From NCBI GenBank assembly GCA_018822805.1, contig JAHJJU010000067.1:1-34121 (forward strand): DNA of 34,121 nt, read 5' to 3'. A model generated the notes under the pieces. It did not search any database. It saw nothing but the letters and a program-made list of their open reading frames with translations, and was not told the DNA's origin. The position numbers were made by a program, and so were the translations under genes. The DNA comes from a bacterium (GTDB lineage Bacteria > Campylobacterota > Campylobacteria > Campylobacterales > Sulfurovaceae). Below, in pieces: positions 1-34,121 of this stretch (positions within the stretch are counted from its first letter, which is position 1; the number at the start of each line of letters is the position of its first letter).

Positions 1-154
1 AATAAAATTTATTAGATTTTATTTATTATCTATCGTTGATTAATATAAAATATTCTTTTATACTGAATGAATGATTTAAACGTAAAGTAAGTCCTTTAAC
101 TTTTTTCCTCTTTTTTTTTGGTAAAATTTGAAAAAAACTTAGGATTCCAAAATT
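1..154. other. Upstream non-coding region of the first gene
   Basis: No gene is seen here. An AT-only inverted repeat (AATAAAAT at 1-8, ATTTTATT at 16-23) could be the terminator of a gene to the left, but it has no GC stem. A T-rich stretch at 103-119 followed by TAAAAT (122-127) is a plausible -10 region for the gene starting at 155. No clear -35 is visible. Low certainty. Confidence 0.3.
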
Positions 155-412
155 ATGCAAAACAGTGAAAAATTAAAAAACTTTTTAACCCTTGAAATTA
201 TTCCGGATTTGGAAGAGGCTATTGATGAGATGTTCTCTATGATCGAAAAAGCAAAAATGGCATCGATAGCAGATAAAGAAGAGTTACAAGAGCTTCAGGA
301 GATGCATGCCGAGTGTAAAGATATTGTTGCTGAAATCGATGCCGGTGATATGCCTGAAGAAGAAGCAGCAGAATTGCTTGAAGAGTTAATGGACATGAAA
401 ACCGAAAAGTAG
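155..412 (+). CDS. Small acidic helical protein of unknown function
   Basis: An 85-residue protein I do not recognise by name. It is strongly acidic, with runs such as EEEAAELLEELMDMK near the C-terminus, and Met/Leu/Glu-rich, which predicts an all-helical soluble protein, possibly a small coiled coil. No signal peptide, Cys pair or known motif is visible. The ATG at 155 follows TTAGGAT at a reasonable ribosome-binding distance. The gene stops only 4 nt before gmhB, so it is probably the first gene of the heptose operon and translationally coupled to gmhB. A role in LPS synthesis is guilt by association only. Confidence 0.7.
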   Translation: MQNSEKLKNFLTLEIIPDLEEAIDEMFSMIEKAKMASIADKEELQELQEMHAECKDIVAEIDAGDMPEEEAAELLEELMDMKTEK

Positions 413-416
413 CGTT

Positions 417-953
417 GTGAAAAAAGCACTTTTCTTGGATCGTGATGGAATTATTAATTTCGACCATGGTTATGTTTCAAAAATTGAAGATTTTGATTTT
501 AATGATGGAATTTTTGAACTTTTAAAACTTTTTTTAAAATATGACTACCAACTTTTTATTGTGACCAATCAGTCCGGAATAGGGCGAGGATACTACACTC
601 AAAATGATTTTGAAGTGTTAACAGCGTGGATGATTGGTGAATTTAAAAAACACAATATTGAGATTCAATCCGTACATCACTGTAATCATGCTCCTGAAAC
701 AAAATGTTATTGTCGTAAACCTGAAACAGGCATGATCGATGAGATTTTAGCCGAACATTCCATTGATTTACAACGTTCATGGATGATTGGTGATAAACAA
801 AGCGACATCGATTTAGCACATAATGCTAAGATATCGCATACCATTGCCATAGGCAAAAGAGAGATAACGAATGCGACTTTATCTTTTAAAACGATTTTAG
901 AGTGTAAAAGATACTTAGAGGAAAATCAAGATATAATTTCTTATGAAATATAA
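417..953 (+). CDS. gmhB: D-glycero-beta-D-manno-heptose 1,7-bisphosphate 7-phosphatase
   Basis: A HAD-superfamily phosphatase of 178 residues, the usual GmhB length. It removes the C7 phosphate of D,D-heptose 1,7-bisphosphate in the cytosolic ADP-heptose pathway. Motif I is LDRDGIIN (nucleophile and acid Asp residues D8 and D10). The TNQSG motif follows, then the GmhB zinc loop CNHAPETKCYC with RKP just after it, and GDKQSDID as the last HAD motif. The start is GTG at 417, 4 nt after the upstream stop, with no strong Shine-Dalgarno, so translation is probably coupled. The 3' end overlaps hldD by 11 nt. Neighbouring hldD, hldE and gmhA complete the pathway, which makes the call firm. Confidence 0.95.
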   Translation: MKKALFLDRDGIINFDHGYVSKIEDFDFNDGIFELLKLFLKYDYQLFIVTNQSGIGRGYYTQNDFEVLTAWMIGEFKKHNIEIQSVHHCNHAPETKCYCRKPETGMIDEILAEHSIDLQRSWMIGDKQSDIDLAHNAKISHTIAIGKREITNATLSFKTILECKRYLEENQDIISYEI

Positions 954-1956
954 CAACATTGACTTTAATAATAAAACGATACTAATCACTGGTGGAGCTG
1001 GATTTATAGGCTCTAATTTGGCTTTTTACTTTCAAGAACATTTCCCTGATGCACACATTGTTGTCTTTGATATTTTTAGATCTGAAGCAACTTTTTCTAA
1101 TGGAAATCTACAGAGTTTTGGACACTATAAAAACCTTATAGGTTTTCATGGTGACATTATTTGTGGAGATTTAAATTCAAAATCAGACCTTGCACAACTC
1201 AACGCTTATAACTTCAATTATATTTTTCATCAAGCTGCCATCTCCGATACACGTGTGTATGATCAAGAGATTATCATGCAGACCAATGTGAACTCTTTTT
1301 ATGACATTTTAGAGAGGGCAAAAAAAGATAATGCTACTTTGGTTTATGCCTCTTCAGCTGCCACGTATGGTTCACAGCCTTCACCTCAAACCGTGGGGAA
1401 AGAAGGGCCTGAAAATCCTTATGGTTTTTCTAAATATGCCATGGATCAAATTGCTTACCGTTATATGCGTGAGAATCCATCAATGAACATCGTAGGTTTA
1501 AAATACTTTAATGTTTATGGTGCAAGAGAGTTTTTTAAAGACAAAACATCCTCAACGGTGATTCAGTTTGGGCATCAAATTCTTGCAGGGAAAAGACCAC
1601 GACTTTTTGAAGGCAGTGATGAGATAGTGAGGGATTTTGTCTATATTAAAGATGTACTTCAAGCCAATATTAAAGCCTGTGATCCTAAAAAATCCGGGGT
1701 TTATAATGTTGGAACATCTAAACCACGTTCATTTCAAGACATAGCCGATATTCTACAAAAAGAGTTGGGAACCGATTATGGTACCGACTATTTTCCTAAT
1801 CCATTTACAGGTTATCAGATGCATACACAAGCAAATATTATAAGCACGAGAGAGTTTTTAGATTATGAACCGGAGTGGGAACTTGAAGAAGGGATTCAAG
1901 ATTATTTATCTGAAATTATACGGATGTATGAAGAAGAAGTAGGGTGCGTTTCCTAA
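943..1956 (+). CDS. hldD: ADP-L-glycero-D-manno-heptose 6-epimerase
   Basis: A short-chain dehydrogenase/epimerase of 337 residues that converts ADP-D,D-heptose to ADP-L,D-heptose, the donor for WaaC and WaaF. The NAD(P)-binding GGAGFIGSN motif lies near residues 17-25, a Ser/Tyr/Lys catalytic set is represented by ASSAATYG and YGFSKYAMD (YxxxK), and the family sequence FNVYGAREFFK is present. It overlaps gmhB by 11 nt. The last five codons (VGCVS) and the TAA stop fall inside a GTAG-type palindrome at 1939-1962, so the extreme C-terminus is probably encoded by a repeat element and not ancestral. Confidence 0.95.
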   Translation: MKYNNIDFNNKTILITGGAGFIGSNLAFYFQEHFPDAHIVVFDIFRSEATFSNGNLQSFGHYKNLIGFHGDIICGDLNSKSDLAQLNAYNFNYIFHQAAISDTRVYDQEIIMQTNVNSFYDILERAKKDNATLVYASSAATYGSQPSPQTVGKEGPENPYGFSKYAMDQIAYRYMRENPSMNIVGLKYFNVYGAREFFKDKTSSTVIQFGHQILAGKRPRLFEGSDEIVRDFVYIKDVLQANIKACDPKKSGVYNVGTSKPRSFQDIADILQKELGTDYGTDYFPNPFTGYQMHTQANIISTREFLDYEPEWELEEGIQDYLSEIIRMYEEEVGCVS

Positions 1957-1962
1957 CGCACC
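1939..1962 (+). repeat. GTAG-foot mini-palindrome at the end of hldD (GGTGC family, copy 1)
   Basis: GTAG is followed directly by the hairpin GGTGCGTT-tcct-AACGCACC, a perfect 8-bp stem with a 4-nt loop. The hldD TAA stop (1954-1956) lies inside the hairpin. Related hairpins with the same GGTGC/GCACC base but a different inner stem occur at 3416-3437 and 19309-19330. There is no T-run, so it is not an ordinary terminator. A REP-type element is the best reading. Confidence 0.7.
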
Positions 1963-1976
1963 GATAAGGAATGTAA

Positions 1977-3413
1977 TTGATCGAATTAAAAAATAAAAAA
2001 CCCAATATTTTAGTGGTGGGTGACCTTATGATCGACCACTACCTTTGGGGAAAGTGTGAACGCATCTCTCCTGAAGCACCCGTACAAGTGGTTGCAGTTG
2101 AAAAAGAGACAGCCGTATTGGGTGGAGCCGGAAATGTGATTAACAACCTTGCTACTTTAAATGCAAAAGTAGATGTCATGAGTGTTATAGGTGATGATGT
2201 CAATGCCATTGAGTTGAGTAAAATGTTAGAAAATATCCATGTCAATACCTCTAACTTAGTGGTTCAAAAGGGACGCAATACTTCTAAAAAAAGTAGAATC
2301 ATCGCTTCTCAACAGCAGGTGGTTCGTTACGACAAAGAGAGTACGGAAGATATTTCTATAGAAGCTCAAGATACAATAGCAGAGCAATTCAGAAAGAATA
2401 TAGCCTCTTATGAAATAATTATTTTATCAGATTATGGAAAAGGTGTCTTAACCAATGACTTAACCCGTACACTGATAGATATTGCTAATGAACATGCTAA
2501 AAAAGTATTGGTTGATCCAAAAGGAGATGACTACACCAAATATTCAGGTTCGTACCTTTTAACACCCAACAAAAAAGAGGCAATTGAAGCTTCACGGGTA
2601 GAAATAAAAGATGAAAAGACACTTTTTGAAGCGATTACGAAACTAAAAGATGAGTGTAATTTAGAAGTTTCGCTTATTACGTTGAGTGAAGATGGAATTG
2701 CTATTTATGATGAAGCTCTACGTAAACACCCGACTGTTGCACGTGAAGTTTATGATGTAACGGGAGCAGGGGATACGGTTATTGCTTCACTTGGATTTTC
2801 ATTGGCATGTGGCTATGATATAGACAAAGCTGTTAAATTTGCCAATCTTGCAGCCGGTGTGGTTGTAGGAAAAATCGGTTCAGCCACAGCAACACTCAAT
2901 GAGATTATCGAGTATGAATCAAGCCTTAATAAATCAACCTCTGATTCACATATTAAGACGCTGGAAGAGATAGAACTCTTAAGTCAAGAGCTTAAGAGAC
3001 GAGGTAAAAAGGTGGTCTTTACCAATGGTTGTTTTGATATTTTACACGTGGGTCATGTCAAGTACTTAGAAGAGGCAAAAAGTTACGGTGATGTATTGAT
3101 TTTAGGGCTTAATAGCGATGAGAGTGTCAGTCGTCTAAAAGGGCCAACACGTCCTGTGAACACAGAAGATGATCGGGCTTACATTTTGGCTTCACTAGAA
3201 GCTGTGGATTATGTGGTAAAATTTTATGACGACACCCCTTATGAACTTATAAAAGCTGTTCAACCTCATATCTTGGTTAAGGGTGGTGATTACGAAGGCA
3301 AAGAGGTTGTGGGTCAAGATATCGCTGATGAACTTAGATTGGTGAATTTTGTTGAGGGAAAAAGCACAACAAAAACAATAGCCAAAATTCAAGGCGAATC
3401 ACTAACTTGTTAA
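1977..3413 (+). CDS. hldE: Bifunctional heptose 7-phosphate kinase / heptose 1-phosphate adenylyltransferase
   Basis: A full-length (478 residue) fusion enzyme. Residues 1 to about 315 form a PfkB/ribokinase kinase domain (GGAGNVINN near the N-terminus, DVTGAGDTV with the catalytic Asp), which phosphorylates D,D-heptose 7-phosphate at C1. The C-terminal domain begins near [15 protein letters not shown] with the nucleotidyltransferase HxGH motif and adds AMP after GmhB has acted. The start is TTG at 1977, with AAGGA at 1966-1970 at correct spacing. The only nearby ATG (1971) runs straight into a stop. A palindrome lies on each side of the gene. Confidence 0.96.
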
Positions 3414-3415
3414 TT

Positions 3416-3437
3416 GTAAGGTGCATTTTAATGCACC
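3416..3437 (+). repeat. Mini-palindrome between hldE and gmhA (GGTGC family, copy 2)
   Basis: GTAA followed by GGTGCATT-tt-AATGCACC, a perfect 8-bp stem 2 nt after the hldE stop. The outer GGTGC/GCACC is shared with copies 1 and 3 while the inner bases differ in a compensated way. It sits just upstream of the gmhA ribosome binding site and lacks a T-run. Confidence 0.65.
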
Positions 3438-3463
3438 ATTCTTATTTAGAGAGGAATATTATT

Positions 3464-4030
3464 ATGAAACAAACAATTATAAATGAATTTGAATCACACT
3501 TAAAAACCATGCAAACGGTTATGGGAACGATGGAAGAAGATTTAGAAAAAGCTTCTGCTTTAGCAGTTGAAGTATTACGACGAGGCAATAAAGTACTACT
3601 TTGTGGTAATGGTGGTTCAGCTGCCGATGCCCAACACATCGCAGCAGAGTTAACAGGGCGTTACAAAACAGAGCGAAGAGGTCTACCGGGAATTGCACTA
3701 ACTACGGATACCTCAGCACTTACAGCCATCGGTAATGATTACGGTTATGATAGAGTATTTGATCGACAAGTAGAAGCGTTAGCCAATAAGGGCGATTTGC
3801 TTATCGGTATTTCTACTTCGGGGAATTCAATGAATGTGGTCTCTGCTTTAAAGTTAGCAAGAGAGATGGGTTGTTCAACATTAGGTTTATCGGGTCGTGA
3901 TGGTGGAGCCATGAATGAAGTATGTGATGTAAATCTTGTTGTTCCTTCAGATAATACCCCTCGTATTCAAGAGATGCATATTTTGTTTGGGCATACGATT
4001 TGTCAGATTATAGATGATGAGTTGTCGTAA
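3464..4030 (+). CDS. gmhA: Sedoheptulose 7-phosphate isomerase
   Basis: A SIS-domain isomerase of 188 residues that makes D,D-heptose 7-phosphate from sedoheptulose 7-phosphate, the first step of the ADP-heptose pathway. Visible motifs are [19 protein letters not shown] (sugar-phosphate binding), STSGNS, and QEMHILFGH, carrying the C-terminal catalytic/metal residues of GmhA. I chose ATG 3464 because GAGGA at 3451-3455 is correctly spaced. A longer reading frame upstream would run through the palindrome at 3416-3437 and adds residues absent from the family. It is the last gene of the heptose operon, followed by a REP doublet. Confidence 0.95.
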
Positions 4031-4045
4031 TTATGTTTATGATTT

Positions 4046-4155
4046 GTAGGGACAATCCCCCTGTGGTTGTCCGATATTTGATATTTTAATAGATATCAGT
4101 TTTCAAGCATTTTGGCATTATTGGCATCGGACAAGCACGGGGGCGTTGTCCCTAC
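4046..4155. repeat. REP doublet 1 (BIME-like) between convergent genes
   Basis: The left unit (4046-4072) starts GTAGGGACAA and closes with TTGTCC. The right unit (4129-4155) is its inverse and ends CCCTAC. The intervening segment of about 56 nt is homologous to that of doublet 2 (16581-16691), in opposite orientation. The TAG inside the right foot is the stop codon of waaF on the minus strand. Each unit is a GTAG foot plus hairpin, as in REP sequences handled by RAYT transposases. Confidence 0.85.
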
Positions 4156-5087
4156 AGTTTATGGATTGCGTTTAATACATCCTCAGCTTCAATAAACTTC
4201 ATACATTCATGATGTTTTAATGGACAGGTACGTTTCATACAAGGGCTACACTTCATCTCTTTTTTAACAATAACCCCTTGTGGGTTCATCCATTGTGAGG
4301 TTTCTTTGTCTTTTGTTGGACCAAATATCGCAACCGTTGGTACTTTAAAGGCAGCAGCCACGTGCATCGGTCCACTGTCTCCTGTAACAAATAGATCTAA
4401 GCCTCCTATCTTTTGACACAGCTCTTTGATGCTGGTTTTACCGGCTATGTTGGTACAGTTTGAAACATTTGCTTTTGCAAGCTCTTTTTTTATGTCTTCA
4501 GCCATATCCACTTCTGCAGGACCTCCAAAGATGACAATCTCATATTGATTACTCAACTCTGTAGCCACCTTAGCAAACTTTTCAGGGTACCAACGTTTAG
4601 CAGACCCATACGATGCCCCCGGGTTAATGCCTAAAGTAGGTTTGTCATACTTAAATGGTTCAAAATAGATTTTTAAATCTTGAGCTGATGTGTTTAAATT
4701 AAATGTTTTATTCACAAAGTCATTGTACCGAATGGCTTGGTGAATCACCTCTTTAGTATAGCGTCGATAATACCCTTTTATTATGGCTTTGGTAAACCAA
4801 ATAAAGAGCCGTGAAAAAAAGGTACGCCGAAACGTAATGGCTGTATCAAACGCTCCAAGTTCTTTGGCTTTATTGTACAGCCACTTTAAACGTGAAGATG
4901 ATTTTTTACTTTCATCTAAAACTATTTTTTCTACATTGGGATGCTCTGAAAAAATAGCCGTTGAGACAAATGCACCAAAGATGGTAATTTTGATATCAGG
5001 ATAGGTTTTAATAATGTTCTCGATAGCAGGGGTAGTCATGACACAGTCACCTAACCATGTTGGGATTTCTATTAGGATTTTATTCAT
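4152..5087 (-). CDS. waaF: LPS ADP-heptose:heptosyltransferase II
   Basis: A GT9-family transferase of 311 residues. It adds the second L,D-heptose to the LPS inner core at the cytoplasmic face of the inner membrane. The N-terminus IPTWLGDCVMTTPAI, the acceptor-side NPGASYGSAKRWYPEKFA, the ADP-heptose pocket GDSGPMHVAAAFKVPTVAIFG, and the Cys-rich C-terminal KCSPCMKRTCPLKHHECM are typical of WaaF. The start overlaps the stop of the upstream gene by 1 nt (TAATG). The stop codon TAG is provided by the GTAGGG foot of REP doublet 1, so the last residues may have been changed by the insertion. Confidence 0.93.
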   Translation of the reverse strand: MNKILIEIPTWLGDCVMTTPAIENIIKTYPDIKITIFGAFVSTAIFSEHPNVEKIVLDESKKSSSRLKWLYNKAKELGAFDTAITFRRTFFSRLFIWFTKAIIKGYYRRYTKEVIHQAIRYNDFVNKTFNLNTSAQDLKIYFEPFKYDKPTLGINPGASYGSAKRWYPEKFAKVATELSNQYEIVIFGGPAEVDMAEDIKKELAKANVSNCTNIAGKTSIKELCQKIGGLDLFVTGDSGPMHVAAAFKVPTVAIFGPTKDKETSQWMNPQGVIVKKEMKCSPCMKRTCPLKHHECMKFIEAEDVLNAIHKL

Positions 5088-6187
5088 TATGAGTTCTCCT
5101 CAACCATTTTTTTAAATGCATAAAAAGCTTCTGTTTTACGCAGTTGACCATCTCGATTGTCAATCAGTCCATAACCAGGGGCAATGAGTTGATGCCAAAA
5201 AACTTTCTCTATTTTTTTAGTTTTTAACGCAATTCCAAAATACTCTCTCATGTACTTGGTGTAAAGCTCTTCACTCACACACTCTTTTTCAGAAGTAGGG
5301 GCGTAGGGTGCTGTGCCACTTAAGGGCCAGTTGGCTTCGGTGATGTAGATGGCGTTTTCTGATTTAGAAGAGCTTTTAACAATGGTGTCTAAAAACTCTA
5401 TTTTGTTTTTAAAATCAAAGATGCCCATCTGTGTAGCATAAGGGCTACCACGTCGGTCAACATAGAGTAGGGTGGAAAATTTATCATAGTGTACTTTGTA
5501 GTGGTTAAAGAGGGTACGGATGCTAAAGTGGTACTCAAAGTCAATTACCGATGAACCAATCAGTTTAATGTTTGGGAACTGCTCATCACGTACTTTTTGA
5601 ACCATTTCATAAAATGCCAAATATTCCTCCATAGAGACAAATGACCATTTAATACGGTTAATGGCATTCCCAATTTGAAATTCGTTTGCAATGCCTTGAA
5701 ACTTTTGAAAAATGATGCTGACATCTTGTTTTAATAATTCATGGTCTTCTATATGCTTCCTGTCTTGAATAATGGTGATGAGTAGCTCTTTGTCCTCTCC
5801 AAATCCTTTGGTAAAGTTGACGTAGTCATCAACGTTGTTCATATCATTTAAAAAGACGCGTATCTGTAATGATTTTACATTTAACTCGTTGATGAGTTCG
5901 TATTGAGCTTCGCCTTTGTCAAGGTTGACACATAAACCATAAAAACTTGTATTTTTTGTAGGTTCGATTTTATCGAACGTTAATGTAGATTTTGAATAGC
6001 TGTTTGATAAAATCGAACCTACAGGTTTTAATATAAATTTTAGAAAAAGATAAGGGAAAAAGATGAGGTTTGTGATTATGAGTTTTAAGAAGTCTATTTT
6101 ATGCCCCTTACGTAGAGCTTTTTTATCTTCACGTTTTAGGATAGATGGTTGGTCGGAGTAGTTGTCCCATGGAAAGTTACTGTTCAT
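5087..6187 (-). CDS. Membrane-anchored glycosidase-fold (clan GH-A-like) protein, function unknown
   Basis: 366 residues. A charged N-terminus is followed by one membrane segment (about 33-53), a linker (about 56-80) and a TIM-barrel-like domain. The sequence YITEANWP (E284) resembles the nucleophile strand of clan GH-A glycosidases. FQIGNAIN (172-178) sits where such enzymes have G-N-E with the acid/base Glu, but here it reads G-N-A. That suggests a glycosidase-fold protein without normal hydrolysis, or a wrong alignment on my part. The linker residues 56-77 are encoded by a REP doublet (5958-6022). It sits inside the LPS operon, overlapping the next gene by 1 nt and the previous by 11 nt, so a core or surface-glycan role is likely but inferred. 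Confidence 0.6.
   Translation of the reverse strand: MNSNFPWDNYSDQPSILKREDKKALRKGHKIDFLKLIITNLIFFPYLFLKFILKPVGSILSNSYSKSTLTFDKIEPTKNTSFYGLCVNLDKGEAQYELINELNVKSLQIRVFLNDMNNVDDYVNFTKGFGEDKELLITIIQDRKHIEDHELLKQDVSIIFQKFQGIANEFQIGNAINRIKWSFVSMEEYLAFYEMVQKVRDEQFPNIKLIGSSVIDFEYHFSIRTLFNHYKVHYDKFSTLLYVDRRGSPYATQMGIFDFKNKIEFLDTIVKSSSKSENAIYITEANWPLSGTAPYAPTSEKECVSEELYTKYMREYFGIALKTKKIEKVFWHQLIAPGYGLIDNRDGQLRKTEAFYAFKKMVEENS
5958..6022. repeat. In-frame REP doublet inside the glycosidase-like gene
   Basis: The left unit (5958-5978) is GTAG then GTTCGAT-ttt-ATCGAAC without separation (foot and stem share a G). The right unit (6002-6022) is the inverse, ending ATCGAACCTAC, with one wobble pair. The reading frame of the minus-strand gene stays open through all 65 bp and encodes residues 56-77 between the membrane anchor and the catalytic-like domain. 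Confidence 0.75.
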
Positions 6188-7115
6188 TTATAATTTCCAT
6201 TAACTTCTCTTCAATCGCTTCATAAACTCCTACACCATAATTGACTCCTACTGTAAAGTTATGCTGTCGTGTTTCATCACTAATCGTTCCCCAGCGTTTA
6301 GCTGATGCAAATAAATTGTCTCCAAAAAATGAAAGGGTAGGTGTGTTGGTCATGCCTGCTAGGTGCATAGGCCCTGTGGAGGTACTGATAAAAAGTTTTG
6401 ATGTGGCTATAAAGTGGGTGAAGTCTAAAAGGCTTTTGAAATTGTCTCGAATGGTGGCTTCAAAGTCTAAGTTTTCTTTGATGTAGGCTTTAGAGACATC
6501 ATCGTCGGGACCAAAAGAGAAGACAACTTCAGTTTGTTCGGAAGCTTTTTTTGCTAATTTTAGATAGTCGTCAAGGGTTAAGTTTCCGTCACTGCTTCCA
6601 CCAAAACCTGTGTGGAAGATGATGAAGTTATCTCGTTCCCAAGCTCCAGCTTGGGAACGCATAGGGGCATAGTTTAGCAAAGGTCGTTTGAAATTTAAAA
6701 TTAAGTTTTCATCGAATGCTTTGAGTAGGTCTAGGTTATATTCAAACTCACGTTTTTTGACTTCGCTTCTTCGCTGTTTAACCCGTTTATTAAAAAATAT
6801 TTGTGCAATTTTAGTGGCAGGAGCAATGCGTTTTAGAATGCGTGACTTAAAAAGAACTTTGCCTAAGGTGGTGTCAATGTAGCCTGAGATACTGACATCA
6901 AAATTATACGATTTAATGGTCTGAATTAATGCTTTACTGTCATCGGTATACTCAATCACATCGTCTATGAATTCAAGCTCTTTGGCTAAAGCCACATTGA
7001 CTTTTGAAACCAGCATAACAATTTTATGGTCGGTTTGCTCTTTCAGTACTTTACAAACGGGCAACATGGTAATGAAATCGCCTATTTTGTCGTGGCGTGT
7101 GATGAGTAGGTTCAT
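6177..7115 (-). CDS. GT9-family (heptosyltransferase-like) glycosyltransferase
   Basis: 312 residues with the GT9 two-domain pattern: an N-terminal LLITRHDKIGDFITMLPV loop (cf. WaaC/WaaF) and a C-terminal FISTSTGPMHLAGMTNTPT nucleotide-sugar pocket. FHTGFGGSSDGNL is the central hinge region. It probably transfers a heptose or related sugar to the LPS core, as a third enzyme besides WaaC and WaaF (a WaaQ-like role is possible). The acceptor is not predictable. Residues of about 153-161 (RSQAGAWER) are encoded by an intragenic palindrome at 6634-6659. The 3' end overlaps the next gene by 11 nt, so it belongs to the same operon. Confidence 0.85.
   Translation of the reverse strand: MNLLITRHDKIGDFITMLPVCKVLKEQTDHKIVMLVSKVNVALAKELEFIDDVIEYTDDSKALIQTIKSYNFDVSISGYIDTTLGKVLFKSRILKRIAPATKIAQIFFNKRVKQRRSEVKKREFEYNLDLLKAFDENLILNFKRPLLNYAPMRSQAGAWERDNFIIFHTGFGGSSDGNLTLDDYLKLAKKASEQTEVVFSFGPDDDVSKAYIKENLDFEATIRDNFKSLLDFTHFIATSKLFISTSTGPMHLAGMTNTPTLSFFGDNLFASAKRWGTISDETRQHNFTVGVNYGVGVYEAIEEKLMEIINEQ
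6634..6659. repeat. Perfect 12-bp-stem palindrome inside the GT9 gene
   Basis: CGTTCCCAAGCT-cc-AGCTTGGGAACG, a perfect 12-bp stem with a 2-nt loop, in frame within the coding sequence and encoding RSQAGAWER on the minus strand. Weaker relatives with the same GCTCCAGCTT centre occur at 26521-26552 and 27913-27938. This type of palindrome is well known as a dispersed REP in many bacteria. Confidence 0.75.
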
Positions 7116-7118
7116 GGT

Positions 7119-7883
7119 TTAGTTGCTACCTGTTTTATCTACATTTTGAAGTTCCCAGAGTTTTGCAAACTTTAAGAACATCGAGTAAGCAGCACCTACA
7201 GCAATGATAAATCCCGGCATTCCATCTAAAAACCCTTTTTTGTAGAGGTAAACTTCGAGAAATTTACCTACAGGTTTTAGAAAGAGTTTGAAGTAAGAGA
7301 ACTTTTTTCCGTTGTTGTTCAAATCTTCAGCCATAATGGAGGAGTAGGAGTTGTTGGTGTCGATGTTGTGCCGTAAATCTTTAAAAACATAGTGTTTTAA
7401 GTCGCCTTCTAACATACCTACCTTACCATCGACAATGACCTTGTCATGAGGGTTGTATCCACCCCAATGAGCATGTTGTTTGTTGAAAAAACGTATCTTT
7501 TTATCAGGATACCATCCTCCATGGCGAATCCATTTTCCAAGATGGAAACTGACGCGTTTCATCTCGTAAGCTTCATACGCTAAAGGGTTTTTAATAAGTT
7601 CAAGTATGGAAGTTCGTAATTCTTCAGACACTTCTTCATCGGCATCGAGGCTGAGTACCCAGTCGTGTGTACAATGGTCAACGGCTAGTTGTTTTTGGTT
7701 GATGTGTCCTAAGAATTTTTGGTCAATGACTTTAGCCCCAAGCTCTCTAGCGATGGCACAGGTATTGTCAGAACTTAAAGAGTCGACAATGACAATTTCA
7801 TCGACAAAGTCCAAGCTGTCCATACATCGTTTGATGTTTTTCTCTTCGTTATAGGTTATGATGGCTGCTGAAATTTTTATCAC
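7119..7883 (-). CDS. GT2-family glycosyltransferase, WaaE/KdtX type
   Basis: 254 residues with a GT-A fold. ISAAIITYNEEKNIKRCMDS opens the nucleotide-binding domain, IVDSLSSDNT and LSLDADEEV carry the DXD-type metal/UDP site, and PHDKVIVDGKVGML plus the C-terminal KKGFLDGMPGFI are typical of the WaaE group, which adds beta-glucose to the inner-core heptose. The C-terminal hydrophobic part probably associates with the membrane. It overlaps the upstream kinase gene by 4 nt and ends 3 nt before the GT9 start, so it is co-translated within the LPS operon. The precise sugar is inferred. Confidence 0.85.
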   Translation of the reverse strand: MIKISAAIITYNEEKNIKRCMDSLDFVDEIVIVDSLSSDNTCAIARELGAKVIDQKFLGHINQKQLAVDHCTHDWVLSLDADEEVSEELRTSILELIKNPLAYEAYEMKRVSFHLGKWIRHGGWYPDKKIRFFNKQHAHWGGYNPHDKVIVDGKVGMLEGDLKHYVFKDLRHNIDTNNSYSSIMAEDLNNNGKKFSYFKLFLKPVGKFLEVYLYKKGFLDGMPGFIIAVGAAYSMFLKFAKLWELQNVDKTGSN

Positions 7884-8644
7884 TGTTTTTTACCTTTAAA
7901 AAATGCTTTTATAGTGCGACGTCGTTCGACAAATGTTTTGAGTGCTTGGTCATGTTTGATAATGAGCTTTATGGCTTTTGTTTCATCGACTTGGGCAAGT
8001 TTGGCATAGGCTTTAGCAATGATGGTCAAAGTAGATTCATTTGCCCAAAGTTTGTTAAAGTTTTGCATTGCGAGGTCAAGGTCAATCGGTCTGAATTGCA
8101 TACGGTTAATGTCAACGATACTAAAGTTGTATTGACCGTTATTTTGTGGAATCACTAAGGTATTTCCTGCAGAGTAATCTTTATGAAAAATATTTTTCTG
8201 ATGCAGTCCATAGGTAAACGTTGCAAATTGCTCTATGATATTTTCTCTATCTTCAAAATCTACTTCATAGAGTGGTTCACGGATTAAAAAATCATAAGGC
8301 TGATGCAGACTTATAAAGAATGATTCTTTAAGTAAACCTTTCTCATAAAATTCAATGTATCCAATAGGCTCAGGAGTTTCAACACCAAGTTCTATAAGTT
8401 TCATACCATTTTCATACGACTTTTTAGCTTTGCTTCCTCGTAAGTAGGCATAAGCAAATTGATTAATGATATTCGGCACTTTAAAAGCTTTGACAACGGT
8501 ATTTATTTCATTGTGCTGAATGATTTTTAGTTCATTTCGTGCTTTATGAATGCTCTGGTCATTGTTGGAAAAATGCTCTTTAATATTTTTTAAAAAAGGT
8601 GTGAACTTTTCTTTATATTTAGGATTTATTTTGTATTTAATCAT
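7880..8644 (-). CDS. LPS core kinase, Kdo/WaaP-like
   Basis: 254 residues with a eukaryotic-kinase-like fold. NTVVKAFKVP gives the ATP-binding Lys, HKDYSAGNTLV is the catalytic loop (H-x-D-x4-N), and IVDINRM replaces the metal-binding DFG. This arrangement fits WaaP/KdkA lipopolysaccharide kinases, which phosphorylate inner-core heptose or Kdo on the cytoplasmic side. The N-terminal part is basic and the C-terminus ends RRRTIKAFFKGKKQ, suiting contact with acidic lipid. It is the first gene of the minus-strand operon and is divergent from the gene at 8679, with only 34 nt between the start codons. Confidence 0.8.
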   Translation of the reverse strand: MIKYKINPKYKEKFTPFLKNIKEHFSNNDQSIHKARNELKIIQHNEINTVVKAFKVPNIINQFAYAYLRGSKAKKSYENGMKLIELGVETPEPIGYIEFYEKGLLKESFFISLHQPYDFLIREPLYEVDFEDRENIIEQFATFTYGLHQKNIFHKDYSAGNTLVIPQNNGQYNFSIVDINRMQFRPIDLDLAMQNFNKLWANESTLTIIAKAYAKLAQVDETKAIKLIIKHDQALKTFVERRRTIKAFFKGKKQ

Positions 8645-8678
8645 CTCTAATTGTACCTAATTTTCGATATAATAAAGT
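8645..8678. promoter_or_regulatory. Compact divergent promoter region
   Basis: Only 34 nt separate two divergent start codons. A perfect TATAAT lies at 8668-8673, just 5 nt before the plus-strand ATG at 8679. If it is the -10 of that gene, the transcript would be nearly leaderless. No Shine-Dalgarno is seen before 8679. A minus-strand -10 was not resolved. Confidence 0.45.
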
Positions 8679-9764
8679 ATGAAAAATAAAAATATATTAG
8701 AGTTTTGCCTCTCACCAGACTTAGGTGGATTAGAGCTTTTTATGGTGAGTTGTTATGAACGTTTTAAAGAAAAAACCAATTGTAACATCATTATTGCTCC
8801 TAATACAAAATTGGATAATTATGTTGAAGATGATGAGAAAATTCACCTTGAAAGAAACAAATTTTTCCCTATTGTCCCGGCATTAAAATTGGCAAAGTTT
8901 ATTGATGAACATGAGATCGATATGATTCATTTTCATTGGACAAAAGACATTGCAACGGTTGTTTTGGCTAAAACACTTAGTAGACGAAAACCACAAATTA
9001 TACAGACACGAAACATGACGATGACACGCTTTAAAGATGATGTTTATCATAAGTGGCTCTATAAAAATATTACTACCATGCATGCAGTTACCTATCAGGT
9101 AAAAGAGCAACTTGAAAAGTTTATTCCTTCCGATGTTCGACCCAATGTTGAAGTGGTTTATATGGGAACCAAAGAGCAACAGATAGACCCTTCTAAAGTG
9201 AGTGCAATAAAACAACACTATAATCTGAACGATAGTTTTATTGTGGGAATTGTTGGACGAATAGAAGAAGCTAAAGGTCAATACTTGGTTTTAGAAGCCG
9301 TAGCCAAGTTAAAAGAGCTTAATATTAAAGCCTTAATTGTCGGGCATACGATGGATGAGACGTATTTAAATCACTTAAAAGAGCGAGTAAAAGAGTTAGG
9401 TATTGAAGATAAAATCATTTTTACAGGTTTTACGAAAGAGGTTGATACCCATATGCAACTGTTTGACGTGAATATTTTAGCAACACCTAAAGAGACTTTT
9501 GGGTTGGTGGTAATTGAAGCCATGATGAATCGAGTTTGTATGATTGCTACCAATAACGGTGGACCATTAGAGATTATTGACGATGAAAAAGATGGGTTAC
9601 TGTTTGATAGAAGCAGTGATGATTTAGCGAAAAAAATTGCATTGCTCTATAATGATCCTGCATTGAAAGAAGAGCTTGCTTTAGCAGGATATGCCAAAGC
9701 GAAACATAAATTTGATGCTGATGTGCAGTTAGCAAAATTATTGGAAGTGATGAATGAAAGTTAG
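8679..9764 (+). CDS. GT4-family glycosyltransferase
   Basis: 361 residues with a GT-B fold. The N-terminal acceptor domain has SPDLGGLELFM (glycine-rich loop), and the C-terminal donor domain has VGIVGRIEEAKGQ, LIVGHTMDETY and the E-x7-E motif in ATPKETFGLVVIEAMM. It is a retaining transferase that probably extends the LPS outer core. The sugar is unknown. The start at 8679 is the first codon after the divergent promoter and lacks a visible ribosome-binding site. The 3' end overlaps the next gene by 11 nt, making it the first gene of a four-gene plus-strand operon. Confidence 0.87.
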   Translation: MKNKNILEFCLSPDLGGLELFMVSCYERFKEKTNCNIIIAPNTKLDNYVEDDEKIHLERNKFFPIVPALKLAKFIDEHEIDMIHFHWTKDIATVVLAKTLSRRKPQIIQTRNMTMTRFKDDVYHKWLYKNITTMHAVTYQVKEQLEKFIPSDVRPNVEVVYMGTKEQQIDPSKVSAIKQHYNLNDSFIVGIVGRIEEAKGQYLVLEAVAKLKELNIKALIVGHTMDETYLNHLKERVKELGIEDKIIFTGFTKEVDTHMQLFDVNILATPKETFGLVVIEAMMNRVCMIATNNGGPLEIIDDEKDGLLFDRSSDDLAKKIALLYNDPALKEELALAGYAKAKHKFDADVQLAKLLEVMNES

Positions 9765-10569
9765 TCTTTTTATTCCTACGTATAAAGACTCCGTTGCTTT
9801 AGTGTTAATTTTAGAAGCGTTGCAAAATCAGACCTATACAGATTTTGAAATAATTGTTGCTGAAGATAATAATGCTTTAGAGACCATAGAGTTATTAAAA
9901 AGATTTGATAATTTAATGATTAAGCATGTTTCACAGGAAGATAAAGGGAATAGAAAAGCAACGATACTCAATAAAGCGTTAGGGTTAGCAAAGGGAGAGT
10001 ACTTAATATTTATAGATGGAGACACCATTCCTTTTAGTACTTTTATCGAATCGCATGTTGCATTGGCAGAACCAAAGACCGTATTATGTGGTAGACGGGT
10101 GAATTTAGGAGAAGAGATTACTAAAGCGTTTAGAGAGAGACAAAAGAGTGCTTATGAGATAGAGTGTAACTATTTGAAGCGTTATAACTATTTAAAAAAA
10201 GGTGGTACGCGACATTATGAACAAGGGTTGCGATTTAAACCCAACTCTTTTATACAAAAGCTCTTAACCAACTCGAATAAAAATGTACATATTTTGGGCT
10301 CTAATTTTTCCTGTTTTAAAGAGGATATGTTTAGTATAAATGGTTTTGATGAAGATATTATAGGTGGCAGTAAAGATGATGTGGATTTGGAGTGGAGATT
10401 TATAATGAGTGGTTGTCATTTAAAGTCATGTAAATATTGTGCCAATATGTTTCATTTAAACCACAGTAGAGCTTCTCGGATAGAAGAGGAAGAGTTTGCT
10501 AAAGTACAGATGCAAGAAAATAGAGATAAAAAACGATATGTTTGTAGTAATGGGATTGTAAAATTATGA
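9754..10569 (+). CDS. GT2-family glycosyltransferase
   Basis: 271 residues with a GT-A fold. SLFIPTYKDSVALVLILEAL opens the domain, EDKGNRKATILNKAL and IDGDTIPF provide the nucleotide/DXD region, and GFDEDIIGGSKDDVDLEWR resembles the ED-type catalytic base motif of the galactosyl/chondroitin-like subgroup. It is predicted to be cytoplasmic, acting on the LPS core or another surface glycan. It overlaps the previous gene by 11 nt and the next by 4 nt (ATGA). Confidence 0.85.
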   Translation: MKVSLFIPTYKDSVALVLILEALQNQTYTDFEIIVAEDNNALETIELLKRFDNLMIKHVSQEDKGNRKATILNKALGLAKGEYLIFIDGDTIPFSTFIESHVALAEPKTVLCGRRVNLGEEITKAFRERQKSAYEIECNYLKRYNYLKKGGTRHYEQGLRFKPNSFIQKLLTNSNKNVHILGSNFSCFKEDMFSINGFDEDIIGGSKDDVDLEWRFIMSGCHLKSCKYCANMFHLNHSRASRIEEEEFAKVQMQENRDKKRYVCSNGIVKL

Positions 10570-11114
10570 GTTTTAGTTTAATACAAAGATTCCGAAATAA
10601 AATTAAAGTAGATGGAGCATCAAATATAGCTGTTGCTAAGTCAGTAAAAATAGTAGGTTGTCGTATTTTAGTACGGGGTAAAAATAACCGTTTAACCGTA
10701 GATAAAAATACACGATTACGAAATATAACGATTGAAATTATAGGTGATAACTGTTCGGTAAAAATAGGGAAAGATTGTATGATAGGCGATGCATGTTATC
10801 TTTCAGTGAAAGAGGGAACACATTTGATTATCGGTGATGATTGTGGATTGTCACGAAATATTAAAATAATGACATCTGATGGACACCCTATTTTCCAAAA
10901 TGGAAAACGGATTAACAAAGCTCGAGATATTGTATTGGGATCACATATTTGGATAGCTGATAATGTTACGATTTTAAAAGGGTGCAGTATTGGAAATGGG
11001 TGTGTGGTTGGGATAAACTCAACCGTTACGAAAGATGTTCCTGCTCATTGTGTTTGTGTTGGAAATCCTGCAAGAGTGGTACAAAACAATATAGAGTGGA
11101 AGGATAAGTTTTAA
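10566..11114 (+). CDS. Hexapeptide-repeat (left-handed beta-helix) acyltransferase
   Basis: 182 residues. From about residue 20 onward the sequence shows repeating [LIV]-G-x4 turns (VKIVGCRI, VKIGKDCMIG, LIIGDDCGLS), with the extended loop around SDGHPIF and the final WIADNVTILKGCSIGNGCVVGINSTVTKDVP typical of the WbbJ/LacA O-acetyltransferase group. It probably acetylates (or acylates) a sugar of the core using acetyl-CoA. The start overlaps the upstream stop by 4 nt and the stop overlaps the downstream start by 1 nt, so it is embedded in the glycosyltransferase operon. Confidence 0.87.
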   Translation: MSFSLIQRFRNKIKVDGASNIAVAKSVKIVGCRILVRGKNNRLTVDKNTRLRNITIEIIGDNCSVKIGKDCMIGDACYLSVKEGTHLIIGDDCGLSRNIKIMTSDGHPIFQNGKRINKARDIVLGSHIWIADNVTILKGCSIGNGCVVGINSTVTKDVPAHCVCVGNPARVVQNNIEWKDKF

Positions 11115-12094
11115 TGAAAATCTTATACATTAATAGACCAAAATCGGAGTATGTTCAAGAGTACCTTTATACAGGTTTGTGTAAAGTTATAGGGGCAGAG
11201 AATGTAACAGAGTATCCATGGAACTACAGAATGCACTTGAATCATCGACCTTATCCTAAAAATTTGAGTAAGTTTTCGTTTACAACTTTGGTTGATTCTA
11301 TTAAGGCTCAATTCAATAAAGAGTACGATGTTGTGATTGTGGCATCATGTAATCCTTATACCATTCAAAAATATTATGAAATTATGGACAATGTTGATGA
11401 GAAGATTCCTAGAGTATTTTTTGACACTGGAGATTTCCCTGAACTGCTGGGCGATTTAGATCGTTTAGGAGGTCGAGAGATATTTGAGGCTGCAGAGGCT
11501 AAAAGACCTTTTGATTTAATTTTTAAACGAGAATATTGTTTAGATAGAGAATACCCTGAAAATGTTTATGCTTTACCAATGTGTTTTAACTATGATTTAA
11601 TGCCTCCTTTAGACAATAGCTATAAATATGATGTTTCATTTTGGGCAGTGGAGACAGCACAAATACGAACCGATGCTTTAACACTTTTAGAAGATAAGTT
11701 CGATTGTAAAGAGAATGGAACCACTAAAAATCAAGTGATGAAAAAATACAAAAGAAAAGGTCAGTTTTATTTACAAGAGATTGCCAGTTCAAAAATAGGA
11801 CTTAATTTCCGAGGTGGGGGATGGGATACTGTGCGTTTTTGGGAGTTAACAGGTATGGGGTGTTTTGTGATTTCTCAAAGACTACAGATTCAGATTGATC
11901 ACCCTTTTGTTGATGGGGAAGATGTGGTTTATTGTAAAGATGATTTAAGTGATTTGGTTGAACTGTGTAATTACTATCTAGAACATGATGAAGAGAGAGA
12001 GCGAATTGGTAAAAGTGCAATGGAAAGAGTGAAAAAATATCACACGGACATTGCACGAGCTGAGTTTGTTTTGGATAAAATCAATAACTTATAA
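11114..12094 (+). CDS. CgeB-like GT-B glycosyltransferase
   Basis: 326 residues. The C-terminal half carries IASSKIGLNFRGGGWDTVRFWELTG, followed by GCFVISQ and DLSDLVELCNYYLEHDEERERIG, the donor-domain pattern of the Glyco_trans_1_2/CgeB group. The N-terminal half is a Rossmann-like domain with YDVVIVASCNPYT and FFDTGDFPELLGDLDRLGG. It is probably a glycosyltransferase acting late in glycan assembly. The donor is not predictable. It is the last gene of the plus-strand operon, and its stop lies in the perfect palindrome at 12080-12103. Confidence 0.75.
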   Translation: MKILYINRPKSEYVQEYLYTGLCKVIGAENVTEYPWNYRMHLNHRPYPKNLSKFSFTTLVDSIKAQFNKEYDVVIVASCNPYTIQKYYEIMDNVDEKIPRVFFDTGDFPELLGDLDRLGGREIFEAAEAKRPFDLIFKREYCLDREYPENVYALPMCFNYDLMPPLDNSYKYDVSFWAVETAQIRTDALTLLEDKFDCKENGTTKNQVMKKYKRKGQFYLQEIASSKIGLNFRGGGWDTVRFWELTGMGCFVISQRLQIQIDHPFVDGEDVVYCKDDLSDLVELCNYYLEHDEERERIGKSAMERVKKYHTDIARAEFVLDKINNL

Positions 12095-12103
12095 GTTATT
12101 GAT
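12080..12103. terminator. Palindrome between convergent genes, likely bidirectional terminator
   Basis: A perfect 24-bp palindrome (ATCAATAACTTA and its mirror) overlaps the plus-strand TAA (12092-12094) and reaches the first base of the minus-strand stop codon (12103-12105). It is flanked by AAAA on the left and TTAAATAA on the right. The stem is AT-rich, so termination strength is uncertain. It has no GTAG foot and does not belong to the REP set. Confidence 0.5.
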
Positions 12104-13038
12104 TAAATAACACCCTTAAAATACTCAATTGTCTTCATCAACCCTTCTTCCAATTGAATAGTAGGTTCCCAATCTAGCTCTTTTTTAGCCAAATCAATTA
12201 AAGGTTGTCTTTGTAAGGGGTCATCTTGAGGAAGAGGTTGGAAGATAATTTTTGAATTACTCCCTGTAAGTTCAATAACTTTTTGAGCCAATTCCAACAT
12301 GGTAAACTCATTTGGGTTTCCTATATTTACCGGTCCTGTAAATCCATCTCGACTGTCCATAAGGCGAATCATACCTTCAATAAGATCATCTACATATTGA
12401 AAACTTCGGGTTTGTGTTCCATCTCCATACATGGTAATGTCTTCACCTTTGAGTGCTTGTACAATGAAGTTACTTACAACTCTTCCATCACTAGGATTCA
12501 TGGATGGACCATAGGTATTGAAGATACGTATAACTTTGATTTTAACGTTATGTTGTCGATGGTAGTCAAAGAAGAGCGTCTCTGCACATCGTTTTCCCTC
12601 ATCATAACATGCTCGAATACCTGTAGTACTGACAGAGCCTCTGTAACTTTCCGGTTGTGGGTGAACTTCCGGGTCACCATAAACTTCGGAGGTACTGGCT
12701 TGTAAAATTTTTGCTTTACATTTTTTGGCAATACCCAACATATTGATGGCACCCATTACCGATGTTTTAGTGGTAGCAACAGGGTCAAATTGGTAATAAG
12801 GTGGCGAAGCAGGACAAGCAAGATTGTAAATCTCATCGACTTCAAGTAGAATGGGTTCTTGTACATCGTGTCTCACAAGCTCAAAATAGGGGTTATCGAG
12901 CATATCAAGTATATTGGCTTTGTCACCGGTAAAAAAGTTGTCTAAACAGATAACATCATGCCCATCCTTAAGTAATCTTCTGCATAAGTGGCTACCTACA
13001 AATCCGGCACCACCGGTGACCAATACTCTTTTTTTCAT
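12103..13038 (-). CDS. UDP-glucuronate decarboxylase (UDP-xylose synthase)
   Basis: 311 residues, an extended [12 protein letters not shown] (about 8-16) binds [23 protein letters not shown] with [10 protein letters not shown] is the signature of the UXS group, [15 protein letters not shown] holds the catalytic Ser/Thr, and YDEGK is the YxxxK pair. It converts UDP-glucuronate to UDP-xylose, or to the 4-keto intermediate, which would feed pentose into the surface glycan. AGGAG lies just before the ATG. It follows the DXD glycosyltransferase gene by 21 nt, so the pair may make and transfer the same sugar; that is inference. Confidence 0.88.
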
Positions 13039-13059
13039 TGTTTAACTCCTGATTTATTT

Positions 13060-13842
13060 TTAATTTTCATTATTTTTTAAAAGATTTTCATTTTTTGCGT
13101 GAGTCCATTTTCCTTTAGGCTTATCAATATATTGAAAATGCTCATTGGTAAAACTTCCTTGGACACAAGTGAAACGATAGAATCGATGATTGACCTCTTT
13201 ATCTCCTATAGCAAGGTTGAGTGTGTTAGGACCCGTTAAGTCGTAAACTCCACCATCAACTTTTTTCTTTTCAATATTGTCGACAATAATATTAATCGTT
13301 TTTTCAAGAATAGGATTGTTTTTTTGACTGGCAATAAAGTAGTTGGTGTAGTGCTGTTTGTTGAGTAAAAATACCTCCGTATCATCAGGTTGTATCATTT
13401 TTGACAATGGCCATACAGCATGTGCGTCAATATCCATATAGACACCACCTTCATGATTTAAGGTAAACATTCTCCATAAATCTGCTTGTGCTGCTCCATC
13501 GGTAAGTTGCTCGTAAGCTTTAAAAACTTCTTGGGAAGCATGCTCTTTTAAAAATGTTAATCTATCTTCTGTACTGACATAACGGTATTCGAAATCAGGA
13601 GAGATAAGGCGATTGAAGAGGTAGTTCGCATAAACAGGAAAGGTAACTTTGTTGGTAAAGTTGGTTTGCCAAATTATTTTGGGAATCAGTGTCTCTGTTT
13701 TTGATGCACGCAAAGGAGCACTGTGGGTGGGAATGGTAAAACGCTTTTTAGGAAAGATAAAGTGCAAAGGATAACTAAGCGTTTTGATGATAGCCCCCAA
13801 TAGTTTAATAGAGCGATTGGCAACGACTATTTTTAATGACAT
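13060..13842 (-). CDS. DXD-motif glycosyltransferase (OCH1/capsular type)
   Basis: 260 residues from the ATG at 13842, chosen because AGGAGT lies 4 nt upstream on the minus strand. A longer frame begins inside the divergent promoter. PKIIWQTNFTN opens the catalytic domain, DGAAQADLWRMFTLNHEGG and VYMDIDAHAVWPL contain the DXD motif of the Gly_transf_sug family, and LTGPNTLNLAIG follows. The N-terminal 30 or so residues are partly hydrophobic (KLLGAIIKTLSYPLHFIF) and may anchor the enzyme at the membrane. The product is an alpha-glycosyl linkage in related enzymes. Donor and acceptor are unknown. Confidence 0.82.
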   Translation of the reverse strand: MSLKIVVANRSIKLLGAIIKTLSYPLHFIFPKKRFTIPTHSAPLRASKTETLIPKIIWQTNFTNKVTFPVYANYLFNRLISPDFEYRYVSTEDRLTFLKEHASQEVFKAYEQLTDGAAQADLWRMFTLNHEGGVYMDIDAHAVWPLSKMIQPDDTEVFLLNKQHYTNYFIASQKNNPILEKTINIIVDNIEKKKVDGGVYDLTGPNTLNLAIGDKEVNHRFYRFTCVQGSFTNEHFQYIDKPKGKWTHAKNENLLKNNEN

Positions 13843-13870
13843 TGTTACTCCTGAAATTAAATAAGACTCG

Positions 13871-13894
13871 ATTTTATCTAAAGTTAGATAAAAT
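13871..13894. promoter_or_regulatory. Inverted repeat in a divergent promoter
   Basis: ATTTTATCT (13871-13879) and AGATAAAAT (13886-13894) form a perfect 9-bp inverted repeat, with a 6-nt spacer, between divergent genes starting at 13842 and 13925. Each arm contains TAAAAT on one strand, so two back-to-back -10 boxes may overlap one operator-like site. A regulator is not identified. Confidence 0.4.
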
Positions 13895-13924
13895 TCCATC
13901 TATTATTGCTGATTAGGAGTCTAT

Positions 13925-14542
13925 ATGAAAAAAATATTGAAGTTTTTGGGTGTTATTTTGTTGGTGGGTATTGCATACTACGTATGGCATGTTCATTTTA
14001 ACTACCGATTTGAAGAGATCAGTAAAGATAAAGTCTATAAATCAGCACTTATTGCTCCTGAAAAATTAGAAAGTTTTTTACTTAAAAACAATATTAAAAC
14101 AGTAGTGGATTTATTAGATCCCGGTGTACAAGATAGACTCAATCCTGCAAAACAAGCTGAGATAGATGCTGAAGATAAAGCTGTCTCTGAAATTAATGCT
14201 AAACATAATTTAAACATACAGCATGTCAATATTCCATCAGGACAAGTTCCAAACAAAGAGACATTAACAAAATTTTTTGAAGTCTTAGATAAAAAAGAGA
14301 ATTATCCTGTGCTTATTCACTGTTATCATGGAACAGGTCGGGCTCAAATGTACAGTGCTTTATATAGAATAGAATATGAGAATTGGAAAAATGTTGATGC
14401 CAGAGCAAAAACACGTGTTGTGGTTGAAGGTTTAGGGTATAGAAGTAGTTTTTCGGATGGTAAGGAGAAAGGTGATTTCCTAATGAATTATCAGCCAAGA
14501 AGTATAGGCGAGAACAGTACACTCAGTCAATTAGAGAAGTAA
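13925..14542 (+). CDS. Membrane-anchored CX5R (dual-specificity/tyrosine-type) phosphatase
   Basis: 205 residues. The N-terminal hydrophobic segment (about 5-21) with preceding lysines is a signal anchor, so the enzyme domain is probably periplasmic. The active-site loop HCYHGTGRA (C133, R139) is the CX5R motif of the protein tyrosine/dual-specificity phosphatase fold. VDLLDPGVQDR upstream may hold the general-acid loop. Such enzymes in Gram-negative envelopes often act on lipids or glycans and not on proteins. It lies 2 nt before the MdoB/LTA-synthase-like gene, so the two are co-transcribed and may act on the same envelope substrate. AGGAG precedes the ATG. Confidence 0.75.
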   Translation: MKKILKFLGVILLVGIAYYVWHVHFNYRFEEISKDKVYKSALIAPEKLESFLLKNNIKTVVDLLDPGVQDRLNPAKQAEIDAEDKAVSEINAKHNLNIQHVNIPSGQVPNKETLTKFFEVLDKKENYPVLIHCYHGTGRAQMYSALYRIEYENWKNVDARAKTRVVVEGLGYRSSFSDGKEKGDFLMNYQPRSIGENSTLSQLEK

Positions 14543-14544
14543 AC

Positions 14545-16584
14545 ATGTATCATAAATTACCTCGATTAATTCGTTTTTTACTCATTCTTACTTTTTGGGA
14601 ACTGCTTCTTTTTACGCTATTCCGAGTGGCATTTTTTCTTGCTTTTAAAGATTATGGAACAAACTATACTTCTAGTGAAGTACTCTTCTCATTTTGGTTA
14701 GGTTTCCGATTTGATGTACAGTTGGCACTTATTGTTAATCTTCCTATATTTTTATTTGGTGGTATTAAATATTTGGGTATTTTTAAATCGACATTTGGAA
14801 AATATTTTTGGATATCGTATATCTTTATCGTCAACGTAGCTATTATACTTTTGTATGTGATTGATTTTCCCTATTTTGATTTTTTTAAGAAGATGGTTGA
14901 TTCAACCATTATTCGTTACTTTTATGACATAGGTGAAGCTTTTAAAATGGTTTCAGAAGGTTATCCTTTAATTCCTACCCTTTTGGGGACAGTTCTCTTT
15001 TTACTTTTTGCGTTTATTATGGTTTATAAATTGGTTGCCGGCATGAATACGGATGTTGACACCTTCAGCTCAAAAAAGAAAAAAGTAACCATTTATGCTG
15101 TTTTCTTTGTGCTCTATATTTTTGGAGGATATGGAAAATTTGAACTCTATCCTTGGAGATGGTCTGAGGCTTTTTATTCTTCTAATAGTTTTTTATCCTA
15201 TTTGGCATCTAACCCTGTTACTTACTTTTCAAATACATTAAAAAATAGTGATGTGAAGTATGACCTCAATCAGACCATAACCTATTATCCTCATATGGTG
15301 AAGTTTTTAGAAATTGACCCAAAAGATGAAAATAATGTGAGTTTGGTCAGAGTTATAGAACCAAAGCAGAATTCAAAGTACAGTTTTAATCAACCGAATA
15401 TTGTATTTATTTTAGGAGAATCGACCTCTTATGCACGAAGCAGTATTTCAGGAAATCCTTTGGATCCTACACCATTTTTACAAGAGATGAGTGACAATGG
15501 ATTAACGTACAGCCGATTTTATACGCCACATGCAGGAACAGCGAGAAGTGTCTGGACAGCCATGACCGGTCTTCCTGATGTTGAACGTATGAAAACCAGT
15601 TCACGAAATCCTATGGCTGTTCAAGAACATATGATTCTTAACTCGTTAAAAGATTATGAAAAGTTTTATTTTATTGGTGGGAGTCTAAGTTGGGGTAATG
15701 TTCGTGGTGTGATAGGCAATGTCAATGGATTGCATACCTTTGAAGAACAAGACTATGCAAACTCTCCACATAATGATGTTTGGGGAATTTCTGACATTCA
15801 TTTAGCCAATGAAGTACATGATGTACTTAAAAAACAGACCAAGCCATTTTTTGCTTTTATGCAACTTGGAGGAAACCACTCACCCAATAACATTCCTGAT
15901 GAAAACTTTGGTTTTGAAGAGCCTGAAAATGTAGAGAAGGAGTTGCTTTTAAAACATGGTTTTAAAGGGGAGTTGAGTGAGTTAAAAGGACAACGTTTTT
16001 TAGATTATTCGGTCAAACGTTTGATTACCTTAGCAAAACAAGAACCTTACTTTAAAAATACCATTTTTATTTTTATTGGTGACCATGGTTTAGCCAATAG
16101 AGGTGACCACATGCATGAAGCAGAACAGACGTATGAGACACATACTTTACACACACCATTCATCATTTACGCTCCTGAGCTGATTAAACATAAAAAGTTT
16201 GATTATCCTGTATCTGAAGTCGACATTATGGCAACCATTGCCGGATTAACCGGTGAACGTTATGTAAATGCCGGTATAGGACGGGATATATTGGCTAATG
16301 ATTTTGATAAGAAACAACATTATGCTTTTTACTTGACGCATGAAGAGAACTTCCGTTTGAATTTAATTGATAAAGAGTATATTTTTAGAATGCGTGCGAA
16401 TGGTGAGGAGAAGGGGTTGTTTAAATACCATTATGATAAAAAAGATGAAAATCTTATCGATCAATACCCTGAATTAGCCAAAGAGATGGAGGGCATTTGT
16501 AAAGGGATTTTTGAATCAACCCGTTATACCCGTTTTCATAATGCTCCAGAGAATGTGAAAAAAAGGTTAGAAAAAATCCCGTAG
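14545..16584 (+). CDS. LTA-synthase/MdoB-like membrane sulfatase-fold transferase
   Basis: 679 residues. About five membrane segments fill the first 200 residues, followed by a periplasmic alkaline-phosphatase-fold domain. Catalytic-type residues are E292 (GEST), the nucleophile T332 (HAGTARSVW) and D513/H514 (GDHG). The family transfers phosphoglycerol or phosphoethanolamine from phospholipids to glycans. In an LPS locus it probably modifies the core or a periplasmic glucan. The TAG stop codon is the GTAG foot of REP doublet 2, so the original C-terminus may have been longer. It pairs with the CX5R phosphatase upstream. Confidence 0.85.
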   Translation: MYHKLPRLIRFLLILTFWELLLFTLFRVAFFLAFKDYGTNYTSSEVLFSFWLGFRFDVQLALIVNLPIFLFGGIKYLGIFKSTFGKYFWISYIFIVNVAIILLYVIDFPYFDFFKKMVDSTIIRYFYDIGEAFKMVSEGYPLIPTLLGTVLFLLFAFIMVYKLVAGMNTDVDTFSSKKKKVTIYAVFFVLYIFGGYGKFELYPWRWSEAFYSSNSFLSYLASNPVTYFSNTLKNSDVKYDLNQTITYYPHMVKFLEIDPKDENNVSLVRVIEPKQNSKYSFNQPNIVFILGESTSYARSSISGNPLDPTPFLQEMSDNGLTYSRFYTPHAGTARSVWTAMTGLPDVERMKTSSRNPMAVQEHMILNSLKDYEKFYFIGGSLSWGNVRGVIGNVNGLHTFEEQDYANSPHNDVWGISDIHLANEVHDVLKKQTKPFFAFMQLGGNHSPNNIPDENFGFEEPENVEKELLLKHGFKGELSELKGQRFLDYSVKRLITLAKQEPYFKNTIFIFIGDHGLANRGDHMHEAEQTYETHTLHTPFIIYAPELIKHKKFDYPVSEVDIMATIAGLTGERYVNAGIGRDILANDFDKKQHYAFYLTHEENFRLNLIDKEYIFRMRANGEEKGLFKYHYDKKDENLIDQYPELAKEMEGICKGIFESTRYTRFHNAPENVKKRLEKIP

Positions 16585-16691
16585 GGACAACGCCCCCGTG
16601 CTTGTCCGATGCCTATAATGCCAAAATATTTGAAAATTGATATGTATTGAAATATCAAACATCGGACAAGCACGGGGGCGTTGGTCCCTAC
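16581..16691. repeat. REP doublet 2 (BIME-like) between convergent genes
   Basis: The left unit (16581-16607) begins GTAGGGACAA and ends TTGTCC. The right unit (16664-16691) is its inverse with one extra G and ends CCCTAC. The spacer matches doublet 1 (4046-4155) read on the other strand, so both are copies of one roughly 110-bp unit. The left foot supplies the TAG stop of the plus-strand gene and the right foot supplies the TAG stop of lpxL on the minus strand. Confidence 0.88.
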
Positions 16692-17584
16692 GGGTAAATC
16701 TCTTTATGAAACTCTTTCCAACGTTTATGTTGCCAAAACCATTGACTTGGCTTATTGCTAATGACCTCTTCTAAGACCTTCGCTTGTGCAATGGTCATTT
16801 TTTCTAAATCTTCCTCTTGATTTTCTGTTTTTAGACTTTTAATCGGAGAGTAAATTTTAACCACGTAATTCTCATAATCATCGGTAGAAATATAAGCAGG
16901 AATAAGGTCAATGCCAAATTTACGTGAGAGTATAGAGGCAATAGGGGTGTGGGTTACCTTATGGTTAAAAAAGTCCACATTGATTGACTGTGATAAGGGA
17001 AGATGTTGATCAACCAAGATACCAATGGTTTTCTTTTGTACAATGGCTTTTATACACCCTTTCATGGCTCCTTTTTTATAGACCATCTCTACATTAAATC
17101 TCTCACGGTTTTGAATGAGTATTTCATCCATCACTTTAGAGTCAAGTTCACGACCCACACCAACCAAAGTTAAGTCAAAATGAATAGCAATAGATTGTGA
17201 AAGTAGCTCCCAGTTTCCGTAATGCCCTGTGACAAATATGAACTGTTTACCTGCGTCTTGATACCCTCTAACAATCTCATCATTTTCAAAAGTTACATTT
17301 TTGATCACTTCTGATTTCTTCATTTTATCACGTTGAATAATACCAAAGGTGGTGTCTATAAGATTCATAAACGCATCCATACCGATACGTTTTTTCTCTT
17401 TTTCATTAAGGGTGTTATCAAAAGCCAAGTCAAGGTTGTTATGAATAATTTTCCGGTGTTTTTTACTCACCGTGTAGGCAAACCATGCCAAACCTCGTAT
17501 GAGTTTTATGGTTGTTTTACGTGACAGAAGAGAGAGCAATAAGCCAAATGATTTATAGAGTCCAAGGTAGAGATAATCACGCAT
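16688..17584 (-). CDS. lpxL: Lipid A biosynthesis (lauroyl) acyltransferase
   Basis: 298 residues of the LpxL/HtrB/WaaM family, which adds a secondary acyl chain to Kdo-lipid A at the inner membrane. An N-terminal hydrophobic helix is followed by TGHYGNWELLS, the catalytic HX4E motif. GILVDQHLP and WFWQHKRWK are further family blocks. I place the start at ATG 17584, giving an 8-nt overlap with waaC. A TTG one codon earlier is possible. The TAG stop is contributed by REP doublet 2. The gene lies in a two-gene operon with waaC, as in other Campylobacterota. Confidence 0.92.
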   Translation of the reverse strand: MRDYLYLGLYKSFGLLLSLLSRKTTIKLIRGLAWFAYTVSKKHRKIIHNNLDLAFDNTLNEKEKKRIGMDAFMNLIDTTFGIIQRDKMKKSEVIKNVTFENDEIVRGYQDAGKQFIFVTGHYGNWELLSQSIAIHFDLTLVGVGRELDSKVMDEILIQNRERFNVEMVYKKGAMKGCIKAIVQKKTIGILVDQHLPLSQSINVDFFNHKVTHTPIASILSRKFGIDLIPAYISTDDYENYVVKIYSPIKSLKTENQEEDLEKMTIAQAKVLEEVISNKPSQWFWQHKRWKEFHKEIYP

Positions 17585-18566
17585 CAAGAAGTTCCTTTGC
17601 TAGAGTAGAGATGGTTTCTGCTTTTATCTCTTGAATGGAAAAATCATTTTTATCTAATTTTAAAGGATTTACAATGCTGTCAGATTTAACGACTCTGTTT
17701 ATAGGAGTAATGTAGGTATTTCTATATTCAGGAGTGTTTCCAAAAATAGTGATAGAGGGAACATTTAAAGCCCATGCCATATGGGTAGGTCCTGTATCTC
17801 CACCTATGACCAGTTTTGCTGTTGCTACAACATATTTTAACTCATCTAAATTGAGTTTTGGACAAGCTGTAACATTCTTTAGCTCTTTTTCCAGATATAA
17901 CGCCACTTCATGTTCATAATCATTGGCCCAAATAACAAGGATAGACTCATTTAAATTTTGTGCAATTTCTAAAAAATGCTCTTTAGGATAAATTTTGTTT
18001 ATAATAGAGGCACCCACTACAAATAAAACATAATTATCAAGATGAATCGGTAAGGCTTGTGTCTCATTAAAGTAGAGAAATTTTTCTTTGTTTAAAATCT
18101 CTTCTTTGCTAATGTTAATGTTCAAAGGTTCAGAAAGTACTTTAACATTTCGTTCTATGGCATTTGCTTCATAGGGTATCTCTACCGTTTGATTATAAAA
18201 ATAAGAAGCAATCCCTTCACGAATCGACTCTTTGGAAAAACCTGCAATATTTTTACCCAACAGTTTGGCTGTAATGGCAGATTTTAAAAGTCCTTGAGCA
18301 TCAATGACCAAATCGTAGTTGTTTTTGGCATAGGTTTTTACTTTTTTTATTTCGCAAAAAAGAGCTATTTTGTCTTTTTTAATGGCTTTTAAATTAACGG
18401 GTAAAATGTTGTCAATATGAGGATTGTTCTCTAAAAGTTGTGCAAACCCTTGTTCAACTATCCAGTCTATTTGTAGGTTGGGTTGGGCTTGTTTGAGGTA
18501 TTGAAGTGCGACCATCGCATGGATAATGTCTCCCATAGCCGAGAGTTTTACAATGGCAACTTTCAT
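17577..18566 (-). CDS. waaC: LPS heptosyltransferase I
   Basis: A GT9-family transferase of 329 residues that adds the first L,D-heptose to Kdo on lipid A. KVAIVKLSAMGDIIHAMVAL is the classical WaaC N-terminus, VIDAQGLLKSA is the acceptor-side motif, and VIGGDTGPTHMAWALNVPSI is the ADP-heptose site. AAGGA lies just upstream of ATG 18566. It is divergent from hisH and overlaps lpxL by 8 nt. Identity is firm from motifs and from the lpxL neighbour. Confidence 0.94.
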   Translation of the reverse strand: MKVAIVKLSAMGDIIHAMVALQYLKQAQPNLQIDWIVEQGFAQLLENNPHIDNILPVNLKAIKKDKIALFCEIKKVKTYAKNNYDLVIDAQGLLKSAITAKLLGKNIAGFSKESIREGIASYFYNQTVEIPYEANAIERNVKVLSEPLNINISKEEILNKEKFLYFNETQALPIHLDNYVLFVVGASIINKIYPKEHFLEIAQNLNESILVIWANDYEHEVALYLEKELKNVTACPKLNLDELKYVVATAKLVIGGDTGPTHMAWALNVPSITIFGNTPEYRNTYITPINRVVKSDSIVNPLKLDKNDFSIQEIKAETISTLAKELLDA

Positions 18567-18682
18567 TCATATCCTTAGGTTTTTACGTAATTTTATCGAA
18601 AAACTCTAAAGAGAAGTAAAATTTTAGATAAGGGCTTTCAATTTAATTTGATATAATCACGATAAATTATAAGGAACACATC
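18567..18682. promoter_or_regulatory. Divergent promoter region, waaC / hisH
   Basis: A TG-extended -10 box (TGATATAAT, with TATAAT at 18652-18657) lies 26 nt before the hisH start on the plus strand. No good -35 is present, as is common in this phylum. AAGGA at 18671-18675 is the hisH ribosome binding site. The waaC promoter lies in the AT-rich left part, but no box stands out. Confidence 0.5.
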
Positions 18683-19312
18683 TTGATTGGTATCGTTGAT
18701 TACAACATGGGAAACCTTGCTTCTGTTATAAATGCATTTGAAAAAGTAGGGGCAGATATTGCTGTTGAGAGTGACCCTGAAAAACTACAAAATTATGATA
18801 AATTAATTTTACCAGGGGTCGGTGCTTTTGGTGATGCGATGGAACATTTAAAACAAAATGCTATGGATGAAGCCGTTAAGGCTTATGCCAAAACAGGTAA
18901 GCCACTACTTGGTATTTGTCTTGGAATGCAACTACTGTTTGAGAGTTCTGAAGAGTTTGGTTCGCATGAGGGTTTAGGATTAATCCCCGGAAAAGTAGTG
19001 GCCTTTGATGAGGGTAAATTTGACCATAAATTAAAAGTACCACACATGGGTTGGAACGAGATGTTTAAACAACCCGTAGGGGCAGAGCCAAGTCTCTGCC
19101 CTCTGTTTGAAGGGCTACACAATGAGTTCTACCTCTATTTTGTCCATTCATTCCACGTTGTTTGTGATGACAAATATGCCATAGGTAAAACCTATTACGG
19201 TTACGAGTTTGCATCGGCAGTCAACAAAGAAAACATCTACGGAATTCAACCCCACCCAGAAAAGAGCCATGAGAATGGTTTGAAGATTATAGAGAATTTT
19301 GTAAAACTGTAA
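18683..19312 (+). CDS. hisH: Imidazole glycerol phosphate synthase, glutamine amidotransferase subunit
   Basis: 209 residues. HisH releases ammonia from glutamine for HisF in histidine synthesis. DYNMGNLASV, LPGVGAFGDAM and LLGICLGMQLLF carry the class-I amidotransferase nucleophile C79. IQPHPEKS gives H191 and E193. The start is TTG at 18683 with AAGGA 7 nt before it. Residues 132-140 (VGAEPSLCP) are an insertion between MGWNEMF and LFEGL, encoded by a GTAG palindrome (19076-19102). HisH proteins normally have a short loop here. The TAA stop is part of another palindrome (19309-19330). The partner hisF is not in the window. Confidence 0.93.
   Translation: MIGIVDYNMGNLASVINAFEKVGADIAVESDPEKLQNYDKLILPGVGAFGDAMEHLKQNAMDEAVKAYAKTGKPLLGICLGMQLLFESSEEFGSHEGLGLIPGKVVAFDEGKFDHKLKVPHMGWNEMFKQPVGAEPSLCPLFEGLHNEFYLYFVHSFHVVCDDKYAIGKTYYGYEFASAVNKENIYGIQPHPEKSHENGLKIIENFVKL
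19076..19102 (+). repeat. In-frame GTAG-type REP inside hisH
   Basis: GTAGGGG-CAGAG-ccaagt-CTCTG-CCC: a GTAG foot plus hairpin, preceded by AACCC as in the copies downstream of leuA. It differs by one or two loop bases from 26309-26336 and 26492-26519. The reading frame stays open and encodes VGAEPSLCP. Confidence 0.85.
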
Positions 19313-19330
19313 GGTGCAATTTATTGCACC
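19309..19330 (+). repeat. Mini-palindrome at the end of hisH (GGTGC family, copy 3)
   Basis: GTAA followed by GGTGCAAT-tt-ATTGCACC, a perfect 8-bp stem. The TAA of the GTAA foot is the hisH stop codon. It has the same layout as 3416-3437 and lies directly before the AGGAG of the inserted ATPase gene. Confidence 0.65.
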
Positions 19331-19347
19331 AAAAAAGGAGAAACCAA

Positions 19348-20319
19348 ATGCAAGAAGATTTAAATAATAAGCATTTCATAAAAAATATAGAGATTAAAAA
19401 TTTTAAATGTTTTGAAGATTTTAAAGCCGAGGGCTTTGGTCGGGTGAATCTTATTGGTGGAAAGAATAATGTGGGGAAGACGGCTTTTATGGAGGCTGTA
19501 TGTATAAATGTTTCTTCTATAGCGACCTCAAATCTCTTATTTTCGTTAACGATGATTGAACGAAATAGAGATAGATTAAATATTACAGAAAATGAAGTGA
19601 ATATTATTAATCTATTGAGAGAATATAAATCTTTTGAAATCAAAGGTACTCATAAAGTCAATTATCACTTTAATGATAGCAGTATCAATAAAAGCCTCTT
19701 ATTAATCATAGATGAAAAAGAAGAAGAGATAAATTTTTCTGCCAAGATAGTTTTTAATAAAAATGAACATATTGTTTTTATTGATAACTCAGGATTTACA
19801 AATTATGAACTTAAAGAAGTTTATAGTGCTGTACAATTTCAGGATAAAGATAATGTGATTAATGATTATTTAAAAAAGTTTGATGAGAATATTTTACAAT
19901 TTAAAATGATTAATGATAAACCATATATTAAACAAAAAAAAGACAATGATTATTATGCATTAAATAAATTTGGAGATGGACTTAAACAATATATTTCTAT
20001 TATATCTTCTCTTTATGCTACTAAAAATAGTTTTCTATTTATTGACGAAATAGAAAACGGCATCCACTACACAAACCTAGACAAACTATGGGAAATCATC
20101 CTAACCATCTCAAAACAACAAAACGTTCAAGTCTTCGCCACTACGCATTCTAAAGAGTGTATAGAATCTTATGCGAGAGTGGCTAAGAAGTTAGAAGATA
20201 AAGAGATAAAATATATAAAAATGAGCCAATTAAAAGATGGTCAAATTATGGCTGGAGTTCGAGATTATGATATGCTTCAATATACAATGAGTGATGGGCA
20301 TGAGGTTCGAGGCGTATGA
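19348..20319 (+). CDS. AAA (AAA_15/OLD-like) ATPase of an ATPase/TOPRIM pair
   Basis: 323 residues from ATG 19348 (AGGAG at 19336-19340). IKNIEIKNFKCFEDF is the usual N-terminal strand of RecF/OLD-type ATPases. Walker A GGKNNVGKT is at 37-45, Walker B LFIDEIENG at about 230, and FATTHSKE at 263-270 is the D-loop/switch-His region. It overlaps the TOPRIM-like gene by 4 nt. This pairing resembles OLD nucleases and the ATPase half of defence systems such as PARIS. It interrupts the his genes (hisH before, hisA after). It is more AT-rich than its neighbours except for a C-rich patch at about 20041-20150. A defence role is inferred. Confidence 0.8.
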   Translation: MQEDLNNKHFIKNIEIKNFKCFEDFKAEGFGRVNLIGGKNNVGKTAFMEAVCINVSSIATSNLLFSLTMIERNRDRLNITENEVNIINLLREYKSFEIKGTHKVNYHFNDSSINKSLLLIIDEKEEEINFSAKIVFNKNEHIVFIDNSGFTNYELKEVYSAVQFQDKDNVINDYLKKFDENILQFKMINDKPYIKQKKDNDYYALNKFGDGLKQYISIISSLYATKNSFLFIDEIENGIHYTNLDKLWEIILTISKQQNVQVFATTHSKECIESYARVAKKLEDKEIKYIKMSQLKDGQIMAGVRDYDMLQYTMSDGHEVRGV

Positions 20320-20888
20320 TTGCCATATTACATGAGGGCAATGCTCAAAAAACAGCTGACAATAGATTAATAAAGCTTCTAATTGAAGATTTAAAGTTAG
20401 ATGAGAAAAAAGTAAGATTTTTTGGTTTGGGTTCTAAAAGTAATTTTTTTAAACAAGATATAGATGCTTATAAAGAACTACTAGTTGATATTCAAGAGGA
20501 AATTATTTCAAAAGTCTTATTTGTAGTGGATGCTGACTATGAAAAGAATGATAAAAATTATGGTGGATTTGAAAATACACTAAGAGAGATAATAAGTATT
20601 AGAAAAAAATTAAATCTCTATAAAATATCTGATTTGTATATCACTTGTGATTTTGATACAAAAAATGGCTATTTAGAATCGCTAATTTTATCTTCTATAC
20701 CAAAAGAGCAAAAAGAGTGTATAGAAACTTTTTTAGACTGTTCAGAGTTTAAGTCAAAAGAAAATGATAAAGCGATATTGAATCAAATATATAATAATGC
20801 TTATCCCAATGCACCCTATGATTTTTCAAGTGATAAATTTGATATTTTAAAACAAAAACTAAAAAATCTATTTAAAGGAACAGAATAA
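20316..20888 (+). CDS. TOPRIM-like protein (DUF3226/DUF4435-like) paired with the AAA ATPase
   Basis: 190 residues. ILHEGNAQKTADNRLI (E7) and LFVVDADYEKND (D72, D74) form the E...DxD pattern of TOPRIM domains, as in DUF3226 and related nuclease or effector subunits. The C-terminal part has DFDTKNGYLESLILSS and a Lys/Asn-rich tail. The start ATG sits in ATGA with the ATPase stop, so expression is coupled. The next gene (hisA) begins directly after its stop, with a ribosome binding site (AAAGGA) inside this gene's end. It is probably the effector or nuclease partner of the ATPase. Family name and activity need a profile search. Confidence 0.7.
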   Translation: MIAILHEGNAQKTADNRLIKLLIEDLKLDEKKVRFFGLGSKSNFFKQDIDAYKELLVDIQEEIISKVLFVVDADYEKNDKNYGGFENTLREIISIRKKLNLYKISDLYITCDFDTKNGYLESLILSSIPKEQKECIETFLDCSEFKSKENDKAILNQIYNNAYPNAPYDFSSDKFDILKQKLKNLFKGTE

Positions 20889-21602
20889 ATGACAATACTA
20901 CCAGCCATAGACCTAAAAGATGGTAAAGCTGTAAGATTAAGCAAAGGCTTAATGGATTCAGCCAAAATATACAGTGATGAGCCGTGGCAAGTGGCGAAAC
21001 GATTTGAAGAGTTGGGGAGCGAGTGGGTTCACTTGGTTGACCTTAACGGTGCGTTTGCAGGGAAACCTGAGAATTTGGAGCAGATTAAAAAGATTCGTGA
21101 GAATTGTAACTTGAAACTGGAGCTTGGTGGGGGAATTCGCGATGAAGAGACCATTAAGATGTATTTGGCGTTGGGAATTGATAGATTGATTTTAGGTTCA
21201 ATTGCTGTTAAAGATGCTCAGTTTGTAAAAGATATGGCAGCGAAATATCCTATCGTTGTAGGAATCGATGCGATTGATGGAATGGTAGCTGTTGAGGGTT
21301 GGGCAGAGACTTCAGACATGAAAGCAACCGATTTGGCACGTGAGTTTGCAGCCTGTGGTGTTGAGGCGATTATCTGTACCGATGTGGGTCGTGATGGTAT
21401 GATGACTGGGGTCAATATAGAGTTTACCAAAGCAATTCAAGAGGCTTCAGGTTTAGAGACCATTGCAAGTGGTGGACTAAAAGATATGCAGGATATTCAT
21501 GGACTTATTGAAGCAGGTATTGACGGAACGATTGTCGGAAAAGCTTTTTATGAGGGAACCCTTGATTTAGAAGAGGCATTTGGAGTGGCGAATGCAAAGT
21601 AA
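20889..21602 (+). CDS. hisA: ProFAR isomerase (1-(5-phosphoribosyl)-5-[(5-phosphoribosylamino)methylideneamino]imidazole-4-carboxamide isomerase)
   Basis: A beta/alpha-barrel enzyme of 237 residues in histidine synthesis. [18 protein letters not shown] carries the catalytic N-terminal Asp, LGGGIRDEE and ASGGLKD are the two phosphate-binding loops, and [12 protein letters not shown] contains the second catalytic Asp. AAAGGA lies at the end of the TOPRIM gene, so hisA probably still depends on the hisH transcript running through the inserted pair. It overlaps prmA by 11 nt. Confidence 0.95.
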
Positions 21603-22413
21603 CTATTATGAATTAACGCTTACCCTTAAAGAGGATTTTGTTGATTTTATTGCTGACTTTGTTGCCAATATTGCAGGTGATGGCTTAGAAATAGGTCGAG
21701 GTAAAATTATTGTGCGTAGTGAGAATGACCTCTCTTATGTACAAGAAGCAGTAGCATCTTTGGTTGGGACACTGAATGGAAGTATTGGTATTACGTACAC
21801 GCACGAAGAGAAAGCGAATGTTGATTGGATTTCACAGTATCAAAACTCTATAGAGCCTATTGAAGCCGGAAGATTTTATATTTATCCAAGTTGGTATGAA
21901 GCTAAAGAGGGTAAAATCAACATCAAGATCGACCCGGCTTTGGCATTTGGTTCAGGTCATCATGCCACAACATTTTCATGTTTAGATGCGATTGGAACCT
22001 ACATAAAAGGTGATGAGCGTGTTTTAGATGTTGGGTGTGGTTCAGGAATTTTAGGTTTAGCTTGTAAAAAACTTGGTGCCTCCGTAGAGCTTTGTGATAC
22101 TGATCCTATTTCCGTGGACTCCTGTGAAGAGAACTTTGCATTGAACAATGAAGAATATGATGAACTTTGGGAAGGTTCAGCCAATCAAGCCCAAGGTGAA
22201 TACGATGTGGTAATCGCTAATATTATTGCTGATGTCTTAAAATTCATTGTCCATGATTTGAAACAAGCAACAAAAACTGAGGGTCTTTTAATACTTTCAG
22301 GCATTTTAGATAAAAAAGAAGAACAGGTTCAAGAAGCGTATAGTGATTTAGAGCTGATAGAACGAAAAGTAAAAGATGAGTGGGTAACCCTTATCTATAA
22401 AAATACAAAATAA
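21592..22413 (+). CDS. prmA: Ribosomal protein L11 methyltransferase
   Basis: 273 residues from ATG 21592 (GGAG 6 nt upstream, inside hisA). The SAM-binding core is [14 protein letters not shown], preceded by the PrmA signature [20 protein letters not shown] and followed by [13 protein letters not shown] (the catalytic-side loop). It methylates L11 of the ribosome. An upstream non-ATG start would add four residues inside hisA and is less likely. It is co-transcribed with hisA and ftsH, a gene order common in this phylum. Confidence 0.93.
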
Positions 22414-22454
22414 AAAACACAAAATACCAGTACAATAGGAAGAAACTGTAACAG

Positions 22455-24371
22455 ATGAATAATCAAAACAATAAAAAGAACGATAACAACAATAATAACT
22501 TTTTCAATGACAACCCCATGTTGGCTTTTGGAATTTTTGCATTGGCAATGATTATTATATTTAAATCATTGGTGAATGACGATGGACTGAACAACATTAT
22601 GGGTGATCAGAAAATTGCTAAGACAGAGAAAGTCAAATATTCTGATATTAAACAGTATATCAAAGATGACAAAGTTCAATCGGTAAAAATTACCTCTTCA
22701 ACCATTGAAGCGATTGATAAGAGTGGAAACATTAAATTTATAGCTCAAAATGTTCCGGCATTTGATGAGAAGTTAATTCCACTGATGGAAGAGAGAAACA
22801 TTACCTATGAAGGACGTATTGGTGAAGGCTTAATGGCTGAACTTATCGGTATGTTGTTGCCTATTTTTATTTTCTTTGGTATTTGGTTGTTTTTGGCTAA
22901 AAAGATGTCAAAAGGAATGGGTGGTATTTTAGGTGCAGGAAGAGCTGACAAGCTTATAAATTCTGAAAAACCAAATGTTAAGTTTGATGACGTTCAAGGA
23001 GTTCAAGAAGCCAAAGATGAAGTGGTTGAGATTGTTGACTTTTTGAAGTTTCCGGAGCGTTATATTGAATTGGGAGCAAAAATTCCAAAAGGTCTTCTAC
23101 TTGTAGGACCTCCGGGTACAGGTAAAACATTGTTAGCAAAAGCTGTGGCTGGTGAAGCGTCGGTTCCTTTCTTTTCTGTAAGTGGCTCAAGCTTTATAGA
23201 GATGTTTGTAGGGGTTGGAGCATCTCGTGTTCGTGACCTTTTTGAGCAAGCTAAAAAAGATGCTCCATCGATTATTTTTATTGATGAGATTGATGCTATC
23301 GGTAAATCTCGTGCTTCTGGTGGACAGATGGGTGGAAATGATGAGCGTGAACAGACACTCAATCAGCTTCTTGCAGAGATGGATGGTTTTGGTACCGATA
23401 CACCGGTTATTGTATTGGCTGCGACCAACCGACCGGAAACACTGGATGCTGCCTTACTTAGAGCAGGGCGTTTTGACCGACAAGTATTGGTAGATAAACC
23501 GGATTTTGATGGACGTTTAGCCATTTTAAAAGTACACTCTAAAGATGTTAAGTTATCAGAGAATGTTGACTTAGAAATTGTGGCAAAACAGACAGCAGGT
23601 TTGGCCGGTGCAGATTTAGCAAACATTATTAATGAAGCAGCACTTTTAGCCGGTCGTTTAAATAAAAAGGTCATTGAGCAGTCAGAGTTACTAGAAGCAA
23701 TTGAGCGTTCATTTGTAGGGCTTGAGAAGAAAAATAGAAAAGTATCTGAAGTTGAAAAACGTATTGTTGCTTATCATGAGAGTGGACACGCTTTAATGGC
23801 AGAGTTGACAAAAGGTGCCACACGGGTAACCAAAGTATCCATTATTCCAAGGGGTTTAGGTGCATTAGGATACACCTTACATTTACCGGACGAAGAAGAC
23901 AGATTTTTAAAACAAAAACATGAATTGATGGCAGAGATCGATGTATTTCTCGGTGGTCGTGCTGCAGAAGAGATTTTCATTGGTGAAATTTCGACGGGTG
24001 CCGGAAATGACCTTGACCGTGCAACAGCGATTTTAAAAGATATGATTACTGTTTATGGTATGAGTGATGTTGCCGGTCTAATGGTTCTATCAAGACGTCA
24101 AAGTTCATTCCTTGGTGGTGGACATATTTCAAATGACTTTAGTGAAAAAATGGCTCAAGATATTGATGCCAATATTAAAGCGACATTAACAGAGCGTTAT
24201 GAGTTTGTTAAGAAGACATTAAAAGAGTATGACGGTGCCATTGAAAAAATGGCTGAAGTTCTTTTAGATGTTGAAGTCATTGAAGGCTCGACGGTGCGTT
24301 CGATTATTGAAGAGTATGAAAAAGAGCAGGGTATGGAGTCACGATTGGCACATACAAAAAAAGAGGTTTAA
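22455..24371 (+). CDS. ftsH: ATP-dependent zinc metalloprotease FtsH
   Basis: 638 residues, normal length. The N-terminus is very Asn/Lys-rich, then TM1 (about 24-42), a periplasmic domain of about 80 residues, TM2 (about 130-147), the AAA domain with Walker A GPPGTGKT (near 218-225), Walker B IIFIDEID and the [22 protein letters not shown], and the M41 protease domain with HESGH. It degrades membrane and regulatory proteins, and in many bacteria LpxC, which would link it to LPS. AGGAAG lies upstream of the ATG. A REP follows 6 nt after the stop. Confidence 0.97.
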
Positions 24372-24377
24372 AAACCT

Positions 24378-24404
24378 GTAGGGACAATGCCCTTGTGCTT
24401 GTCC
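24378..24404 (+). repeat. Single GTAG-type REP after ftsH
   Basis: GTAGGGACAA-tgcccttgtgc-TTGTCC: a single unit of the type found in doublets 1 and 2, preceded by AAACCT. It lies between ftsH and the leuA leader and has no inverted partner nearby. Confidence 0.8.
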
Positions 24405-24467
24405 TTATCTTATAAGAAACTTTAATAATCTTTGGTTATACTTTTAAAAAATAACAGGAGAGACAGC
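24405..24467 (+). promoter_or_regulatory. Probable leuL-leuA promoter and leader ribosome binding site
   Basis: TATACT at 24437-24442 is a plausible -10. No clear -35 is seen. AGGAG at 24456-24460 is a good ribosome binding site, 7 nt before the leader-peptide ATG at 24468. Confidence 0.5.
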
Positions 24468-24545
24468 ATGAAAACTATTCATACAACAATAACAAACTTC
24501 ACACAAGAACATACTCTTCTACTTCTACTTCTACTCTCATTCTAA
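24468..24545 (+). CDS. leuL: Leucine leader peptide of the leuA attenuator
   Basis: 25 codons, MKTIHTTITNFTQEHT then seven consecutive Leu and SF-stop. The Leu codons (24516-24536) are CTT, CTA, CTT, CTA, CTT, CTA, CTC, while the genes around it use mostly TTA. Such a run of regulatory codons in a short peptide directly before leuA is the hallmark of ribosome-mediated attenuation: ribosomes stall here when leucyl-tRNA is scarce. It has its own AGGAG and a proper start and stop. The peptide itself is not expected to have a function. Position and codons make the call strong, though it is based on sequence only. Confidence 0.88.
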   Translation: MKTIHTTITNFTQEHTLLLLLLLSF

Positions 24546-24617
24546 TATAAATCACACACAATTCCACTCCATTAGTTTCTAATAATCCGAACTAGGATAG
24601 AATTAGATAATTTTTTT
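24542..24617 (+). terminator. leuA attenuator with alternative pairings
   Basis: Four segments with interchangeable complementarity: 1 CTAAT (24542-24546, over the leader stop), 2 ATTAG (24571-24575), 3 TCTAAT plus ATCC (24578-24588), 4 GGAT plus ATTAGA (24595-24607). Segment 3:4 forms a 10-bp interrupted hairpin followed by a T7 tract (24611-24617), the shape of a Rho-independent terminator. Pairing 2:3 excludes 3:4, and 1:2 excludes 2:3, as in classical amino-acid attenuators. The 1:2 and 2:3 stems are only 5 bp, so energetics are uncertain. Confidence 0.7.
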
Positions 24618-24645
24618 ACGTACGATATGAAGCGTACGTTTTATT
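24618..24645 (+). terminator. Second hairpin before leuA
   Basis: ACGTACG (24618-24624) pairs with CGTACGT (24633-24639), a perfect 7-bp stem with an 8-nt loop, followed by TTTTATT. It lies directly after the T7 tract and 18 nt before the leuA ATG. It may be an additional terminator or a structure controlling leuA translation. Confidence 0.5.
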
Positions 24646-24662
24646 ACTATAAGGTAAAAATA

Positions 24663-26222
24663 ATGAGCAAAGATATCATTAAAATATTTGACACAACATT
24701 AAGAGATGGTGAGCAGAGTCCTGGGGCTTCTATGAACACCGAAGAGAAGATACAGATAGCCATTCAGTTAGAGAAGTTAGGGGTTGACATTATCGAAGCC
24801 GGATTTGCTGCAGCGAGTCCGGGAGATTTTGATGCCATCTCTAAGATAGCACAAAGGGTGACGAAATCAACGGTCTGTTCATTGGCACGAGCAATTGATT
24901 CCGATATAAAAGCAGCAGGTGAAGCGATAGCCAAAGCGAAAATGAAACGTATTCATACCTTCATTGCCACATCTCCCATTCATATGGAATACAAATTAAA
25001 AATGACCCCTGATGAGGTAATTAAACGGGCTGTAAGAGCTGTGGAGTATGCCCGTACTTTTGTGGATGATGTAGAGTTCTCTTGTGAAGATGCAGGACGT
25101 AGTGACATTGGCTTTATGAAAGAGATAAGTGATGCTGTAATAGAAGCAGGAGCTTCAACCATTAATTTACCCGATACCGTAGGATTTAGATTGCCTTATG
25201 AAATCGGTGAAATGGTAAAGATAATGAGTGACTATACCAAAGATAGAGCCATTATTTCGGTGCATAATCACAATGATTTGGGTTTGGGTGTTGCCAACTC
25301 TTTAGAAGCTGTGATGAATGGTGCAAGACAAGTAGAGTGTACCATTAACGGTTTAGGGGAACGAGCAGGAAATGCAGCTTTAGAAGAGATAGTAATGGCA
25401 TTAAAGACCAGAAAAGATGTTTTCTCTAATTTCACCACCAACATCAATACCAAAGAAATTTACCCATCGAGTCGTTTGATTGCGAATATTACAGGGATTG
25501 AGCCACAACCCAACAAAGCGATAGTCGGTAAAAATGCGTTTGCTCACGAGAGTGGCATTCACCAAGATGGTATGTTGAAAAACCGTGAAACCTATGAGAT
25601 TATATCTCCTGCTGATATCGGTTTGGATATGGATGATACGTTGGTATTGGGGAAACACTCAGGACGTGCAGCCTTTAAAGATAAGTTGGCAAAATTAGGT
25701 TTTACGTTGGAGGATGCAGCATTAAACGCTTCATTTGAGCGTTTTAAAATTTTGGCAGATAAGAAAAAAGATATTTATGATGATGATTTAAGAGCTTTGG
25801 TAACGAATGAAATGACCAATGCCCCTAAAATTTATGAGTTACTCTCATTGCAGTTAATGGATTTTTCCAATGGTACGCCAAGTGCTGTGGTGAAGATTAA
25901 AAAAGAGAATGAAGAGATTATCGAAGCAGGGATTGGTGAGGGAACGATTGATGCAATTTTTAAAACCATTGATAGAATCTCAGGGTATGAGGGTAAATTG
26001 TTGGACTATAAAGTAAACTCGGTGAGTAAAGGTAAAGATGCCTTAGCCAATGTAACGGTCAAAGTAGCCTTTAACGATACAGAACCTGCGATTATAGGTC
26101 ATGGTTTACACATAGATACCATGTTGGCAAGTGCCAGAGCGTACCTTGGTGCATTGAACTCCTATTTGAGCATGGCAGGGATGTTAAAGAAGCGTCATAG
26201 CGATAGCAGTCAGACGGTTTAG
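24663..26222 (+). CDS. leuA: 2-isopropylmalate synthase
   Basis: 519 residues from ATG 24663 (TAAGG at 24650-24654). It condenses acetyl-CoA with 2-oxoisovalerate, the first step of leucine synthesis. [17 protein letters not shown] is the substrate/metal motif, [19 protein letters not shown] holds the metal-binding His residues, [13 protein letters not shown] follows, and the last 130 residues form the LeuA allosteric (leucine feedback) domain. A frame extending 12 codons upstream runs through the second hairpin and is rejected as a start. Control is probably two-layered: leucine feedback on the enzyme and the attenuator upstream. Confidence 0.96.
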
Positions 26223-26308
26223 GTCTGTTGCAAATTCATAGATTACGTTCACCTGACCCTTATTTTGCTTATTTTCTTATTTTTTATTTTCTACAACCTA
26301 TTGAACCC

Positions 26309-26336
26309 GTAGGGGCAGAGCCATGTCTCTGCCCTT
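26309..26336 (+). repeat. GTAG-type REP, first copy after leuA
   Basis: GTAGGGG-CAGAG-ccatgt-CTCTG-CCC. With the inverted copy at 26425-26450 it encloses a 142-bp doublet-like unit. It lies at the end of the 47-bp direct repeat 26290-26336. Confidence 0.85.
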
Positions 26337-26424
26337 TGTTGGCATGAATTAATGTTTCTCATTTAAAAATATCCCCATCAAAAAAAACATTCAAACATTC
26401 AAATTCGTTAACATTTCGGGCAAA

Positions 26425-26450
26425 GGGTCAAGACATGGCTTGACCCCTAC
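26425..26450 (-). repeat. GTAG-type REP, inverted copy with covarying stem
   Basis: On the minus strand it reads GTAGGGG-TCAAG-ccatgt-CTTGA-CCC. Foot, loop and CCC are identical to the copy at 26309-26336, but the stem is TCAAG/CTTGA in place of CAGAG/CTCTG, a full compensatory change. Confidence 0.85.
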
Positions 26451-26491
26451 AGGTTGCATAGGTTAAAAAATCTCTACAACCTATTGAACCC

Positions 26492-26519
26492 GTAGGGGCA
26501 GAGCCGTGTCTCTGCCCTT
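26492..26519 (+). repeat. GTAG-type REP, second direct copy after leuA
   Basis: GTAGGGG-CAGAG-ccgtgt-CTCTG-CCC, differing by one base from 26309-26336 within a 47-bp direct repeat. It abuts a palindrome of a different family at 26521. Confidence 0.85.
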
Positions 26520-26520
26520 C

Positions 26521-26552
26521 CCTCGTCCAAACGTCCAGCTTTTGGGACGAGG
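26521..26552. repeat. Second-family palindrome (GCTCCAGCTT-like centre)
   Basis: CCTCGTCC at 26521-26528 pairs with GGACGAGG at 26545-26552, and the inner AAA pairs with TTT. The centre ACGTCCAGCT resembles AAGCTCCAGCTT of 6634-6659. A diverged copy of that palindrome type. Confidence 0.55.
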
Positions 26553-26625
26553 AAAAAATGGAGAATACATAGTTAATGGAGATGATGATATTGCTAGGAT
26601 AATAAAATTTTTGGAAGAAAAATAA
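26551..26625 (+). pseudogene. Possible short coding remnant
   Basis: An open frame without start ends GEYIVNGDDDIARIIKFLEEK-stop, with protein-like composition and a helical end. It joins the palindrome at its 5' side, suggesting the 3' end of a gene cut by repeat insertion. I do not recognise the family, and chance cannot be excluded. Confidence 0.25.
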
Positions 26626-26642
26626 AAACTATTTATATGTTA

Positions 26643-26667
26643 AACAATATTTAACTATAATATTGTT
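26643..26667 (+). promoter_or_regulatory. Inverted repeat around a -10 box
   Basis: AACAATATT (26643-26651) and AATATTGTT (26659-26667) form a perfect 9-bp inverted repeat around TATAAT (26656-26661), 27 nt before the ATG at 26694. This looks like an operator covering the promoter of the ATPase gene. Confidence 0.45.
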
Positions 26668-26693
26668 GTTTAAACTACACAAAAAGGCTTAAA

Positions 26694-27887
26694 ATGATAG
26701 AAAAGCTATTTAAAAAATATCAGTACATTAATAAAAAGATTTCAACCATTAACTACAAACGATACTTTTTTAACATCGTTGACTTTAATGAAAAACTCAT
26801 AGGCATTGTAGGTGCAAGAGGGGTAGGTAAAACAACTTTTTTACTGCAATACCTAGAGGGATTAGATATAGCTGATGATAAAAAACTCTATTTTAGTGTA
26901 GACAGCATTATGGGTGCTAATGAAAAACTTTTTGATATTGCAGAGGCATTTTCCAACCTTGGTGGGAAAGTTTTAGTTATTGATGAAATACACAAATATA
27001 AGAACTTTGAGATTGAACTTAAAGAGATTTATGATTTTTTAGATATACAGGTTATTTTTAGTGGGAGTTCTGCAATTGTCTTGGAACATAAAAAGGCAGA
27101 TTTGAGTCGTAGAGCTGTACTGTACCGTGTGAAAGGGCTTAGTTTTAGAGAGTTTTTAGAGTTGAAACTGGGTAAAAAGTTTGAAAGCCATACACTCTAT
27201 GAAATTTTGGATAATCATATAGCTCTTTCTAAAGAAATAAGTAAACGTATCAAACCATTGGAATATTTTAGAGAGTATTTAAAGTTTGGATATTATCCAT
27301 TTTATTTTGAGACACCCAATACCTATTATCTCAAACTTGAAGAGACTGTTAATGTGGTGGTAGAGAGTGATTTACCCATGATTTACAATATCGAACCGAG
27401 TAATATTATGAAACTCAAACAGTTAGTAGCCTATATTTGTAATTCAAAACCCTATGAACTAAACTTAACCAATCTCTCTACTAAAATTGGTATCAATAGA
27501 AAAACACTTTATCTTTATATCCACTATCTTACGCTTGGAGATATTTTTATGAAAGTGTTACCCAAAGCAAAAGGTGACACAGTTTTTTCTAAACCATCAA
27601 AACTCTATTTGAACAATACCAATCTTAATTATGCTTATTGTGATAATCAAGATATAGGAACACTTCGAGAGAGTTTTTTTGTCAATCAATTAGATAAAAA
27701 CTATAAAATGGAATATTCAAAAATTGGTGACTTTTTAATAGATGACGGATATATTGTAGAGGTAGGTGGAAAAAACAAGAGCTTTAAACAGATAAAAGAT
27801 ATAGAAAATTCTTTTGTCCTAGCTGATGATATAGAGGTAGGATTTGGAAACAAGATACCTCTGTGGTTATTTGGATTTTTATATTAG
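26694..27887 (+). CDS. AAA-family ATPase with DUF4143-like C-terminal domain
   Basis: 397 residues. Walker A is GARGVGKTTF, Walker B VLVIDEIHKY, and the sensor-like strand is IFSGSSA. LSRRAVLYRVKGLSFREFLEL is typical of the AAA_14/DUF4143 group, as is the C-terminal nuclease-like block ESFFVNQL...DFLIDDGYIVEVGGKNKSFKQI, where the D-E-K pattern resembles a PD-(D/E)XK fold. Function in the family is poorly known. These genes are common, often horizontally acquired accessory genes. An operator-like inverted repeat covers the promoter. It is flanked by REPs and a dead RAYT. Confidence 0.8.
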   Translation: MIEKLFKKYQYINKKISTINYKRYFFNIVDFNEKLIGIVGARGVGKTTFLLQYLEGLDIADDKKLYFSVDSIMGANEKLFDIAEAFSNLGGKVLVIDEIHKYKNFEIELKEIYDFLDIQVIFSGSSAIVLEHKKADLSRRAVLYRVKGLSFREFLELKLGKKFESHTLYEILDNHIALSKEISKRIKPLEYFREYLKFGYYPFYFETPNTYYLKLEETVNVVVESDLPMIYNIEPSNIMKLKQLVAYICNSKPYELNLTNLSTKIGINRKTLYLYIHYLTLGDIFMKVLPKAKGDTVFSKPSKLYLNNTNLNYAYCDNQDIGTLRESFFVNQLDKNYKMEYSKIGDFLIDDGYIVEVGGKNKSFKQIKDIENSFVLADDIEVGFGNKIPLWLFGFLY

Positions 27888-27912
27888 CAATCCTATAAAG
27901 AATAACTTTCCT

Positions 27913-27938
27913 CGTCAAAAAGCTCCAGCTTTTGGACG
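27913..27938. repeat. Second-family palindrome after the DUF4143 ATPase
   Basis: CGTCAAAAAGCT-cc-AGCTTTTGGACG, a 12-bp stem with one mismatch and the same GCTCCAGC centre as 6634-6659. It lies 4 nt from the truncated end of a RAYT fragment on the minus strand. Confidence 0.6.
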
Positions 27939-27942
27939 CCTA

Positions 27943-28050
27943 TTAGAATTCAGCCTCATCAATATACCCTCGCTTTACAGGGTTGTGGTGTATATAGTTT
28001 ATCTTCTCTATCATCATTTTCTCCGAGCACCATTTGACACCTAAAAGTTT
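27943..28050 (-). pseudogene. C-terminal-half fragment of a REP-associated tyrosine transposase
   Basis: The minus strand reads KLLGVKWCSEKMMIEKIN then YIHHNPVKRGYIDEAEF-stop. The YIHHNPVKRG block is the catalytic-tyrosine region of Y1/HUH transposases of the RAYT group (compare RYIEFNPLEAG at the right end of this window). There is no start, and the frame ends abruptly next to a palindrome. Dead fragment. Confidence 0.7.
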
Positions 28051-28056
28051 ATAGAG

Positions 28057-28081
28057 TATAATGAGTATTACAAAAGTAATA
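28057..28081 (+). promoter_or_regulatory. Promoter and operator of the MazEF-like pair
   Basis: TATAAT (28057-28062) is followed by a perfect inverted repeat TATTAC-aaaa-GTAATA (28066-28081), 16 nt before the antitoxin ATG. This placement suits autorepression by the ribbon-helix-helix antitoxin. Confidence 0.55.
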
Positions 28082-28097
28082 TCAAAAAGGATAAACC

Positions 28098-28340
28098 ATG
28101 CCTACGATTACCCTGAAATCAGACAATGACTTTTTTAATATGCTTAACGATATGGTGAAATCACTAGATACCAATCGTAGTGACCTTATTAGAAAAGCTG
28201 TTATCCATTATCGTGATGTCCTCGAAAAAGAGAAGCTAAAAATGCAAATAAAAAAAGCTTCGATGAAAGTTCGAGAAGAGTCTCTAAAAGTTTCCAAAGA
28301 GTTTGATAATAGCGTAAATGATGGTCTTGACCATGTTTAA
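28098..28340 (+). CDS. Ribbon-helix-helix antitoxin of a MazEF-like module
   Basis: 80 residues. The N-terminal TITLKSDNDFFNMLNDMVKS then TNRSDLIRKAVIHYRDVL is a ribbon-helix-helix (CopG/MazE-like) DNA-binding domain. The Lys/Glu-rich C-terminus (KEKLKMQIKKASMKVREES) would wrap the toxin. AAAGGA precedes the ATG. It overlaps the toxin gene by 8 nt. It probably represses its own operon at the inverted repeat 28066-28081. Confidence 0.78.
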   Translation: MPTITLKSDNDFFNMLNDMVKSLDTNRSDLIRKAVIHYRDVLEKEKLKMQIKKASMKVREESLKVSKEFDNSVNDGLDHV

Positions 28341-28677
28341 AAAAGGTGAAATCTATCTAGCTAGACTCAACCCACGCAAAGGTAATGAAGTAGGGAAAGT
28401 ACGACCTGTTCTTATCTTTCAAACCAATATGTTAAATGAGATAGAACATCCAACTACGGTTATTATCCCTCTTTCAACTTATCTTATTAATGATGCTTAC
28501 CCTCTGCGTTATAGAGTTGAAAAAAGAGAAAAGTTAGAGCAAGATAGTGACCTGCTTTGTGACCAAATACGAACGATAGATAATCAGCGTATTATTTCGG
28601 ATAAGTTGGCTGAATTGTCTTTGAAAGAGCTGTTAGAGGTGGATGAGCAGGTTAAGATTGTGTTGGCATTGAGGTGA
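28333..28677 (+). CDS. MazF/PemK-family mRNA interferase toxin
   Basis: 114 residues from ATG 28333. KKGEIYLARLNPRKGNEVGKVRPVLIFQ is spread over the MazF N-terminal strands, PTTVIIPLSTYL follows, and DSDLLCDQIRTIDNQRI is the conserved D-Q-R-T block. It cleaves RNA, is held inactive by the antitoxin, and forms a type II module. In-frame ATGs at 28318 and 28321 are possible starts, but the family begins near MFKKGEIYLA. There is no clear ribosome-binding site, so translation is coupled to the antitoxin by the overlap. Confidence 0.83.
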   Translation: MFKKGEIYLARLNPRKGNEVGKVRPVLIFQTNMLNEIEHPTTVIIPLSTYLINDAYPLRYRVEKREKLEQDSDLLCDQIRTIDNQRIISDKLAELSLKELLEVDEQVKIVLALR

Positions 28678-28705
28678 GGTTGGGCTGTAGAGTTTGACCT
28701 TAGCC

Positions 28706-28733
28706 TTGTTCCCATCGTCCCCGATGGGAGCGA
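28706..28733. repeat. Palindrome between the two toxin-antitoxin modules
   Basis: CTTGTTCCCATCG-tccc-CGATGGGAGCGAG: a 7-bp perfect core (CCCATCG/CGATGGG) extended with imperfect outer pairs. Its outline resembles the CGTTCCC-type palindrome at 6634-6659. There is no T-run. Confidence 0.5.
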
Positions 28734-28769
28734 GTCAAAATTCCTCCATGAAAACCTTACTTTTATAAA

Positions 28770-28791
28770 TATTATGACATAATAGTGTACA
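28770..28791 (+). promoter_or_regulatory. Operator region of yefM-yoeB
   Basis: A perfect palindrome TATTATG-a-CATAATA (28770-28784), containing a CATAAT -10-like box, is followed by TGTACA (28786-28791). TGTACA is the core of the known YefM operator in E. coli, so autoregulation is likely. The start codon lies 20 nt downstream. Confidence 0.6.
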
Positions 28792-28811
28792 TTTTAGAGT
28801 AAGGATTAACC

Positions 28812-29060
28812 ATGCAAGTATTTAGCTTAACCGAAGCCAGAAACAATATAAAAGCGATGTTTGACACTGTTTTTCATGACAATGAAGAGGTTATTATCCA
28901 TCGAAAAGGGAGAGAGTCAGTCGTGGTTATCTCACTCAATGACTACAATGCTCTCAAAGAGACCAACTATCTTCTCTCTTCTCCCAATAACCGAAAACAT
29001 CTTATGGAGTCTCTGAAACAACTAAGAGAGGGTAGAGGTCAAGAGAGAGAGACTTACTAG
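28812..29060 (+). CDS. yefM: Antitoxin of the Phd/YefM family
   Basis: 82 residues. MQVFSLTEARNNIKAMFDTV then HRKGRESVVVISLNDYNALKE is the YefM N-terminal DNA-binding fold. The C-terminus (LMESLKQLREGRGQERETY) is the disordered toxin-binding part. TAAGG precedes the ATG. The stop is separated from yoeB by 1 nt. It represses its promoter together with YoeB, and a TGTACA operator core is present upstream. Confidence 0.9.
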   Translation: MQVFSLTEARNNIKAMFDTVFHDNEEVIIHRKGRESVVVISLNDYNALKETNYLLSSPNNRKHLMESLKQLREGRGQERETY

Positions 29061-29061
29061 A

Positions 29062-29316
29062 ATGAGACTAGTCTGGAGTGATAAATCTTGGGATGATTAT
29101 GTCGCTTGGCAGTCGACCGATAAGAAAGTCTTAAAGAAAATAAATAGTCTAATCAAAGATATCAAAAGGAGTCCTTTTGAAGGTATAGGCAAACCTGAAC
29201 CACTTAAATATGAGTTGGCAGGTTGTTGGTCACGACGCATTACCGATGAGCATCGACTGGTTTATGAGGTAGATGATATGGGTGTTTATATTGTCTCTTG
29301 TCGGTATCATTATTGA
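29062..29316 (+). CDS. yoeB: YoeB/Txe-family ribosome-dependent mRNA interferase
   Basis: 84 residues, the same length as E. coli YoeB. The catalytic set is intact: E46 (GKPEPLK), R65 (DEHRLVYEV), H83 and the terminal Y84 (RYHY). RRITDEHRLVYEV is the signature strand. It is a toxin that cleaves mRNA in the ribosomal A site, neutralised by YefM. All residues are present, so it is predicted to be active. Confidence 0.93.
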   Translation: MRLVWSDKSWDDYVAWQSTDKKVLKKINSLIKDIKRSPFEGIGKPEPLKYELAGCWSRRITDEHRLVYEVDDMGVYIVSCRYHY

Positions 29317-29371
29317 GTTCAAATTCTCTATGTCAAATTTTAGCTAGTTAAAGGCATTAAACTCTTGATAG

Positions 29372-29397
29372 GGTTACACATCGGGAGATGTGTAACC
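29372..29397. repeat. Perfect hairpin between yoeB and the HTH gene
   Basis: GGTTACACATC-ggga-GATGTGTAACC, an 11-bp perfect stem with a tetraloop, between convergent genes. There is no T-run. It could be a palindromic repeat or a convergent terminator. Confidence 0.55.
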
Positions 29398-29433
29398 AGT
29401 AATGGCTTCTCGAAAACTTTTAGCTATCACGGT

Positions 29434-29922
29434 TTAAAATCTACCTGTCATTTTAAATTGATTAAATCGTGCCATATCTATACCATTAGTCAAACCATAT
29501 AGTCTAGCCAATCCATTCCCCGTTTCGGTTTTATTACCATGATAAAAACCTACATTAACCTTGGTTTTAAAAGAGAGTTCTACCAATCTATCGGTTAAAA
29601 AGCTATAGAGATAGGCACTTCTAGCTCTTGCCTCTTTAGAAAGTGTATTATCTTTTGCTAACTTTGACCATACAGAGCTATCTCGACCTGATACGAGAAG
29701 TTGATAGAGACTCTTTTCAAAATCTCTTAAAGAGGTAAAATATTTTTCATTCTCTAGCAGTTTTTTGAGGTCATTGTTATTGGTCATATTTAGCAACTGT
29801 TCTGCTTGGTCATAATCTAAGGTTTCTAAGAGTTGATAGAGTTTTTCTCTGTTTCCTTTTTTCCAGTCTCGTAAGGTTCTTTCAGGAACATTTAGAAGTT
29901 TTTGTATTTGTTGTTGGGTCAT
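29434..29922 (-). CDS. HTH-containing protein of unknown function
   Basis: 162 residues from the ATG at 29922. Residues 1-22 (MTQQQIQKLLNVPERTLRDW) look like a helix-turn-helix. The rest is helical with YFTSLRDFEKSLYQLL and SKEARARSAYLYSFLTDRLVELS, and ends in a Gly/Asn-rich part (YHGNKTETGNGLARLYGLTNGID). I do not recognise the family. An open frame extends 16 codons upstream, but this would encode the -35 and -10 boxes, so the later ATG is preferred. It is convergent with yoeB. It may be a regulator or a toxin-antitoxin-like gene, but nothing decides. Confidence 0.6.
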   Translation of the reverse strand: MTQQQIQKLLNVPERTLRDWKKGNREKLYQLLETLDYDQAEQLLNMTNNNDLKKLLENEKYFTSLRDFEKSLYQLLVSGRDSSVWSKLAKDNTLSKEARARSAYLYSFLTDRLVELSFKTKVNVGFYHGNKTETGNGLARLYGLTNGIDMARFNQFKMTGRF

Positions 29923-29941
29923 GGGTACTTCTTTTTCCTTG

Positions 29942-29970
29942 ATTATAGGCGAATATTGCCGTTTTGTCAA
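29942..29970 (-). promoter_or_regulatory. Perfect sigma-70 promoter of the HTH gene
   Basis: On the minus strand TTGACA (29970-29965), 17 nt, then TATAAT (29947-29942), an exact match to the consensus in boxes and spacing, 19 nt before the ATG at 29922. Such a full match is rare in this window and suggests strong, possibly repressed expression. Confidence 0.8.
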
Positions 29971-29997
29971 GATTTTAAAAGTTCTTTTTTTGATTAA

Positions 29998-30027
29998 AAG
30001 TGGAGATTTAAGGGGAGGGTGTAAGTC
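29998..30027 (+). repeat. AAGTGGAG motif, solo copy A
   Basis: AAGTGGAGATTTAA followed by GGGGAGGGTGTAAG. It shares AAGTGGAGATT and a following GGG-GTG block with 32407, 32563 and (inverted) 33670-33694. GGAG is one of the two foot tetranucleotides known for REPs, but the hairpin here is weak. Confidence 0.4.
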
Positions 30028-30088
30028 TTAGAAAAGCATTATCCTATGAGGGATGTGGTATTTGTTTGAGATATATTATCGGTGCTAA

Positions 30089-30385
30089 CTCAATACTAAA
30101 GTAGCCTGTCCCTTTTTTTCTCTTTTTTTCCTAACACAACCTGTAGATAGCAGACAACTACAAGAACTCAAAACAGCATCAAGTTTAGTCGAAGCACCAA
30201 ATATTGACAACAGACCAAAAGAGGAAGATTTGATAAAAATGTTTGAGGGGATTGTCGAGATTAAAAAGAGAAATGAAATGATTGCTCTTGCTTATGCACT
30301 AGGCTATTCACAACACATGATGGCTAAAGTATTGGGATTGGCACAATCTACAGTAAATGGAATTGTGAAGAGGCTGAATAGATGA
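30089..30385 (+). pseudogene. RAYT C-terminal (HTH) remnant
   Basis: An open frame without a start. From about 30137 it reads DSRQLQELKTASSLVEAP, NIDNRPKEEDLIKMFEGI, then ALAYALGYSQHMMAKVLGL and AQSTVNGIVKRLNR-stop. The end is a DnaA/Trp-repressor-like helix-turn-helix typical of the C-terminus of some Y1 transposases (RAYTs). The catalytic domain is missing. Upstream codons come from the AAAGTAGCCTGTCCC repeat. Dead fragment. Confidence 0.6.
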
Positions 30386-30403
30386 ATGATTACGTTCACC
30401 TGA

Positions 30404-30523
30404 CCCCTATACTCTACTCAATATCGTATCGCTTATGAAGTGCTTGAAGATGATAAAATTGTGTTTCACTATATGGTTGCAACACGAGAGAATTTTTATA
30501 AGAAGTTAGAGAATAGGGTATAG
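30404..30523 (+). pseudogene. RelE/ParE-like toxin C-terminal remnant
   Basis: An open frame without start, TQYRIAYEVLEDDKIVFHYM then VATRENFYKKLENRV-stop. YRI-YEV and the ATRENFYKKL end are typical of RelE/HigB-type toxins. Only the last third of such a protein is present and there is no antitoxin, so it is not functional. Confidence 0.5.
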
Positions 30524-30625
30524 GTTTCAATTGAGAAGATTAAACTCGCTTGAATATTTTTCATTAAAAGTAATTAAAACTTATCTATTTTTACTAGATA
30601 TAGATGTTAAAATAATCGCAACAAT

Positions 30626-30642
30626 AAAAAAAAGGGGGGGGG
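30626..30642 (+). repeat. A8G9 homopolymer tract at the ribosome-binding position
   Basis: Eight A (30626-30633) followed by nine G (30634-30642), then TCT and the ATG at 30646. The G9 tract takes the place of a Shine-Dalgarno. Poly-G tracts are the usual phase-variable sites of this phylum. Here slippage would alter the start-site spacing and not the reading frame. Confidence 0.85.
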
Positions 30643-30645
30643 TCT

Positions 30646-32181
30646 ATGAAATTATTTTTTTTGATATTTATATTTTTAGCCATAAGTGTTTCATTTATTA
30701 ATGCTGATAATAAAATTCTTACAGAAGATAAACTAACATCTATTACAGAAAAGCAAGATATGAAGTTTGAGTATTTTAAAGAAACAACTCAATTGAATTT
30801 AAAACATAAGTTAGATTTAACACAAAAATCTTTAGATGAAACAAATACACATATAGGATATGTGAGCGATAGAATAGATAATATTAGTACATCAGTTGAT
30901 AGATTTGCAATATTGACAACTTTTTTTGGTGTCTTAATAACTATCATCGTTTTCTTTTTTAGTTTTAAAAGTAACAATGAAGCAAGACAAACAGTAGAAG
31001 ACTGGCTTGAAGAAAATGGTGATGACTTTGTACATAAAGAGGTACAACCAATAAAAGATGATTTCAATCAAATGATTTTAGATATGAAAAAAGAGATGGA
31101 AAAGTTTAAACAAAAATCAGATGAAGAAATTGAGAATTTAAAAAAACAACTTGAAGAGAAAGGGAATGAAGCAATAGAAAGTTTATCATCAAAAATTATA
31201 GAAAATGAAATATCTGATACCGAATTATCTATTGAAGATAAGCAGTTTTTTGAACATCAAATAAAAGCGATAAAAGCTAAACCTATAAAAAAAAGAAACC
31301 TTCAAGACTATAATAAAATAATTCTATTTTATATAGCAAATAAGGAATATATCAAAGCTAATGAACTTGTTAATAAGTTAATAGCAGATGTAAAGTATAC
31401 AAAACAAGAAAAAGCTTCCCTTTATTATTTAAAAGGATTTATTCAAGAAAAAGAAGGTTTTTATGATGATTCTATAAAATCATTAAATTTATCTTTAGAT
31501 TTGAATAAAAGTTTAATAGCATCATATAATTTAAAAGCTAGAATTTATAATATTGTTAAAGAAGATTATATTGAAGCTATGAAGTTGGCTAATAAGGTAT
31601 TAGAATATGATAAAGATAATTATGATGCATATATAGCATTAGGCTATGGGACTAGGACTAAAGCATACCTTAAAAATGAACATAAGTTATATGAAAAAGC
31701 AATTTTTTATAACAAAAAAGCTATTGAAATTAATCCTGATAGAGATTTAGCATATAATAATATTGGTTCAATTTATTTAATACAAGATAAATATTTAGAG
31801 GCAAAAGAATGGTATAGTAATTCATTGAGTATTAATCAAAATGAATGGGGATATGTGAATTTATTAAGAATTTATTTATTTTTAGGTGAATCATTTCCTC
31901 TTGAATTAGAAGAAAAATACTTTAAGCTTTTTAAGAAAAAAGATACTGAAGAATTTACAAAGTATAGGATGTTTAAAATATTAGAAAATATTATTAATGC
32001 TAAATATAAAGATAAAGAAGAAATAAAAAATATAGTGAATGAGTGGAAAAGTACAACTAAGAAATTAAGACATTATTTTTTTGGTGCTTTTAAGTCTTGG
32101 GCTTTTAAAATAGAAGATTTAGAAGTTAAAGAGAACCTTGTTTATGCATTGAAATTATTTGATACACATAGAATTAAATAG
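30646..32181 (+). CDS. Membrane-anchored coiled-coil TPR protein of unknown function
   Basis: 511 residues. A signal-like segment (1-20) precedes a coiled-coil-prone region (about 35-85), then a membrane helix (about 88-107, FAILTTFFGVLITIIVFFF), a long Lys/Glu coiled coil (about 115-185) and TPR-like repeats from about 215 to 400 (for example KAIEINPDRDLAYNNIGSIY and EAKEWYSNSLSINQNEWGY). The C-terminal 90 residues are helical without known motif. The TPR part would be cytoplasmic if the first segment is cleaved. Very AT-rich codon use suggests transfer. Translation probably depends on the G9 tract directly upstream. I do not know its function; a scaffold or sensor is plausible. Confidence 0.72.
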   Translation: MKLFFLIFIFLAISVSFINADNKILTEDKLTSITEKQDMKFEYFKETTQLNLKHKLDLTQKSLDETNTHIGYVSDRIDNISTSVDRFAILTTFFGVLITIIVFFFSFKSNNEARQTVEDWLEENGDDFVHKEVQPIKDDFNQMILDMKKEMEKFKQKSDEEIENLKKQLEEKGNEAIESLSSKIIENEISDTELSIEDKQFFEHQIKAIKAKPIKKRNLQDYNKIILFYIANKEYIKANELVNKLIADVKYTKQEKASLYYLKGFIQEKEGFYDDSIKSLNLSLDLNKSLIASYNLKARIYNIVKEDYIEAMKLANKVLEYDKDNYDAYIALGYGTRTKAYLKNEHKLYEKAIFYNKKAIEINPDRDLAYNNIGSIYLIQDKYLEAKEWYSNSLSINQNEWGYVNLLRIYLFLGESFPLELEEKYFKLFKKKDTEEFTKYRMFKILENIINAKYKDKEEIKNIVNEWKSTTKKLRHYFFGAFKSWAFKIEDLEVKENLVYALKLFDTHRIK

Positions 32182-32406
32182 TTACCTCTAAAGGGTCAAA
32201 AGATAAATTACCTTTTAACTCTAGGAGTATTGGGGACAACTCACTTAAAAAAACCACACCCAACCCCCTAAAAAATCTCCTACCAATAGTATTACTATGA
32301 TGATTACTGTGCCAAAATGGAATAATGCTTATGTTCGAGGCATCTCTGTTTTGCCCAAAGGTTTTATTGGGGCTTCGGAGGTAAAATATCACTATTTTAT
32401 CATATA

Positions 32407-32435
32407 AAGTGGAGATTGAACGGTGGGAGTGTAGG
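32407..32435 (+). repeat. AAGTGGAG motif, solo copy B
   Basis: AAGTGGAGATTGAACGG followed by TGGGAGTGTAGG, aligned with copy A (29998) and the IS4-type ends. Function unknown. Confidence 0.4.
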
Positions 32436-32507
32436 TTTCACTTTGAGAAATTGGGGGAGATTTAGTGTTATTTACGGGTTTAAAGTAGCCTGTCCCCTTT
32501 ATTGTGA

Positions 32508-32576
32508 AAGGCGATGGTTTACGGAATGGGTGCTAAATCTCATGTTTCTAAGGTATTGAAAGAAGTGGAGATTTAA
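32508..32576 (+). pseudogene. Possible RAYT C-terminal HTH remnant
   Basis: The frame KAMVYGMGAKSHVSKVLKEV then EI-stop resembles the recognition helix end of RAYT C-terminal domains (AKSHVSKVLK). The stop lies in the AAGTGGAGATTTAA motif at 32563-32576. It is preceded by the AAAGTAGCCTGTCCCC motif, as is the remnant at 30089. Short, so uncertain. Confidence 0.35.
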
Positions 32577-32587
32577 TCACTGGGGTG
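32563..32587 (+). repeat. Left inverted repeat of the IS4-type element
   Basis: AAGTGGAG-atttaat-CACTGGGGTG. The reverse complement of 33670-33694 gives AAGTGGAG-tttttac-CACTGGGGTG: identical outer 8 and inner 10 bases with a 7-nt spacer of 4 matches, 22 of 25 in total. Confidence 0.7.
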
Positions 32588-32675
32588 AATGGCACTAAAT
32601 TAAGCAAAAATAGACAATAAAAGAACATAACGTTATACTTCAATTAAAAATAATATTTTAATCGGAGTCACTTTA

Positions 32676-33683
32676 ATGAGCTACAATCCAAAACTAGTAA
32701 AATTACAAAAAAATATCAATCTAAATGAACTCAAAAATAGTGATTTAGATTTTATAGAAAAGTACATCTCTAAAGATAATATTGTAGAGCTAAACAGTAA
32801 TAGTAAAAATCCTATTTATACACCAAAACAGACACTATCTATGTTCGTATCACAAGCAATTAATCAAGATGGTTCTTGTCAAAATGTAGTGAATAAATTG
32901 GCACTGGAAAAAGATAAAGATATTTGCATATCAACAAGTGCATACTGTCAAGCTAGAGGTCGTTTATCTGTTATCGCAATTTCAAATATCACAAAAGAGA
33001 TAGCAAGAGTTGATGAAGATAGAATTAATTCTAAGTGGAAATTTAGAGGTAGAAATGTCTATCTTGTAGATGGCACAACCATAGCAATGGCAGATACTTT
33101 AGCCAACCAGAAAGCATATCCTCAACCAAATTTTCAAAAGGAAGGTTTGGGCTTTCCGATATGTCGTTTGGTCGGTATTATATCATTAACTACAGGTTCA
33201 ATTATTGATGTGAATATTGGCACTTATGGTGGTAAAGGAACTGGAGAGAGGATGCTATTTCAAGAGATGTTACACAACTTCAAAGAAGGTGACATTATCT
33301 TGGCAGATGCCCTATATAGCACCTATTCACTGCTATCATTCGCTATTGAAAAAGGGATAGATATTATTTTTGTGCAAAATGGCAGTAGAGCAAAAAAGAC
33401 AGATTTTACAACAGGTGAGATACTTGGGAAAAATGACCATGTCATTACACTAAAAAGACCAAAAGATGTACCTGAATGGATGAGTAAAGAGGAGGGTAAA
33501 AATAGACCAAAAGAGTTGAAAATTCGTGAGATTAAGACAGGAGATAAAATCCTTATCACTACCTTTTTATGTAAAAAAACAACCAGTGCGAAAATCATAA
33601 AGAAACTCTATAAAGAGCGATGGCATATTGAAGTCGATTTTAGAAATATTAAAATTACATTAAACTTTACACCCCAGTGGTAA
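32676..33683 (+). pseudogene. IS4-family DDE transposase, 3'-truncated
   Basis: 335 residues of an enzyme usually over 400. YLVDGTTIAM and ILADALYSTY hold the two catalytic Asp, and YKERWHIEVDFRNIK is the complete Y-R-E-K signature with the catalytic Glu. After FRNIK the family normally continues for 80 or more residues (KTTLGM and onward). Here only ITLNFTPQW follows, and FTPQW and the stop are encoded by the right inverted repeat (33670-33694). The element thus appears internally deleted next to its right end. All catalytic residues are present but the fold is incomplete, so it is probably inactive. Confidence 0.85.
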
Positions 33684-33694
33684 AAACTCCACTT
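33670..33694 (-). repeat. Right inverted repeat of the IS4-type element
   Basis: CACCCCAGTG-gtaaaaa-CTCCACTT, the mirror of 32563-32587. It encodes the last codons and stop of the truncated transposase and overlaps the left arm of the palindrome that precedes the RAYT gene (33687-33726). Confidence 0.7.
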
Positions 33695-33726
33695 TTGTGA
33701 TATAATCTAAAATCATAAAAGTGGAG
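33687..33726 (+). promoter_or_regulatory. Palindrome with -10 box and ribosome binding site of the RAYT gene
   Basis: CTCCACTTTTGTGAT (33687-33701) pairs with ATCATAAAAGTGGAG (33712-33726), 15 bp with one G-T pair. The centre contains TATAAT (33701-33706). The right arm ends in GGAG (33723-33726), which is also the ribosome binding site 7 nt before the ATG at 33734. Transposase expression may be limited by this hairpin. Confidence 0.6.
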
Positions 33727-33733
33727 ACTAAAA

Positions 33734-34121
33734 ATGCCAACAAGAATACGCATAGACCTAGCAGGTTATCATCATATAATAAATCGTGGTGTAGATAGAA
33801 TGAATGTTTTTCGTCATGATGAAGATAAAGAGATGTTCTTGCAAATTCTTAATAAAGCATCAATACTACATAAAATAGTGTTGCATGATTATTGCTTGAT
33901 GGATAACCATTACCACCTATTGATAGAGACAGAAAAAGAGAATCTTTCAGACTGTATGAGAGTTGTTAATGCTAACTACGCTCTCTACTTTAATAAAAAA
34001 ACAAAACGTATAGGTCATTTATGGCAAGGACGCTACACTTCAAGATACATCACATCTGAACAATATCTCTATACACTTATACGATATATAGAATTTAACC
34101 CTTTGGAAGCAGGAATGGCTA
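33734..34121 (+). CDS. REP-associated tyrosine transposase (RAYT, Y1/HUH), 5' part
   Basis: 129 codons are visible; the gene runs off the window. MPTRIRIDLAGYHHIINRGV is the typical N-terminus, LMDNHYHLLIE holds the HUH metal-binding histidines (H59, H61), GHLWQGRYTSRYI follows, and RYIEFNPLEAG carries the likely catalytic tyrosine (Y118). These enzymes are single-copy relatives of IS200/IS605 transposases that cut at the GTAG or GGAG foot of REP hairpins. Nothing seen so far is broken. The many GTAG hairpins in this window are candidate substrates, but a match of this enzyme to them is inference. Confidence 0.88.
   Translation, partial: MPTRIRIDLAGYHHIINRGVDRMNVFRHDEDKEMFLQILNKASILHKIVLHDYCLMDNHYHLLIETEKENLSDCMRVVNANYALYFNKKTKRIGHLWQGRYTSRYITSEQYLYTLIRYIEFNPLEAGMA

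Follow-up and report, generated by a model that had tools for sequence, protein, structure and literature searches.

A predicted LeuL-type attenuator upstream of leuA in a Sulfurovum-type Campylobacterota genome, with conserved tandem hairpins and complementarity between the leader Shine-Dalgarno sequence and the leucine codons

The window, i.e., the whole stretch of DNA that was analysed, is 34,121 nt in length and comes from a 2.79-Mb Sulfurovum-type Campylobacterota genome, to which Sulfurovum MAGs are the closest relatives with a name. A 25-codon ORF read from the sequence (ATG, MKTIHTTITNFTQEHTLLLLLLLSF, stop) is located between ftsH (22455–24371) and leuA (24663–26222). The window also carries, at positions 19324–20888 (+ strand), genes for an AAA_15 ATPase, matched best by PADLOC to AbiLi and next to PDC-M38A, and for a DUF3226/PDC-M38B-like protein. 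They sit inside the histidine genes, between hisH and hisA, and look like a small anti-phage pair. A MazF/PemK-like toxin gene is found downstream of leuA (28318–28677, + strand), and positions 32676–33726 (+ strand) hold a DDE transposase gene with, directly behind it, an inverted repeat of 15 bp (33687–33726) that is possibly a terminator. The features of the leuA upstream region are as follows.

24437–24442, + strand: TATACT, likely the -10 box of the leader's own promoter, judged by its recurrence in relatives
24456–24462, + strand: AGGAGAG, leader Shine-Dalgarno (SD) sequence and 5' half of the SD:Leu helix (sequence, duplex of -8.8 kcal/mol, phylum-wide pairing tests)
24468–24545, + strand: leader peptide LeuL, 25 codons (terminal Leu run, kept in about 26 Sulfurovum-type loci)
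24508–24574, + strand: 67-nt G-free, C-rich stretch over the Leu codons and the spacer, possible Rho entry region (length of the G-free run, C>G ranking)
24514–24520, + strand: CTCTTCT, 3' half of the SD:Leu helix, consisting of codon -1, the first Leu codon and the start of the second (constant register in relatives)
24516–24536, + strand: seven consecutive CTN Leu codons, the putative leucine sensor (sequence, conserved)
24578–24617, + strand: hairpin 1 (24578–24607) and T7 tract (24611–24617), probable intrinsic terminator (inner-stem covariation, shuffles)
24618–24645, + strand: hairpin 2 (24618–24639) with a T-rich tail, a possible second terminator or 5' mRNA hairpin (varied self-complementary stems)
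24651–24654, + strand: AAGG, leuA SD (sequence), not sequestered by the RNA that follows the leader stop
24663–26222, + strand: leuA, 2-isopropylmalate synthase (above NCBIfam cut-offs), the presumed regulated gene

The leader has AGGAG at 24456–24460, just before its ATG, and its Leu run reads CTT CTA CTT CTA CTT CTA CTC. The share of CTN among Leu codons is 7/7 in this run, compared with 42% in the genes of the window. An earlier note on this DNA had described the 25-codon peptide with its own AGGAG and seven CTN Leu codons, and its coordinates and sequence are confirmed here. LeuL leaders are defined as ORFs of 20–35 aa with an SD and several C-terminal Leu codons, located directly upstream of leuA; the present leader has 25 aa, an AGGAG sequence and 7 Leu, and lies 117 nt before leuA. 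In many relatives TATACT(T) occurs upstream of the leader SD, at a distance of about 15–25 nt, and a simple sigma-70 scan gave no promoter site. The leader RNA folds more than expected by chance (z = -2.4). No Rfam cis-regulatory covariance model matched above its gathering score in the window. A search of the 2.79-Mb genome with the SD–Leu-run pattern gave a second match that is unlike a leader, and the reversed control gave an equal number of matches.

How well such leaders are documented in this phylum had been left uncertain by the earlier note; in their available text, two publications provide this documentation. LeuL was predicted, with attenuation as the proposed mechanism, in Campylobacter jejuni and in the majority of Epsilonproteobacteria that have leucine genes (PMC3847290). 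Translation (start) of C. jejuni LeuL was shown by Ribo-seq (PMC11955535), and short leuL RNAs that end just after the stop codon are described (PMC3847290, PMC11955535). The leader studied here shares with LeuL of C. jejuni and the Epsilonproteobacteria the phylum, the gene, a leader of 20–35 aa, terminal Leu codons, an SD and a position upstream of leuA.

The leuA upstream regions of 60 relatives, of named genomes that were scanned, and of 220 further genomes of the phylum were compared. The leader is kept in about 26 Sulfurovum-type loci, with about 21–25 codons, an SD and a terminal Leu run, and is about 100–140 nt upstream of leuA in most of them. Most other Campylobacterota loci examined also have a leader that carries an SD and ends in a Leu run. 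The Leu run is thus conserved in related genomes and in other families, which is the outcome of a check that the earlier note had named. The leader is missing at some leuA loci (L011, L012, L013, L018, L026, L027 and L032); at L007 it is lost and both hairpins are retained. Four Helicobacter-type loci (L071, L073, L171 and L174) have a different conserved leader before leuA, which ends in KNLLTLSMLLPLG or KNLLTLSLLLPLG.

Hairpin 1 has the form TCTAAT-A-ATCC-loop-GGAT-AGA-ATTAGA, with an outer stem TCTAAT/ATTAGA and an inner stem ATCC/GGAT, and is followed by T7. In 23 aligned loci, 95.7% of its cells are paired, compared with 91.2% in shuffles and at most 47% in slid versions, and in 14 cells both sides have changed, compared with 5.8 in shuffles (reached by 0 of 500 shuffles). 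These compensatory changes are confined to the inner stem, which occurs as ATCC/GGAT, ATCT/AGAT, ACCC/GGGT and ACCG/CGGT; the outer stem displays no covariation in the 23 aligned loci. RNAalifold selects the same structure, and its stability is about -4 to -10 kcal/mol across the loci. The pattern is unique in the 2.79-Mb genome, with no second copy. Hairpin 2 directly follows and consists of ACGTACG/CGTACGT, followed by TTTATT and then by the leuA SD. It was found in a search for terminator-like sites, for which shuffles give 0.1. Most loci have it; its stem occurs in at least 10 different sequences, all still complementary, and a T-rich tail mostly follows. Both hairpins, the first with its T7, are located where the earlier note had placed them, and to these the comparison adds the covarying inner stem of hairpin 1 and the self-complementarity of the hairpin 2 stem across species. 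The T-run is absent after hairpin 1 at L020, L022 and L025 and after hairpin 2 at L056 and L057, so the two hairpins may share their roles differently from locus to locus. A hairpin with a T-run between leader and structural gene is characteristic of attenuators; hairpin 1, a putative terminator, has this form and position, and together with T7 it is probably an intrinsic terminator.

The 3' arm of hairpin 1 may be read in a second way: it may (also) belong to a second promoter, as its -10 element, and leuA would then have a leader-independent transcript. TA[AGC]AAT or TAAGAT is kept in this arm in nearly all loci, including L020, L022 and L025 where the T-run is absent, and the outer arms never covary. 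In addition, leuA loci without leader or hairpin (L011, L012, L013 and L032) keep GGGTAAAATTA..AATT upstream of leuA, which is similar to the 3' arm of hairpin 1 at other loci and resembles a -10 box. However, the inner stem does covary, most loci have a T-run, for which a promoter would have no need, and the sigma-70 scan gave no site. A second promoter is therefore considered unlikely, although it is compatible with attenuation and both roles could coexist in the same sequence.

The leader SD pairs with codon -1 and the first and second Leu codons, in a single register, in nearly all leaders of the phylum. Compensating changes maintain this helix, e.g., AGGATAGAAGA with TCTTCTATCCT at L028, GAGGATAGA with TCTATCCTC at L082, CAGCAGGAGT with ACTCCTGCTG at L062, and AGGAGTGTAC with GTACACTTCT at L024. 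The SD pairs more strongly with the Leu codons of its own leader than with swapped partners, and it does so in the first set of loci (z -4.2), in a held-out set that was fetched afterwards as a test (z -4.4) and in 33 distant representatives that are less than 62% alike (z -5.1). The helix is also stronger than in synonymous codon redraws (z -4.2 to -6.2). Taken as a class, the Sulfurovum-type leaders pass the synonymous test (z -4.7) but do not clearly pass the swap test (z -1.6). In the window the helix AGGAGAG:CTCTTCT has one G-U pair and a value of -8.8 kcal/mol, which is weaker than most of its synonymous redraws. A single-base covariation is seen in the first set between AGGAGA or AGGAGT and the third base of codon -1 (33:1 and 1:6); it is not confirmed on its own in the held-out loci, because these contain only three AGGAGT sequences, one of them in register. 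We read the SD:Leu helix as a lock, in which vacant Leu codons would hide the leader start and a waiting ribosome would keep it open. Its fixed register across the phylum looks new.

In several other families, 37 distinct leaders display the nearly invariant amino acid sequence G-x-x-K-[SA]-x-K-x-L-P-K-I-E-I-K-N-x-L-L before the Leu run (loci L034, L046, L064, L143, L187 and L203 are among them), and the codons vary silently, e.g., CCA 21, CCC 8, CCT 7 and CCG 1 for P, and ATC 15, ATA 11 and ATT 11 for I. These leaders were chosen by the motif columns, but the flanking G and K columns are outside this selection and are equally constant. Arrest motifs act in the upper exit tunnel, and LPKIEIKN would be located there with the first Leu codon in the A site. 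This near invariance in amino acids over many synonymous codons would suit a nascent-peptide arrest element, where the stall is caused by the peptide and not by the Leu codons only. The motif is missing from the window's own family, however, and for this locus peptide arrest is distinctly unlikely. The conservation of LPKIEIKN in the other families looks new.

The earlier note had proposed a classical switch made of four mutually exclusive segments that pair 1:2, 2:3 or 3:4. According to this proposal a ribosome stalled on the Leu codons covers segment 1, so that 2:3 forms and the 3:4 terminator is blocked. The window does allow a hairpin ATTAG-TTT-CTAAT (2:3), the sequence of TTAGTTTCTAAT is well conserved, and at L008 the double change CTTAG-TTT-CTAAG retains the 2:3 pairing. 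Segment 1 (CTAAT, 24542–24546), however, overlaps the leader stop codon and is found solely in the window. The 1:2 duplex between the stop region and segment 2 is no stronger in own pairs (-0.50 kcal/mol) than in swapped pairs (-0.78 kcal/mol). For 2:3, 78.3% of the cells are paired, as in shuffles (77.4%). Several relatives have a broken form of this hairpin, and in most its value is about 0 kcal/mol, compared with about -4 to -10 kcal/mol for hairpin 1. Of the pairings proposed, 3:4 (hairpin 1) is thus retained, and 1:2 and 2:3 are not. The distances are also unfavourable. A ribosome reaches about 12–15 nt ahead of its decoding site. Hairpin 1 is 41 nt from the last Leu codon and 32 nt from the leader stop, so a ribosome on the Leu run or at the stop cannot cover its arm. 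The failure of 1:2 and 2:3 in these comparisons, together with the distances, leaves both the exclusive pairing and the freeing of segment 2 unsupported, and the four-segment model is very unlikely. No stable antiterminator was found in the leader region, where the intrinsic hairpin is about 40 nt from the stall site.

The signal from ribosome to RNA polymerase may be relayed in another way. Positions 24508–24574 are the longest G-free run on the + strand (an order-1 Markov model gives a mean of 42 and a maximum of 61 in 60 runs) and are within its top-ranked C>G region with windows of 80 and 100 nt. Across the phylum, C makes up 24–28% and G 7% of the segment that begins with the Leu run and reaches 35 nt past the stop. 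Because of this G-free, C-rich stretch and the presence of a Rho gene in the genome, Rho entry is judged to be the likeliest relay. While it stands on the Leu codons, a ribosome would occupy roughly half of this stretch; it would block Rho entry and meanwhile keep the SD:Leu helix open. This relay is put forward tentatively, as possible but short of probable, and the low G content may only serve to keep the leader unstructured. A Rho entry relay would also suit families without a visible terminator hairpin. Translational control, in which the state of the leader sets the accessibility of the leuA SD, would suit several families that have no evident terminator and only about 50–60 nt between leader stop and leuA, but it is highly improbable: the leuA SD pairs more weakly with the RNA downstream of the leader stop than with swapped partners (z +6.0), evidence against a masking of leuA translation, and no better with the Leu run than with swapped ones (z +1.1).

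The best explanation of the locus is a LeuL-type, ribosome-mediated transcription attenuator of leuA in which termination would be the default, with a probability of about 0.78 that does not extend to the relay. It is well supported because the Leu run and the downstream hairpins are conserved and LeuL has been described in the phylum. Against it count the failure to find a stable antiterminator by which stalling would act on an intrinsic hairpin about 40 nt away, the weak SD:Leu helix of the window and the three loci without a T-run after hairpin 1. The earlier note's leucine leader-peptide attenuator of leuA is therefore upheld as an attenuator but not in the switch that was proposed for it.

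From these features we infer termination, a response to leucine and a relay in the following form. Transcription would start shortly before 24456 and the leader would be translated at once. With sufficient Leu-tRNA, the ribosome would run to the stop codon and leave, and RNA polymerase would then end at hairpin 1 and T7, with hairpin 2 as a back-up or as the end of the mRNA. When Leu-tRNA is short, the ribosome would wait on the CTN run and leuA would be transcribed. Its presence there would keep Rho from entering at the G-free, C-rich stretch. The waiting ribosome would also hold the SD:Leu helix open so that more ribosomes load; with the Leu run vacant, the helix would shut the leader. A wider version of this attenuator, in force throughout the phylum without a classical antiterminator and combining the lock of the leader SD by the Leu codons, the Rho relay and, in several families, a part for LPKIEIKN in the stall, is speculative and unlikely to hold in all its parts.

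The leuL of Escherichia coli and Salmonella has a leader peptide with Leu codons and a terminator before the structural genes. The same arrangement is present here, but the protector, preemptor and antiterminator pairings of the enterobacterial attenuator are unsupported. In Rho-dependent attenuation of the tnaC type, a ribosome stalled on the leader ORF blocks Rho entry downstream. Here, sensing would be by hungry codons, intrinsic-type hairpins are present and the Rho block is putative. In the E. coli trp leader, downstream leader RNA hides the leader SD and limits later rounds of translation, whereas in the present leaders the masking strand is the regulatory codons themselves, in a fixed register across the phylum. 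The available text of the LeuL publications (PMC3847290, PMC11955535) describes no RNA structures; compared with it, the covarying tandem hairpins of the Sulfurovaceae, the evidence against the antiterminator of the earlier note, the SD:Leu helix and the LPKIEIKN conservation in other families are additions. No description of the non-classical anatomy, the SD:Leu helix or the peptide motif was found in the literature searched, in which many subscription papers are missing.

Leucine leaders of the Campylobacterota are thus known, but the literature found offers no worked-out mechanism for them. For the window's family the comparative data disfavour the textbook switch. They point to two alternatives. 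One is a lock on the SD that the sensing codons themselves would form; the other, outside this family, is a conserved nascent peptide beside the stall site. If true, either of these would widen the ways in which a ribosome reports the supply of an amino acid.
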